From Deltaproteobacteria bacterium (GTDB lineage Bacteria > Desulfobacterota > BSN033 > UBA1163), in contig JAGXTA010000049.1 of assembly GCA_018333535.1 (NCBI GenBank), positions 1-48,556 of the forward strand: a stretch of 48,556 nucleotides of DNA. Reading direction: 5' to 3'. The notes beneath the pieces were generated by a model, which made no database searches, was not told where the DNA came from, and worked only from the letters and a program-made list of their open reading frames with translations. Position 1 is the first letter of the stretch. The number at the start of each line of letters is the position of its first letter. A program made the position numbers and the translations under genes. Of this stretch, positions 1-48,556 are shown piece after piece.

Positions 1-168
1 GTATTCCTTGAGCTTGCCATTGGGTTGCATCCATCCCCAGGCTTTGCATAAAGCTCTGGAGATATGGGACCTCCCTTTCCCGTAGAATTGAGAAATCGTC
101 CTCTGGATGAAGCAAATGTCTTGAGGCTCAATATCCCGGCACCGGTACCGGAAGACGACTGACTCCAT
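1..168 (-). CDS. DUF4338 / DruA-like protein, N-terminal part, cut by window edge
   Basis: An open minus-strand frame starts at the ATG at 168 with a good ribosome site (AAGGAG, 6 nt upstream) and stays open to base 1 (56 codons). It begins MESVVFRYRCRDIEPQDICF and contains SRALCKAWGWMQPNGKLKEY. I recognise this as the N-terminus of the DUF4338 family, which includes DruA of the Druantia defence system and similar proteins fused to DDE-type transposases. The rest lies outside the window, so I cannot tell a transposon-linked copy from a defence gene. No Druantia partner is visible on the other side. Family recognition is from memory of the motif. Confidence 0.6.
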   Translation of the reverse strand, partial: MESVVFRYRCRDIEPQDICFIQRTISQFYGKGRSHISRALCKAWGWMQPNGKLKEY

Positions 169-300
169 AACGCTCTCCTTGCTCCTGGAGAACGTTATAC
201 AACATTGTTGAATCTGACGCCAGCTTTTTCTTTATTCGGTTGTCAAAGAGCTTTTTTCAAAGAGCTAAAGTGTTACGAAAAATGAAAGGAGGAAACGAAT
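169..300. other. Divergent intergenic region with small palindrome and direct repeat
   Basis: This stretch separates the leftward DUF4338 gene from the rightward NTF2-like gene. It holds the 11-bp palindrome CAACATTGTTG (200-210) and two direct copies of CAAAGAGCT (243-264). The sequence after the second copy (CTAAAGTGTTAC) recurs near 38158-38170. No convincing promoter pair was assigned. Confidence 0.4.
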
Positions 301-771
301 ATGTGTAAGACAAAGAAAGCCTTATTAATTACCCTGATCATTGGATCCCTTATTATTGGAGTTGTTCGAACCACTTGGGCTGGACCAGCAGAGGACACAG
401 CCCAGATGGCCGAGCAGTGGTTTAAGTATTTCTATGAAGGGAACGCCGAGGCAATAGCCAATCTCTATGCTCGTGATGCAAGCTTCTGGGGGTTTCTTAA
501 TCCTTTCCGGCTTGAGGGCAGAGATGCGATCCGGACCTTTTATGCTGGTACCTTCAAGATGTTCCCGATCCGTGTTGTTGTTAAGAGATATTTCTATAAC
601 CAGGTTTATGACAGCACAGTTGTAAGAAACTATTACTTCACAATGACTTTAGGTGATTCTAAAGGCAATGTGAGGAACTATCATGGTCGCTCAAATATTG
701 TGTATATGATAGTGGACGGACAAAGGGTGATTGTTACTCACCACACCTCTTTACTACCCTCTCCCCAATAG
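301..771 (+). CDS. Secreted NTF2-like (SnoaL/DUF4440-type) protein
   Basis: The 156-residue protein has an N-terminal signal peptide (basic MCKTKK, hydrophobic LLITLIIGSLIIGVV, cleavage probably near TWA-GP). A roughly 125-residue NTF2-like fold follows, with the family pattern of helix, then GNAEAIANLYARDASFWG, then a sheet-rich half ending in VIVTHHTSLLP. Such domains act as small-ligand pockets or association domains; no catalytic residue can be assigned. The start is supported by AAAGGAGG seven bases upstream. It stands alone and is followed by a strong hairpin. Confidence 0.7.
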   Translation: MCKTKKALLITLIIGSLIIGVVRTTWAGPAEDTAQMAEQWFKYFYEGNAEAIANLYARDASFWGFLNPFRLEGRDAIRTFYAGTFKMFPIRVVVKRYFYNQVYDSTVVRNYYFTMTLGDSKGNVRNYHGRSNIVYMIVDGQRVIVTHHTSLLPSPQ

Positions 772-789
772 CCAAAGAAAGGGCGATTA

Positions 790-852
790 AAAAAGGGGAC
801 AGGCTACTTTTTGGCATCAGAAATTTTCAAGAAAGTTGCCTGTCCCCTTTTT
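790..852. terminator. Long inverted repeat behind the NTF2-like gene
   Basis: Arms of about 21 nt (790-810 and 832-852) pair with a single mismatch around a 21-nt loop. The arms carry GGGGACAGGC and its complement, with A and T tracts at the outer ends, so it could terminate transcription in both directions. The same GGGGACAGG-type motif is a widespread intergenic repeat in this kind of genome, so it may also be a mobile REP-like element. Confidence 0.55.
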
Positions 853-860
853 CTTAATTT

Positions 861-1027
861 TTAAAGTCTCTTTTCTATTTCCTTATAAACCTTTTTTTTC
901 TGTGAATGATACCGAGCACCCAAACCTCTTCATCCACAATTTTGAAGACCACCCGATAATCCCCAACCCTTAACTTCCAATAGCCACGGAGTGTTTGGGG
1001 AGCACTTGGACATCCAATCACACTCGG
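861..1027 (-). pseudogene. RelE/ParE toxin C-terminal remnant
   Basis: Minus-strand translation gives VIGCPSAPQTLRGYWKLRVG then DYRVVFKIVDEEVWVLGIIH, which matches the core strands of RelE/ParE toxins (K-L-R-V-G-D-Y-R-V). There is no start codon and no N-terminal half. A stop lies directly upstream in frame. Near 891-898 a run of eight A (minus strand) shifts the reading frame; with two fewer A the frame would continue HRKKVYKEIEKRL and stop at 861-863. It is therefore a truncated and frame-shifted toxin fragment. Confidence 0.65.
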
Positions 1028-1097
1028 TTAGCATTTTATTCACTTATGAACACCTATAGGAAAAGGGGGGTATAAGTTTTTTTAAGTATTTTTGGCG

Positions 1098-1126
1098 TTG
1101 ACTTTTTTGAATTAGGTTTGTACAAT
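1098..1126 (+). promoter_or_regulatory. Sigma-70 promoter and putative operator of vapBC
   Basis: TTGACT at 1098-1103 and TACAAT at 1121-1126 are separated by exactly 17 bp. The heptamer TTTGTAC occurs at 1117-1123, overlapping the -10 box, and again at 1135-1141 between promoter and gene. Such spacing suits autorepression by a VapB-type antitoxin; the operator role is inferred. Confidence 0.6.
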
Positions 1127-1159
1127 ATGCTCAATTTGTACCAATTGAAGGAGTTCTTG

Positions 1160-1432
1160 ATGAAAAATATCGTTTCCATTAGCAACGCAAGGAAGGAGCT
1201 TCCAAAAATAATTAGGGAAATAGAGAAACATCCTGAAGCCATTTTCATGATTACAGTCCGCGATGAGGCTGTTGCTGAGATTCGGTCTGCACGGACGATG
1301 GTGGAGCCAGGAGAAGCGGTTCAAAAATTGCTTCGCCTCAGGAAGAAACTGTCTTCCGGGGTGAAAGAGCAATCCAGAGAGCCTATTTCCAAAAGAGTCA
1401 AGGACTATCTTTATTTGAAGGGAAATGGATGA
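1160..1432 (+). CDS. vapB: VapB/Phd-type antitoxin
   Basis: The 90-residue product starts MKNIVSISNARKELPKIIRE. The 'ISNARKELPKII' segment is the Phd/YefM-type DNA-binding N-terminus; the basic C-terminal tail (KRVKDYLYLKG) would wrap the toxin. I chose the ATG at 1160 because GAAGGAG lies six bases upstream; a longer frame from 1118 would begin inside the promoter. The gene overlaps the PIN toxin by four bases (ATGA), so the two are translationally coupled. Confidence 0.75.
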   Translation: MKNIVSISNARKELPKIIREIEKHPEAIFMITVRDEAVAEIRSARTMVEPGEAVQKLLRLRKKLSSGVKEQSREPISKRVKDYLYLKGNG

Positions 1433-1851
1433 TCGAATTTCCTGGCAATCGAGCCTTCTGCGATACATCCTTTTTGTTTGCCTCTCTTTATCCCAAGGAT
1501 ATTAATTATGAGCGGGCAGGTCAAATCCTTGAGGAAGCTTTGAACCAGAAGATTTCTCTCTGGACAACGTGGGATATTATTAGCGAAACCGTCACCCTCC
1601 TTCTTTATCGATTTAACTCAAAAGCAGCGATCCGGTTTCTGGACGAGATCAAGCCCGTTCTCAGGATCATTTACTACGATGATTCGGTCCGAGACGAAGC
1701 TGAACGAATATTTCGTCTTTTTAGTAAGGACAAGAATCTTTCTTTTTGCGATGCCATCTCTTACGTTGTGGTAAAAGTAATCCTCAAGGATATTGTCTGC
1801 ATCAGTTTTGATGAAGACTTCTCCCGTCTCTCCCTCAGAGTTATCTATTGA
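1429..1851 (+). CDS. vapC: PIN-domain toxin (VapC-like ribonuclease)
   Basis: The 140-residue PIN protein carries the expected acidic residues: D12 in CDTS, E53 in ISETVTLLL, D108 in FCDAIS and D128 in SFDEDF. These coordinate Mg2+ in PIN ribonucleases, which in VapC cleave tRNA or rRNA. It overlaps its antitoxin by four bases and is followed by a hairpin, so the pair forms a complete, apparently intact module. Confidence 0.8.
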   Translation: MIEFPGNRAFCDTSFLFASLYPKDINYERAGQILEEALNQKISLWTTWDIISETVTLLLYRFNSKAAIRFLDEIKPVLRIIYYDDSVRDEAERIFRLFSKDKNLSFCDAISYVVVKVILKDIVCISFDEDFSRLSLRVIY

Positions 1852-1853
1852 GC

Positions 1854-1898
1854 AAAAAGGGCTTGGAGGATTTAAAGATTGTAGCCTGCCCCCTTTTT
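1854..1898 (+). terminator. Terminator-like hairpin after vapC
   Basis: AAAAAGGG (1854-1861) pairs with CCCTTTTT (1891-1898), starting three bases after the vapC stop and ending in a T run. The right arm resembles the GGGGACAGGC-type repeat at 790-852. Confidence 0.45.
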
Positions 1899-1941
1899 CT
1901 TCATTCTAATCGTTGTAATCATTTCATAATCCGTGTAATCA

Positions 1942-1969
1942 GAGATTTCTGGGCTTTTTCAGAAATCTC
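1942..1969. repeat. Perfect hairpin repeat, copy 1
   Basis: GAGATTTCTG (1942-1951) and CAGAAATCTC (1960-1969) form a perfect 10-bp stem with loop GGCTTTTT. The identical element recurs in opposite orientation at 6764-6791, so the two copies bracket the radical SAM pair and the acyl-CoA ligase. Confidence 0.7.
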
Positions 1970-2060
1970 ATTTATTGTTCTTGACAATCCATACCCGAAC
2001 CCAACATATAGAATTATTTCCTTGAAGATGACCTGAAGGCTCCTATAGAAAGCGATCAAA

Positions 2061-3578
2061 GTGATAGTGATCTCCAATAATGTCCAAAGAGGATTGAACC
2101 GGGGTGGTTCCGATAGTTCAGTCAGAGGCGAGGTCTCAAGAAGGCCCACCCTGCTACTGATAGCGGCTGCTACAGGTTCAAAAGTCCGCAATAAAGCTTT
2201 TGGAATAAAATTACCGCTCTTAGGATATCCCGCCATCGGTCTTGGAATGATCTCTGCTCTTACCCCTGATCAGTTTCATATTCAGCTTGTCGACGAAGCC
2301 AACGAACCCGTTCCCTATGGGAAAAAAGGGGACCTGGCGCTCATCGTTGGCCTGACCCATCACATGCCAAACGGTTACGTAATTGCTGACCGTCTGCGCT
2401 CTGAGGGGACGAAAGTCATATTGGGCGGTATGCATGTGACCGCACTTCCTGATGAAGCATTAATGCATGCCGATTCTGTCATTGTGGGTGAGGCCGAAGC
2501 AGTGTGGAGGGAGATTCTCGAAGACTTTGTTAAGGGATCGCTTAAGAAAAAGTATTTCGGCCGGGAGGTGAATCTTGCCGAGCTTCCTCCTATGAGGCGC
2601 GACCTGTTCAATAAAAAATTCTACTATCCGGGTCAAATCCTTGAGACCACACGGGGCTGTTCCGTGGGTTGCGTTTTTTGCGGTGTGCAGAATTTTTTTG
2701 GCACAAGATTCCGGGTTCGCCCGCCCGAGGCCATTCAAAGGGAATTGATGGCTTTATTCGGACCAAGGCCGCCGCAGACGCGATGGAAGAAGTGGTTGGC
2801 TCGACACTGGCACCCTGATATCCCCTATTTTGTGGAGAGACGACTTCTTTATGTGATGGACTCCAATTTTATCTCAGATCTTGGTCATGCCCGTGCTGTA
2901 TTGAAGGTTTTCAAGGAATGCGACCTCCGGTGGTTCGGCCATGCAAGTTTCAATCTCATGCGGGATGATAAACTGGTTGATCTTTTGGCCGATTCAGGAT
3001 GTTTAGGCGTAAACATCGGCTTCGAATCACTTTCACAAGCAAATATCGATCATATGCATAAGTTTCCAAATAAAACCGCTGAATATGCCGAATGTATCAA
3101 GCGTCTCCATGAGCGCAAAATCGGAGTGATGGGCACCTTTATTGTTGGCTTTGACGAAGACACCCCGGAGGTTTTTAACCAGATCGTTGACTTTGTCATG
3201 GAAAACCGGTTGGAAACAGCCTTTACATTGATTCTCACTCCCAAACCTGACACCATGCTTTTTAATCAAATGAAAACCCAGAACCGCATATTCAGTCACA
3301 ACTGGCGCGATTACGATGAAGGCACAGTCACTTTTATCCCGAAGAACATGACTCCAAGGCAACTCCATTCGGGGATGAGATCGGTATGGAGTCGCGTCTA
3401 TTCATGGCGGGGAATATGGCGAAGGGTTATGACCAAACCCAGGGTGCGGCCTTTCTTCTACCTACCGATGAACCTGGGATTTAATAGGTGCACTCGCTTG
3501 ATATGTTCTGAAAAGATTTGGCCTGCTCCTAACCTGGAACAGCATCTTAATGCTGGGACGGCCGGATCATCTCAGTGA
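2061..3578 (+). CDS. B12-binding radical SAM protein
   Basis: The protein is up to 505 residues. It has an N-terminal cobalamin-binding Rossmann-like domain (about 30-170, with GLTHHMPNGY and ILGGMHVTALPDEAL) and a radical SAM barrel whose cluster motif is CSVGCVFC (CxxxCxxC, about residue 200). The C-terminal DUF4070-like part includes FIVGFDEDTPEVF. Class B enzymes of this type catalyse methylations or rearrangements at unactivated carbon, often on lipids or cofactors; the substrate here is unknown. The start is uncertain because no good ribosome site precedes 2061. It overlaps the next, paralogous gene by four bases (GTGA). Confidence 0.75.
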   Translation: MIVISNNVQRGLNRGGSDSSVRGEVSRRPTLLLIAAATGSKVRNKAFGIKLPLLGYPAIGLGMISALTPDQFHIQLVDEANEPVPYGKKGDLALIVGLTHHMPNGYVIADRLRSEGTKVILGGMHVTALPDEALMHADSVIVGEAEAVWREILEDFVKGSLKKKYFGREVNLAELPPMRRDLFNKKFYYPGQILETTRGCSVGCVFCGVQNFFGTRFRVRPPEAIQRELMALFGPRPPQTRWKKWLARHWHPDIPYFVERRLLYVMDSNFISDLGHARAVLKVFKECDLRWFGHASFNLMRDDKLVDLLADSGCLGVNIGFESLSQANIDHMHKFPNKTAEYAECIKRLHERKIGVMGTFIVGFDEDTPEVFNQIVDFVMENRLETAFTLILTPKPDTMLFNQMKTQNRIFSHNWRDYDEGTVTFIPKNMTPRQLHSGMRSVWSRVYSWRGIWRRVMTKPRVRPFFYLPMNLGFNRCTRLICSEKIWPAPNLEQHLNAGTAGSSQ

Positions 3579-4927
3579 ATATGCCTAAAGCGCTTCTTAT
3601 TCATGCAACCGATAAATCACTCCTCGTGGCGGAACAGCCGCCGATCCCATTCCCGGTACTTGGCCTGATCACAGTAGCCACACTATTCCCCAGGGGTTGG
3701 GAGGTGGCGGTGATAGACGAAAGCATGGAAGCTGTTGATCTGGAGGCCAGCGCTGACCTGGTGGGAATATCAACCCTCACTCTTGACGCTTACCATGCTT
3801 ATGAACTGGCCGACCACTTCCGCGCCAGAGGAATACCCGTTCTGATGGGCGGCATGCACCCATCCGCCATGCCGGCGGAGGCTTTGAAACACGCCGATGC
3901 CGTGGTAGTGGGTGAAGCCGAGAATGTCCTTGACCGTGTTTTGTCAGATTTCAAGGATGGCAGGATGCATGGCGCTTATAAGAATGAAAATCTTCCGGAC
4001 CTTGCTGACGTGCCGCGGCCACGGTTCGACCTCCTTCATCCCAGGCATCGCTATTTTCTTCACTCCGTGCAGGCAACGCGCGGCTGCCCTCGTGACTGCG
4101 AGTTCTGCTCTGTCACGCCATTCTTCGGGCACCAATACCGATTGAGGCCGGTGAAGGAAGTGATTGCCGACCTCCAGGCCTCGTTTGAAGAGGCCCGCTC
4201 AAGGACGGTCTTCTTTGTCGATGACAACATCGCCGGCCGGGCCGATTACGCCAGGGAATTATTTGAGGCGCTGATACCCCTTAAGATAAAATGGGGAAGT
4301 TTTGCATCCGTAACGATGACCCGCGACCGTAAACTGATGGAGTTGGCGGCGAAATCCGGATGCATCGAACTCTTTATCGGTTTCGAATCCCTCTCACAGA
4401 ACAATCTGGATCGCTCCAACAAGTCGTGGGTTCGTGCCGACAGGATGCAAGAGTACATTAAGATTTTTCATCATTACGGAATCATCGTTGAAGGCGCTTT
4501 CATCTTCGGCCACGATGAAGACCGTAAAGATGTCTTCCGCAGAACTGTCGATTTCGTCCAAAAGCATAGCGTTCAGGTGCCCGTGTTCGGTATCCTCACC
4601 CCTTATCCTGCGACCCGGCTCAGAGCCAGACTTGATGTGGAAGGCAGGCTACTGCCGGAAGCCACGGACTGGCGACTCTACGACGGTTCGCATGTCCTGT
4701 TTAAACCCGCTCACATGACGCCGGAAGAACTTGAGGAGGGTTTTCTTTGGGCCAAGAAATTCTGTTGTGCGCCTCGTTCCATCTTCGGCAGGATGTTCCG
4801 TGCGCCACGAGCGAACTGGCTTACGGCGGTGGGCCTTAACTTCTCCATGCGCTCTGGCAGGATGCAGCAGATAAAGGATCGTTGGCCACGTTCCAAAGGT
4901 CCGCTGGCCAAACCTGGGACATGGTGA
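3575..4927 (+). CDS. B12-binding radical SAM protein, paralogue of upstream gene
   Basis: The 450-residue protein has the same order: cobalamin-binding domain (1-140; LMGGMHPSAMPAEALKHAD), SAM cluster motif CPRDCEFC near residue 170, then FVDDNIAGRADYARELF and GAFIFGHDEDRKDVFRR typical of the B12/DUF4070 group. The GTG at 3575 overlaps the preceding stop; an ATG two codons later is an alternative. Coupling of two paralogues suggests successive or heteromeric steps on one substrate. It is convergent with the acyl-CoA ligase, with a shared hairpin between them. Confidence 0.75.
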   Translation: MNMPKALLIHATDKSLLVAEQPPIPFPVLGLITVATLFPRGWEVAVIDESMEAVDLEASADLVGISTLTLDAYHAYELADHFRARGIPVLMGGMHPSAMPAEALKHADAVVVGEAENVLDRVLSDFKDGRMHGAYKNENLPDLADVPRPRFDLLHPRHRYFLHSVQATRGCPRDCEFCSVTPFFGHQYRLRPVKEVIADLQASFEEARSRTVFFVDDNIAGRADYARELFEALIPLKIKWGSFASVTMTRDRKLMELAAKSGCIELFIGFESLSQNNLDRSNKSWVRADRMQEYIKIFHHYGIIVEGAFIFGHDEDRKDVFRRTVDFVQKHSVQVPVFGILTPYPATRLRARLDVEGRLLPEATDWRLYDGSHVLFKPAHMTPEELEEGFLWAKKFCCAPRSIFGRMFRAPRANWLTAVGLNFSMRSGRMQQIKDRWPRSKGPLAKPGTW

Positions 4928-4949
4928 AACGGGACGTTATCCCGTTTCA
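4925..4949. terminator. Hairpin between convergent genes
   Basis: TGAAACGGGA (4925-4934) and TCCCGTTTCA (4940-4949) pair perfectly over 10 bp with a 5-nt loop. The arms contain the stop codons of both convergent genes. There is no strong T tract, so a bidirectional terminator role is plausible but not proven. Confidence 0.5.
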
Positions 4950-6581
4950 TAGTCCATATTCTTTGACAGCCATCTCTCTCATCTTGAACTTCTGGACTTT
5001 TCCCAATGGGGTCATTGGGTACTCTTTGACGAATTTTATGTATCGGGGCAGGTGGGACTCCGGAAGTTTTCCTTTGGCATACTTTAGAATCTCCTCTTCA
5101 GAGGTCGAAGCTCCCTCCTCCAGCTTAATCCAGACTGCAATCTCTTCTCCTAACGCTTTATCAGGAACTCCAAATACCTGGGCATTCGATATTCCCGGAA
5201 AGGCAAATAAGACTTCTTCGATCTCCGAGGGATAGATTGTCTCCGTTCCTTTTTGGATGACTTCTTTCAATCGTCCAGTGATCCTCACATAACCCTTCTC
5301 ATCCATCGTGGCCAGATCTCCGGAATGGAGCCAGCCCTCCCGATCAATGGCTTTCTCTGTGGCTGCGACCATTTTATAATAACCCTTCATATTTAATCCC
5401 CGCGCGCAGAGTTCCCCTGCGATTCCCGTTGGAACCTCCTCCCCGGTCTTGGGATCCATAATTTTCACCTCCACATTGGGAAGGGGTCTCCCCACGGTCG
5501 AGACGCGCAATTCCAACGGATCATCGGGTCTCGTTTCTGTAATCCAGGAAGAAGACTCCGTCAGTCCATAACCGAGAATGATCTCCCTCACCCCCATTTC
5601 TCCGACCACCCTTTTCATCACCTCCAGGGGGCACTGAGCGCCTCCCATGATTCCGGTTCGAAGGGAGCGGATATTAGTTGTGGCATATTGGGAATGCTCC
5701 ATCAGGCTCATGAAAGCTGTCGGAGAACCATAAATGGCTGTACAATGCTCCTTTTCAATGGCTTCGAGAATCTTTCCCGGTTCAAACGTTTCGGAAGGAA
5801 GGATGACTGTTGCTCCTTTGATGATGGCCGCAAGGGTAACACAAATGCATCCAAACATATGGGAAAGAGGAACGGAGAGACAGAGCCTGTCTTTCTCGGT
5901 CAGTTTCTGGATCTCCGCACTGGCAAGGGATGTATTGATAATTCCAAAATGCATGGACATCACTCCCTTGGGGGCTCCGGTCGTCCCTGAGGTGTAGAGG
6001 AGGGTGATGACATCTTCGTCATGACAGGATCGCTGTTGTTCGGTCAAAACCTTATCAGGGACCTCCCTGCCCATCTCAGAGACTTCCCTCCAGTTGAGCA
6101 TGCCGTCCAATCTTCGATCCGATATGAGGATGAGATGCTTTAGTTCCAGGAGCGCCGAAGAGTTTAATAGTTCCGGGGAAGGACCTCCAACCTCCGGAAG
6201 GAGCTGACGGATGATCTCTACATACTCAGATCCTTTCAACCCTTCGGTCATGACGAGAGCTCTTGAATCCGATTGCTTGAGGAGATATTCAAGTTGCTGG
6301 AGCTGGTAATTGGTATCGACGCTGATTAAGACCACCCCGATCTTTGTTGCCGCAAACTGTGTGACGATCCATTCCCAACGATTGGGGGCCCAGAGGGCAA
6401 GATGATCGCCTTTCTTCAAACCGAGCTTTAAAAAACCCTTGGCGAGTTGATTGACGCGATTCAAAAATTCTTTGTAGGTTAACCGCACCCCCTTCGAGAC
6501 ATCCACCAGAGCTTCATTCTCCGGAAATCTCGAAGCTACCCCTTCAAGAAGTTCTCCTATGGTTATTTTTAATGGATCCAT
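4947..6581 (-). CDS. Acyl-CoA synthetase (AMP-forming)
   Basis: This 544-residue ANL-superfamily ligase activates a carboxylic acid as acyl-AMP and transfers it to CoA. Visible motifs are the P-loop TLLYTSGTTGAPKGVMS, GYGLTESSS, the hinge HSGDLATMDEKGYVRITGR with LKEVIQKG, and a C-terminal catalytic lysine context PLGKVQKF. Overall it resembles medium- or long-chain fatty acid:CoA ligases. I start at ATG 6581 (MDPLKITIGELLEG) because GGAGGGTGCAAAA precedes it; a 21-codon longer frame runs through repeat sequence. It is convergent with the radical SAM pair. Confidence 0.85.
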   Translation of the reverse strand: MDPLKITIGELLEGVASRFPENEALVDVSKGVRLTYKEFLNRVNQLAKGFLKLGLKKGDHLALWAPNRWEWIVTQFAATKIGVVLISVDTNYQLQQLEYLLKQSDSRALVMTEGLKGSEYVEIIRQLLPEVGGPSPELLNSSALLELKHLILISDRRLDGMLNWREVSEMGREVPDKVLTEQQRSCHDEDVITLLYTSGTTGAPKGVMSMHFGIINTSLASAEIQKLTEKDRLCLSVPLSHMFGCICVTLAAIIKGATVILPSETFEPGKILEAIEKEHCTAIYGSPTAFMSLMEHSQYATTNIRSLRTGIMGGAQCPLEVMKRVVGEMGVREIILGYGLTESSSWITETRPDDPLELRVSTVGRPLPNVEVKIMDPKTGEEVPTGIAGELCARGLNMKGYYKMVAATEKAIDREGWLHSGDLATMDEKGYVRITGRLKEVIQKGTETIYPSEIEEVLFAFPGISNAQVFGVPDKALGEEIAVWIKLEEGASTSEEEILKYAKGKLPESHLPRYIKFVKEYPMTPLGKVQKFKMREMAVKEYGL

Positions 6582-7101
6582 TTTTGCACCCTCCTGATTA
6601 CATAGAAAATAGAAACGAATAGCACGAATGATAGCTAATGACACGAATAGGGTTTATTCGTGGGATTCGTTCGTAGTAGTCATTTTCATCATTCGTGGGA
6701 GCCCTTCGGGCATTATGAATTACAAATATAACGATTTAGGGTAGGAAGTCCAATATTTTTTTTGAGATTTCTGAAAAAGCCCAGAAATCTCTGTGATTAA
6801 GAGAGCAAAAGGTAATTTTTCAGAGCTCTCTATTTAGGGATTCGACATCTTCGCTTTTTGTGCTATAGTCTATTCCGATTAGACAACCCAAAAGTTATTT
6901 AAACCATCTATAATTGATGGATTCATAAAAGGTCTGAACAGACTATTTTCTGTCATTCCTGCACAAGCAGGAATCCAGTTTTTTATGTTGTTAGAATTCT
7001 CTGGATTCCCGTTTTCACGCCTGCGCGCTGAAGCGCTACGGCGCGCAAGCACGGGGATGACCACTTTTTACGATGTCATCTTAATTGATCGGGAGGGAAA
7101 G
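6582..7101. repeat. Gene-free stretch filled with intergenic repeats
   Basis: No gene is visible between the acyl-CoA ligase and rubrerythrin. The region holds several degenerate CACGAAT/ATTCGTG units (6610-6705), a small GCCC-TTC-GGGC hairpin (about 6702-6712), the hairpin repeat at 6764-6791, and a 'GTCATTCCTGC...GCAGGAATCCAG' element (about 6952-7062) of the family also found at 31345 and 36172. Confidence 0.6.
6764..6791. repeat. Perfect hairpin repeat, copy 2 (inverted)
   Basis: GAGATTTCTG (6764-6773) and CAGAAATCTC (6782-6791) flank the loop AAAAAGCC. It is the reverse complement of the 28-base hairpin at 1942-1969. Confidence 0.7.
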
Positions 7102-7599
7102 ATGGACGAAAAACTTAAGGAGGCGTTTCACAAGATTTATGAGGCGGAGGCAAAGGCGGCGCTCCGATTAAAAATCTTTGCCAAGAAGGCGGACCAGGAA
7201 GAGCTTCCTCAAATGGCAAAGCTCTTCCGCGTGATCGCTTTCAGCGAAGAGATTCATGGTGAGAGGGCGCTCCGAATACTCAGAGAGATCAAAGACACCG
7301 ACACAAATCTTAAAGAAAGTTTCCAGTCGGAAACAAGCATTGCAGGTGTGGCCTATGAAAATTTTGTCGAGCTTGCGGAGGAGAAAGGGGATACAACATC
7401 ATCGCTGATCTTCTCCAATTCGAGAGATGTAGAAGAGGGCCACGCCAAACTCTATAAAATGGCGATCAACCACCTGATCGGAGAACGGGAGACCATTTAT
7501 TATGTGTGTCAGGTGTGCGGTTATGTGGCGGACGGAGTCTGTCCCGAAACCTGCCCGGTCTGTTCAGCCCCCAAAAACCAGTTTGTGGAGTTTAAATGA
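7102..7599 (+). CDS. Rubrerythrin
   Basis: The 165-residue protein has an N-terminal four-helix diiron domain (EAEAKAALRLKIFAKKA, AFSEEIHGERAL, ENFVELAEEKGD, RDVEEGHAKLY) supplying the Glu/His ligands. A C-terminal rubredoxin-like iron site follows (YVCQVCGYVADGVCPETCPV, with the last Cys just after). Rubrerythrins reduce hydrogen peroxide in the cytoplasm of anaerobes using rubredoxin- or NADH-derived electrons. The ATG at 7102 has GGGAGGGAAAG upstream; a longer in-frame reading starts inside a repeat and is rejected. It is monocistronic. Confidence 0.9.
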   Translation: MDEKLKEAFHKIYEAEAKAALRLKIFAKKADQEELPQMAKLFRVIAFSEEIHGERALRILREIKDTDTNLKESFQSETSIAGVAYENFVELAEEKGDTTSSLIFSNSRDVEEGHAKLYKMAINHLIGERETIYYVCQVCGYVADGVCPETCPVCSAPKNQFVEFK

Positions 7600-7787
7600 G
7601 AGAGAAAATGATATTCGACATTGAGAATCGCCATTTCTTCCTGAAACTTTCCCTTCCCTGATTTTAGAAAAAGGTGTATATTTTAAGCGCAAAGTCCTAA
7701 TGGGGATAAGTTTCAACCCTGATGAATAATTCATCCTGTAAATTATCTCCATTCTATATAATAATGTAGAAGCAGCACAAAAAAAAC

Positions 7788-7794
7788 GTTGGGC
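7788..7794 (+). other. Cassette-boundary core site GTTGGGC
   Basis: GTTGGGC fits the integron core GTTRRRY and lies 20 bases before the start of the R-M gene. It is identical to the core that ends the attC-like site at 10036-10042, as expected for the two ends of one cassette. No attC or attI structure is visible upstream, so insertion at a secondary GTT site is the likely explanation. Confidence 0.45.
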
Positions 7795-7813
7795 TGCAAG
7801 AAAAGGGATCGAC

Positions 7814-9976
7814 TTGAAGGACTTTACAAAACCAATACCGCAAGCCCTCCTGAACATCGAAGAGAAGAACCGATCGAATCTCTTCGCATGGCGCGGTCAG
7901 TTTTCGCCGCAACTGATCGAATGCCTACTGGATGCATATTGCCTGCCGGATTCCATAGTTCTCGATCCGTTTGCTGGAAGCGGAACGGTCTTGTATGAAG
8001 CAGCGGCCAGATCGTTGAGTGCATTCGGATTTGAGATAAATCCTTCGGCGTGGAGCTTCAGCAAAGTCTACGAATTCGCCAACATGAAGCCAGCCGAACG
8101 TGAAGCGGTCATTGCTGAACTCCGAAGCAACGTCGAGCATGAATTCCCAATCGTGCTTTTTTCAGAGGACAGTGTACCTGTCGAGGCCGTCGAAGAACGG
8201 GTTATCCACATAGGCCAGTCAATCAACGACGGGGCTAAAGTTCTGTGCAATGCTCTCATCGTGCTACTGGACATATTCAACAACCAGATCACAAATAGTT
8301 TTGTCCAAGGCAAATTGACGGCATTGGCAGAAATGGTCCGCAGACTGCCGTATTCGCCCAGACCGATAAAAGCAGATTTACAGGATGCGAGGGCTCTCCC
8401 TCTTGACAACCAATCCGTCGACTTTGCGGTAACATCCCCGCCGTACCTTAACGTCTTTAACTACCATCAGAATTACAGAAGATCGGTTGAGATTCTCGGC
8501 TGGGACCTGCTCCGTGTAGCCCGGTCCGAAATCGGGTCCAACCGGGCAAACCGGGGAAACCGTTTCTACACAGTCGTTCAGTACTGCATCGACATGGCTA
8601 CCGCAATGCAGGAGCTCGCCAGGGTCCTCAAACCGGGCGCTAGAGCGGTCCTCGTGGTTGGATACGAATCGAAGGTTCTTGGTGTGCCGTTCCACAACGC
8701 AGACATTGTCGAGCAAATCGCCGTGCAATCCGGGGCATTTGAGGTAATGCTTCGCCAGAACCGGGTGTTCACTAATCGTTTTGGAGATGCCATCAGGGAG
8801 GACATCCTCAACCTGCGTCGTGACGCGTACACGGCTAACTCAGATCTGCCTTCCATCGTGGGCAGGTCTATTGCGAGGAAAGCTTTGAACGCAGCGTCCA
8901 GCCGTGTTTCAGACAGCAATCGTCCCCTACTCACAGATGCTATGGGGCAGATCTATCGAATCACCGGAACCCCGATTTTCAACAGCGTGAGTTACTCCGA
9001 CTACCATACCAGAGAAAGTGTCATGATTGTAAGAGAGGAAGGTGAAGCACCCATGAGCAAAGAGAAACCCACACTGCCAACCCCGCATCTCGACAAGTTG
9101 AAGGCACTACTTGAGAACCGCCGGCTACCGGCTGTTGACAAGCCGAGAGTGGAAGTGGCCTTACAACGTTACCGAGAGTGGATAGCAAACCTTGAAGCAG
9201 TGAAAGGCGGCCAGCGGGGTGCCGTGCAACGACTAGTCGATGCGACTAATCGTTACAAGTTATCGGTTGAGTTGGACTTGATATTCGACAGTCCTGGGGA
9301 GTTCCTCTACCGCCAGAAAGGACAACTCAAGCTGGACAACACGATCCTTGAGGAGTTCTTGCCCCAGCTTTTCTACCGTGGCCTGAATTTGGCCGATGGC
9401 ACCTTTGAATTAGGACCGCGAAAGACGTTTGCTGGACTGAGTTTCAGTTCGTCTATCGCAAGCCCTGGAATCGGAGGCCGTCCCAGTCTCCGCACAAAGG
9501 ATCAGGATTTTGTTTTGGGAAAACGCCTCTACATGATGACGTCGTTTCACAAGGACTTCCACGAGGCAGAGCGGATGGAGTCATACCTTGGCTACGTATG
9601 CGCGGAGTGCAAGACGAACCTCGACAAGACGATGTTTCAGGAGGCCGTTGCAACAAGTCGCGACCTGAAAATGGCAGTGCCTTCGTCGTTATACTTCCTC
9701 GTGTGCGAGTTTCTCGACAAGACACCTGTCTCCATCACCCCAACGCACATTGATGACGTGTTGATCGTGCGCAAGGCGAAGCGGATGTCGTCGAATGTTC
9801 GACAGGAATACCGGAGCGCGAAAGAGCGAAAGGCACATCGGGGGGAATATGTCGTGTTCCTTGAGTCGGCGAAATACTACGCCGACGTGTTCCAGCGGAT
9901 GATCGACAAGATCCAGGGCCTCATTGATGTGGCAGACCCAGAAATGGATGCCGTATTGAAGAAGGGGTATTTTTGA
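7814..9976 (+). CDS. DNA methyltransferase-restriction endonuclease fusion (Bpu10I-like C-terminus)
   Basis: The 720-residue protein joins two halves. Residues 1-410 form an amino-methyltransferase, with SAM motif DPFAGSGT at 51-58 and catalytic TSPPYLN at 207-213 (SPPY type, usually N4-cytosine). The order SAM motif then catalytic motif is the reverse of beta-class enzymes such as M.PvuII. Residues 414-720 resemble, from memory, the Bpu10I endonuclease family (FDSPGEFLYRQKGQLKLDN; YVCAECKTNLDKTMFQEA). A likely PD-(D/E)xK centre is D563 or D565 plus E598-C-K600. An ATG at codon 414 (9053) follows GAGAGGAAGG, so separate translation of the endonuclease is possible. The start is TTG 7814 after AAAGGGA. 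The gene fills a cassette-like unit. Confidence 0.75.
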   Translation: MKDFTKPIPQALLNIEEKNRSNLFAWRGQFSPQLIECLLDAYCLPDSIVLDPFAGSGTVLYEAAARSLSAFGFEINPSAWSFSKVYEFANMKPAEREAVIAELRSNVEHEFPIVLFSEDSVPVEAVEERVIHIGQSINDGAKVLCNALIVLLDIFNNQITNSFVQGKLTALAEMVRRLPYSPRPIKADLQDARALPLDNQSVDFAVTSPPYLNVFNYHQNYRRSVEILGWDLLRVARSEIGSNRANRGNRFYTVVQYCIDMATAMQELARVLKPGARAVLVVGYESKVLGVPFHNADIVEQIAVQSGAFEVMLRQNRVFTNRFGDAIREDILNLRRDAYTANSDLPSIVGRSIARKALNAASSRVSDSNRPLLTDAMGQIYRITGTPIFNSVSYSDYHTRESVMIVREEGEAPMSKEKPTLPTPHLDKLKALLENRRLPAVDKPRVEVALQRYREWIANLEAVKGGQRGAVQRLVDATNRYKLSVELDLIFDSPGEFLYRQKGQLKLDNTILEEFLPQLFYRGLNLADGTFELGPRKTFAGLSFSSSIASPGIGGRPSLRTKDQDFVLGKRLYMMTSFHKDFHEAERMESYLGYVCAECKTNLDKTMFQEAVATSRDLKMAVPSSLYFLVCEFLDKTPVSITPTHIDDVLIVRKAKRMSSNVRQEYRSAKERKAHRGEYVVFLESAKYYADVFQRMIDKIQGLIDVADPEMDAVLKKGYF

Positions 9977-9985
9977 GGTGAGAAA

Positions 9986-10042
9986 GCCCAACCATCGGCT
10001 GCATGCGACACTTCACAGCGCGCCTGAGCCGTAGCGTTGGGC
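9986..10042 (+). other. attC-like integron recombination site
   Basis: The 57-bp site opens with GCCCAAC (9986-9992, RYYYAAC) and closes with its perfect complement GTTGGGC (10036-10042, GTTRRRY). Inside, CGGCT (9996-10000) pairs with AGCCG (10027-10031), and TGCG with CGCG, leaving unpaired bases as in the imperfect hairpins that IntI recognises. It begins 10 bases after the stop of the fusion gene, the usual position of attC in a gene cassette. No integrase gene is in the window. Confidence 0.6.
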
Positions 10043-10074
10043 GAAAATGGAAAAATAGAAATAAGAAAAACACC

Positions 10075-10103
10075 TTGCATCTGTGTTGCGATTGTGATAC
10101 ATT
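10075..10103 (+). promoter_or_regulatory. Promoter of relB-yafQ
   Basis: TTGCAT (10075-10080) and TACATT (10098-10103) are separated by 17 bp. The -10 box ends only six bases before the relB ATG, so the transcript would begin at or next to the start codon (leaderless). Confidence 0.55.
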
Positions 10104-10109
10104 GAAGTT

Positions 10110-10367
10110 ATGAAAACCTCAGTCGTCCACGCACGGATTGAGCCGCAAACAAAGCAAAAGGCAGAAGGGGTCCTTCGGAAGCTTGGCCTTACTCCCACGG
10201 AGGCCATCCGTATCTTCTACAGGCAAATATCTCTCCGTGGTGGCTTGCCTTTCCCTGTCGCGATTCCGAACGAGCTTACGGCCTCTACTTTGGAGAAGAG
10301 CCGTCGTGGCGAAGACACTCAGGAATTCGAATCTTTGGAGGCAATGTTCAAGGATTGGGAGAAATGA
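10110..10367 (+). CDS. relB: RelB/DinJ family antitoxin
   Basis: The 85-residue protein begins MKTSVVHARIEPQTKQKAEG, the ribbon-helix-helix N-terminus of RelB/DinJ, followed by LGLTPTEAIRIFYRQISLRG, which is the conserved helix pair of the family. The acidic C-terminus (GEDTQEFESLEAMFKDWEK) should bind the toxin. There is no Shine-Dalgarno sequence, consistent with a leaderless message. It overlaps the toxin gene by four bases. Confidence 0.85.
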   Translation: MKTSVVHARIEPQTKQKAEGVLRKLGLTPTEAIRIFYRQISLRGGLPFPVAIPNELTASTLEKSRRGEDTQEFESLEAMFKDWEK

Positions 10368-10636
10368 AGAAGGTCTCCCAGACCAGGCAGTTTTCCCGGG
10401 ATGTCAAACGCATGCGGAAACGAGGGAAGGACCTGCACAGGCTGCAGGAGGTTGTCAAGCTTCTGGCCGAGGGCATCCCGCTTCCATCAAACTACAGAGA
10501 CCATCCGCTCACGGGACCGTGGCAGCCATCACGCGACTGCCACATTGAAGCCGACTGGATCTTGATTTATACAACCGATAAGGAATCGCTTCGGCTTGAA
10601 CGAACCGGCACGCACAGCGACCTTTTCAAGAAATGA
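10364..10636 (+). CDS. yafQ: YafQ family mRNA interferase toxin
   Basis: The 90-residue RelE-fold toxin (MKKVSQTRQFSRDVKRMRKR) has the YafQ hallmarks: DHPLTGPW, the central RDCHIEADWILIY and the C-terminal RTGTHSDLF, whose His is the catalytic residue. YafQ cleaves mRNA on the ribosome. I start at ATG 10364, which overlaps the relB stop as ATGA; a frame three codons longer exists. The pair is intact and typical of stabilising modules within cassette arrays. Confidence 0.85.
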   Translation: MKKVSQTRQFSRDVKRMRKRGKDLHRLQEVVKLLAEGIPLPSNYRDHPLTGPWQPSRDCHIEADWILIYTTDKESLRLERTGTHSDLFKK

Positions 10637-10748
10637 GATCGTCCAAGTCACTCCAGCGGATGGCTCTATTGGCGGCCTCTGATTTTAATAAATCAGTCCT
10701 TGCATGATCCACTGAAACCATTATTATTTTCGACAGGAGGCAAGAAGA

Positions 10749-10949
10749 ATTCGGAAGAACGAAAAAATAGAAAGTGAGATTCAGGGTTTGTCACCATCTG
10801 AACTTGCGGTGTTTCGAAAGTGGTTTCGGGAGTTCGATGCTGAGGCATGGGATTGCCAAATAGAAGAAGATATTCAAGCAGGTAAATTAGATTTACTGGC
10901 AAATGCGGCACTCAAGGCTTTCGAACCTGGAAAGTGTAGTGAAATTTGA
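10749..10949 (+). pseudogene. Antitoxin of a decayed TA pair, ATT instead of ATG start
   Basis: An open frame of 66 codons reads RKNEKIESEIQGLSPSELAV then FRKWFREFDAEAWDCQIEED, the pattern of short antitoxins (EIxxLSPxELAxFRxWFxEFDAExWDxQIEED) found upstream of RelE/ParE-like toxins. A strong ribosome site (CAGGAGG, ending at 10740) sits eight bases before ATT at 10749, exactly where ATG is expected. No ATG, GTG or TTG lies nearby in frame. The start appears mutated, or a rare ATT start is used. Its stop overlaps the downstream toxin frame. Confidence 0.55.
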
Positions 10950-11138
10950 GACATTTAGCCTCTCCTGAATTCTGGGCATGCTATAGAGCGTTGCCGAAGT
11001 CTGTCCAGGAACTTGCCGACAAAAGCTTCGCATTGCTCAAAAATGATCCTCATCACCCGTCTTTACATTTAAAAGATCCAGCGCTTTTGGTCCGCTCGTA
11101 TCGGCTTTTCTTACCGCGTGTTGGGTGTTGATATACCA
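10946..11138 (+). pseudogene. RelE/ParE-like toxin, frameshifted and truncated
   Basis: The frame from TTG 10946 reads RHLASPEFWACYRALPKSVQ and then ELADKSFALLKNDPHHPSLH, the N-terminal half of a RelE/ParE-like toxin. At about 11075 one extra G shifts the frame. Read without it, the protein continues KIQRFWSARIGFSYRVLGVD, the conserved second half. The homology ends near 11138, where the boundary of a cassette-like unit begins. The toxin is dead through both defects. Confidence 0.6.
11120..11126 (+). other. Cassette-boundary core site GTTGGGT
   Basis: GTTGGGT fits GTTRRRY and is the exact complement of ACCCAAC, which opens the attC-like remnant at 11384. It lies inside the decayed toxin, 14 bases before the next gene. 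Confidence 0.4.
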
Positions 11139-11139
11139 T

Positions 11140-11370
11140 ATGAAAAAAGAAAAGAAAGAACAGGTATTTGCGCTTTGCGTTGAGAACAAGGACTGTGATG
11201 ATTTAGAAAAGCGTAAGATCTACAAGGTTCTGCCAGACGAGGGAGCAGAAAAAGAAGGTTACCTCAGGATAATCGATGAATCAGGTCAAGATTATCTTTA
11301 CCCCCAGTCCTTTTTCGTTCTTGTACAGTTGCCCCGCGAGGCGCAAGAAGCACTGAGAGTGGCAATCTAA
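11140..11370 (+). CDS. Small acidic protein of unknown function
   Basis: The 76-residue product (MKKEKKEQVFALCVENKDCD; then KRKIYKVLPDEGAEKEGYLR and DESGQDYLYPQSFFVLVQLP) looks like a small conserved protein occasionally seen in bacterial accessory DNA, with an SH3-like strand pattern. No function can be assigned. ATG 11140 is preferred over the longer frame at 11125, since the latter lies in toxin-derived sequence. No Shine-Dalgarno is visible. The gene sits tightly between GTTGGGT and an attC-like sequence, as in a single-gene cassette. Confidence 0.55.
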   Translation: MKKEKKEQVFALCVENKDCDDLEKRKIYKVLPDEGAEKEGYLRIIDESGQDYLYPQSFFVLVQLPREAQEALRVAI

Positions 11371-11383
11371 GATATTCCTTTTT

Positions 11384-11447
11384 ACCCAACCTGGCGCTTC
11401 ACCTGGCCGCTATTTCGCTACGCTCCGGCAGCGGGTCAGCTTTAAAA
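11384..11447 (+). other. Degenerate attC-like site
   Basis: ACCCAAC (11384-11390, RYYYAAC) starts 13 bases after the preceding stop. GCT, CACC and CGCT segments follow, with partial complements in GCAGCGGGTCAGC (11428-11440) around a hairpin loop. The expected closing GTTRRRY is missing: after GCTTTAA comes a run of A. It looks like an attC whose right end was lost. Confidence 0.45.
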
Positions 11448-11504
11448 AACCTTTCTGATAAATTGCTTAACAAGGGAAATTTATCCGGATAAAATGCCTT
11501 TACT

Positions 11505-11696
11505 GTGAAAATTAAAGGCTCATCCCGCATCCATGAAGGCGATATCGGCTCGTTGCAAGCTCTTTTAGAAGACGGGCCAGTTAAAAAATGTTTTATTGTT
11601 TGCTTGGAAAAACAGCCCCGCCAGCTGACAAAGAATATTGAGGCGGTACCCTGGCAGATGTTTATCGAACGGTTATGGTATGGTGAATTTGAATGA
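11505..11696 (+). pseudogene. C-terminal fragment of an AAA ATPase/DUF4143 protein
   Basis: The frame encodes VKIKGSSRIHEGDIGSLQAL and KKCFIVCLEKQPRQ with NIEAVPWQMFIERLWYGEFE, which matches the extreme C-terminus of DUF4143 ATPases (EIK-S-SRI; VCLE-EPR; ILPW-EFLERLW-GE). A stop lies about 16 bases upstream in frame and the ATPase core is absent. It is a remnant. Confidence 0.5.
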
Positions 11697-11704
11697 ATAT
11701 CAAT

Positions 11705-12949
11705 TTAAACCTGAAAGATTCCTTGTTCGACCGGTGTTAGGATCTTGTAGCCGTCCTTGGTGACCGCTACCGTATTTTCAAGTCCTACCGCTCCTTCTCC
11801 GGGGAAGACGATTTTCGGCTCCACAGCAAAGGTCATCCCTTCTTCGAGAGGATAAGAATGGCCCTGGGCGATGAAAGGCAATTCATTCAGCTCCAGCCCT
11901 ATTCCATGTCCAATGAAACGGGTCTGGAGTCCCGGTGGTCCCAAATAACTATCCTTGTAACCCAACTTTTTTGCCAGTTTTAGAGTTCTCATAAAGATTG
12001 CCTCGCCATCCGCTCCTGGTCGAACCTCATCAAGGACAGCATCATGGATCTCTCTGCAGGCTTTATAGGCATCGATAAATTTCTTTTTCATCTTTCCAAT
12101 GGAAAACATTCGGGTTTCGTCCGCCTGATAACCGTGAAAGCAGGTCCCAAAGTCAACCAGGATGGGCTCGTGGGCCTTCATCTTTCTCATGCTTGCTCCA
12201 ACCGGAAAAGCAGGGGAAAGCCCGAGCCCCCCCATCGGAGAATCCGACTGGCTCACGATTCCTCCATTGGGACCGCTCAGAACGTGCCAGGTGTAAGCCT
12301 CATAGTTTAGGGCTCTCACCCTGAGAAGCCCTTCATGGCCATATCTCTTTGCGACCGCCTCCAGGAGGCCCCCGAACTCGATCTCCGTCATTCCCTCTTT
12401 AAGGATTTTCGTTGCTTCCTCATAAACCTTCTTTCCAATCTCGCCTGCCTTTCTCATCAAATCGATTTCGAAGGGCGATTTTATCTTGCGAGCCTCCCGG
12501 AAAACAATGGAACCATCCATCAACCTTGCCCCTGGGAAAAGCTCCTGAAACTTGAAATAGTCCCTCACCGGAAGGAGATCGAACTCCAGGCCCAAGTTTT
12601 GAGGGAGTTTTTTCCAATGTTTCCGAATGAGCGATGGAACGTCACGGATCGATTTCAATGAAACCACATTCTCCAAGGGCGATTCCACCTTGGCCCTTCC
12701 CAGCTCCCTCTTGATCATGAGCAGAGGCTTTCCTTCCAAAGGCAAGAAGAGAAAACCGTCCTGGGTTGTTCCAGAGAGATAGTAAAAATCCATCTTCTGA
12801 ACAACAAGGAGTGATTCGATATCCTGTTTCCTCATTCCATTCCTGACTCTAGTGAGACGGTTCTCTATCTCCTCGTCAGGGATATATCTAAAACCCAGAG
12901 AGTGACTTAATTTCTGAAATTCCTTTTTGACCCAATCTCCGTGATTCAT
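11705..12949 (-). CDS. M24 family Xaa-Pro aminopeptidase-like hydrolase
   Basis: The 414-residue protein has a creatinase-type N-terminal domain (1-165) and a pita-bread M24 domain. The five dimetal ligands are visible: D in LVDFGTCF, D in QADETRMF, H in GHGIGLELNE, E in FAVEPKIV and E in VGLENTVAV. Such enzymes cleave Xaa-Pro dipeptides or hydrolyse related small amides. The start at 12949 follows AGGCAGGGGACAG. It is not obviously in an operon: repeats separate it from the histidine kinase gene. Confidence 0.8.
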   Translation of the reverse strand: MNHGDWVKKEFQKLSHSLGFRYIPDEEIENRLTRVRNGMRKQDIESLLVVQKMDFYYLSGTTQDGFLFLPLEGKPLLMIKRELGRAKVESPLENVVSLKSIRDVPSLIRKHWKKLPQNLGLEFDLLPVRDYFKFQELFPGARLMDGSIVFREARKIKSPFEIDLMRKAGEIGKKVYEEATKILKEGMTEIEFGGLLEAVAKRYGHEGLLRVRALNYEAYTWHVLSGPNGGIVSQSDSPMGGLGLSPAFPVGASMRKMKAHEPILVDFGTCFHGYQADETRMFSIGKMKKKFIDAYKACREIHDAVLDEVRPGADGEAIFMRTLKLAKKLGYKDSYLGPPGLQTRFIGHGIGLELNELPFIAQGHSYPLEEGMTFAVEPKIVFPGEGAVGLENTVAVTKDGYKILTPVEQGIFQV

Positions 12950-13020
12950 TGTCTTCGCTGTCCCCTGCCTCTATTCACTTTAAATTTTTAATTCATCCAA
13001 CTTCTCGGTGGATAATATGA

Positions 13021-13144
13021 CACCGTTCACCCTTCGAGAGCCTCAGGGCAAACGGTCTTTTCCGAATGTCCTGAGCGAAGTCGAAGGAAGGGCCCTGCAC
13101 AAACGGTTTCTCCGAATGTCCTGAGCGAAGAAAGCTTTTCGATG
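13021..13144. repeat. Tandem intergenic repeat units
   Basis: Two direct copies of about 31 bp (13049-13080 and 13100-13130) share the core TCCGAATGTCCTGAGCGAAG. The left part (ACCGTTCACCCTTCGAGAGC) also occurs in the 17878 region. The block starts immediately after the histidine kinase stop codon. Confidence 0.65.
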
Positions 13145-15451
13145 TCAGATGGGGAGGCTGATGGTGAAATAGGTGCCTTTTCCCTCTTTGCTTTCGACCT
13201 TAATCTCCCCGCCGTGATTTTTGATGATCCCGTAACAGACCGAAAGGCCAAGCCCTACCCCTTTGACTTTCTGTTTGGTGGTGAAAAAGGCTTCAAAAAT
13301 CTTCGCCCGACTCTCTTCCGGAATCCCCATCCCCGTGTCCCGGATATGGATCAAGACTTTATCCCTTTCTCTCCCTGTTCCGACCGTAAGGGTCCCTCCC
13401 TTCGGCATGGCCTCCTTCGCATTCTTGAACATGTTGAGCATCACCTGCCTCATCTGGTTTGTCGAAGCCATCACTTCCGGGATCTTCTCGTCGAAATAAG
13501 TCTTCACCTTGACATTGGCCTCCTGCATCTGTTTGTCAACCATCAGGAGAATCCCTTCCAGCAACTCATTCAGATTGACGGGTCGCCGTATTTCTTCTTC
13601 GGGCTTTGAGAAACTGAGCATATTGCGAAGCATCTCGGCAAGCCTGTGTGTTTCAGAAAGGGAAAGCTCCAGAATCCTCCTCCTTTTGCTCTCCGGAGGG
13701 ATTTCGGTCTTGAGAAGGTCCAGAGTATTCATAATGCCGTAGATGGGGTTGTTCAACTCATGGGCGATCTGGGAGGTGAGCCTTCCCATGGCCGCCAGTT
13801 TTTCGGACTGGAGAAGGGCCTCTTCGATCTCTCGGAGATCTTTCTCCATTGCCAACTGGTGCCTCAGGTCGGTAAAAATTCCGACGCTGGCCAACTCCTT
13901 TCCCGTCCCACCGTAGATAAGGGCCGCCGAAAGTTGAATGGGAATTTCTTCCCCTTTTTTATTGACGACATTGAGCTGGGTCGGGGTGAACTTTCCTATC
14001 CCCCCGAATTCCGGACTCCTGAGCTTCCTCATGATCTCCTTGGCAACTCCCTCAGGGTAGATCTGGGTGATATGGATCTTCCCGATCACCTCTTCGGCAG
14101 TGTAGTTCGTCAAGTTCTCCGCCCCCTTGTTAAAGATGATGATGTTGCCCTTCATATCTGCGGCGATGATTCCATCCACCGAGCTTTCGATCAAATTCAT
14201 GAAAAATTCATTGGCCTCCCTCAGCTCCCTCTCCATTCTCTTGCGGTCGGAGATATCAATATTGATTCCTTCGTATCCGATGATCACACCCTTTTCATCC
14301 CTTTTCGCATGGGCTGTGAGGAGAACCGTAATCTTCTCTCCGCCCTTCTTCTTAAATTCCACCTCCAGATCCTTACAGAATCCCTGTCCTTCGATCAGCC
14401 TCTGGAAGGTTCCCCGATCTTCTTGACTGACATAGAGATCTCTTGGGATATCGATTTCCAAGAACTCTTGTTTGTCATCGTATCCCGCCATCTCCACCAG
14501 GGCTTGATTGCAGTCAATAAACTGCCCCTCTTTGGTGCTGATGAAGAGGCCATGCTGAACCCTTTCAAAAAGGTTGCGATATTTTTCTTCAGAATCTTTT
14601 ATCTCTTTTTCAAACCTTTTTCTCTCTGTGATATCACGAATGTAGGCGTAGGTCTTGATCCAGCCCTCCTCCGAGCGGGTGGGAGCAATGCAGACCTCTG
14701 TCTCTTTGGCCCGTCCTGGAGGAGTCTGAAGGACCATTTCGATGCACACCTTCTGGCCGACCCCTTCTCCCCGCATCACCATCTCCTCGAGAAACTCCTC
14801 ATCCCTCTTGCCGATCAGAGAAAAAAATTCTCGCCCGAGAACCTGATCTTTCGGGATGCCCAGGATCTCAGCCGCCATCTGGTTCGCAAATTCGATCTTG
14901 GATTCTTCGTCGAAGACGATGATCCCATCGTCTCCCATCTCGGCAATCTTCTCAAAACGCTTTGTCGCTTCACGGACCTCCCTCGCCATCCTCTTCTGCT
15001 CTGTAATATCCCTCAGATAGGCGTAGGTCCTCATCCCGCTCTCTTCTATCTTGGAGATGGCGATGCAGACCTCCACATCCTTCTTCAGGCCTTTCGCCGT
15101 CAACACCTCCATCTGTGTGCAGACCCGTCTGCTCTCATCCTCTTCCACATCCGAACGCATCTGATTCAGGTAGCCTTTGTCTCTCTCGGTCAGGAGGCTA
15201 CGGAAGTCCATTCCTATCAGTTTCTCTTTCGGATAGCCGGTCAATTCGGAGGCAATGGTGTTGGCAAACTCAATCTTATACTGCTCATCAAAGACGATGA
15301 TGCCATCGTCCCCCATCTCAGCGATCTTCTCGAGGCGTCTTGCCATCTCCCGAAGATGTTTTTCCACCCCTTTCTGTTCGTATTCCTTCAACCTTTCCTC
15401 AAGCACCGCAATCTTTTTCTCCATGGCTTCCATGCTCATTCCTGTTTCCAT
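13145..15451 (-). CDS. Soluble multi-PAS sensor histidine kinase
   Basis: The 768-residue protein has a short coiled coil (1-45) and four PAS domains (roughly 40-155, 165-285, 290-405, 415-535), each followed by a DIT/DIS-type linker. A HisKA domain follows with phospho-acceptor H564 in SQIAHELNNPIYG. The HATPase has an N-box near 675 (NMFKNAKEAM), G1 DTGMGIP and G2 GVGLGLS. There are no membrane segments, so it senses a cytoplasmic signal. PAS1 and PAS2 share RFEKIAEMGDDGIIVFDE-type sequence, a recent duplication. No response regulator is adjacent. ATG 15451 follows GGGAGGAGAGAAGT. Confidence 0.9.
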   Translation of the reverse strand: METGMSMEAMEKKIAVLEERLKEYEQKGVEKHLREMARRLEKIAEMGDDGIIVFDEQYKIEFANTIASELTGYPKEKLIGMDFRSLLTERDKGYLNQMRSDVEEDESRRVCTQMEVLTAKGLKKDVEVCIAISKIEESGMRTYAYLRDITEQKRMAREVREATKRFEKIAEMGDDGIIVFDEESKIEFANQMAAEILGIPKDQVLGREFFSLIGKRDEEFLEEMVMRGEGVGQKVCIEMVLQTPPGRAKETEVCIAPTRSEEGWIKTYAYIRDITERKRFEKEIKDSEEKYRNLFERVQHGLFISTKEGQFIDCNQALVEMAGYDDKQEFLEIDIPRDLYVSQEDRGTFQRLIEGQGFCKDLEVEFKKKGGEKITVLLTAHAKRDEKGVIIGYEGINIDISDRKRMERELREANEFFMNLIESSVDGIIAADMKGNIIIFNKGAENLTNYTAEEVIGKIHITQIYPEGVAKEIMRKLRSPEFGGIGKFTPTQLNVVNKKGEEIPIQLSAALIYGGTGKELASVGIFTDLRHQLAMEKDLREIEEALLQSEKLAAMGRLTSQIAHELNNPIYGIMNTLDLLKTEIPPESKRRRILELSLSETHRLAEMLRNMLSFSKPEEEIRRPVNLNELLEGILLMVDKQMQEANVKVKTYFDEKIPEVMASTNQMRQVMLNMFKNAKEAMPKGGTLTVGTGRERDKVLIHIRDTGMGIPEESRAKIFEAFFTTKQKVKGVGLGLSVCYGIIKNHGGEIKVESKEGKGTYFTISLPI

Positions 15452-15605
15452 ACTTCTCTCCTCCCTTGAACGAGCCCTATTTTACATGAAATTTGTAATT
15501 TTGGGAACAGTTATTATTAAAAGGAATGCATTCCCGAAACGCAATGTTTGGGTGTGATTGAATAGGATTGGAAACCTGAAACGGGGTGGAAGGAAAAGGA
15601 CAAGG

Positions 15606-15824
15606 TCATCCGCCTGATAGAATCGGCATTAAAACTACGGAGTCCTCGTCCTGAATCAAGCTATCGAGACCGCCCACTTTCTCATTGATGAGGATGATGA
15701 TATTCGTTTCAGGAAAAGGGGAGGGCAACATTTCCCTTAAAGGAATGGGCTTCTCCAAATTCACCTCTTTTTTCCGTGTCCCCACAAGATCTGCCAGGTA
15801 ACCGAAAAACTTGAGCTCAGCCAA
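15606..15824 (-). CDS. MoaD/ThiS-like sulfur carrier protein
   Basis: The 72-residue beta-grasp protein starts MAELKFFGYLADLVGTRKKE and ends in PILSGG; the C-terminal Gly-Gly is the site of adenylation and thiocarboxylation in MoaD. It starts at TTG 15824, one base after the aldehyde oxidoreductase stop, so it is the distal gene of that operon. A MoaD-like protein beside AOR suggests a role in tungstopterin assembly for that enzyme. Confidence 0.8.
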   Translation of the reverse strand: MAELKFFGYLADLVGTRKKEVNLEKPIPLREMLPSPFPETNIIILINEKVGGLDSLIQDEDSVVLMPILSGG

Positions 15825-15825
15825 C

Positions 15826-17634
15826 TTAACCCATCATCTCCTTTGATACCTCTTTCAATCCGAGACGGTCGAGTGTTTCTTTAAGAGGGATTCCATTCTG
15901 ATCCCAGCCACGAAGTTCATAATACCAGGAAAGCATCTGGTCATACTTTTCTCTGTCGACCTTTATCCCCTTTACCTTTCCCTGAGATTGGGCTTCCTCA
16001 AACCAGCGGTCAGGCGGGTAATCCCATTTTCGACCGAATTCGGGGATCTCTCTTTTCCAGAAAGCCCGGATCAGATTGTAGTTCCGGTCTCCAAGCTGAT
16101 AGAGGTCTTCCCATGTCCTCTTCTCTCCGGTAATGGCTTCCAGGTATTCTGGATACCAGTGAAGCCCAAAACTCACCTCAACCCAGGGCAATCGGCAGAC
16201 CGTTGCCGATTCAAAGAATCCACCCCGGATTCGCTGAAACTCAATCAGTTTCTCCACTTTTGATTTATTATAGGAGAATCGATCGTTTGCTATCTCCCAG
16301 GAAATGATCCAGGCATCCTTATGGTGGGCGCCAATGGGAGAGGTTCCAAAGGAGAGGGCCATCCCGGGACAGCCGTGGCAGTTGTAAGCTGATATCTCCA
16401 GCCCCTTCACATGCATGGCCCACCTTTGAGAACCTTTTCCGAGGCTTTCTGATGCAGCCTTGACTCCCCGGCATACGAGCTTTCCGAGTCCTTCTCCCTT
16501 TCCAATTTCTTGAACGAGTTTTTGGGCCGCTTCAAAATTTCCCCACTTCACCTTCTCCGGTATCAATCCCTTTTCTGAAGCCTCCATGAGAAATCCGATG
16601 CCGCTTCCCAGGGAGATCGTATCCAGTCCCCACTCATCGGCCATCCGGTTCAACAGGGCTACTTGTGGCAGACTTTTCAATCCGATATTGGGCCCCAGCA
16701 TTCCCACATTTTCGTAATCGAGTTCTGCCTCCTGGTTGTTTGAATCCTTGATGATATGGCCGCACTGCATGTTGCACATGGGGCACCCTTTGCGACCTAC
16801 ATGAAGCTGATCCAGAACATAACCATCCATCTCTTTCGAGAATTCAAAAACCCCTTCCCTGTAATTGAACGTCGGAAGGCATCCGTTTTCATTGCTCCAT
16901 TCAAACGCCTGCATGGTCCCCTGTTTCATCCAGAATTCGTAGCTTTCGTTTCCCTTGATCTCCTCATATCCCTTTTTGCCGAGCTCCCGCAGTTTGGCAT
17001 CATCAAAGTTGGAAATATTTCCGGTTCCCTTGATGACGATCGCTTTCAAGTGCTTGGACCCCATGACAGCGCCCATTCCAGGCCGTCCGCCTGCCCTTCC
17101 CCGCTGAGACATGACCGTTGAAATGGGGATGAGGTTTTCTCCTGCAGGCCCGATGAGAAGGATCCCGGAATTCTTCCCGTGTTTTTTCTCAAGGAGATCC
17201 TGAGCCTTAAAGGTATCCTTCCCCCATAGCTCGGGGGATTCAACCATCTTAACGTTTTCATCCTCGATGAGCAGGGTGCAGGGTTTCTCCGATTTCCCTT
17301 CAACCACCACGACATCATAGCCTGCTTTTCTCAGATGGACGGATGCCATGGTCCCGATATTTCCATCTCCATAACCGCCCGTAAGAGGACTCTTCGAAGC
17401 GATCACCATCTTTCCCGAACTGGGAAGGGATTGCCCGGTGAGAGGGCCTGTTGAAAAGATGATCTTGTTCTTTTCGGACAGGGGATCGATGTGTTTTACC
17501 TCATCCCACAAAAGTTTGATAGCGAATCCCCTCCCTCCCAGGAAATCCCTTTGGGTTGAATCGGGGATCTCCTCTTTGGACACCTGACCATTGGAAAGAT
17601 TTACTCTCAATAATTTCCCGGCATACCCTTTCAT
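15826..17634 (-). CDS. aor: Aldehyde:ferredoxin oxidoreductase (tungsten type)
   Basis: The 602-residue protein fits the AOR family: N-terminal MKGYAGKLLRVNLSNG and FLGGRGFAIKLLW, pterin-binding GRAGGRPGMGAVMGSK, cluster cysteines GCPMCNMQCG (CxxCxxxC) with the fourth probably in ATVCRLPW, and a second pterin segment. AOR oxidises aldehydes to acids, reducing ferredoxin through a 4Fe-4S cluster and a tungsten bis-pterin. The start follows AAGGAGGGAAGAA. It forms an operon with the MoaD-like gene. Confidence 0.9.
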   Translation of the reverse strand: MKGYAGKLLRVNLSNGQVSKEEIPDSTQRDFLGGRGFAIKLLWDEVKHIDPLSEKNKIIFSTGPLTGQSLPSSGKMVIASKSPLTGGYGDGNIGTMASVHLRKAGYDVVVVEGKSEKPCTLLIEDENVKMVESPELWGKDTFKAQDLLEKKHGKNSGILLIGPAGENLIPISTVMSQRGRAGGRPGMGAVMGSKHLKAIVIKGTGNISNFDDAKLRELGKKGYEEIKGNESYEFWMKQGTMQAFEWSNENGCLPTFNYREGVFEFSKEMDGYVLDQLHVGRKGCPMCNMQCGHIIKDSNNQEAELDYENVGMLGPNIGLKSLPQVALLNRMADEWGLDTISLGSGIGFLMEASEKGLIPEKVKWGNFEAAQKLVQEIGKGEGLGKLVCRGVKAASESLGKGSQRWAMHVKGLEISAYNCHGCPGMALSFGTSPIGAHHKDAWIISWEIANDRFSYNKSKVEKLIEFQRIRGGFFESATVCRLPWVEVSFGLHWYPEYLEAITGEKRTWEDLYQLGDRNYNLIRAFWKREIPEFGRKWDYPPDRWFEEAQSQGKVKGIKVDREKYDQMLSWYYELRGWDQNGIPLKETLDRLGLKEVSKEMMG

Positions 17635-17962
17635 TTCTTCCCTCCTTATGTGAATCCAACACTTCTTTACATACCCCGTTCACCCTGACCTTGTCGAAGG
17701 GCGAACTAATACAAACGCAATTGATTTATTGTTATTCCCGAATTCGAGATTCCGAAACAAGTTCGGAATGACAAACTTTTTCTTGTCATGCTGAACTCGT
17801 TTCAGCATCCCTTTTAATGCGTTTGTATTAGATTAAGGAGTTCCGTTCATGGTTCGACATGCCTGTCCTGAGCACACCGTTCATCCTTCGAGAGCCTCAG
17901 GACGAGCGGTGTGCCGAAGGGCTCACCACGAACGGGCTGTAAATTGATTATTGAATCACTAC
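17635..17962. repeat. Gene-free stretch with MITE-like element and nested repeats
   Basis: A 126-bp element (17706-17831) is bounded by perfect 14-bp inverted repeats CTAATACAAACGCA / TGCGTTTGTATTAG. It contains shorter hairpin units (GATTCCGAAACAAGTTCGGAAT region; ATGCTGAACTCGTTTCAGCAT region). Outside it are copies of the ACCGTTCATCCTTCGAGAGC family (17878-17935), related to 13021-13144. No gene was seen. Confidence 0.6.
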
Positions 17963-18937
17963 TCAGTATATCTCAATTCGCTGTCCTTTGCCTTCCCGTA
18001 TCGCCTTTTCGTAAGCACGATGGGCTGTGACCACATCCTCCATGGCAAATCCTACTGATTTGAAGAAGGTGATCTCTTCGTCAGATCTTCTTCCCTTTTT
18101 CCGGCCTGTGACCAGATCTCCCAGGTCGCCATGGATGGCTTCTTTCTTTAATTTTCCTTCGCTCATTGGAATGAGCAGGTCTCCTGCCTCGCTGAGACAG
18201 CCCTCATAGGTATCGACCACAATCATGGCCCTGAGAATGGTCTCGTCATCCGCCTCGCGCATGTCAGGCCGGAAGGCTCCGATGGCATTGATATGGGCTC
18301 CGGGCTTTAGGTCCTTCCCTGAAAAGACCGGAGTCTTGGAAGTGGTTGAGGTAACCAGGATGTCGCTTCGCCTCACTGCTTCGGATGGATTGGTCGCAGG
18401 ATAAACCTTAATAAAAGGCGACATTCTCTGACAGAAATCCTCCAGCCTCTTCTGATCGAAATCGTAAGCCCGGACTTCCTCGATCGGTCTGACCGCCTGA
18501 ATTGCCCTAACTTGGAAGAAAGACTGAAAACCTGTTCCGATGATCCCCAGAACCTTGGCGTTTTTTCTCGCCAGGTAGCGCGTGGCCAGGCCAGAAGCCC
18601 CTCCGGTCCTGATGCCTGTGAGTGTAGCTCCCTCGATAATGGCCAGCAATTCTCCTGTGGTGGGATCGCTCAGCAGGTAAGTCGCATAGATGGTGGGTTT
18701 TCCCTTCGAAGTATTCTTCGGAAAGACAGAGACGATCTTCGTTCCGCTCTGTTTCAGTCCGGGGAGAAAGGCAGGCATGAAGAGAAACTGCCCCTGGTAC
18801 TCCTCGACAGTGAGATGAAACCGAACAGGAACGACACACCGTCCCTCTTTCACCTCCCGGAACCCCATCGCTAAAACATCCAGAACTTCTTCCATTGGCA
18901 GAAGTTCTTCCAAATCTTTCTTATTCAGAATGAGCAT
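17963..18937 (-). CDS. Ornithine cyclodeaminase/mu-crystallin family protein
   Basis: The 324-residue protein has the family features: IIEGATLTGIRTGGASGLAT, the NAD(P) fold GIIGTGFQSFFQVRA, and INAIGAFRPDMREADD with VVDTYEGCLSEAGDLL. Members act as ornithine cyclodeaminase, alanine dehydrogenase or ketimine reductase. The neighbouring FAD amine oxidase and ProC favour reduction or turnover of a cyclic or open imine (inference). It lies between AOR and the FAD oxidase on the same strand. Confidence 0.8.
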   Translation of the reverse strand: MLILNKKDLEELLPMEEVLDVLAMGFREVKEGRCVVPVRFHLTVEEYQGQFLFMPAFLPGLKQSGTKIVSVFPKNTSKGKPTIYATYLLSDPTTGELLAIIEGATLTGIRTGGASGLATRYLARKNAKVLGIIGTGFQSFFQVRAIQAVRPIEEVRAYDFDQKRLEDFCQRMSPFIKVYPATNPSEAVRRSDILVTSTTSKTPVFSGKDLKPGAHINAIGAFRPDMREADDETILRAMIVVDTYEGCLSEAGDLLIPMSEGKLKKEAIHGDLGDLVTGRKKGRRSDEEITFFKSVGFAMEDVVTAHRAYEKAIREGKGQRIEIY

Positions 18938-18990
18938 AGGTCTATTTCACCCCTTGGTCTATCATCTATTGTTCATCATCTATCGTCCCG

Positions 18991-19040
18991 TAACCCCCCT
19001 TCATCCCCCCTTAATTTAAGGGGGGAATAGAGGGGGGTTA
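18991..19040. repeat. Nested G/C-tract palindrome
   Basis: Outer arms TAACCCCCCT/AGGGGGGTTA (18991-19000, 19031-19040) enclose inner arms CCCCCCTTAA/TTAAGGGGGG. This makes a near-perfect 50-bp palindrome between two same-strand genes. It is a REP-like repeat and could attenuate transcription. Confidence 0.65.
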
Positions 19041-19086
19041 GCGTCCATCGTCTTCCGTCCCTCGTCTCTCATCCCTCGTCCCTCGT

Positions 19087-20280
19087 CTAAATCACTTCCT
19101 CCTCCGACACCTTTCTCCTTTCAAGGATCCGCTCATAGCCCAGCGGGCTGACATCCACGGTCTTGTAACGCCTGAGACATATCCACTCCGAAAGGGCTTT
19201 GCCCACAGCAGGCGCCTGTTGAAACCCGTGACCGCTGAAACCCACAGCCATGTAGAAGCCCCGGACCACCGGATGCTCTCCGATGATCCCATTGGAGTCC
19301 CACTGATTGACCTCATAGAGCCCTGCCCACCCGCTGATCACTTTCAACTCGTCAAACAGGGGAATACGGTGAGCAAGAGAGGGCCAGATCGCTTCCTGAA
19401 AATAATTTCGGTCCCACACATAATTGAATCCGGGGGGCTCTTCCTTTCGGGATTTCCCGGTGAGGATCTGACGTCCGGTTTCGTGAAGGAAATAGACCCC
19501 GGAGGTATCGATGGTGAGGGGAAGGTCGTAGTCAAAGAGCCGCGGCGGCTTAACAAGATAGACCATCCTCCGCACAGGAACAACCGGGATCTCTATCCCT
19601 GCCATCTTTCCCACGTCACCCGCATAGGGGCCAGCCGCATTCACAATCGATGAGGAGAAATAAGTTTTTCCATCTTTTGTCTTCACCCCTTCGAGGTGAT
19701 CCCCTTTCCGCAGGATCTCCACCACCTCCTTATGGATATACTCCACACCCAGATGTCTCGCCTTCCTCACGAACCCCTGGAGCACGCTGTGCGGATCCAT
19801 ATATCCATCCCCGGCGGAGAAAGAAGAGCCGACAAGGTCCTCCGTGTTGAGATCGGGAATAAGCTGAAGAGTCTCTTTAACATTGAGGAGCTGAGTCTCC
19901 ACGCCGAGCAACTTTTGAAAGGCCTGATGCTTCACAAGAATAGGCCAGTTCTTCTCGCTTCCCAAAAAGAGATATCCCCTTGGCTTAAAGTCAATCTCCG
20001 GCAGCCCCCCCTCTGTCTCCATCCTCTCGCCAAACTCTTGATAGAAGGTAAGACTGTACTGGGAGAGAAGGACATTGACCTCTGTGCTGAACTGTCTCCG
20101 GATCCCTCCCACGCTGAGTTCAGTGGAAGCCTTTTCGTAAGTCGGATCTTTTTCAAAGACAGCGATGCGGCCCTTAAATTCGTCATTGGCAAGATGGTAA
20201 GCAATGCTCGATCCCATCACGCCGCCGCCGATGATGAGAAGATCGAAATTTCGTTCTCCGTTCATATGAGAAGTTCCCAT
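19087..20280 (-). CDS. FAD-dependent amine/amino acid oxidoreductase (DAO family)
   Basis: The 397-residue protein carries the dinucleotide fold LLIIGGGVMGSSIAYHLA (about 14-31), the E-K segment VFEKD, the second FAD motif IVNAAGPYAG, and the C-terminal GFSGHGFQQAPAVGKALSEW. This is the sarcosine/glycine oxidase (DadA/SoxB-like) group, which oxidises secondary or primary amines to imines. It lies 18 bp after the TRAP large permease gene, so it is probably co-transcribed and acts on the imported compound or a product of it. Confidence 0.85.
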   Translation of the reverse strand: MGTSHMNGERNFDLLIIGGGVMGSSIAYHLANDEFKGRIAVFEKDPTYEKASTELSVGGIRRQFSTEVNVLLSQYSLTFYQEFGERMETEGGLPEIDFKPRGYLFLGSEKNWPILVKHQAFQKLLGVETQLLNVKETLQLIPDLNTEDLVGSSFSAGDGYMDPHSVLQGFVRKARHLGVEYIHKEVVEILRKGDHLEGVKTKDGKTYFSSSIVNAAGPYAGDVGKMAGIEIPVVPVRRMVYLVKPPRLFDYDLPLTIDTSGVYFLHETGRQILTGKSRKEEPPGFNYVWDRNYFQEAIWPSLAHRIPLFDELKVISGWAGLYEVNQWDSNGIIGEHPVVRGFYMAVGFSGHGFQQAPAVGKALSEWICLRRYKTVDVSPLGYERILERRKVSEEEVI

Positions 20281-20298
20281 CCCGGTCTTCCTGATTCC

Positions 20299-21618
20299 TT
20301 ATCTGCTTAGCAACAGGTTCGGAAGCCACAGGGCAATCTGGGGGAAGAAGAAGACAAGCGCTAAGCCAACCATCTGGAGAACCATAAACTCCGCCATCCC
20401 CTTATAGATATCCAGCAACTCCCACTTAGGAGCCACAGCCTTGAGGTAGTAGGCAGCCATGGCCACCGGCGGGGAGAGATAGGCTGTCTGAAGGTTGACC
20501 GCCACCAGAGTGCAAAACCAGACCTTGTCCAGCTTCAATTCATGAACCACGGGAAGGAAGATGGGGAGAAAGATGAAGACAATGGCCGGCCATTCCAGAG
20601 GCCAACCCAGGAGAAAGATGATCAACATGAGAAGGGCCAGCATGCCCATCGGAGGAATGGGAAGGGCCAGCATCGCTTTGGCAATCATCGTGCTCGTCCC
20701 GAGGCGCGTGAAGATTGCCCCGAAGATATTGGAGGCCATCGCAAGAAAGAGGATCATGCTCGAAGTTTGAATGGTCTTAAAAGTGGCTTCTTTGAGAACA
20801 CCCAGCGTGAGTTTCCGATAGGCAATAGTCAACAGCAGGGCTCCTGATGCAGCCATGGCCGCAGCTTCCGTAGGAGTGGCCAATCCGGCGATGATGCTCC
20901 CAAGAGCCGCGAAGATGATGAATGCCATTGGGACAATGCCTGAGAATAACTCCTTCAGTATCTCTTTGGTGGAAGTAATTCTCTCTTCCCGAGGAAGGGT
21001 GGGGCCAAGCTCTGGCCATATTTGGCATTTGATAAGGGAATATCCACAATAGAGACCGGAGAGAAGAAGTCCTGGTATGATTGCCGCAACAAAGAGTTTT
21101 ACAACAGAGACTCCAACCACCGGACCGATGACTACCAGCATCACGCTGGGAGGAATCAGAATTCCCAAGGCACCTCCGGCGGTGATCACCCCCGCGGAGA
21201 GCCTCGTATTGTACCCGCTCTTGGTCATCAGGGGGGCAGCCAACAATCCGATCACGGTCACAGAGGCGCCAATGATCCCTGTGGCTGTAGCAAAGATGGT
21301 CGCAGTCAAAAGGACGCCAAGGTATAACGAACCTTTCATCCCTCCGAAGATCGACTGGAAGGATTTAAAGAGGCGCTCCATCAGTCCGGCATGCTCCAGA
21401 AGATGGCCCATGAAGATAAAGAGGGGAACAGCGGCGAAGGTCTCCTCCTTCATCAAGCCGAGGGTCTGAAAGACCATCAGGTCAAAGACCCCAATGCCGA
21501 ATCCTATGTAGCCGATGACAACGCCCAGGATGATCAGCGTAAAGGCAATGGGAAATCCGACAAAAATCCCTGCGAGAAGGGATCCTAAAAGTATCAATCC
21601 TAAATATTCGGGTTTCAT
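20299..21618 (-). CDS. dctM: TRAP transporter large permease DctM
   Basis: The 439-residue protein has about a dozen hydrophobic helices and the DctM pattern (PIAFTLIILGVVIGYIGFG; GGALGILIPPSVMLVV; LATPTEAAAM; GWPLEWPAIVFIFLPIFLP; YLSPPVAMAAYYLKA). It forms the Na+-coupled elevator domain of the transporter. I start at ATG 21618, which overlaps the dctQ stop as ATGA; an upstream frame reads through dctQ. Confidence 0.9.
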   Translation of the reverse strand: MKPEYLGLILLGSLLAGIFVGFPIAFTLIILGVVIGYIGFGIGVFDLMVFQTLGLMKEETFAAVPLFIFMGHLLEHAGLMERLFKSFQSIFGGMKGSLYLGVLLTATIFATATGIIGASVTVIGLLAAPLMTKSGYNTRLSAGVITAGGALGILIPPSVMLVVIGPVVGVSVVKLFVAAIIPGLLLSGLYCGYSLIKCQIWPELGPTLPREERITSTKEILKELFSGIVPMAFIIFAALGSIIAGLATPTEAAAMAASGALLLTIAYRKLTLGVLKEATFKTIQTSSMILFLAMASNIFGAIFTRLGTSTMIAKAMLALPIPPMGMLALLMLIIFLLGWPLEWPAIVFIFLPIFLPVVHELKLDKVWFCTLVAVNLQTAYLSPPVAMAAYYLKAVAPKWELLDIYKGMAEFMVLQMVGLALVFFFPQIALWLPNLLLSR

Positions 21619-22142
21619 GGCCATTCCCCCCTCACGGCAGCATAGACGCTCTTTAGAAATTCCGATACCCCCTGAACCAGAAGAAGAAGGGCTGTAAGGG
21701 GAATAACGGTTTTGAATGGATAGACAGGGGGCCGCCATGCTCCTGCTTCAGATCTCTCCAGGAGGCTCCAGGATAGGATAGCTTCATCCAACCCTGCGAT
21801 CAGAAAAAAGATCATTCCCGGGAAGAAGAAGAAGAGATAGAGGAGGGCGTCGATCCATCCCTGCCTTTTGGGTGACCATTTCTCATAAAAGATGTCTGTG
21901 CGAATATGTCCCTTATGATAAAGGGTGAAGGCCGCTCCTAACATAAAGAGGCTCCCGTAGAGCATATAGGCTAAATCATATGCCCATATCGTGGGAGTGT
22001 TGAATGCGTACCGTGAAATGACCTCATAGGTCAATCCGAAAACAAGGGGAAGGATGAGCCATGCCGCCGCCTTCCCCGACCAGATGCTAACCGTGTCGAT
22101 AAACCTGGCTGCCCTCAACGATTTAGAAAAGGGTTGCTCCAT
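21615..22142 (-). CDS. dctQ: TRAP transporter small permease DctQ
   Basis: The 175-residue protein has four membrane helices with the DctQ signature (YEVISRYAFNTPTIWAYDLA; HIRTDIFYEKWSPKRQGWID). It scaffolds DctM and contacts the periplasmic receptor. Its stop overlaps the dctM start. Confidence 0.9.
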   Translation of the reverse strand: MEQPFSKSLRAARFIDTVSIWSGKAAAWLILPLVFGLTYEVISRYAFNTPTIWAYDLAYMLYGSLFMLGAAFTLYHKGHIRTDIFYEKWSPKRQGWIDALLYLFFFFPGMIFFLIAGLDEAILSWSLLERSEAGAWRPPVYPFKTVIPLTALLLLVQGVSEFLKSVYAAVRGEWP

Positions 22143-22386
22143 AAGGGTTCACTCTCTCAGTTTTTTCTTGGAAAACATGGAAAATGGATAATCCCCCCTC
22201 GCCCCCCTTTAGTCTCCGACCCAGCCTCCGGCTCAGAAGAGCCTCTGGCTCGGAGAGAGCGGTCTCCGACCCGGAGGGCAAAGGGGGGATGCCTGCCTGC
22301 CCCGCCCTCGGTCGGGACCGCCTGCCTGCCGGCAGGCAGGGGGCCGGTAGGCAGGGGGGGATTTGAAACCCATCCTCAAACTAATC
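22143..22386. repeat. Repeat-rich spacer between dctP and dctQ
   Basis: The spacer holds C-tract/G-tract pairs (CCCCCC near 22194 and GGGGGG near 22282), a perfect 20-bp palindrome at 22321-22340 and a further run of G before 22362. It could uncouple expression of the receptor from that of the membrane subunits. Confidence 0.55.
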
Positions 22387-23499
22387 TTATTTCTTCTTCG
22401 GCCAGTAGTAGTCAGCCACCATCTCATAGGGAATATAGAATTCCCGTCGGTAATCAACCATCTTCTTTGCATAATCTTTCTGGGAGGCATAAACCTTGGC
22501 AAAGAACGGATCCTTGGCCACATACTTTGCGGCAACCTTATCCCAGGCCTTCAGGATTTCAATAAGAACCTCTTTGGGTGTCTCCACCATTTTCACGCCA
22601 TGTTTCGTCTTGAGAAATTCAAGGTCCTTCACATTTTTATCCACCAGTTCGATCCAGGCCCGAAAGAGATTTTCCCTGCTGGCGATATCAACAATGGCTT
22701 TCAGGTCAGCCGGCAGTTTATCCCAGGAATCCTTGTTAACGAGAAGCTCCAGCGTGCCGGTATGTCTATGTATGCCCGGTGCGTGGTAAAACTTTACTAC
22801 ATCCTGGAAACCCAGCTCCTTATCTGTGGTCGGACACATAAACGCAGCGCCGTCGATCACGCCCCGCTCCAGTGCGGGAAGGATTTCACCTCCTGGCATG
22901 GTGATGACTGTGACACCCGCCTCTTTATAAATCTCTGCTGTCAAACCGCTCTCCCGCATCTTGAGCCCTTTCAGATCAGCCCAGGACTTGATCGGTTTCT
23001 TAAACCATCCCAGGGGTTCCGAAGCGATGATATCCGTGGGAAAAACCATCACCTTCATCTTCATCGCATCGAGGTAAAGCTCTCTGTAGAATTCCAGACC
23101 GCCTCCGTGATAGAGCCAGCCCGCATAGTCCACATTATCCATGGCAAAGGGGCCGCCTGCCACGCTTGAAAAGAGGTTCGCGGCCGGGTGTTTCCCAATC
23201 CAGTAGGCGGACCAACCATGGCCAGCATCAAGGGTTCCCTTGTGAACAGCGCCCAGGACCTCAAAGGCAGGCACAATGGCTCCGGCAGGCATGATGTCAA
23301 TTTTAAGCCGCCCGCCTGACATCTCTTCAATCCGTTTGGCCAGAGCCACAGCGCTGGTGTGAAGCGCCATTCCGGCCGGCCAGGTCGTCTGCATCTTCCA
23401 GGTAATGGTTTGCGCCTCGGTGGTTTTTGGCGTGAAAACCGACAAACCTATTCCGACTAACATTAAAAAACTTAAAAACAATACGGTTGTCTTTTTCAT
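22387..23499 (-). CDS. dctP: TRAP transporter substrate-binding protein DctP
   Basis: The 370-residue protein has a signal peptide (MKKTTVLFLSFLMLVGIGLS, cleavage near TEAQ-T) and the DctP fold (WKMQTTWPAGMALHTSAVAL; GGRLKIDIMPAGAIVPAFEV). It resembles the 2-oxoacid/aromatic-acid (TakP/FcbT1-like) branch, with the conserved LKGLKMRESG arginine that grips a carboxylate. It binds the substrate in the periplasm. Start follows AAGGAGGGAAAG. It is first in the TRAP operon. Confidence 0.88.
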   Translation of the reverse strand: MKKTTVLFLSFLMLVGIGLSVFTPKTTEAQTITWKMQTTWPAGMALHTSAVALAKRIEEMSGGRLKIDIMPAGAIVPAFEVLGAVHKGTLDAGHGWSAYWIGKHPAANLFSSVAGGPFAMDNVDYAGWLYHGGGLEFYRELYLDAMKMKVMVFPTDIIASEPLGWFKKPIKSWADLKGLKMRESGLTAEIYKEAGVTVITMPGGEILPALERGVIDGAAFMCPTTDKELGFQDVVKFYHAPGIHRHTGTLELLVNKDSWDKLPADLKAIVDIASRENLFRAWIELVDKNVKDLEFLKTKHGVKMVETPKEVLIEILKAWDKVAAKYVAKDPFFAKVYASQKDYAKKMVDYRREFYIPYEMVADYYWPKKK

Positions 23500-23593
23500 C
23501 TTTCCCTCCTTAAAATGGAATCCTCCGTGTCAAATATACCTGATCAAAACCTCCCTGCCTTTTCTTCAAGTTTACCCCCACATCACCTCCTTC

Positions 23594-24328
23594 TTATGAA
23601 AACACTTTCTTCCGGTTCGCTTCCATCATGCGATCGAACCGCTTCACATGATCCTGTATCAGGATTTTTGTTTTTTGAGAATCCTTCTTTTTGATGGCTT
23701 CCACAATGCCGCACAGATCCTCGTAGATTCTCTCTGTAACTCTTTTCTCCTTCGGAAGGAATCGGTCGAAATACCTGAAGATATTCTCGTAGACAATCGA
23801 CAATACGGATTCGAAAACCCGGTTTCCGGCAATCCTTGCCAAGCAGAAATGAAACTGATTGTCCTTCCTGATCACCTCTCTCCAGCTTTCCCTATCTTCC
23901 TGGATGAGGTGTTTAATCGATTCGAGAAGAGATGTCAATTCTCTGATGTCCTCTTTCTTCGCTCTTCTTGCCGCCCTCTCAGCGACCGCTCCCTCCACTT
24001 CTTCCCGAAACTCAGATAACTCCTTCAAATCGATCTTTTGATACCTCAGCAGAAGATCGAGACTTTCGCTCACGGGTAGAGTATTGACAGGGCAGACAAT
24101 GGCTCCCCCCCTCATCCCTGTCCGGATCTCGATGAGCTTCTTCTGCTCCAGTGTCCGAAGGGCCTCCCTCAGTGTGCCCCGGCTGACTTCAAAGGTTTCT
24201 CTTAATAGCCTTTCACCGGAGAGTCTATCCCCGGTTTTGAGCCTTCCTTCGAGAATGGCCTCCTGAATCTGGGAGACAATATCCTCAAACGCCCGGTTCT
24301 GTTTCGCCTTTTTGAATAGAGGGTTCAT
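23594..24328 (-). CDS. GntR family (FadR/FCD) transcriptional regulator
   Basis: The 244-residue protein has an N-terminal winged helix (about 12-80: RLSGERLLRETFEVSRGTLREALRTLEQKKL) and a C-terminal all-helical FCD ligand domain with metal-type residues (E-F-R-x-x-x-E; F-H; H-V-K-R-F). FCD regulators usually bind small carboxylates. It lies directly upstream of the TRAP genes and probably governs the catabolic block. A palindrome matching the FadR-type half-site lies just upstream of its ATG, which suggests autoregulation. Confidence 0.85.
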   Translation of the reverse strand: MNPLFKKAKQNRAFEDIVSQIQEAILEGRLKTGDRLSGERLLRETFEVSRGTLREALRTLEQKKLIEIRTGMRGGAIVCPVNTLPVSESLDLLLRYQKIDLKELSEFREEVEGAVAERAARRAKKEDIRELTSLLESIKHLIQEDRESWREVIRKDNQFHFCLARIAGNRVFESVLSIVYENIFRYFDRFLPKEKRVTERIYEDLCGIVEAIKKKDSQKTKILIQDHVKRFDRMMEANRKKVFS

Positions 24329-24333
24329 TTGAA

Positions 24334-24346
24334 ATGGTTAAACCAT
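24334..24346 (-). promoter_or_regulatory. GntR operator-like palindrome ATGGTTAAACCAT
   Basis: ATGGTT-A-AACCAT is a perfect dyad that contains TGGT(N3)ACCA, the usual FadR-subfamily operator form. It ends five bases upstream of the regulator's start codon, so binding would block translation initiation or transcription. Confidence 0.55.
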
Positions 24347-24380
24347 TACAAAACCTTCAACTATTTGTCAATAGGAAGCC

Positions 24381-24408
24381 GGGGTCAGCCCTTGACATTG
24401 GACATTTT
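24381..24408. repeat. REP-like element, copy 1 (left flank of RAYT)
   Basis: GGGGTCAGCCCTTGACATTG followed by GACATT contains a small GTCA/TGAC hairpin. The same element occurs inverted at 25396-25419 and 26726-26751. Copies 1 and 2 bracket the transposase gene. Confidence 0.75.
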
Positions 24409-24446
24409 AAAAAGTAGAATTTCTTCTAAAAACTGGGGGCGGTATT

Positions 24447-25415
24447 ATGGCGAGACCATTGCGAATCGAGTATGAGGGGGGATTTTACCATGTGACCAGC
24501 AGAGGAAATGAACGGAGGAAAATATTTTATGGGAGTTCCGATTACGAGAAATTCAAGGCTTACTTGAGAGAGGCTCAGGAGAAATATGGTTATCTTCTGC
24601 ACTCCTATGTCCTGATGAGCAATCATTATCATCTTCTCATTGAGACGCCCCAGCCGAATTTGAGCCAAGTGATGCACCTCGTCAATGGTTCTTATACCAA
24701 TTATTTCAATAGGAAGAGAGGAAGGAGCGGCCATCTCTTCCAAGGAAGGTATAAGGCAATCCTGATTGAGCGCGATTCTTATCTTCTTGAATTAAGCAGA
24801 TATATTCATTTGAACCCTGTCAGAGCCGAGTTAGTGACAAAGCCGGAAGATTATCCTTACAGTAGTTACGGGGCATTGATCGCCAAGAGGAAGGAGTCTT
24901 TTGTTTGCAGGGATTTGATTTGGAAGATGATTTCCGGAGAGAAAGGGGGGGCTTCTCAGAGATATAAGGTCTTTGTGGAGGGAGGAATGGTTAAGAAGTC
25001 GGATAGCCCATTGAAGGATGTTTATGGGGGAGCAATTTTAGGCGGAGAGAGATTTATTAAGGAGGCCTTAGGGCGAATAAATGGAGAGGTTCTTCATAAA
25101 GAAGAGGTGTCTCATCGGAGGGAGTTAAAAACTTCTTGTGGGGTTGAAGAAATGATCCGGAAGATTTGCGAACACTTAAAGATGCCGTTTGATGAGTTGA
25201 TGAGGGAAAAAGGAGAGAACAGAAAGATGTTGATCTATTTAGCAAAGAAATTTACCGGAATGACAAACCGGCAAATAGCTGATCTTTTAGGTGGGATCAC
25301 CTGTTCAGCGGTGGCGAAAACGTATGAGAGATTTTCTTTAGGGCTTGAGGAGAACAGGGCATTGAGTGAAAAATTAGAAAGCCTTTCCAGACAATTGTCC
25401 AATGTCAAGGGCTGA
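24447..25415 (+). CDS. REP-associated tyrosine transposase (Y1, TnpA_REP type)
   Basis: The 322-residue protein begins MARPLRIEYEGGFYHVTSRG. It has the HUH motif in SNHYHLLIE (about 58-66) and a candidate catalytic Tyr in ELSRYIHLNPVRAEL. A C-terminal DnaA-like helix-turn-helix follows (KKFTGMTNRQIADLLGGITC). Such enzymes nick and mobilise REP hairpins as single strands. Its final residues NVKG and stop are encoded by the right REP copy, and it overlaps the convergent preA-like gene by 11 bp. Strand orientation opposite to the surrounding block marks it as an insertion. Confidence 0.88.
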   Translation: MARPLRIEYEGGFYHVTSRGNERRKIFYGSSDYEKFKAYLREAQEKYGYLLHSYVLMSNHYHLLIETPQPNLSQVMHLVNGSYTNYFNRKRGRSGHLFQGRYKAILIERDSYLLELSRYIHLNPVRAELVTKPEDYPYSSYGALIAKRKESFVCRDLIWKMISGEKGGASQRYKVFVEGGMVKKSDSPLKDVYGGAILGGERFIKEALGRINGEVLHKEEVSHRRELKTSCGVEEMIRKICEHLKMPFDELMREKGENRKMLIYLAKKFTGMTNRQIADLLGGITCSAVAKTYERFSLGLEENRALSEKLESLSRQLSNVKG

Positions 25416-25419
25416 CCCC
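25396..25419. repeat. REP-like element, copy 2 (right flank of RAYT)
   Basis: This inverted copy of the element at 24381 supplies the stop codons of both the transposase (TGA at 25413-25415) and the convergent preA-like gene (stop at 25405-25407). Confidence 0.75.
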
Positions 25420-26601
25420 AATGGCTCCGGGGACAGGACAGACACAGGTGCAGATGCCGCATCCCCGGCAGGCTTCGCCGATCGTCACCTCCCCCTCCTT
25501 GACTTCAATGGCATTATAAAAGCAGGAACGCATGCACCTTTTACAGTTCGTGCATAACTCCCGAACGATGAGAGCGCATTCACGGGGAAGGGATTCCATC
25601 TCTTCGTAGCTCATGGCAGCTTTAGCCGCCACCCCGATGATCTCCCGGACGGATGGATAGCCCTTTCGATCTAAAAATTCTTCTACCCCTTTGATCACCT
25701 TTCCGAGATAACCATATCCTTTCAGCATCACGACGGAGCAGAGTTGCACCAGGGTTGCTCCGGACATCAGGAACTCCACTGCATCCTTCCAGTCATAGGC
25801 TCCGTTTGTCCCTGAAATGGGAAGGTCGAGGCCAGTATAAATTTTGGATACCCATCGTAAGGTTAAAGGCTTGACCCAGGGCCCTCCGACTCCCGCCCAT
25901 CCGTGGATATAGGGCTTGCCCGTCTCGATATCGAGACAGAAACCGACAAAGCGGTTGATAATCGTCACGGCTGAACCGCCTGCAGATTGAACGGCCCTCG
26001 CCATTTCGACTACATCCGCCACCTGAGGAGTGAGCTTGATGATCACAGGGATTTTCACTGACTTCGTCACCTGATAGGTAATGTCGGAGGCAGCGTTTTT
26101 GTCTTGACCCACCAGCATGCCTGTGGGAGTTCCCTTCATCTCCGATGGATGCGGGCATCCGAAGTTGAGCTCGATCAGCCTGATTCCGGTATCTTCAATC
26201 ATCTTCGAAAGGGTCACCCAGCTTTCGACCGTTGTCCCTGCCGCACTTCCAATGATCACACAATCATGTTTCAGGGCTGAGGCTTGAGCTTCTTTTAACT
26301 CCTTCATCCACTCTCCGGGGGTCTCTTCGGCAAGGCCGGTCCGGCCATAAAAAGTGAAAAGCCTCGGAACCTTTCCACGACAGACATTGTGCTCTTCGTC
26401 GAGATAGCGAAACTCCGACATTTTTGTTAAACGCCTCAGGGCCTCGGAATCTGTAACTGTTTTAGCTACCAGCCCCCCTGCCCCGGTCTTGATGACCTGC
26501 TTCATATTGTGGGCCGAAAGGGTTGGCTCCGCAGAGGCTGCAATAATGGGATTCTTAAAATCGACGCCACAAAATTGAACTTTCAGGTCGGCCATGTCCA
26601 T
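25405..26601 (-). CDS. PreA-like dihydropyrimidine/dihydroorotate dehydrogenase with ferredoxin domain
   Basis: The 398-residue protein has an FMN TIM barrel (1-320; NPIIAASAEPTLSAHN, IELNFGCPHP, GTNGAYDWKDAVEFLMSGAT) and two C-terminal 4Fe-4S motifs, CTNCKRCMRSC and CRGCGICTCVCP. This matches PreA-type subunits, which reduce pyrimidines or related rings, but the usual catalytic Cys loop and the PreT partner were not identified. The last residues (AIGVSP) and stop lie in the REP copy, so the native C-terminus was probably altered. It is adjacent to the Mo hydroxylase genes. Confidence 0.8.
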   Translation of the reverse strand: MDMADLKVQFCGVDFKNPIIAASAEPTLSAHNMKQVIKTGAGGLVAKTVTDSEALRRLTKMSEFRYLDEEHNVCRGKVPRLFTFYGRTGLAEETPGEWMKELKEAQASALKHDCVIIGSAAGTTVESWVTLSKMIEDTGIRLIELNFGCPHPSEMKGTPTGMLVGQDKNAASDITYQVTKSVKIPVIIKLTPQVADVVEMARAVQSAGGSAVTIINRFVGFCLDIETGKPYIHGWAGVGGPWVKPLTLRWVSKIYTGLDLPISGTNGAYDWKDAVEFLMSGATLVQLCSVVMLKGYGYLGKVIKGVEEFLDRKGYPSVREIIGVAAKAAMSYEEMESLPRECALIVRELCTNCKRCMRSCFYNAIEVKEGEVTIGEACRGCGICTCVCPVPGAIGVSP

Positions 26602-26705
26602 TTACCTCTCTACTCAGTTTGTCCCATCACTGTCTTCCCTTGGGGGCGATGGCTGCTTATTCAAAGGTGTTAGACCTGAAGAAAAAAAGGGGAGGAAGTG
26701 AACCA

Positions 26706-29000
26706 TTAGAATTTTTTCCGGTGCAAATGTCCAATGTCAAGGGCTGACCCCAGTTTCTTCAGGATTTTTTCCGGAGTGATGGGGAGTTCTGTGAATCTTA
26801 CGCCAATCGCATCATAGATGGCATTGGCCACTGCCGCAGGCGAAGGGTTGAGCGCCGGCTCTCCGATTCCTTTGGCTCCAAACGGGCCATTCGGATCAAT
26901 TGGCTCCACCAGGATGGACTTTATCGGTGGGATATCCAGCGGGCCTGGCATGACATAGTCCCTGAAATCGGGATTAAGAACCTTTCCCTTTTCAACGACC
27001 ATATCCTCCATCAATGCCCATCCGATTCCCTGTGTCACACCGCCGTGAATCTGCCCTTCTGTCGCCTGCGGATTGATGGCCCGGCCAACATCGTGAGCCG
27101 CAGTGTAATGGAGCACATTCACATGACCTGTCTCTGTGTCCACCTCCACCTCGGCAATCTGGCAGGCAAACGGGTAAGCGGGCGCAACATTTCCATACTT
27201 GGTCACCGGATCAGGAAGGACCGTATCCGGAACCCAGAACCCAGTTCCTACAATGGGAGAGCCGCCTCGCCTGAGCAGACAGATCTCCGCCACTTTCTCA
27301 AAGGAAAGATTTCTTTCAGGCTCCTCCTTCACATAGATCTTCCCTTCCTTAGCCTCCAACTCGGAAGGGATCGTCTCAAATATTTCTGCTGCCACTTCGA
27401 GGATCTGTCGCTTCGCATCCTGTGCCGCCGCTTTCACGCCATTTCCGCCGAAGACCGTCCCGCGGGTTGCAAAACTTCCCAGGCCAAACGGGCTGATATC
27501 CGTATCGACCGGAGCCACCTCAATCCGGTCAAGAGCAACTCCTAACTCTTCTGCAACAATCTGGGCGAAGACCGTTCGCTGTCCCTGGCCCATGTCCGAT
27601 TCCCCATGATAGACCAGGACCTTGCCTTCCCTTCCGATGCGCACGATCCCTGCTCCTCCATCAAACTCCCGTGAGAAGGCGCGATTTCCTGAGACATGGT
27701 TGCAGCAGGCCAGTCCAATGCCGCGGCTAAATCGTTTCTTCCGTCGCTTCTCCTCCCATCCCGATGCCTCTACAGCCTTTTGGACGCACTCTTCTAACCC
27801 GGAGGAGCCAATCTGCCAGCCATGGATTGAAACCTCCCCCGTCTTGAGTCCATTCCTGATGCGCAGTTCCGCCGGATCCATATTCAAATGGCCCGCAATC
27901 ATATCGAGGGAGCTCTCAAGCGCAAAGGTCATCTGGGCATTTCCAAAGCCGCGGAAACAACTCGTGGGAACGGTATTGGTGTAAACCGTGATCCCCTCTG
28001 TCCTCAGATGTTCGAAGCGATAAAGGGAATCGACACGGTAACAGGCGGTCGCCACAATGGCCATCGAATAGATTGCCCTTGCTCCGGAACCACCGATGAT
28101 CTTCACTTCTTTTCCGACCAGCGTCCCATCTTTTTTAGCGCCGACTTTGAGATCGATATACATGGGGACCCGTGGATTGCCTGCCATGAAATCCTCTTCC
28201 CGGCTGTTCACCATCCGGATGGGTTTCCCTGTTTTTTGACTCAAGACAGCGGCGGCAAGATGGAGATTCGTCTCCATCTTTGCTCCGAACGCGCCGCCAT
28301 AGTAGGGAACGACGACCCGGATCTTCTCAAGCGGCAGCCCCAGGGCTTTTGCATAGGTGATTCGCGTCATCGAAGGAATCTGCGTGGCAAGATAAAGGGT
28401 CAATTTTCCTGTGGGATCAAAATGGGCAACACAGGCCATGGGTTCGAGATAAGCCTGATAAACCTGATTTGTATAGTAGCGCTCCGAGTGGACGACATCG
28501 CATTCTTGAAATGCCCTGTCCACATCTCCTTTGTTCAATTTAAACTCAGAGACGATATTTCTCTCTTTATCATGAATCAGGACCGCTCCGGGTTGCATGG
28601 CTTCAATGGGATCGAAGACCGAAGCAAGCTCCTCGTACTCCACCCGGATCAGATCGAGCGCTTCCTCTGCCGTATCCTCATCCACGGCCGCCACGCCTGC
28701 CACCTCATCCCCGATGAATCGGACCTTCTCCACAGCAAAGATGTTCCAGTCCTCTGTTCTCGGACCAAAAGGAATTTGGGGCGTATCCTCCGCTGTGACA
28801 ATGGCCTTCACTCCCTTGAGGCGCCTCGCCTTTGAAGGATCGATATGGAGAATGCGGGCATGGGGATGAGGACTTCGAAGAATTTTACCGTAAAGCATTC
28901 CCGCAAGCTGGAGGTCGGAGACGAACTCCGCAACGCCCCGTGCCTTTTCATTCGCATCGATCTGCGGAACAGAATGTCCAACCACGGAATACTTCTTCAT
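26706..29000 (-). CDS. Xanthine dehydrogenase-family molybdenum hydroxylase, large subunit
   Basis: The 764-residue protein starts MKKYSVVGHSVPQIDANEKA and shows the Mo-pterin motifs GGAFGAKMETN, CFRGFGNAQMTFALE and FGAKGIGEPALNPSPAAVAN, with the catalytic Glu in GIGEPA. These enzymes hydroxylate aromatic heterocycles or oxidise CO or aldehydes; no CO-dehydrogenase AYRCSFR loop is seen. A small-Fe-S and a FAD subunit gene follow upstream. GAGGGAGAATCAGGG precedes the ATG. The last 14 residues (SALDIGHLHRKKF and one before) are encoded by a REP copy and a duplicated flank. Confidence 0.88.
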   Translation of the reverse strand: MKKYSVVGHSVPQIDANEKARGVAEFVSDLQLAGMLYGKILRSPHPHARILHIDPSKARRLKGVKAIVTAEDTPQIPFGPRTEDWNIFAVEKVRFIGDEVAGVAAVDEDTAEEALDLIRVEYEELASVFDPIEAMQPGAVLIHDKERNIVSEFKLNKGDVDRAFQECDVVHSERYYTNQVYQAYLEPMACVAHFDPTGKLTLYLATQIPSMTRITYAKALGLPLEKIRVVVPYYGGAFGAKMETNLHLAAAVLSQKTGKPIRMVNSREEDFMAGNPRVPMYIDLKVGAKKDGTLVGKEVKIIGGSGARAIYSMAIVATACYRVDSLYRFEHLRTEGITVYTNTVPTSCFRGFGNAQMTFALESSLDMIAGHLNMDPAELRIRNGLKTGEVSIHGWQIGSSGLEECVQKAVEASGWEEKRRKKRFSRGIGLACCNHVSGNRAFSREFDGGAGIVRIGREGKVLVYHGESDMGQGQRTVFAQIVAEELGVALDRIEVAPVDTDISPFGLGSFATRGTVFGGNGVKAAAQDAKRQILEVAAEIFETIPSELEAKEGKIYVKEEPERNLSFEKVAEICLLRRGGSPIVGTGFWVPDTVLPDPVTKYGNVAPAYPFACQIAEVEVDTETGHVNVLHYTAAHDVGRAINPQATEGQIHGGVTQGIGWALMEDMVVEKGKVLNPDFRDYVMPGPLDIPPIKSILVEPIDPNGPFGAKGIGEPALNPSPAAVANAIYDAIGVRFTELPITPEKILKKLGSALDIGHLHRKKF
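26726..26751. repeat. REP-like element, copy 3, inside the 3' end of the Mo hydroxylase gene
   Basis: The element has the same sequence and orientation as copy 2. Sequence of the form CCGGAAAAAAT(C/T)CT(G/A)A (minus strand) lies on both sides (26706-26721 and 26759-26774), like a target duplication. Confidence 0.7.
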
Positions 29001-29027
29001 CCCTGATTCTCCCTCAATCCCCCTTCA

Positions 29028-29495
29028 TCAATCTTTCCTGTTTACCAGGGAAGAGACCGCCTCGACAATTTTCTGATATCCTGTGCACCGGCAGAGGTTT
29101 CCCACCAGGCCTTCACGAATCTCCCTCTCTGTTGGATTCGGATGTCTATCCAAAAGGACCTTTGCTGAGAGGATCATTCCGGGCGTGCAAAATCCGCATT
29201 GAATGGCTCCGTGATGGATAAATGCCTCATGGACGGGATGGAGCTTCCCCGCTCCGGACAAACCTTCTATTGTGGTGATTCTTCTGCCATCTGCTTGCAG
29301 GGCTAAAACCAGACAGGAGTTGACCGGCTCATCATCCAATAGAACCGTGCAGGCGCCGCATTCCCCTGCCCCACAGCCCTCCTTTGTGCCTTTCAACCCC
29401 AGTTCATTCCGCAACACATCCAGAAGCGTCCGGTTGGCCGGAATTTCAAGTTCGAAAAGTACTCCGTTCACACTCAACTTCAAAGGATATTTCAT
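29028..29495 (-). CDS. Mo hydroxylase 2Fe-2S subunit
   Basis: The 155-residue protein carries both 2Fe-2S motifs of the family: GCGAGECGACTVLLDDEPVN with SC for the plant-type cluster, and QCGFCTPGMI with GNLCRCTGY for the second. It passes electrons from the Mo centre to FAD. I chose ATG 29495 (MKYPLKLSVNG) with AAAGGA eight bases upstream; the longer frame runs through an operator-like palindrome. Confidence 0.9.
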   Translation of the reverse strand: MKYPLKLSVNGVLFELEIPANRTLLDVLRNELGLKGTKEGCGAGECGACTVLLDDEPVNSCLVLALQADGRRITTIEGLSGAGKLHPVHEAFIHHGAIQCGFCTPGMILSAKVLLDRHPNPTEREIREGLVGNLCRCTGYQKIVEAVSSLVNRKD

Positions 29496-29517
29496 TGAAC
29501 GTATCCTTTTGGGAGGA

Positions 29518-29620
29518 AACGGTTTAACCAAATTAAGCACAAAATCCTATCGCGGAGATGGGCAAGTCCCGCCGGGGGCGGGACTGCGTGTCGCAATGCT
29601 ATTTTGGTTAAACGGTTACC
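29518..29620. promoter_or_regulatory. Paired GGTTTAACC-type sites within an inverted element
   Basis: AACGGTTTAACCAAA (29518-29532) and TTTGGTTAAACGGTT (29603-29617) are near-perfect reverse complements. Both resemble the TGGTTAAACCA dyad in front of the GntR gene at 24334. Between them lies a perfect G/C hairpin (AGTCCCGCC...GGCGGGACT, about 29556-29576). This may be an operator region for the regulator, or a MITE-like insert between the FAD and Fe-S subunit genes. Confidence 0.45.
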
Positions 29621-29625
29621 TTCAT

Positions 29626-30513
29626 TCAGATCCCTGTTGGAGGAATGGGAAGGCCGAGGGCTGCTTTGATCGCCCTCTCAACCAGGACCTTGACCATCTC
29701 TCTTCGATACTCGGCAGAGGCGCGAATGTCGGAGATGGGCTGACATTCCTTTTGCGCAAGACCTGCCGCCTGACGGATCATATCCTCATCCACCGGTTTC
29801 CCTTCGAAAACTCTCTCTGTCTCTCTGATTCTTATAGGAGTCGGAGAGACCGAGCCCAAAGCAATCCGGACTTCTTCAAAACTTCCCCTCCCCGGATCTA
29901 CGGTCAGCAGAACCGCCGCACTTACCAGTCCAAGGTCCATACTCTTTCTTCGTCCCAATTTGAGGTATGAGAACGAACTGTTGACGGGCGGTTTAGGAAC
30001 GATGACCTCTTTGAGCACCTCATCCTTCTCAAGAACCGTCTCTCCGGGCCCTGTAAAGAAGGATTCAAGGGGAAGGCGTCGCTCTCCTCTTCCGCTTGCG
30101 AGACAAACCTGTGCCTTTAGGACGAGCAGGGGTGATGCAGTATCGGCTGAGGGAGAACCATTGCAGAGATTTCCGCCTAACGTCCCCAGATGACGAATCT
30201 GAGGGGAGCCTATTTTATGGGCGGCCAATGCGAGGAGCTTCCATCCATTCTTAAGTAGAGTCGATCTTTCAATATCCGCATGTCTGGCAAGAGCGCCGAT
30301 CCGAAGTGAATCTCCATCTCTTTCTATCCCTCTCAACCCGGGCAGAGCAAGCAGATTGATCAGCTTCTGCGGAAGGACCAGCTTCTGTTTCATCTGGACG
30401 AGCAGGTCCGTTCCGCCGGCAATCAACCTAACATCTTTTCCATACCGGGCGAGTAGGTCAAAGATTTCTAAAAGGGAAGAGGGATTAAAAAATTCAAAAC
30501 GGTTGAGACGCAT
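29626..30513 (-). CDS. Mo hydroxylase FAD subunit
   Basis: The 295-residue protein has the FAD-binding PCMH motifs LIAGGTDLLVQMKQ (about 31-44) and LGTLGGNLCNGSPSADTASP (about 105-124) and the C-terminal CoxM-like helices. It delivers electrons to an acceptor. It is six bases downstream of the nitrilase-type amidase gene, so these are co-transcribed. Confidence 0.9.
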   Translation of the reverse strand: MRLNRFEFFNPSSLLEIFDLLARYGKDVRLIAGGTDLLVQMKQKLVLPQKLINLLALPGLRGIERDGDSLRIGALARHADIERSTLLKNGWKLLALAAHKIGSPQIRHLGTLGGNLCNGSPSADTASPLLVLKAQVCLASGRGERRLPLESFFTGPGETVLEKDEVLKEVIVPKPPVNSSFSYLKLGRRKSMDLGLVSAAVLLTVDPGRGSFEEVRIALGSVSPTPIRIRETERVFEGKPVDEDMIRQAAGLAQKECQPISDIRASAEYRREMVKVLVERAIKAALGLPIPPTGI

Positions 30514-30519
30514 TGGGAT

Positions 30520-31290
30520 TTAAAGAATCCGATCCTTGACTGCTGGGAATTCGCTCCGGACGGATGAAACTTTCTCAATATCGATCTCGGCCTGAAGGAT
30601 GCATTCCTCATCCCCGCCGCTTGCAAGAATGGTTCCCCAGGGATCCACAATCATGCTGTGGCCACAGAACTGAGTCCCCCGGTTCTTTCCCGCGCAGTTG
30701 CTCGATATCAAGAAGGCGCTGCTCTCAATGGCTCGGATCCGGTTAAACATCAACCAGTGTTCCAGCCGCGGGTAGGGCCAGCCCGAGGTCACTAAAAATA
30801 TTTCTGCGCCTTTATTCAACATGATCCTGAAGAGTTCAGGAAACCGGAGGTCATAACAGGTGCACATTCCGATTTTACACAGAGGAGTTTCAACCACAAC
30901 CACTTCACTGCCACGAGAGAGGAGCTGGCTTTCCTGAGAGCCATATCCGAAGAGATGGATCTTCCGGTACCTGGCGATCAACTTCCCATCGGGGGAAAAA
31001 AGAAGGCTGGTGTTGAATAATTTTCCATTCTCCTCCTCCACAAAACTCCCGCTATGGAGATAAAATCCGTGTTCTTTGGCCTTTTGTGACATCCTTCGGG
31101 CCGTCTCTCCATTGACCGTCTCTGACTCTTTCGAATAGAGGTCGAAGGAGAAGTAGCCGATGTTCCATATTTCGGGAAGGATGACGAGATTTGCGCCTTT
31201 GGCCTGATCCAGAAGCGATTCCACCCGCTCAATCCTCCGGGACTTATCTTCCTCTCCAATCCCTAATTGAATCGATGCGATTTTAAACAT
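30520..31290 (-). CDS. Carbon-nitrogen hydrolase (nitrilase superfamily amidase)
   Basis: The 256-residue enzyme has the Glu-Lys-Cys triad in context: VILPEIWNIGY (E about 40), YRKIHLFGYGS (K about 110) and CTCYDLRFPELFR (C about 144-146). It most resembles omega-amidases and related deaminating amidases, which hydrolyse small amides such as 2-oxoglutaramate. Position upstream of the Mo hydroxylase subunits suggests an amide intermediate in the same pathway (inference). Confidence 0.85.
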   Translation of the reverse strand: MFKIASIQLGIGEEDKSRRIERVESLLDQAKGANLVILPEIWNIGYFSFDLYSKESETVNGETARRMSQKAKEHGFYLHSGSFVEEENGKLFNTSLLFSPDGKLIARYRKIHLFGYGSQESQLLSRGSEVVVVETPLCKIGMCTCYDLRFPELFRIMLNKGAEIFLVTSGWPYPRLEHWLMFNRIRAIESSAFLISSNCAGKNRGTQFCGHSMIVDPWGTILASGGDEECILQAEIDIEKVSSVRSEFPAVKDRIL

Positions 31291-31344
31291 CTCCCTTATC
31301 TCCGTAGAAAAGTATTGAAAAGGTCCTTTTTAGTCTTAAAAATG

Positions 31345-31443
31345 TCATTCCTGCGAAAGCAGGAATCCAGTTTTATATGTTTCTGGTTCCCTGCTTCCAC
31401 AGGGACAAGTCTGGACTCCCGTTTTCACGGGAGTGACGATGGA
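31345..31443. repeat. GTCATTCCTGC family intergenic repeat
   Basis: CATTCCTGCGAAAGCAGGAA forms a hairpin. After about 50 bp it is followed by a second arm ending CCCGTTTTCACGGGAGTGAC. Related copies lie at about 6952-7062 and 36172-36252. Confidence 0.65.
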
Positions 31444-31453
31444 GGTTTTTTTC

Positions 31454-32158
31454 TCAGCAACCCTTGAGGTAATCCAGAACTCGAACCTGATAATGACAAT
31501 TCAACCTCTTCCCGGTTCGAGGATTGAAAAGCTCTGCCTCAAAATAGGGGCCATAAACAAATGTCCCGGTCACGAGGGGAATGGTGCCTGAGAAGATCAT
31601 GGTTCCATTGAGTTTCTTATGAGTCGATTTATTCTTAACGAAATCCATCAGGTCTTCAGGAGTCATCACAGCTGAAAGCAAAGCTTCCTGATACAGAATT
31701 TTTTGACCCTCCTCATTTTTCGTCCACCCTCTCAGGATGATCTCATCCCAATCCCTTCTAACCTCCTTCAGCGGCCAGAGGCGATCCGACATGATGTTCG
31801 GGCAGACCTGCTTCGACTTGATGATGCTGACTGATTCCAATTCCCTGTCCGTGTGATCGCTTCCGACCCCGACATAAACCTTCTCCCCGGAGCAGACAAG
31901 GACGTATTCTGCTTCACCGGAGGTTCTTTCACTGACCACCTCGATCTCATCATCAAAGTAGACTAATTGAGTGATCATTTCATAGGCCGTGGGCGTCGAT
32001 TCCGGAGCCGGCACCCCTTCCTTTTTCAGCTCCTCGATGTGGCTTCTCACCTTCTCCTGGTTTCTTCCCGTATAACCGGCGTTGACCATCCGCCTCATCT
32101 CAAAATGAATCTCCTCTTCATGGCACATCGTCTCAAGGGTGAATTTCATTCTTTTCAA
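31454..32158 (-). CDS. DUF2848 family protein
   Basis: The 234-residue protein (MKRMKFTLETMCHEEEIHFE; VGVGSDHTDRELES; LPNIM-like SKQVCPNIMSDRLWPLKEV; FSGTIPLVTGTFVYGPYFEA) belongs to DUF2848, whose fold resembles fumarylacetoacetate hydrolases. It therefore probably cleaves or decarboxylates a small oxo-acid. TTG 32158 has AAGGGGG upstream; ATG 32149 is an alternative start. It sits between the cupin and the amidase gene. Confidence 0.75.
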   Translation of the reverse strand: MKRMKFTLETMCHEEEIHFEMRRMVNAGYTGRNQEKVRSHIEELKKEGVPAPESTPTAYEMITQLVYFDDEIEVVSERTSGEAEYVLVCSGEKVYVGVGSDHTDRELESVSIIKSKQVCPNIMSDRLWPLKEVRRDWDEIILRGWTKNEEGQKILYQEALLSAVMTPEDLMDFVKNKSTHKKLNGTMIFSGTIPLVTGTFVYGPYFEAELFNPRTGKRLNCHYQVRVLDYLKGC

Positions 32159-32235
32159 AGGAGCCCCCTTCTAAATTCCTCGTAAGGAAATGGTCAAGAA
32201 CAAAAAATGGTTTATGGGTCAGGGTTAAGGTTAGG

Positions 32236-32318
32236 AGGCCCGTTTCGGTTACCGGTTACGGTTACGTGTAAAGAATTAAGAGACGATTAACGTAGCCTTT
32301 TATTAACGATACGGGCCT
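32236..32318. other. Long structured hairpin element
   Basis: AGGCCCGTTTCGGTTA (32236-32251) pairs with TTAACGATACGGGCCT (32303-32318) with few mismatches. Inside, GGTTACGT (about 32259-32266) pairs with ACGTAGCC (about 32290-32297). The left arm carries tandem GGTTAC units. It may be a small RNA, an attenuator or a mobile repeat; no coding sense was found. Confidence 0.45.
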
Positions 32319-32352
32319 CGTTGCCCTAGCCGTTAGTTAGACCTTTCCCCAA

Positions 32353-32694
32353 CTATTTGTAATACCTGATTTCAAAGGTGATGCATCCCCTCGGGACTTC
32401 ATAGGGACCATGTTTCATTCCCGGAGGCCGGCAGGCATAAAATCCCTTGCAAAAGGTCTTCTTCTTGGCAAGGTCGATCAACTCGCCTTCAACGATGTAG
32501 ACCTCCTCCCAGAAATCATGCATCAGGGTCTGGGGCGTTCTGATGCCCGGTGGGAACTTTAACAGACGAGAATAGGATTTCGTCTCAGGGTCCAGGCTGA
32601 GAATTTTCTCCTTGATCCCGAGGGTATCTCCCTCCACGGGTCTCCATTCATATTCGGTGTCAACATCGATGAATTCAATCTCAGGCTTTGCCAT
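32353..32694 (-). CDS. Small cupin-domain protein
   Basis: The 113-residue single cupin barrel contains HDFWEEVYIVEGEL (motif 1, with H and E as possible metal ligands) and RPPGMKHGPYEVPRGC (motif 2, with H). Its role is unknown; it may be an isomerase, a dioxygenase or a sensor. It ends 13 bp after proC and probably shares its transcript. Confidence 0.75.
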   Translation of the reverse strand: MAKPEIEFIDVDTEYEWRPVEGDTLGIKEKILSLDPETKSYSRLLKFPPGIRTPQTLMHDFWEEVYIVEGELIDLAKKKTFCKGFYACRPPGMKHGPYEVPRGCITFEIRYYK

Positions 32695-32707
32695 ATCGCT
32701 CCCCCAG

Positions 32708-33553
32708 TTATCCTTTCTCGTCGGCCAGGTTGTTTTTCATCATCTCGCCGAGGGCCTTTGACCGCCCGGTCGCCACTTCGACCGCATTGATCATGGTCGT
32801 CCTCAACCCGCCCTGCTCCAGGGTATGGAGGCCCGCAATCGCCGTTCCTCCCGGAGAGGTGACCATATCCTTCAGTTTTCCAGGATGTTCGCCCGTCTCG
32901 ATCAACATTTTCGCCGCACCCAGAACGGTTTGAGAGGCAAGGATCAGGGAATCATCTCTTGAGAGCCCCACCTTGACCCCTGCATCTGCCAGGGCATCGA
33001 TGATGAGAAAGATATAGGCGGGCCCGCTCCCGCTCAAACCGGTCACTGCATCGAGAAGATATTCCTCAATGAAGATCGATTTGCCCACGGAATCGAAGAT
33101 GGTCTTCGCCATCATCAAGTCTTCTTTGGAGGCATGTTTTCCTCCGGCAATTGCCGAGACTCCTTCCCGGACAGAGACACAGATATTGGACATCACCCGG
33201 ATCAGTTTTAGCTCTTTTTTAGCGCAGGATTCGATGGCATCGAGCGGCACTCCGGCCGCAATCGAAATGATCAGCTTTGAGAGATCGAGATGTTTGGCCA
33301 ACTCCTCCACCACCTGCTTCATGATCTGGGGTTTCACGGCCAGAACGATAATATCAGATTGTTTCACCACCTCCGGATTATGGGAGGTCCCCCTTACCCC
33401 ATACTGTTCCCGGACCGCCTTCAACCTCTCAGGCCGAACATCAGAGCAAAGAATCTGCTCTGGCCGGCAGAGATGGCCATGAAGAAGGCCATGGATCAGG
33501 GCCTCGCCCATATTGCCAGATCCCACAAAACCAATTTGTTTATTCCTTAACAT
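32708..33553 (-). CDS. proC: Pyrroline-5-carboxylate reductase
   Basis: The 281-residue enzyme reduces 1-pyrroline-5-carboxylate to proline with NAD(P)H. Visible are the Rossmann motif IGFVGSGNMGEALIHGL (7-23), VLAVKPQ, and the signature SGSGPAYIFLIIDALADAGV plus VTSPGGTAIAGLHTLE. It is the first gene of the leftward block. Next to OCD- and DAO-type enzymes it could serve either biosynthesis or imine turnover in catabolism. Confidence 0.93.
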   Translation of the reverse strand: MLRNKQIGFVGSGNMGEALIHGLLHGHLCRPEQILCSDVRPERLKAVREQYGVRGTSHNPEVVKQSDIIVLAVKPQIMKQVVEELAKHLDLSKLIISIAAGVPLDAIESCAKKELKLIRVMSNICVSVREGVSAIAGGKHASKEDLMMAKTIFDSVGKSIFIEEYLLDAVTGLSGSGPAYIFLIIDALADAGVKVGLSRDDSLILASQTVLGAAKMLIETGEHPGKLKDMVTSPGGTAIAGLHTLEQGGLRTTMINAVEVATGRSKALGEMMKNNLADEKG

Positions 33554-33750
33554 GTTGTCTCCTCCTCAAAGGGTTCGCCCCGTTAGAAATGACTCCCATT
33601 ATGGCTTGAAACCGAGCGGGGAGCTATTTCCAATGGGGTAAAAATTTTTGTGGCAAAAAACCTGTCAATTGTGGTAAATATGAAGAAACATAAAACTGAA
33701 ATGGAAGCCTGTCAAGAAATAAAAATCTCAACAGGGAAGGAGTTGATATT

Positions 33751-34215
33751 ATGTTTAAAAATATCCTGTTCTGCACCGATTTTTCAGAGAATTCCCATTA
33801 TGCGTTCACCTATGCCCTCGACCTGGCAAAGACTTACAAGGCATCCCTTCTGGTCCTCCATGTAACACCTCTACCGGTTTATCCAGAGCAACTCTCGATC
33901 TATCTTTCCCCTGATAAGCTGGAGGAGCTGAAAAAATCCCAGAAGAACGAGGTGGTTCATCTTCTCGAGGAGAACTATCTTAAAAAAATGAATCGCTTTA
34001 AAAATTTCAGGATTGTTTTCAAAGAGGGGGAACCTTTCGTTGAGATTATTCGGATAGCAAAAAAAGAGTCTGCCGACCTCATTGTCATGGGGACTCATGG
34101 CCGGACCGGACTGGATCATGTCTTCTTCGGAAGCACGGCGGAGAAGGTGGTACGCAAATCCCCTTGCCCAGTGTTGACCATACGGCTACCCGGGAAAAAA
34201 TTTAGAATGCCGTAA
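33751..34215 (+). CDS. Universal stress protein (UspA family)
   Basis: The 154-residue single-domain Usp begins MFKNILFCTDFSENSHYAFT and ends with the ATP-binding motif GTHGRTGLDHVFFGSTAEKV (G-x2-G-x9-G-S/T), so it probably binds ATP. AAGGAG lies 8 bases before the ATG. It is divergent from proC. Confidence 0.9.
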   Translation: MFKNILFCTDFSENSHYAFTYALDLAKTYKASLLVLHVTPLPVYPEQLSIYLSPDKLEELKKSQKNEVVHLLEENYLKKMNRFKNFRIVFKEGEPFVEIIRIAKKESADLIVMGTHGRTGLDHVFFGSTAEKVVRKSPCPVLTIRLPGKKFRMP

Positions 34216-34293
34216 ATGAATGAATCGTTATATGTGATGGGTGAATGTGTCAATTAAATAACGAACCACCAACGCGAGTGACATCTCACGAGT

Positions 34294-34941
34294 GTGCAAA
34301 AAAGTATGTTTCGGTATATCGTCATAGAGGGACCGATCGGCGTAGGTAAAACGAGTTTGACCAGACTCCTCGCAAAGGAGTTTAATGCGCGATTGATCCT
34401 CGAGAAGCCTGAAGAGAATCCTTTTCTTTCCCAGTTCTATTGGGATAGGAAAAAGTATGCCTTTCAGACCCAGATCTTCTTCCTGCTGAACCGTTTCCAG
34501 CAGCAGAGGGAGATTGCCCAGTTCGACCTCTTCAATCAAATCACCCTGAGTGACTATCTTTTCGCCAAGGACCGGATTTTTGCCTCCATGAATCTGGACG
34601 ACCATGAATTAGCCCTCTATGACCAGATCTATGGCCTTCTCCATGGACAGATCCCCACCCCGGACCTGGTGATCTTTCTTCAGGCAAAGCCTGAGGTCCT
34701 GCATCACCGGATTAAATCGAGAAATACCGCCTATGAGAAGGATGTCGATTTAGAATACCTCAAGACATTGACAGAAGCCTACAACTACTACTTCTTCCAC
34801 TACGACCAGGGCCCCCTGCTGGTGGTCGATACGAGTGAGATCGATTTTGTCAATCGACAAGAGGATTTCAACCAGCTCATTCGGGAGATCAAGCAGATGA
34901 AAAAGGGAACCTGGTACTTCATCCCCATGAAATCAAAATAA
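34294..34941 (+). CDS. Deoxynucleoside kinase
   Basis: The protein (215 residues from GTG 34294, 211 from ATG 34306) has the P-loop GPIGVGKTS, the LEKPEENPFLSQFY segment and the lid-region arginine HHRIKSRNTAYEKDVDLEYL of the dNK/dGK family, which phosphorylates deoxypurine or deoxypyrimidine nucleosides. In related bacteria it is often fused with or near folK; here it stands alone. The start codon choice is uncertain because no clear ribosome site is present. Confidence 0.85.
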   Translation: MQKSMFRYIVIEGPIGVGKTSLTRLLAKEFNARLILEKPEENPFLSQFYWDRKKYAFQTQIFFLLNRFQQQREIAQFDLFNQITLSDYLFAKDRIFASMNLDDHELALYDQIYGLLHGQIPTPDLVIFLQAKPEVLHHRIKSRNTAYEKDVDLEYLKTLTEAYNYYFFHYDQGPLLVVDTSEIDFVNRQEDFNQLIREIKQMKKGTWYFIPMKSK

Positions 34942-35055
34942 TAGGAAATTCGAAGCACGAATATCGAAATCCGAAACAATCTTAAATGACCAAATTTTCC
35001 CGCCAAGGCGGGATTCCAAACAAGATAGTTTTAAGATTTTGGATTTTGAAAATTC

Positions 35056-35107
35056 GAATTTGTTTCGAATTGGTCCTGCTGGACGCTTCACCCAATATTC
35101 GAATTTC
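35056..35107 (+). repeat. About 50-bp repeat, left copy of an inverted pair
   Basis: The unit contains GAATTTGTTTCGAATTGGTC and GGACGCTTCACCC. Its inverted counterpart is at 35339-35390. The pair encloses a single small gene. Confidence 0.65.
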
Positions 35108-35118
35108 GTATTTATGGG

Positions 35119-35316
35119 CTAACCTGCCGGAGTTGTTGGTCCACTGTCCGTTTTGGGCGCTTCCTTCGCTGGCGTCTTCTCGGGCTTCTTCGCCACCTCT
35201 TTTACCGCCTCCTTGGGGGTAAAAGGGGCGAGAAGTCCTTTTTTGCGCAGCTTTGCCCTTTCCTTTTTCCGTTTTCTTCTTCTCGCTAATACCCGGTCCT
35301 TTTCCCGTTGTGGCAT
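35119..35316 (-). CDS. Small lysine/arginine-rich protein
   Basis: The 65-residue protein starts MPQREKDRVLARRRKRKKER and ends in a proline/alanine/lysine tail (KKPEKTPAKEAPKTDSGPTT). The N-terminus resembles small basic proteins of the DUF6800 type (R-E-x-D-x-x-L-A-R-R-R-x-R), possibly RNA- or ribosome-binding. AAAGGAGG five bases before the ATG strongly supports expression. It is enclosed by inverted copies of a 50-bp repeat. Confidence 0.65.
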   Translation of the reverse strand: MPQREKDRVLARRRKRKKERAKLRKKGLLAPFTPKEAVKEVAKKPEKTPAKEAPKTDSGPTTPAG

Positions 35317-35338
35317 AGGTCCTCCTTTTTCAAAAATA

Positions 35339-35390
35339 AAATCCGAAATCCTAATATCGGGCGAAGCGTCCTCTTAGGACCAATTCGAAA
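35339..35390 (-). repeat. About 50-bp repeat, right copy of an inverted pair
   Basis: This is the reverse complement of the unit at 35056-35107 with a few substitutions (TCCTAAGAGGACGCTTCGCC on the minus strand). Confidence 0.65.
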
Positions 35391-35409
35391 CAAATCCAAA
35401 ATTCGAATA

Positions 35410-36120
35410 TCAAATGCTCGAAACATTTTCTGATGATGTTGTTTTGAATTTTGGATTTTGGTCATTCGAATTTGTTTCGTGCTTCGTGCTTCGAATTTCG
35501 AATTTCGCATGACATCTTGGTAATCGACTCAGACAGCTGATCTCTTCCATGGCTTTTTCAGTGAGAGCGGCTGCATCCGACTCTCCCTCTGCGAAAAGAG
35601 GGGAGCCAATGCAAATCTCCACCCGTCTCCTCCATCCCTTTCTCTCTCCGTACCGTATCCCAACCGGGATAAAAGGGATTTTCTGTTTCAATTCTTCCTG
35701 ATATTTCAGGATCATTTGAAGAAGCCGGCTTTTGCCTGCGCCCACGATGTCTCTAAAGTAAGTGCCTTCCGGAAAGATGACGATCTTCTCATTAGCCTTC
35801 AGCAGCGTGACGAGCTTTTTGAAAGAGTCCAGTGTCCGGATCGATTTTTCACGATCCACAGGGATTCCTCCTCCCAAGGAAATACATTGGCGGATCAAAG
35901 GAAATCGGAAGAGTTCCTTTTTGGCCACAAAATAGAGCGGCGGATGAAAAGCAAGACCCACCAGTGGGATATCGGTCCAGTACTGGTGCTTCGGAAGAAT
36001 CACGGCAGGGCCCTTTTCCGGAAGGGTTCCTTTCATCCCTATCTCGATCTTGTAAAAGAAGGAAAAGACCAGTCGGGCAATTTTTTTGGTGAGTGAATAC
36101 ACGATGGGGTTTCTTTTCAT
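35410..36120 (-). CDS. plsC: 1-acyl-sn-glycerol-3-phosphate acyltransferase (PlsC)
   Basis: The 236-residue membrane-associated enzyme has the H(X4)D motif in KHQYWTD (about 44-50), the FPEGTYF block (about 115) and IPVGIRYGE. It acylates lysophosphatidate in phospholipid synthesis. The last 30 or so residues (after CHAKFEIRSTKHETNSNDQN) are encoded by a common intergenic repeat rich in CGAAATTCGAA/CGAAGCACGAA, so the native C-terminus was replaced. No Shine-Dalgarno was seen before 36120. Confidence 0.85.
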   Translation of the reverse strand: MKRNPIVYSLTKKIARLVFSFFYKIEIGMKGTLPEKGPAVILPKHQYWTDIPLVGLAFHPPLYFVAKKELFRFPLIRQCISLGGGIPVDREKSIRTLDSFKKLVTLLKANEKIVIFPEGTYFRDIVGAGKSRLLQMILKYQEELKQKIPFIPVGIRYGERKGWRRRVEICIGSPLFAEGESDAAALTEKAMEEISCLSRLPRCHAKFEIRSTKHETNSNDQNPKFKTTSSENVSSI

Positions 36121-36171
36121 GTCGGTCGTCTAATTAAAATCTGTCCATAAATTAACAGTTTTCAAGAAGTT

Positions 36172-36252
36172 CGTCATTCCGGCGAAAGCCGGAATCCAGT
36201 CTTTTCGTTCCCGCCAAGGGCGGGACTGGATGCCGGATCAAGTCCGGCATGA
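36172..36252. repeat. GTCATTCC family intergenic repeat with three hairpins
   Basis: CATTCCGGCGAAAGCCGGAA, CCCGCCAAGGGCGGG and GCCGGATCAAGTCCGGC each fold as a hairpin. The unit starts GTCATTCC and ends GGCATGAC. It belongs to the same family as 6952 and 31345. Confidence 0.7.
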
Positions 36253-36289
36253 CGCTGAAAGCAGTTTATAAACAGACTCTAATGGAGAA

Positions 36290-36362
36290 TATCAGGGTAT
36301 TAGAATCTCAGGAAATCATGGCATTTCCCATAATACTCTGGTCTCCTGATTTCCTGATATCC
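36290..36362. repeat. Imperfect inverted repeat (ATATCAGG family) after korC
   Basis: ATATCAGGGTATTAG (from about 36290) faces CTGATTTCCTGATAT (about 36346-36360) on the opposite strand. It lies just after the korC stop and may act as transcript end or be a REP-like unit. Confidence 0.4.
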
Positions 36363-36366
36363 TATA

Positions 36367-36969
36367 TCAATACGAATCCAAAAGGTCTTCTTTGGGAATT
36401 TCCGGGGGAATCTCGACCTTCAGCCACTCCTTCTTCGCCCGCTTAGCAGCAGCCATGCCGGCCTTCAGGGCATCCCGATTCAACTTCTCTGTTCCCTTGG
36501 GCACTCGTGCCAGAACTGCTGACTCGATCGCTTTCGACGAAACGATGGGGGTCAGTTGAGACAGGGCGCCGAGAGCCACGATATTGGCCACCATCTCCCT
36601 TTTAAATTTCTCTCTCGCGATTCGGGTAAAAGGAATCTGAAAGGCCCTCGGTTGAGGGACCTGTGTGACAAACGTCGAATCGACGATGAGGAGGCCCTCC
36701 GGTTTGAGGTCCGGGAAAAAATCATCGCACGATTTCTGGTTCATTACTAAAAGAAGATCGGGCTTCATCGCTTTGGGGTAGTCGATCTCCTCTTCACTGA
36801 CGATCACTTCGGATTTGCTCGATCCCCCCCTTGCTTCCGGGCCATAGCTCTGAGTCTGGGCGACGAATTGGTGATCGTAAATTCCGATCGCCTCGGCCAG
36901 GATGATCCCCATCAGGATGATTCCCTGGCCTCCTGATCCTCCCAAACGAATTTCATACCGATCAGCCAT
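36367..36969 (-). CDS. korC: 2-oxoglutarate:ferredoxin oxidoreductase gamma subunit
   Basis: The 200-residue gamma subunit (MADRYEIRLGGSGGQGIILM; TQSYGPEARGGSSKSEVIVS; LVMNQKSCDDF) completes the four-subunit enzyme. ATG 36969 is preferred because GGAG lies seven bases upstream; a GTG four codons earlier is less likely. It is last in the kor cluster, downstream of korB. Confidence 0.88.
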   Translation of the reverse strand: MADRYEIRLGGSGGQGIILMGIILAEAIGIYDHQFVAQTQSYGPEARGGSSKSEVIVSEEEIDYPKAMKPDLLLVMNQKSCDDFFPDLKPEGLLIVDSTFVTQVPQPRAFQIPFTRIAREKFKREMVANIVALGALSQLTPIVSSKAIESAVLARVPKGTEKLNRDALKAGMAAAKRAKKEWLKVEIPPEIPKEDLLDSY

Positions 36970-37108
36970 CTTCTTCTCCACTAAGTCCGTCTGAAAATTC
37001 TGCCTAAAAATGTTCTGTTTGAGATTTGGAATTTTGGTAATTGGGATTTATTTGGTGTTTGGAATTTGGTGTTTGGATTTTATATTTTCTCCCCATCTCC
37101 CCATCACC

Positions 37109-37945
37109 CTATCTCCCCATCACTTCTTTGGCCCGTTCCTGAATTTTTTCGTATTCATCCTGATAGACCGGAAGTTTCTTGTCGACCAGCACGCCGATTA
37201 CCATCTTATCCTTCAGCTCCTCCGGTTTCATCCTGGCCGCCTTCTCCGCGGTGACGGCCTGATCTCTCTGCTGTTCCATCATCTCGACAGCCGTTCCCAG
37301 ACGGTTCTGCCTGCCATACTGGGTATGGCAGTGGGAAATAATCTCGACCACTGAAAATCCCTGCTTTAGAAATGCCTTCTCCATCAGGCTGTCCAGGAGC
37401 CTCGCATGATAAACAGTCCCTCTGCCCACGAAGGCTGCTCCTGCCGTGACCGCCAGCTCAGAGATATTGAAGGATTGTTCGATATTGGAATAGACGGTGG
37501 TCGTGGACCTCATTCCGTATGGGGTGGTGGGAGAGTTCTGTCCGCCTGTCATCCCGTAGATATTGTTGTTCAGGATGAGAGCCGTCATGTCGATGTTTCG
37601 CCGGGCCGCATGGATGAAATGGTTCCCGCCGATGGCCACCGCATCTCCATCGCCCATAATGACAATCACCTTCAGGCGGGGCTTGGCTAATTTGATCCCT
37701 GTGGCGAAGGTGATCGCCCGGCCATGTGTGGTGTGAAGGGTGTTAAAATCGACATAAACCGGAAGCCTCCCGGAACATCCGATGCCCGAGACCAGAACGA
37801 TCTCATCCTTCTCATATCCGATCCGGTCAATGGCCCGGATAAGCGCGCCAAGCATGATGCCGATCCCGCAGCCCGGGCACCAGACATTGGGAAACTTCTT
37901 GTCATGCCGAAGGTATTTGTGGATCAATTTGGTGATCTCCGACAT
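37109..37945 (-). CDS. korB: 2-oxoglutarate:ferredoxin oxidoreductase beta subunit
   Basis: The 278-residue TPP-binding subunit has WCPGCGIGIM, the Mg-TPP motif IMGDGDAVAIGGNHFIHAAR with NIDMTALILNNNIYGMTGGQ, and no own ferredoxin domain. The four-gene korDABC composition is typical for 2-oxoglutarate (or branched 2-oxoacid) as substrate. GGGAGG precedes the ATG. A 288-bp repeat-containing gap separates it from korA. Confidence 0.9.
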   Translation of the reverse strand: MSEITKLIHKYLRHDKKFPNVWCPGCGIGIMLGALIRAIDRIGYEKDEIVLVSGIGCSGRLPVYVDFNTLHTTHGRAITFATGIKLAKPRLKVIVIMGDGDAVAIGGNHFIHAARRNIDMTALILNNNIYGMTGGQNSPTTPYGMRSTTTVYSNIEQSFNISELAVTAGAAFVGRGTVYHARLLDSLMEKAFLKQGFSVVEIISHCHTQYGRQNRLGTAVEMMEQQRDQAVTAEKAARMKPEELKDKMVIGVLVDKKLPVYQDEYEKIQERAKEVMGR

Positions 37946-38074
37946 CAGGAAACCTCCCGGTAATAATCACTGCAAAATGGCCAGTTAAAAATTAGCAATG
38001 CAAAATGAAACCAAAAAACTTTTTCTCTTGTATCAATTTAGCTGTTCGAAATCGTCTTGTAAAATCCCTCCCAA

Positions 38075-38125
38075 CCTCCCTTTTTCAAAGGGAGGAGAAG
38101 CATTTCCCCCTTTTGACAAAGGGGG
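38075..38125. repeat. Two tandem C/G-tract hairpins between korA and korB
   Basis: CCTCCCTTT/AAAGGGAGG (38075-38095, 3-nt loop) and CCCCCTTT/AAAGGGGG (38106-38125, 4-nt loop) are perfect stems. Related to the C/G-tract repeats at 18991 and 22190. Confidence 0.65.
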
Positions 38126-38233
38126 ACGAAGGGGGATGAGATCAGTTTTTTCAAAGCACTAAAGTGTTACTTTCTCTTGAATTCTTTGACATTGTTAATT
38201 GACCATTGCCCATTGCTCATTTTTCAATGATCT

Positions 38234-39355
38234 TTATGACACGACTTCCTGGATCCGATTCAATATCTCCATCGGAGTGATGATCGTCCCATCCACTTTG
38301 TTGAGGGTAATGACTCTGGCGACTCCCCGGTTCACCCGCTTCACCTCCCGGGAGATCTGGCCCATATTCATTTCGGGAACGATCAGAATCTTCGAGGTCT
38401 GGAGAGCCTTCTCCACGGCTGTTCTCATAAAAGGCCATAGCGTAGACAATTTGAGGAGCCCGACCTTCAGCCCCTTCTCCCTGGCTTCGATCACCGCCCT
38501 CTTTGCAGAGCGGGCCACACATCCGTAGGCGACGATCGTGATTTCAGCATCTTCCGTCTTGAAAAATTCGGCTATCTGAATTTCTGAGAAATGGGAGCTG
38601 ATCTTGCGATGAAGCCTGGAGATGAAAGGGCCGATCTCATCCGGCCTCGATGTGGGAAAACCCCGGACATCATGGGTCAGGCCGGTCACATGATAACGGT
38701 ACCCTTCCCCGAAATTGGCCATGGGGGAGACGCCGCTGGGCGTATCTTCGTAGGGGATATACCATTCGGGTGGCATGGTGGGTCTGACCCGGTTAATGAT
38801 TTCGATCTTCTCCTCATCGTCCAGCGCCATCTTCTCCCGCATATGGCCGACCACCTCATCGATTAAAAGGACGACAGGGGTCCGAAACTTCTCTGAAAGG
38901 TTAAAGGCCTGGATGGTCATGTCATAACATTCCCTGACGGTAGAGGCGGACAGCACGATGATGGGATGATCGCCATGGGTTCCCCACCGTGCCTGCATCA
39001 CATCACCCTGCGCCGGGAAGGTGGGAAGTCCTGTGCTGGGGCCTCCCCGCATTACATTGACGATGACACAGGGGACCTCAGCAATAATGGCCAGCCCCAG
39101 ATTTTCCTGCATCAGTGAAAATCCCGGGCCGCTCGTTGCGGTCATGGACTTCACCCCTGTGAGGGAGGCGCCGATGACCGCACCAAGGCTTGCGATCTCA
39201 TCCTCCATCTGGATGAAAGTTCCATCGGTCTTGGGCAATCGAACCGATAACACTTCGGAGATCTCTGTGGCTGGAGTGATGGGATAGCCCGCAAAAAAAC
39301 GGCAGCCTGCCCGCAGGGCTCCCTCCGCCACGGCCTCATTGCCCTGAAGCAACAA
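38234..39355 (-). CDS. korA: 2-oxoglutarate:ferredoxin oxidoreductase alpha subunit
   Basis: The 373-residue subunit begins LLQGNEAVAEGALRAGCRFF and contains AGYPITPATEISE, FIQMEDEIASLGAVIGAS and MTATSGPGFSLM, all standard for domains I/II of the enzyme. I start at TTG 39355 because homologues begin just before LLQGNEA and this overlaps the korD stop by 20 bp; the longer frame to 39505 reads korD in another phase. Confidence 0.88.
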   Translation of the reverse strand: MLLQGNEAVAEGALRAGCRFFAGYPITPATEISEVLSVRLPKTDGTFIQMEDEIASLGAVIGASLTGVKSMTATSGPGFSLMQENLGLAIIAEVPCVIVNVMRGGPSTGLPTFPAQGDVMQARWGTHGDHPIIVLSASTVRECYDMTIQAFNLSEKFRTPVVLLIDEVVGHMREKMALDDEEKIEIINRVRPTMPPEWYIPYEDTPSGVSPMANFGEGYRYHVTGLTHDVRGFPTSRPDEIGPFISRLHRKISSHFSEIQIAEFFKTEDAEITIVAYGCVARSAKRAVIEAREKGLKVGLLKLSTLWPFMRTAVEKALQTSKILIVPEMNMGQISREVKRVNRGVARVITLNKVDGTIITPMEILNRIQEVVS

Positions 39356-39647
39356 TTCTTTCCGGTGAGATTTCTTCTTCTCCCTTTGGTTCTGTCTCTT
39401 CACCTTTGACCTCGGCTCTCTTCTTCTCTTTGGTTTTTGTCTCCACAGTGATCGCAAAATCGGGACACCGGACCTCGCACCATCCGCAGTTGGTACATTT
39501 ATCAATATCCTTCACATAGGGATTACCTGCCTCATCTTTGGCCAGAACCCCGGTTGGACAGAAAGCAACACAGATCCCGCAGCCCTTGCACCATGACTTA
39601 AAGATATCGATCCTGGGTGGTTCCTTCATCTTCTTTGGTTCTGCCAT
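39336..39647 (-). CDS. korD: 2-oxoglutarate:ferredoxin oxidoreductase delta (ferredoxin) subunit
   Basis: The 103-residue protein has two 4Fe-4S motifs, CKGCGICVAFCP and CTNCGWCEVRCP, which pass electrons to free ferredoxin. A charged tail (KTKEKKRAEVKGEETEPKGE) follows. GAGGGAG precedes ATG 39647. It is first in the cluster and overlaps korA. Confidence 0.9.
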   Translation of the reverse strand: MAEPKKMKEPPRIDIFKSWCKGCGICVAFCPTGVLAKDEAGNPYVKDIDKCTNCGWCEVRCPDFAITVETKTKEKKRAEVKGEETEPKGEEEISPERIVASGQ

Positions 39648-40114
39648 GACTCCCTCTGATGACCGACAGGGTCCTCTGTCTTACCCTTTGAAGGATATTC
39701 CTAACATAATTTAAACTAAATATAAAAGTGTTGCAAAAATTTTCGATCGGACCGCAACCTTTATTCCAAGCCCAGCTTGTGGCGTCTTCAAAATCTCGAA
39801 AATCATTCTGAATTATCGGGAGATCTCACCATTAAGATTTTATTCCCTGACCCACGATGAAAAAGTGATTCCGAATGTGAAATAGAATTATTCCTTCCTC
39901 TTAATCCTTCGAGATCGCTTCCGCTATCAACAAAAAAGAGTCCTATTCTTCCAGCGTTCCGTAGTTTTCAGGGTTGATATGATACCGGGGCACACACCTC
40001 CCTCCTCAAAGTTCGGTATACCTTTTATCTCCCCTTTTTGTGCTGACGGGCATAAAAGTTAATTGTGAAGTGTTATGTGAGAAGCGCCGATTTCTAAATT
40101 GTTGCCTAATATTC
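39648..40114. other. Gene-free upstream region of kor cluster
   Basis: No gene, repeat family or RNA gene was recognised here, apart from a possible kor promoter near 39708-39736. The sequence is A/T-rich just upstream of korD. Confidence 0.5.
39708..39736 (-). promoter_or_regulatory. Possible kor promoter
   Basis: On the minus strand TTGCAA (39736-39731) and TAAATT (39713-39708) are 17 bp apart, about 60 bases upstream of korD. The -10 match is four of six, so support is modest. Confidence 0.35.
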
Positions 40115-41011
40115 TTAGAATTGGGGGCGCATATTCCGTTCTGATAGAAGTTTATGTGGGTTATCATGGATCATCCTTCTCAACTCTCTATAAGAAAAAC
40201 CCCATTCTCTCATTTTCTCAAGATAAGAAGCAAATCCTTCAACGGGAGATGGATTCGATACCTGACCAAAATCTGAGGATAAGATCACATGGTCAACGCC
40301 GATTTCCCTAACCTGCTCACAGACCACCTCCAGAGGTATAGGATTGGGACAGCTTTCGGTTACAGCAAAAAAACTGTGTTCTATTAATGCACCCATTCTT
40401 ACTGCTTCTTTTTGATGTTCCAGGGGCATGGCCACAACGGATTCAGAGGCATGGGTTACCACTATGCGTCTGACCCCATACTGTACAGCCACTTTTAATA
40501 TTTCGATAGATTCATCAGGCGAAATGTGACCCGTTGCCAATACGGCATCAAACTCGGCTATCATCTTAAGGATGATTCCACATCCCTGCATCATGACCTG
40601 ATTCTTGTCGATGATTGTGATACCCTCAAAATCGTTATCAGGTAAAGGAAAGGGGGTCGGTGATTTTCCTCTTCCCCATCTGGCAATATGGTTTTTGGCT
40701 CCGTAGGTGGGGAAAAATATCATATCCGTACCGGCTCGGAGAGCAGCTTCCACGGCAGATGGGTTAAGTCCTCCTACGGGTGGATTAAGGGCTAGGGTGC
40801 TGAAAAAGTGAGGAACTCCTTGAAACATCTGATTCAGGACAAAACATCGTCCCACTGTGGAAGTAGTATGGTCCTTGATTACCAAGCCTTCCATGCCGGA
40901 CTGAGCCGCACTTTTTGAAAGTTCAATGACATCCTGGGAACGGCGTATTACATCCGGCCAAGCATGAACATGGAGATCATAGGCTCCGTGTAAAATCTTT
41001 TCTGTGGGCAC
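40115..41011 (-). CDS. Amidohydrolase-like protein (DUF6282 type)
   Basis: The 298-residue protein starts near DLHVHAWPDVIRRSQDVIEL, whose HxH binds metal in the amidohydrolase/PHP-like fold. Further metal-type residues are in VIKDHTTST, ATGHISPDES, VVTHASESVV and LSSDFGQ. It probably hydrolyses a small amide, lactone or ester; the substrate is unknown. The start is a GTG with a weak ribosome site. It lies downstream of the second TRAP transporter and probably belongs to its operon. Confidence 0.7.
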   Translation of the reverse strand: MPTEKILHGAYDLHVHAWPDVIRRSQDVIELSKSAAQSGMEGLVIKDHTTSTVGRCFVLNQMFQGVPHFFSTLALNPPVGGLNPSAVEAALRAGTDMIFFPTYGAKNHIARWGRGKSPTPFPLPDNDFEGITIIDKNQVMMQGCGIILKMIAEFDAVLATGHISPDESIEILKVAVQYGVRRIVVTHASESVVAMPLEHQKEAVRMGALIEHSFFAVTESCPNPIPLEVVCEQVREIGVDHVILSSDFGQVSNPSPVEGFASYLEKMREWGFSYRELRRMIHDNPHKLLSERNMRPQF

Positions 41012-41072
41012 CCTTTTTTAGCTTCCTTCAAACAAGGATTTTATTCTTCCAAAAATATTGAGACGTTCTTTT

Positions 41073-42365
41073 CTAACCCATAAACAGCCTGGGAAAAAAT
41101 AGAGATATTTCGGGTATATATGTAATCAGGACCAGTCCCAGAAGGGAGACAAAAAGGAAAGGAAGAACAGCCAGGGAGAGTTCATCCATGGTCATCCCTG
41201 TTATGCCCTTTGCAACAAAAAGATTATAGGCAAAAGGGGGTGTAATATAACCAATCACAAAATTGACCACCACAATCGTCCCAAAATGAGTTGGGTCAAT
41301 TCCAAGTTTAATGGCAATCGGATGTAGAATCGGTGCAAGGATCACGATCGCTGCAGGGGTATCGAGCAAAGAACCTATGATCAGAAATAATATATTCACA
41401 AATATGAGGAAGATAAACTTACTATGTCCGAGCTCGAGAATGAATTTTGTGCCGACCTCCGGAATGTTCCAGGAGGCCATTAACCAGGCTGGAAGATAAG
41501 CTGCTCCGATAACAAACATGATCATTGCAGAGGTTCTGGCAGTTTTTTCCATACAATCCAAAAGCCCTTTCAATGTCAAGGTCCGTGTCACAAAAAATCC
41601 GACCAGGATAACGTAAATACTTCCAATAGCCCCTGATTCCGTGGGGGTGCAAACCCCTCCATAGATCAATCCGAGCACGACAGCGGGGGCGATTAAACCT
41701 ACTTTTGCCCTCCACGTTGCTCTAAGGATGCCCTTCAAGGAAGGGCCTCTTCCCGAAACTGGGACCTTTTCAATTTTTGCCTTGGTAAAACTCAGGACCA
41801 TCATGAGAAATGCGAGAACCAGACCCGCACCCATACCACCGAGGAAAAGTTTCGTAATGGATTCCTCCACAACAACCCCATAAATGATGAAGGGAATGCT
41901 TGGAGGAATTATTGGACCGAGGATCCCCCCCGAGGCAGCCACCGATACGGCGAACCGTTTTGAATATCCTTTTTTGACCATTTCCGGAATGGCGACCGTT
42001 CCAATGGCAGCAACCGTAGCAGGCCCTGATCCGGAGATGGCGGCAAAGATAGCACTGGCGATAGTCGTCCCCATCGCCAGACCGCCGGCTAAATAACCTA
42101 CCAGTTCATCTGCGAAATCAACCAAAAGTCCAGAAATCTTAGCTTTTTCCATCACAATCCCGAGAAGGACAAAGAAGGGAATAGCGAGATAGGCGAAATG
42201 GTTGATCCCGCTTAAAAAGGTCTGGGCAACCATCATGAAATTCTGATCCATGACAATAAGACCGATGATACCGATAATCCCGAGGGAAAATCCTATGGGA
42301 ATTCCAAAAATGATCAATACGATAAAGAGAATAAAGAGGAGGAGAGAAAGGGTCGCGGGATTCAT
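41073..42365 (-). CDS. dctM: TRAP transporter large permease DctM (second system)
   Basis: The 430-residue protein has the DctM helices and signatures (FGIPIGFSLGIIGIIGLIVM; ASGGILGPIIPPSIPFIIYG; VCTPTESGAIGSIYV; YITPPFAYNLFVAKG). It overlaps dctQ by four bases. It is a different lineage from the 20-21 kb copy. Confidence 0.92.
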   Translation of the reverse strand: MNPATLSLLLFILFIVLIIFGIPIGFSLGIIGIIGLIVMDQNFMMVAQTFLSGINHFAYLAIPFFVLLGIVMEKAKISGLLVDFADELVGYLAGGLAMGTTIASAIFAAISGSGPATVAAIGTVAIPEMVKKGYSKRFAVSVAASGGILGPIIPPSIPFIIYGVVVEESITKLFLGGMGAGLVLAFLMMVLSFTKAKIEKVPVSGRGPSLKGILRATWRAKVGLIAPAVVLGLIYGGVCTPTESGAIGSIYVILVGFFVTRTLTLKGLLDCMEKTARTSAMIMFVIGAAYLPAWLMASWNIPEVGTKFILELGHSKFIFLIFVNILFLIIGSLLDTPAAIVILAPILHPIAIKLGIDPTHFGTIVVVNFVIGYITPPFAYNLFVAKGITGMTMDELSLAVLPFLFVSLLGLVLITYIPEISLFFPRLFMG

Positions 42366-42913
42366 AGTGAACCCCGCTTTTTTTCTGACGATTTCATAAT
42401 CTTAATGATAGACAGCAGTGAATAAAAGAAGATCAGCAAGCCCCCTATCGGCATGGACAGATTTAGCCAAAGCATATTAATGCCTACAGCAGGAGTTTTT
42501 TCAAAGGGAAACATCACCGCATAGGTATATCCGTATATGACCCAAGTGAGGGAAAACAGGGAGATGATGGTCTGAATAAAGATTGTGAACCCCTTACTTA
42601 CCCTGGGACTGAATCGTCTTGATAAAAAACTGAATTCTATATGTTCGCCGCTCTGCGTGAGCAAAACCACACCGAGTAATGTGAACCAAACAAAGAATAT
42701 ACCCGCCACCTCTTCCGGCCAGGAAAGAGCACGACCCACAACATAACGGAAGAAAACTTGAACTACGATAAGGATGACCAGCACCATCCCCTGAAGAGAT
42801 ACTAAGAAGACAATGATCTTATTCAAGTATGTCTCAATCAGTTGCATCATTCTGAAATAAGGGTGTCTTTGCGGGGTAAAAGAGACTGTCCTCTCTTCCC
42901 CCAGTCTGGACAC
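42362..42913 (-). CDS. dctQ: TRAP transporter small permease DctQ (second system)
   Basis: The 183-residue frame has four membrane helices and the DctQ pattern VFFRYVVGRALSWPEEVAGI and GEHIEFSFLSRRFSPRVSKG. The start is uncertain: GTG 42913 lacks a ribosome site, and ATG 42850 (MMQLIETYLNK) would fit family length better. Confidence 0.88.
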   Translation of the reverse strand: MSRLGEERTVSFTPQRHPYFRMMQLIETYLNKIIVFLVSLQGMVLVILIVVQVFFRYVVGRALSWPEEVAGIFFVWFTLLGVVLLTQSGEHIEFSFLSRRFSPRVSKGFTIFIQTIISLFSLTWVIYGYTYAVMFPFEKTPAVGINMLWLNLSMPIGGLLIFFYSLLSIIKIMKSSEKKRGSL

Positions 42914-43013
42914 AAAAGAGGGTTTGGTTCTGTTCGAAATTCATCTCCACTGGAGATTTTTTCCTTGAGCCGCCTGAGAGAATAAATCAAACCTCTGTTT
43001 TGCAAAAGTTCTC

Positions 43014-44036
43014 TTATTTAGAGGTATCTCTTGCTTTGATGATCGTATCTAAAACATCCTTCCCAATTTCATCCTCAAACTTCTTATATAAAGGTTTGAC
43101 CGCCTCCTGGAAGGGTTTCTTGTCAGGCACATCGTTAATGGCCATACCCGTTGTTTTTAGCTTATCGAGGATATCACTTATAATGTCTTTTAATTTGCTT
43201 CGCTCAAAAACTGCCGCCTCTCTCGCAGCCCTCTTAACCATTTCTTTCTCCTCCGACGAAAATTTCTTCCATCTCTGTTCGGAACACATAATGATCAGTG
43301 GAGAATAGGTGTGACCTGTGAGGGAGAGGTATTTGGCAACTTCATGGTATTTATTGGCATAAATCACGGGTATCGGGATTTCAAGCCCATCGATCACTTT
43401 CTGTTGAACGGCGGTAAAGACTTCGCCCCACGGCATGGGTACGGCATTGGAACCAAGTGATTGGAATAGCCCTATATAGATGGGTGTGGTCATCACACGG
43501 AATTTAATGCCCTTGGTATCCTCAGGGGCCTTGATAGGGCGGACATTATTAATCATATGCCTGAAGCCGCCTTCTGAATATCCAAGCCCCACAATATTCA
43601 GACTTTTCAGTTTTTCAAGGAGCATTTCGCCCGCTTTCCCATCCAGAACGGCATGGGCGACTTTTTCATTAGGAAATATAAAGGGAAGATCGAGTGCCAT
43701 AAAAGATTTAATGAATGCTCCGGTGGGCGCATTGGTGATGACCCCTAAATCCATTGTCCCCATAGTCAGGTTTTTGATCATTTCGTTTTCATTGCCGAGT
43801 TGCCCGCTCGGGAATAGATTGACCTTATATTTTTCCTTTGTATAAGTCTCGACCAACTCGGCGATTTTCTTCGACGTGATATAATAGGGATCATTCTCAG
43901 TGGCTGCCGTCACAAATCCGAGCTTTAATTCAATCTTTTGTGCCGAGGCCTGTGAAAGAAATCCAAAAAACAGGAGAGTCAAAAAAATAAGGGAAAGTAA
44001 ATTTCTTCTTGTGATAAAGATTTTTAAAGTTTTCAT
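43014..44036 (-). CDS. dctP: TRAP transporter substrate-binding protein DctP (second system)
   Basis: The 340-residue protein has a signal peptide (MKTLKIFITRRNLLSLIFLT; cleavage near SASAQ-K) and the DctP core (LKLGFVTAATENDPYYITSK; GYSEGGFRHMINNVRPIKAP; KGIKFRVMTTPIYIGLF), with the carboxylate-binding Arg in KFRVM. ATG 44036 follows AAAGGAGG; the longer frame is rejected. It is first in its operon and beside a GntR regulator. Confidence 0.9.
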   Translation of the reverse strand: MKTLKIFITRRNLLSLIFLTLLFFGFLSQASAQKIELKLGFVTAATENDPYYITSKKIAELVETYTKEKYKVNLFPSGQLGNENEMIKNLTMGTMDLGVITNAPTGAFIKSFMALDLPFIFPNEKVAHAVLDGKAGEMLLEKLKSLNIVGLGYSEGGFRHMINNVRPIKAPEDTKGIKFRVMTTPIYIGLFQSLGSNAVPMPWGEVFTAVQQKVIDGLEIPIPVIYANKYHEVAKYLSLTGHTYSPLIIMCSEQRWKKFSSEEKEMVKRAAREAAVFERSKLKDIISDILDKLKTTGMAINDVPDKKPFQEAVKPLYKKFEDEIGKDVLDTIIKARDTSK

Positions 44037-44146
44037 CGTCAAGCCTCCTTTGAAATTTTGTTTGGTGACTCTAAAACTCCTTGGGATCATTTCAAGAGAA
44101 GAGTCCCTCCGCACCACTTTCTTTCAACTCCTTGATGAAAAACCTC

Positions 44147-44902
44147 CTAACCCGTTTGATCCAGGTTAATCCCCAGACGTTTAGCAGCATTCTTCAGATG
44201 AGCGAGAACCATCGCTTGAGCCTTGGCAGGATTTCCCACCGAAATAGCCTCGTATATGGCCACATGTTCCTGCTGCACCAACTGGGGCAAATTGGGGCGG
44301 CGGTTCGAGTGTTCTCTCGCCTTCTGGATCAGCTCCCTGAGTTTACCGTTTAAAAAACGCATCAAGTCCTGAAGATAAGGATTAGCGGTAGCCCTTGCAA
44401 TTATTTGATGGAATTCGAGATCAGGATCTGTTCCGTCCTTCCTTTCTTTCACCGCTCGATCCATCCGTCCCAGATACTCCTTGATGGCCTTTATATCCTT
44501 TTCTTTCCGCCGTTTGGCAGCCAAAGCTGCTGCGTTCCCCTCCAAGATGATGCGGAGCTCATAAAGATGAGAGAGTTCCGCTAAACTTATGTTACTCAGG
44601 TCTTCCAAACGAAATGGACGCTGTTTTTCAAGTTCGGCTATCCTGGCTCCCACCTTTTGTTTGGAATCCAAGAAGCCATCCTGTTTGAGGCGGGCAAAGG
44701 CTTCCCGGATGACGGTTCGACTAACACCGAGGTCTTTCGATAAAGCCGGTTCAGAAGGCAACATCTCTCCTGGTCTCAGATTCCCTTTATGGATCTCAGA
44801 AACCAAAAAATCGGCTATTTGTTCTGAAAGCCCAGATGCCCTTTTGAACTTTCTTGTGGTCCGAAGTTGACTCATTTCAGTTCTTATTACCATAATGGGC
44901 AA
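44147..44902 (-). CDS. GntR family (FadR/FCD) regulator of the second TRAP/GlcD locus
   Basis: The protein has a winged helix (LSEQIADFLVSEIHKGNLRP; PSEPALSKDLGVSRTVIREA) and an FCD domain with possible metal ligands (ELRIILEGNAA; DLEFHQIIA; QEHVAIYEAI; LAHLKNA). Similar regulators (GlcC, LldR) respond to glycolate or lactate. Possible starts are 44902, 44893 and 44875 (MSQLRTTRKF); the last is the closest to family length. It is divergent from glcD, with an operator between. Confidence 0.85.
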   Translation of the reverse strand: MPIMVIRTEMSQLRTTRKFKRASGLSEQIADFLVSEIHKGNLRPGEMLPSEPALSKDLGVSRTVIREAFARLKQDGFLDSKQKVGARIAELEKQRPFRLEDLSNISLAELSHLYELRIILEGNAAALAAKRRKEKDIKAIKEYLGRMDRAVKERKDGTDPDLEFHQIIARATANPYLQDLMRFLNGKLRELIQKAREHSNRRPNLPQLVQQEHVAIYEAISVGNPAKAQAMVLAHLKNAAKRLGINLDQTG

Positions 44903-44923
44903 AATCTGTCAAGAAAAAAATAG

Positions 44924-44955
44924 TATTGTCATACAATATTATAATATGCTAATAT
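44924..44955 (+). promoter_or_regulatory. GntR operator overlapping a glcD promoter
   Basis: TATTGT-CAT-ACAATA (44924-44938) is a perfect 15-bp dyad containing TTGTCATACAA, matching TnGTnnnACnA of FadR-type operators. TTGTCA (44926-44931) also serves as a -35 box for TAATAT (44950-44955), spacing 18. Binding would occlude the promoter. Confidence 0.6.
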
Positions 44956-45042
44956 ATACGGAGAGCAAGGGGAATATTCAGTTAACCTTCCAATGTATCT
45001 TTTGCTCTGAATCCAAGAGGGAGCATAGACCAGGAGCGGGTA

Positions 45043-46422
45043 ATGGAGGACTGCATAAAACAGGCTTTGATGGAGATCGTGGGGCTGGAGAACTTTACTG
45101 ATGATTTGATCGAGTTGGTTCCCTATTCCTATGATGCCTCAGACCATGACCATCGGCCTGAGGTGGCTGTTTGGCCAACCAGCACAGAACAGGTTTCCAA
45201 TATTCTCATTCTCGCAAATGGTCACCTTTTTCCCGTTACACCTCGGGGAGCGGGAACAGGGCTTTCTGGAGGCGCTGTCCCAGTTCGTGGAGGTTTAATT
45301 ATGGATCTGTGTAAGATGAACAGAATTATTGATATTCGGATCGCCGATCGTCAAGTCATCGTAGAACCCGGAGTGGTCTATGCCGATCTTGAAAATGCTC
45401 TTGCTCCCCATGGTTTTTTCTTCCCTCCCGACCCTTCAAGCAGCAGTGTGTGTACGTTGGGTGGAAATGTGGCTACCAATGCAGGAGGAATCCGAGGAGC
45501 AAAATACGGAACGACGCGTGATTATGTTTTAGGATTGGAGGCCGTTCTGCCAAATGGGCAAGTGATCAGGACAGGGTCAGGGTGCATCAAGTCTTCCTCC
45601 GGTCTTGATTTAACTCGCCTCTTTGTTGGCTCTGAAGGGACCTTGGGCGTAATCACAGAAATCACTCTGAAAATTAACCCTAAACCCATAGAAACAAAGA
45701 CAAGCTTAGCCTCCTTTTCCAATCTTAGCGATGCCGGTCAATCGGTCATCGAGATCATTCACTCTGGAATTCTTCCAAGTGTCCTCGAATTGCTGGATGA
45801 AAATACCATTCAGGTTCTCACGGAACACGGAAAGATAGACCTTCCCCATGCTGCGGCAATGATCCTGGTTGAAACGGATGGATACACCGATGCAGAGACT
45901 TCGTTCCAAATGGATAAAGTGATTGAAGTGTTAAAGAGGAACAATGCAACTGATATCCGGATAGCCAGGTCAGCGAGAGAAGCTAAAGAGTTATGGAAGA
46001 TCCGCAAGTCGATTGGAAGCGTCGCTGCCCAACTTCGAACTCACAACGTCTCAGAGGACGTAACCGTTCCCATTTCAAAGATCGTCGATCTCATGACAGG
46101 GATATCAAATATTGTCCGCCATTATGGCTTGCCTTTTGTGATCTTTGGCCATGCGGGAGATGGAAACCTTCACCCTCGAATTATGTATGACCGCTCTGAT
46201 CCGGATCAGGTTGAGAAACTCCGCATGGCGGTGGAAGAGATTTTTAAACTCACCTGCCGATTAGGGGGGACCCTCAGCGGAGAACATGGGATTGGTTTAG
46301 CTAAGGCGCCTTATTTATCCCTCGAGCATGATTCAATGAGAATGAACTTGATGAGGGCCATTAAAAAATTATTTGATCCTAATAATATCCTCAATCCCGG
46401 CAAAATGGCATTGAGCAATTAA
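45043..46422 (+). CDS. glcD: FAD-linked glycolate/D-lactate oxidase (GlcD family)
   Basis: The 459-residue flavoprotein has the FAD-binding PCMH domain (VAVWPTSTEQVSNILILANG; PRGAGTGLSGGAVPVRGGLI; VCTLGGNVATNAGGIRGAKY) and the C-terminal FAD-linked oxidase domain (FGHAGDGNLHPRIM; GTLSGEHGIGLAKAPYL). It oxidises a 2-hydroxyacid to a 2-oxoacid. CAGGAGC precedes the ATG. No glcE/glcF or Fe-S partner follows, so the electron acceptor is unclear. Likely controlled by the divergent GntR. Confidence 0.9.
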   Translation: MEDCIKQALMEIVGLENFTDDLIELVPYSYDASDHDHRPEVAVWPTSTEQVSNILILANGHLFPVTPRGAGTGLSGGAVPVRGGLIMDLCKMNRIIDIRIADRQVIVEPGVVYADLENALAPHGFFFPPDPSSSSVCTLGGNVATNAGGIRGAKYGTTRDYVLGLEAVLPNGQVIRTGSGCIKSSSGLDLTRLFVGSEGTLGVITEITLKINPKPIETKTSLASFSNLSDAGQSVIEIIHSGILPSVLELLDENTIQVLTEHGKIDLPHAAAMILVETDGYTDAETSFQMDKVIEVLKRNNATDIRIARSAREAKELWKIRKSIGSVAAQLRTHNVSEDVTVPISKIVDLMTGISNIVRHYGLPFVIFGHAGDGNLHPRIMYDRSDPDQVEKLRMAVEEIFKLTCRLGGTLSGEHGIGLAKAPYLSLEHDSMRMNLMRAIKKLFDPNNILNPGKMALSN

Positions 46423-46576
46423 TTGGATGGATGTCTGCAGTCTGTTGAAATTTTACTTTTTCTTTGACTCAACCCTTTCGGAATGCACAGAAGTGGTTAA
46501 TGTTCTTCATTTTCTACATCTTGATATCTCTCCCGCACTATTCTATTTTTTTATAGATGAAAAAAAGAAAGGGTTG

Positions 46577-47782
46577 TCAAAGGTTTTCGATGAGGGCTGA
46601 GGCAAACTCAGAACACTTGACTTTCTTGGCTTTTTTCATCTGTCTGGCAAGATCATAGGTGACGATCTTCTGTGAGATGGTCTTTTCCAGGGCTTTCACA
46701 ATGGCCTCCCCTGCTTCCCTCCAACCCAGGTAATCGAACATCATCGCTCCGGAAAGGATTAAAGAAGAAGGATTGATCACGTCCTGGTCTGCATATTTAG
46801 GCGCACTTCCGTGAGTGGCCTCAAAGACAGCGGCCCGGTCTCCGATATTGGCTCCGGGTGCCATGCCCAAACCTCCCACCTGTGCGGCCAGTGCATCGGA
46901 CATATAATCTCCGTTGAGATTGGGCATGGCCAGGACATCGTACTCTTCAGGCCTTAAGAGGATCTGTTGAAACATGGCGTCTGCAATCCGGTCTTTGATC
47001 ACAATCTTTCCGGAGGGAACCTGCCCCTCCCCGAGGTCGCTCTCCAAAATGATTCTGTCTCCGAATTCCTCCCTGGCCAACTGATATCCCCAATCCCGGA
47101 ATGCACCTTCGGTGAACTTCATGATATTCCCCTTGTGAACCAGCGTGACACTCTTCCGGTTGCGAGAAAATGCATACTGGATGGCCATCCGAACCAGGCG
47201 GTATGTCCCGAATTGGCTGATAGGCTTAATCCCGATTCCGGAATCCCTGCGTACCTTTTTCCCAAACTCCTTCTCCAGAAATTCTATCAATTTCAACGCC
47301 TCTTTGGACCCTTCCTTCCATTCAATCCCCGAATAGACATCTTCGATATTCTCCCGAAAAACCACCATGTCCACCTTCTCTGGATTCTTTAATGGACTCG
47401 GAACCCCGGGAATATACTTCACAGGCCGGATGCAGGCATAGAGGTCGAGCCTCTGCCTCAGCAGAACATTGATGCTTCGAATCCCTCCACCCACCGGAGT
47501 GGTCAGTGGACCTTTAATGCCGATCTTATATTCCCGGATGGCCTCAATTGTTTCCTCAGGAGCCCACTCCCCTTTCAATTGAAAAGCCTTCTCTCCGGCA
47601 TAGACCTCCAGCCAGTGAACCTTCCTCTTTCCTCCGTAACACTTCTCCACAGCCGCATCGAAGACGCGAACCGAAGCCCTCCAGATATCCGGCCCCACCC
47701 CATCCCCTTCAATGAAGGGAATAATAGGGTGATCAGGGACATGCAGTTTTCCGTCGGTGTAATCAATTTTTTCTCCAGACAT
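46577..47782 (-). CDS. icd: NADP-type isocitrate dehydrogenase
   Basis: The 401-residue enzyme matches the bacterial homodimeric family: [14 protein letters not shown], the substrate loop [72 protein letters not shown] and [11 protein letters not shown]. It converts isocitrate to 2-oxoglutarate, which KorDABC can oxidise or, run in reverse, make. It is convergent with glcD and apparently monocistronic. Confidence 0.93.
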
Positions 47783-47831
47783 TTTCTTCCCTTGCTATTT
47801 ATTTTCTATCTTCTTTACCGGTGAATCCAAC

Positions 47832-48257
47832 CTACTTGATCATTAATTGAATCATTAAATTCAAAAATTCACTGGGAGTAACAATTTGGGTATGATGGAA
47901 TTCTTTAACAGGAAAGTGGTGGATATTTCCAGTGATGAGGAAATCGGCTTTCGCTTCTAATGCACATTCTAAAAAAGCATTGTCGGCTGGTTCTTTAGCA
48001 ACGTCATAAATTAAAACTTTAGGCACAACCCATAAAGCACGTCTTGTAAATATAGAAAGAAGTTTTTTTACTTCTGCCTCGTCCAGACCCTTGAATTTAT
48101 CTCGTGCCAAAACCTCTTTATATTCAGTAAAGATTTCTTTGCTCAAACAAACCGTACAGTCACCTTGAATGAAAAGAGAGAGAGTTAAAGCTGGATTGCT
48201 CTGGGGCTTGAGGAGCGCTGAAACAACGACGTTGGTGTCAACCACAATTCGGAGCAT
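47832..48257 (-). CDS. Orphan PIN-family toxin component
   Basis: The 141-residue PIN protein of the COG1569 type (VVDTNVVVSALLKPQSNPAL; PADNAFLECALEAKADFLIT with GNIHHFP) retains the acidic residues D7, E45-region, D90-region and D105-region. No antitoxin gene is visible. Upstream of its ATG there is no ribosome site; instead the left end of an insertion sequence begins within a few tens of bases, which may have removed the antitoxin. Confidence 0.75.
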   Translation of the reverse strand: MLRIVVDTNVVVSALLKPQSNPALTLSLFIQGDCTVCLSKEIFTEYKEVLARDKFKGLDEAEVKKLLSIFTRRALWVVPKVLIYDVAKEPADNAFLECALEAKADFLITGNIHHFPVKEFHHTQIVTPSEFLNLMIQLMIK

Positions 48258-48286
48258 ATTGTCAATAACTATTTGATAACGTTCAC

Positions 48287-48324
48287 GACATCGTGGACAA
48301 ATTTAATGCTCAGGACATCGTGGA
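48287..48324. repeat. Direct repeats at insertion sequence left end
   Basis: GACATCGTGGA occurs at 48287-48297 and 48314-48324, just inside the presumed IS end. ATTGTCAA (48259-48266) and TTGACAAT (about 48336-48343) also face each other. The repeats could be transposase binding sites. Confidence 0.45.
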
Positions 48325-48399
48325 AAAACGTTCTTTGACAATCGAATAGCCACAGCCCGTTATATCATGAACACCCATTTCATATTTAAGGAGGTGTTC

Positions 48400-48556
48400 A
48401 TGAAAAAGAAGATTAAGCAACAAAGGCTAAAAGCTGTACAAAGGTTCTTCGATGGCGAAGATCCAAAAGACATTTGTGCATCTCTTGGTCGTTCGCGATC
48501 ATGGCTGTACAAATGGGTGACACGATATGCCCCTGATAACTCACAATGGGTTGAAG
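48400..48556 (+). CDS. Transposase N-terminus (helix-turn-helix, IS481-like), cut by window edge
   Basis: The open frame starts MKKKIKQQRLKAVQRFFDGE and contains DICASLGRSRSWLYKWVTRY, an N-terminal helix-turn-helix of IS481/IS3-like transposases. AAGGAGG precedes the ATG by five bases. It runs off the right edge without a stop, so the DDE domain is not seen. Confidence 0.65.
   Translation, partial: MKKKIKQQRLKAVQRFFDGEDPKDICASLGRSRSWLYKWVTRYAPDNSQWVE

Follow-up and report, generated by a model that had tools for sequence, protein, structure and literature searches.

The fused reading frame and its two domains

The window, i.e. the whole stretch of 48,556 nucleotides analysed here, carries on its forward strand a single open frame of 720 codons (7814–9976), which begins with a TTG codon and ends with a TGA stop (9974–9976). 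As the initial annotation had read it, no stop separates the methyltransferase half (M) from the endonuclease half (R), and a Pfam search of both halves returned PF01555 for the N-terminal one and PF09549 for the C-terminal one. The features discussed below are as follows, with conservation counted over 53 methyltransferase rows and 47 endonuclease rows.

7800–7808, +: GAAAAGGGA, likely ribosome site of the methyltransferase (anti-SD pairing −5.1 kcal/mol)
7814–7816, +: TTG start codon of the methyltransferase, the first start codon of the frame
7814–9976, +: fused M–R open reading frame, 720 amino acids (ten more intact fused relatives)
7814–8998, +: methyltransferase domain, residues 1–395 (PF01555; high-confidence AlphaFold2 model)
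7964–7987, +: motif I DPFAGSGT, residues 51–58 (D51, P52, G55, S56, G57 and T58 invariant, 53/53)
8432–8446, +: motif IV TSPPY, residues 207–211 (invariant in 53/53 methyltransferase rows)
8999–9082, +: predicted linker between the domains, residues 396–423 (block-mean pLDDT 54–57 over 401–420, below 50 over 410–416)
9036–9045, +: AGGAAGGTGA, putative internal ribosome site in front of the endonuclease start (anti-SD pairing −9.5 kcal/mol, the strongest among the 32 ATG codons compared in the gene)
9053–9056, +: internal ATG(A), putative endonuclease start (the same ATGA is the M-stop/R-start overlap in several separate relatives)
9053–9976, +: Bpu10I-family endonuclease domain, 307 amino acids (PF09549, 1.8e-91; BbvCI fold, Z 26)
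9323–9325, +: Q504 (endonuclease residue 91), equivalent to BbvCI R2 Gln83, a T:A contact (47/47; PMC6326814)
9506–9508, +: catalytic D565, aligned with BbvCI R2 D146 (invariant, 47/47)
9605–9613, +: catalytic E598-C-K600, aligned with BbvCI R2 E177-C-K179 (E and K invariant, 47/47)
9623–9634, +: D-K-T-M, residues 604–607, equivalent to the BbvCI major-groove recognition residues, Met for the central base (47/47; PMC6326814)
9716–9718, +: D635, equivalent to BbvCI R1 Asp204, outer C (invariant, 47/47; PMC6326814)
9782–9784, +: R657, equivalent to BbvCI R1 Arg227, outer C (invariant, 47/47; PMC6326814)

Residues 1–413 match the amino-methyltransferases (PF01555, N6_N4_Mtase, 3e-14 in a profile search). 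DPFAGSGT and TSPPY correspond to the motif I (FxGxG) and motif IV [(D/N/S)PP(Y/F)] of these enzymes and stand in the order, I before IV, that had been proposed from the sequence; the non-invariant positions of motif I are Phe53, replaced by Tyr in one of the 53 rows, and the variable Ala54. In the model, a helical insert (residues 93–176) separates the two motifs; the TRD was not located, and the order would be alpha (X–I–TRD–IV) or gamma. The predicted fold is that of an unpermuted Rossmann methyltransferase, the nearest structures being tRNA m2G enzymes (Z about 18). The modification made by this domain is fairly likely to be N4-cytosine.

The TTG at 7814 had been called as the start codon, rightly so, since TTG is found at the homologous codon in 40 of the 49 relatives aligned at residue 1 (GTG in five and ATG in two), despite making up just 16% of the leucine codons in these genes. 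Most of these relatives have no ATG near their methyltransferase start. This weak start is conserved across phyla for the methyltransferase (L017–L088), while the endonuclease mostly has ATG, an unusual situation.

The C-terminal half had been assigned to the Bpu10I family on the basis of an ECK motif, an assignment that holds well: residues 504–720 match PF09549 (RE_Bpu10I) over its full length (1.2e-90), and when this half is searched alone the E-value is 1.8e-91 (profile positions 1–218 of 218; score 306 bits, cut-off 25). The concern that it might match no endonuclease family is removed by a match that covers the whole profile. The nearest solved relatives by sequence are the R2 (8.9e-16) and R1 (4e-7) subunits of BbvCI, and D565, E598 and K600 align with D146, E177 and K179 of BbvCI R2, which have been proven to be catalytic by mutagenesis (PMC6326814). 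An AlphaFold2 model of the whole 720-residue chain, built on an 89-row alignment, has a mean pLDDT of 91 and shows two confidently modelled domains separated by a stretch of low confidence. Its residues 416–720 superimpose on BbvCI R2 (PDB entry 6mag, chain A) with a Z of 26.0 and an r.m.s.d. of 3.6 over 272 aligned residues, so that the modelled domain has the BbvCI-type PD-(D/E)XK fold. In this model the M and R domains are joined by a flexible linker, whose lowest pLDDT values (residues 410–416) fall where the internal ATG is located.

The flanks of the related loci were searched for a conserved third gene (control protein, Vsr or second methyltransferase) and none is widely common to them: the largest common group of flanking ORFs covers nine loci, in scattered places, and the remaining groups cover at most four. 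As no third gene is conserved beside the M+R pair, the description of the locus as a self-contained one-gene cassette stands. Although R is often broken in this family, the window copy is intact and shows no sign of being dead; as judged from its sequence, the gene is a real, self-contained Type II restriction-modification system.

Around the gene, a RelB antitoxin (PF04221) and YafQ toxin (PF15738) pair lies directly downstream (10110–10636), followed by two small overlapping ORFs without a Pfam match, possibly another small module (10946–11370). On the other side, a small ORF at 6879–7064, whose translation includes WIPACAGMTE, resembles the chance translation of a dispersed palindromic repeat. 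A second Bpu10I-family endonuclease (PF09549, 7e-26) is encoded on contig 43 of the same genome (locus L008, 7087–8861) in a separate-gene system, in which the endonuclease is followed, with a four-base overlap, by a beta-order N6_N4 methyltransferase; it adjoins a Lon-type protease gene. This PF09549 gene, with a methyltransferase of its own, is unrelated to the window system.

Recurrent fusion and the start of the endonuclease

A scan of 84,980 species genomes yielded 241 confirmed loci. The 80 best of them were retained, and among these the nearest relative of the window reaches 73% identity at best. At the junction, the two genes of related loci either share a frame, with or without an intervening stop, or lie in different frames, which gives three classes. 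The initial annotation had suggested a look for homologues with the two halves as separate genes, and these were found in abundance: the tree of 62 complete M+R pairs has 51 separate members, often with a four-base ATGA overlap, and 11 fused ones (the window, L017, L018, L019, L021, L023, L024, L025, L030, L032 and L043). The fused members come from Planctomycetota, Sumerlaeota, Myxococcota, Cyanobacteriota, Neomarinimicrobiota and Chloroflexota. On this tree the fused/separate state has changed at least eight times, six of these changes being forced by well supported branches, and even the nearest relatives of the window are mixed (L017, L018, L019 and L032 fused, L020 and L022 separate). Judging from these loci, the fusion is natural and recurrent in the M+R family. 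A PF09549 search of 297 related genomes, including those of the same genus, gave no match outside the window's own genome, and plasmid and phage collections gave no endonuclease match, just distant methyltransferases.

Degraded copies also occur. Eight loci (L007, L027, L064, L065, L070, L078, L083 and L087) have an endonuclease disrupted by stops, frame shifts or deletions; the methyltransferase remains intact in all of them except L078, where a stop splits it too. Two fused ORFs (L053 and L074) have undergone a large internal deletion that leaves the methyltransferase with an endonuclease tail. In the viral contigs L010, L011 and L012 the methyltransferase is present and the endonuclease missing or shortened, as if phages had kept only the protecting half.

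It had been conceded at the outset that a sequencing or assembly error might have removed a stop between two separate genes. Separate-gene relatives with an ATGA overlap do exist, and a single base would restore such a frame. Yet ten more intact fused relatives are known from independent assemblies, the nearest of which have the same tail motif in frame, and the junction contains no long homopolymer. Although these relatives come from metagenomes, their assemblies are independent and their sequences divergent, which makes it implausible that all carry the same error; with the homologues displaying repeated natural fusion, we reject this explanation as extremely improbable. Chance is likewise excluded by the profile E-values, the catalytic and recognition residues conserved in 47/47 rows and the ten further fused relatives.

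The methyltransferase C-terminus in the window clade has a conserved Y-x-T-R-(D/E)-x-V-M-(M/I)-V-(K/R)-E pattern followed by a few residues. The window junction reads YHTRESVMIVREEGEAP-M, and the nearest fused relatives YQTRD.VMMVKE...-M or L, the frame continuing in fused relatives through a few residues past this tail into the endonuclease. Separate relatives terminate at VMMVKE...stop (for example VKEE* in L020 and VKEGKPT* with an ATGA overlap in L036); ATGA overlaps are found in L036, L037 and L040 and short gaps in L020, L022 and L034. The first homologue obtained, L007 from the same phylum (about 40–46% identity), has separate genes with a four-base ATGA overlap and a broken endonuclease. 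The outermost relatives (approximately 40–48% identity) had suggested that the window itself lost such an overlap, a view overturned by the closer relatives, which show that YxTRDxVMMVKE is the true end of the methyltransferase, translated in frame. No repeats of note were found at the junction, and promoter and terminator scans gave nothing above shuffled controls.

The internal ATG at 9053 is in frame with the TTG at 7814, in the local sequence ATGA. The ribosome site noted earlier in front of it is borne out by an anti-SD pairing that is the best of this gene. A start codon is kept at the R start in 13/13 junction-fused loci (the eleven fused tree members together with L033 and L090), namely ATG in 11, TTG in L017 and GTG in L021. 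Strong anti-SD pairing at this position is found not only in the window (−9.5 kcal/mol) but also in four other members of its clade, namely L017 (−7.8), L032 (−12.0), L033 (−11.6) and L019 (−13.3 kcal/mol, as measured at its first ATG). The site is weak in the fused L018 and L021, and absent in three complete fused cyanobacterial members, as it is in most of their separate relatives. For the window clade, this evidence supports internal initiation without proving it, because the ribosome signal could be a leftover from an ancestor whose genes were still separate not long ago. On balance the internal start is probably in use, and the gene most likely yields an M–R chain together with some free endonuclease.

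Two other accounts of the products have to be weighed against this one. In the stricter of them, the gene has the 80 kDa M–R protein as its sole product and the internal ATG simply encodes a methionine like any other. The frame is indeed continuous, a synthetic Eco29kI R–M fusion holds both activities in one chain (PMC3039593) and BtgZI is a natural M-then-R chain (PMC4081073); an ordinary methionine, however, cannot explain a start codon kept in all 13 junction-fused loci, once as TTG and once as GTG, nor does it account for a window ribosome site that is the best among the ATGs of its gene. We consider this account unlikely, and of the earlier description as a single-chain R–M the continuous frame stands, whereas the retention of an internal start speaks against the M–R chain being the only product. 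The joining of the frames may instead be neutral, with two working proteins, R being made from the ATG at 9053, and the read-through M–R chain a by-product that is tolerated but serves no function. In favour of this, close relatives switch repeatedly between the fused and the separate state, the endonuclease start is retained, and the same residues are conserved whether a pair is fused or split; on the other hand, any ribosome starting at the TTG at 7814 must make the chain, which would be rare only if M translation is rare. Neutral joining is somewhat doubtful, if less so than the strict single chain, and it differs from our preferred explanation, an M–R chain with some free endonuclease, mainly in whether the M–R chain is active.

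Subunit composition and predicted target

The window has one R gene, and so has every related locus in which R was found; where two matches occur, they are pieces of a single disrupted gene. The pair of distinct R subunits or catalytic sites that marks Type IIT enzymes is not seen in the window, and the parallel initially drawn with the separate subunits of Bpu10I was misplaced: Bpu10I and BbvCI need two different R subunits, whereas the family described here has one R gene per locus. Bpu10I has, moreover, two C5-methyltransferases, compared with one amino-methyltransferase in the window system. The endonuclease is probably a homodimer.

Bsu36I and BlpI are symmetric relatives of Bpu10I and BbvCI in the same endonuclease family (PMC6326814). 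The BbvCI authors tentatively ascribed recognition to a D-K-N-K/E-R-N-M stretch, the Met facing the unspecified central base, with Gln/Arg for the T:A pair and, in R1, Asp204 and Arg227 for the outer C of CCTN (PMC6326814). In the endonuclease studied here the DKTM stretch, Q504, D635 and R657 match this CC|TN reading and are invariant in 47/47 rows, and on these tentative residue roles CC|TNAGG (Bsu36I type) is the target that we somewhat favour for the whole family. The residue pattern fits a Bsu36I-like Type IIP enzyme, with cleavage predicted.

A further, independent indication comes from the methyltransferase. Its closest viral relative by structure is S4VQ82 of Pandoravirus dulcis (E-value 4e-31, 36% identity over 380 columns, the next match being at 1e-8). 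A study of these viruses describes N4-methylcytosine in pandoraviruses (SMRT data) and one N4-cytosine methyltransferase that targets CCTNAGG (PMC7253447). S4VQ82 may be that enzyme, a link that would fit the predicted target.

It is nevertheless quite possible that the target is another palindrome of the family, for example GC|TNAGC (BlpI-like) or the shorter CTNAG. The residue roles are tentative in PMC6326814, and the genome exhibits no avoidance that singles out CCTNAGG, its observed/expected ratio being 0.91 in 0.91 Mb of the host genome, where it is not clearly avoided, and 0.89 and 0.95 in 0.38–0.40 Mb of two genomes of the same genus without a PF09549 match; the avoidance test on these three genomes gave no usable signal. 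Against another palindrome, D635 and R657 match the R1 (CCTN) pair and not the R2 pair Lys214/Asn236, and a pandoravirus homologue of the methyltransferase exists, pandoraviruses being described as methylating CCTNAGG. The family of this M+R pair is common in cyanobacteria, and we found no report of CCTNAGG in published cyanobacterial methylomes. MstII and AocI, the classical CCTNAGG enzymes, come from cyanobacteria.

A proposed mechanism and known systems

The domains, the catalytic residues, the fusion, its recurrence and the kept start codon are read in the sequences themselves; what we infer for the window gene is that it is active, that its internal start is used, how its product oligomerizes and which site it recognizes. 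We think it likely that this is a complete one-gene Type II restriction-modification system producing an M–R chain and an internally started free endonuclease that acts as a homodimer on CC|TNAGG. Translation from the TTG at 7814 through both domains would give the M–R chain, its parts on a flexible linker. The N-terminal domain would methylate the target, probably at N4-cytosine, and the C-terminal PD-(D/E)XK domain would cut unmethylated copies. M–R chains would pair through their endonuclease domains, as expected of M–R fusions (PMC3850674), so that a paired chain may both protect and cut. Since the R start of the separate-gene relatives is kept in the window as the ATG at 9053 with its ribosome site, translationally coupled initiation at this internal site probably supplies free endonuclease as well, and an R homodimer would probably cut the Bsu36I-type palindrome. 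The fusions, of which there have been several, probably arose because the M stop and the R start overlap or abut in this family, small indels or the loss of the stop joining the frames. Both activities are predicted to reside in one M–R protein, the internal start leaving room for either outcome.

The initial annotation had taken this arrangement to be new in itself, which it is not: the fusion recurs in the family, M–R fusions are already known (PMC3039593, PMC3850674), natural ones among them, and the M-then-R order is that of BtgZI (PMC4081073). What is new is that one ORF combines this amino-methyltransferase with a Bsu36I-like endonuclease, that fusion and separation have recurred within one family, and that the internal start is retained. 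Bsu36I (CC|TNAGG) and BlpI (GC|TNAGC), as they are described, resemble the window in family, in the single R gene and in the Met at the central-base position (PMC6326814), but the window R is joined to an amino-methyltransferase in one ORF. With BbvCI and Bpu10I (Type IIT) the window R shares the fold (Z 26 to BbvCI R2), the catalytic D...E-x-K and PF09549. Both domains lie in one ORF, as in Type IIC systems, although the order M then R departs from the usual Type IIC form, in which an N-terminal endonuclease is followed by a gamma-class methyltransferase. BtgZI (Type IIC; PMC4081073) likewise has an N-terminal methyltransferase and a C-terminal endonuclease in one chain, but in its endonuclease site Q takes the place of E and it cuts some way from its target, whereas the window has a normal E-x-K and its relatives cut inside the target. 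In the synthetic RM.Eco29kI (PMC3039593), genes with an overlapping stop and start were also joined into one ORF, which demonstrates that such a fusion can retain both activities; unlike the window, it was made by mutagenesis, places R before M and has a GIY-YIG endonuclease. Natural C–REase fusions (PMC3850674) are Type II fusions too, albeit with a regulator as the partner instead of a methyltransferase. Finally, Pandoravirus dulcis S4VQ82, the nearest viral relative of the M domain, comes from a group of viruses whose methyltransferases lack an associated endonuclease (PMC7253447).

With R downstream of, and inside, the frame of M, endonuclease output would be tied to M translation, an arrangement that is safe when such a system enters a new cell. 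We would go further only tentatively: one ORF may have been kept in independent lineages as a nested gene, with a UUG-started M–R chain and free R from an internal start, the two start codons setting the balance between protection and cutting and the fused and split states being interchangeable. The conserved TTG start of the methyltransferase, set against the mostly ATG start of the endonuclease, raises a question of translation in its own right. CCTNAGG would give a concrete, testable target to a large and much cyanobacterial family for which we found none in this analysis. Arguments about how two-gene systems give rise to single-chain (Type IIC) enzymes have drawn on a fusion made in the laboratory (PMC3039593). 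The family described here offers a natural case, in which the step to a single chain has been taken repeatedly and closely related fused and split pairs are open to direct comparison.

Follow-up and report, generated by a model that had tools for sequence, protein, structure and literature searches.

Terminal repeats of probable TIRtrons supply foreign C-terminal tails to two neighboring enzymes in a deltaproteobacterial genome

INTRODUCTION

TIRtron, or TIRYT, elements were described in 2013 (Di Nocera et al., PMC3733652); that paper gives GGGGWSAS as the consensus of their ends and reports that GTAG REP ends often supply TAG stop codons. TIRtrons are thought to be equivalent to TnpA-REP subclass 2.1, or RAYT group 1 (PMC6006769). 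In REP systems, the 3′ ends of rayt genes are built into BIMEs (PMC2817692), and REPIN clusters are repeated together with their flanks (PMC3116915). How RAYT-type elements copy themselves has been described as a central but unresolved issue (PMC3116915).

Here, we analyzed a 48,556-nucleotide stretch of DNA (the window) from a Deltaproteobacteria bacterium (GCA_018333535.1, contig JAGXTA010000049.1). Two adjacent genes in the window very probably each end in TIRtron DNA: the final codons of a PreA-like gene hold an autonomous TIRtron, an IS200-like Y1/HUH transposon whose RAYT-type transposase gene lies between 24-bp terminal inverted repeats, and those of the neighboring molybdenum (Mo) hydroxylase gene hold what is left of another TIRtron, its 3′ stub (Table 1).

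RESULTS

The window contains three exact copies of a 24-mer (GGGGTCAGCCCTTGACATTGGACA), which did not occur in dinucleotide shuffles of the window (0 copies). Two of these copies are the inverted ends of a 1,039-bp element (positions 24381 to 25419) that carries the RAYT gene, as a sequence-only reading of this DNA had proposed; similarity between the left and right ends reaches 27 bp at 96%. The outermost 15 nt of each repeat (GGG GTC AGC CCT TGA), translated in frame 1 toward the element interior, give the tail GVSP and a stop, and the same repeat closes the frame of the RAYT itself with SNVKG and a stop. Both the RAYT stop (25413 to 25415) and that of the convergent PreA-like gene (25405 to 25407) lie inside the right repeat, which bears out the earlier assignment. 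The 9 nt that precede the left repeat (TAGGAAGCC) were matched in none of the three orthologues aligning there (L135, L137, and L138) and are possibly passenger DNA or simple divergence.

TABLE 1 Window coordinates of the element, its repeats, and the adjoining genes
Feature	Position	Strand	Remark
9 nt TAGGAAGCC between native left flank and left repeat	24372-24380	.	native flank ends TTTGTCAA
Left terminal inverted repeat, 24-mer	24381-24404	+	exact copy
RAYT/TIRYT transposase, 322 aa	24447-25415	+	HUH motif H60-Y-H62; Tyr119 in RYIHLNPVRA; C-terminal DnaA-domain-IV-like HTH
Right terminal inverted repeat	25396-25419	-	encodes SNVKG + stop (RAYT) and GVSP + stop (PreA-like protein)
PreA-like dihydropyrimidine/dihydroorotate dehydrogenase-family protein, 398 aa	25405-26601	-	final residues GVSP + stop from element
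Probable decayed 3′ end of second RAYT gene (left limit approximate)	26640-26727	+	reads ...LDLKKKRGGSEPLEFFPVQMSNVKG + stop
Third 24-mer copy, likely right end of second, decayed element	26728-26751	-	
Molybdenum hydroxylase large subunit (4-hydroxybenzoyl-CoA reductase/xanthine dehydrogenase family), 764 aa	26706-29000	-	

The window RAYT matched the profiles Y1_Tnp (PF01797; 8e-16) and REP_Tyr_transpos (NF047646; 92 bits, cut-off 80), which identifies it as a RAYT-like HUH/Y1 transposase. A sequence search of the PDB yielded no match at E ≤ 0.01, and a plasmid search returned 28 records, every one below 60% identity. The structure model was poor (mean pLDDT 58.8; residues 109 to 231, including Tyr119, below 50); its nearest fold was the RAYT-REP complex 4er8, with DnaA domain IV lower in the list (3pvp; TMt 0.82). 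This fold match and a PF08299 (Bac_DnaA_C) score of 23.2 bits, under the cut-off of 31.5, together point to the C-terminal HTH or Bac_DnaA_C extension of subclass 2.1.

Copies of the 24-mer occur across many phyla (counted per distinct context, with most genomes being draft MAGs). We found 13 copies in the genome of origin at ≤3 mismatches (reversed control pattern, 0) and 33 in Pelotomaculum; the two other genomes of that genus had none. Eleven distinct elements share the same layout (1,037 to 1,089 bp), with GGGGWSAS inverted repeats at both ends of the gene (GGGGTCAG). Their RAYTs are 51 to 61% identical to the window RAYT, all ending SNVKG and a stop in the right repeat, and H60, H62, and Y119 are unvarying in 11/11. 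Unrelated loci are occupied, with empty sites in relatives, as for a mobile element, and the copies may be inactive. Classical REP/RAYT pairs have GTAG- or GGAG-tagged hairpins, usually in more than 100 copies per genome; neither those copy numbers nor a GTAG foot was found here. The sequence-only reading had called the repeat a REP-like hairpin. The 24-mer alone folds into a stem of ≤4 bp (about −2 kcal/mol), so that strong REP hairpins were discarded and the repeats were reassigned as terminal inverted repeats. By its sequence features, the element is a TIRtron/TIRYT, not a classical REP/RAYT pair.

We then compared the edges of the copies. Copies within one genome can have 6 to 10 nt of outer flank in common. 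Passenger DNA is one explanation; a genome-specific target preference is another, and we give it close to an even chance. Across all copies there is a weak target bias (purines at −9 to −6, A at −2, A/T at −1), one site in G350/G315 is occupied by two different repeat families, and native flank runs right up to the repeat at the right junction in the window and in the Mo hydroxylase gene. Among 6,000 random between-genome pairs, 14 shared 6 to 7 nt and one more was identical over 60 nt, also in line with a preference. Against it, different pairs within one genome share different sequences. Empty-site comparisons for the G350 insertions favored neither explanation: the relative diverges past GATAGG at one locus (L220), native homology to two relatives stops ~10 nt short of the repeat at another (L215), and L216 had no relative that aligned on its upstream side.

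A tandem duplication crosses the boundary at 26/181 ends examined, none of the 26 in the genome of origin, in a survey based on one genome per species. The duplicated unit comprises 6 to 11 nt of target in 25/26 cases plus 1 to 35 nt of element. A common C|T dinucleotide at the left breakpoint was dropped after the rows were inspected by eye and shared none. Inverted repeats can stall polymerases, and these duplications could have arisen once the element was in place, by ordinary slippage of replication at the base of the inverted-repeat structure, a reading we hold at somewhat less than even. The frequency in Pelotomaculum, where 11/24 short-pair ends are duplicated, fits slippage, but the other genomes do not repeat this pattern (0/26 short-pair, 6/47 solitary, 2/21 long-pair, and 5/55 unclassifiable ends). 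Also against slippage, the difference between run and unit length, a measure of microhomology, was 0 in 15/26 and negative in 4 more. Slippage likewise accounts poorly for a target part of 6 to 11 nt in 25/26 and leaves unexplained the flanks common to dispersed copies.

Alternatively, and more tentatively than either of these explanations, TIRYT transposases may often nick 6 to 11 nt outside the terminal repeat, not at its border, with duplications and carried flanks as scars of copying. The transposase would nick and rejoin single strands, and the 3′-OH would prime copying through the flank into the element. An early stop followed by rejoining would leave flank, element prefix, flank, and element at the site; long prefixes would build tandem repeat clusters; and finished copies would carry 6 to 10 nt along like a coupling sequence.

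The third copy sits within the final codons of the gene for the Mo hydroxylase, whose stop (26706 to 26708) is ~20 nt past the 24-mer. Most likely, another RAYT element has decayed here and this copy belongs to the 3′ stub that it left. The stretch inside the copy reads as a RAYT C terminus: anchored at the repeat, its alignment with the RAYT 3′ end was equaled in only 2/2,000 shuffles (1,998 beaten), and the local alignment score, from a weak alignment of 8/25 residues, in 27/2,000. The earlier reading had instead seen a 16-bp duplicated target bordering this copy, and an independent REP/MITE insertion that duplicated its target would indeed leave such a match. The flanks agree at 13/14 nt (26708 to 26721 and 26761 to 26774; AGAATTTTTTCCGG and AGGATTTTTTCCGG), a score reached in 83/5,000 shuffles, by which we rejected the duplication; the match is probably due to chance. 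A match that good was found at 2/182 copies, this one included (copies ≥80 nt from a locus start and ≥60 nt from a locus end, at loci other than L134 to L183). Comparison with orthologues showed no duplication across the intact window element either, and we regard such an insertion as improbable.

Both enzymes have C-terminal tails that comparison with orthologues confirmed to be foreign and derived from transposon DNA, because the tails differ in four orthologues of the same genus that lack the element. The PreA-like protein ends PVPGAI-GVSP and a stop, where the orthologues have PVPGAI and a variable native tail; the Mo hydroxylase ends LKKL-GSALDIGHLHRKKF (GSALDIG...) and a stop, where the four orthologues have LKALKKK or similar. 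These alignments upheld the sequence-only reading, which would have been overturned by orthologues with the same residues. Ten unrelated proteins (PreA, PilZ, exonuclease-HRDC, GFO/IDH/MocA, CN-hydrolase, PQQ-propeller, AAA-like, and three others) end in repeat-encoded GVSP or GVTP and a stop. That the residues are native and the repeats at the gene ends by chance has next to no probability: we found no point in its favor, and both the orthologue tails after PVPGAI and LKAL or LRAL and the ten repeat-encoded endings speak against it, which refutes it for the two window genes.

Frame 1 accounts for 10 of the 14 coding overlaps judged real (frames 10:2:2; P = 0.004). These 14 are the 16 rows minus three judged spurious (L005 in frame 2, L079, and L209 on the minus strand) plus the window Mo hydroxylase gene, added since the script misses it in its short locus. 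The expected clustering of copies at gene 3′ ends held at close range, with 36 three-prime versus 9 five-prime ends within 25 nt (P = 0.004), but not as a broad orientation bias, which we abandoned: within 300 nt the ratio was 86:45 (3′:5′) versus 255:178 in the non-coding control (P = 0.13, not significant). Insertions inside gene interiors would be purged, and those in last codons would survive because the element carries its own stop; we therefore infer tolerance with no targeted function.

DISCUSSION

Together with the orthologous empty sites, this locus shows a transposon end replacing protein C termini. One four-residue tail recurs on unrelated proteins across phyla, and annotators should expect such tails. 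The element family is already known, and the unusual short repeats at many insertion edges may help show how it copies. If the proposed nicking outside the repeat is true, the scars reveal the copying mode of RAYT-type elements; should the tandem duplications at junctions and the flanks in common be confirmed, the replication of these elements could be read from them.

Like IS200/IS605 elements (IS608, ISDra2), the window element encodes a transposase with the Y1 HUH fold. Unlike it, those elements lack terminal inverted repeats and have subterminal hairpins (PMC2817692); the window repeats lie at the very ends. With REP/RAYT systems (REPtron, REPIN), such as the E. coli TnpA-REP (PDB 4er8), it shares the transposase fold, inverted repeat pairs, and copies near gene 3′ ends; it differs in lacking a GTAG foot and strong hairpin and in having an extra DnaA-IV-like domain. 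Compared with TIRtrons/TIRYTs as described, the available parts of PMC3733652 and PMC6006769 make no mention of tails added to host proteins by the terminal inverted repeats, of tandem duplications at junctions, or of a cross-phylum 24-mer. With the TIRtrons of those same parts it has in common a RAYT-like HUH/Y1 transposase, GGGGWSAS inverted repeats, an HTH or Bac_DnaA_C C terminus, and repeats that also occur in dimers and clusters.

Identity and distribution of the element

Two of the three exact copies of the 24-mer GGGGTCAGCCCTTGACATTGGACA in the window (none in shuffled sequence) bracket a 322-aa ORF as inverted repeats (27 bp, 96%), as the sequence-only reading had described. This ORF matched Y1_Tnp and the NCBI REP-associated tyrosine transposase model above cut-off. 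Its AlphaFold model was weak overall (pLDDT 58.8), with best PDB fold matches to the RAYT-REP complex 4er8 and IS200/IS605 transposases, then DnaA domain IV (3pvp; TMt 0.82). Among the copies examined, eleven distinct RAYT-between-inverted-repeats elements spanned 1,037 to 1,089 bp. Their RAYTs were 51 to 61% identical to that of the window, with H60, H62, and Y119 invariant, and all ended in SNVKG and a stop; their coding DNA was 56 to 64% identical, with the right repeat nearly constant. The window element fits the descriptions of TIRtron/TIRYT in PMC3733652 and of subclass 2.1 in PMC6006769, whose consensus is GGGGWSAS. We conclude that it belongs to this already described type. The RAYT gene of the original REP/RAYT label stands, but the definition of a classical REP, by copy number and folding, does not apply.

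Positions of features in the window
Feature	Position	Strand	Remark
24-mer copy 1	24381-24404	+	exact match
24-mer copy 2	25396-25419	-	exact match
24-mer copy 3	26728-26751	-	exact match; last codons of Mo hydroxylase large subunit gene
RAYT ORF	24447-25415		322 aa
RAYT stop	25413-25415		inside right repeat
PreA-like gene stop	25405-25407	-	inside right repeat; convergent gene
Palindrome AATGGTTAAACCATT	24333-24347		perfect
GntR-type regulator gene	23594-24328	-	palindrome just upstream

The window's own genome (4.39 Mb, 192 contigs) held 13 copies of the 24-mer at ≤3 mismatches and no match to a reversed control pattern. In the GTDB collection, the pattern GGGGTCASVCCTTGACATTGGACA matched 63 stretches, with record titles including Pelotomaculum, Peptococcaceae, Desulfobacterales, Desulfuromonadales, Syntrophaceae, Nitrospirae, Nitrospinota, Aminicenantes, Gemmatimonadota, WOR-3, TA06, FCPU426, and others. 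It occurred in 19 of 395 genomes of the window's phylum (≤1 mismatch) and 9 of 17 of its family (≤2 mismatches). Because many of these genomes are MAGs, individual contigs may have been binned wrongly; the Pelotomaculum terephthalicicum record carries a species name.

Several neighboring or related features were also observed. The palindrome AATGGTTAAACCATT is conserved at three orthologous sites (L135, L137, L138) and is likely an operator. A second TIR-type RAYT of the own genome (L015, contig C4, 35011-35664; ~43% identical) has ends starting GGGGTCAGGTCTTT / GGGGTCAGGGCTTT; these repeats form a sister family that recurs at L041, L243, and L247. A more distant RAYT (37% identity to the window's) was matched three times, at L016, L017, and L018 on contigs C176, C51, and C167, with near-equal scores and identity; all three matches lay close to contig ends, and this is probably a multicopy relative that breaks the assembly. 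Close to a PIN-domain-like ORF (read by eye), the 24-mer is also embedded in a longer repeat, twice in genome G006, 704 bp apart (L030/L037, contig C189), and once in the own genome (L001, contig C44).

The element rewrites C-termini of host genes

The right repeat supplies the stops of both the RAYT and the convergent PreA-like gene, as had been noted. In four same-genus genomes (G006, G009, G011, G008), the PreA and Mo hydroxylase genes are syntenic and the element is absent; the orthologous proteins are 83 to 95% identical. Tail translations, read by eye from aligned DNA, differed: after PVPGAI, the orthologous PreA proteins end in LLRHLCVYPPS, FLDRV, QLFPQ, or HLQSEPLRFSS, and that of the window in GVSP. 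Mo hydroxylase orthologs end in LKALKERQK, LKALKKK, LRALKDHQKNK, or a fourth tail of the LKALK type, and the window's in LKKL plus GSALDIGHLHRKKF. Element-free orthologs thus carry other tails: the refuting outcome named in the sequence-only reading did not occur, and the ends are foreign.

At the left junction, native homology stops at ...TTTGTCAA, and the next nine nt, TAGGAAGCC, matched none of the three orthologs alignable there. These three carry ~33 to 45 nt where the window has only the element and the nine nt, so sequence was lost or has diverged here, and none is duplicated across the element. The flank at the right junction and in the Mo gene appears native right up to the repeat.

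We surveyed 300 nt of outer flank at 182 distinct copies: 86 faced a gene 3' end, 45 a 5' end, 4 lay in a gene interior, and 47 had no gene or a far one. The proposed clustering at gene 3' ends held within 25 nt, overlap included (36 versus 9; P = 0.004), but not over 300 nt (86:45 versus 255:178 at noncoding control positions; P = 0.13). In ten proteins the chain closes with GVSP or GVTP and a stop, 15 nt into the repeat. Eight proteins were Pfam scanned: six gave PilZ, exonuclease-HRDC, GFO/IDH/MocA, CN-hydrolase, PQQ propeller, and AAA-like families, one had no family, and one was a ribulose-phosphate 3-epimerase, a frame-2 case. The rest of the ten were PreA, one PEP synthase-like protein (read by eye), and one in genome G378. 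Frame 1, with an immediate stop, was used in 10 of 14 coding overlaps judged real (P = 0.004). For GTAG REPs, TAG stops frequently provided by the repeat ends have already been published (PMC3733652). C-terminal rewriting by the element is well supported.

We read copy 3 as a 3' stub left by a second element. The 126 nt inward of it aligned to the RAYT 3' end with a score equaled in 2 of 2,000 shuffles when anchored at the repeat, and in 27 of 2,000 unanchored. In the repeat-fixed frame, 8 of 25 residues are shared with the own RAYT tail (non-RAYT-end copies, 0 to 6; remnant L007, 10). PMC2817692 describes four rayt 3' ends incorporated in BIMEs. The supposed 16-bp target duplication here is a match of 13 of 14 nt, equaled in 83 of 5,000 shuffles.

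Target and element are duplicated at many outer junctions

At many outer borders, part of the target recurs, with an element prefix after each occurrence, e.g., aaattcgt-(20 nt of element)-aaattcgt-GGGGTCAG-tgaaattcgt-element at locus L126. This pattern, absent from the sequence-only reading, is the part worth following. With k nt of target and j of element (k ≥ 6, k + j ≥ 9), duplications marked 16 of 33 borders in Pelotomaculum (control, 20 of 6,347) and 13 of 149 in other genomes (133 of 27,900); an earlier copy set gave 20 of 133 outer borders (31 of 6,351) and 2 of 130 inner ones. A stricter scan found tandem duplications across the boundary at 26 of 181 borders; another 12 tandem duplications were confined to the 110-nt flank and another 11 to the inside. 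In the 26, the target part was 6 to 11 nt in 25 and 18 nt in one, the element part was 1 to 35 nt, and run minus unit length was 0 in 15, +2 or +3 in 7, and negative in 4. To escape the detection bound, we sought upstream element prefixes of ≥6 nt; 12 of 19 had a 6- to 11-nt spacer that copies the target before it, in full or to within 2 nt; of the others, 2 were compound and 5 did not fit. A general rule is argued against by the own genome, where no copy has a junction duplication, and by one genome contributing more than half of them. A short-read artifact is disfavored, since duplications also occur in single-contig genome G378 (4.54 Mb; L211, L213). Slippage after insertion may account for them instead. 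Separately, two different TIR families occupy the same intergenic site in two species (L243 in G315, L215 in G350), right after ...AATTGTCAAG; the L243 insertion also has a junction duplication.

Copies also share flanks. After dropping pairs with ≥16 nt shared (duplicates) or ≤120 nt apart (same junction), 6 to 10 nt directly outside the repeat were common to 17 of 938 within-genome pairs (0.33 predicted from shifted positions), and 11 to 15 nt to none of the 938. Some sharing pairs were near neighbors and others on different contigs (agacggcata in FK4.bin6; accaatt in G350). Target preference may underlie this: in 136 nonduplicated, non-Pelotomaculum copies the flank is purine rich at -9 to -6 (68 to 80%) and A rich at -2; purines at -8 to -6 were not seen at the 15 nonduplicated Pelotomaculum ends.

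Comparison with known systems

No description of comparable junctions was found in titles and abstract openings of the papers retrieved on REPIN, RAYT, and IS200/IS605; REPIN clusters repeated together with their flanks are reported in PMC3116915. HUH transposases leave a 3'-OH able to prime synthesis, and Escherichia coli TnpA-REP cuts close to REP, 5' or 3' (PMC8266576). A nick 6 to 11 nt outside the repeat, followed by priming, an early stop, and rejoining, would yield the observed order of flank and element without microhomology, and finished copies would carry flank along. Such copying from outside the repeat may explain both junction duplications and shared flanks. The coupling sequences of Tn916 offer a parallel to flank carried by copies.
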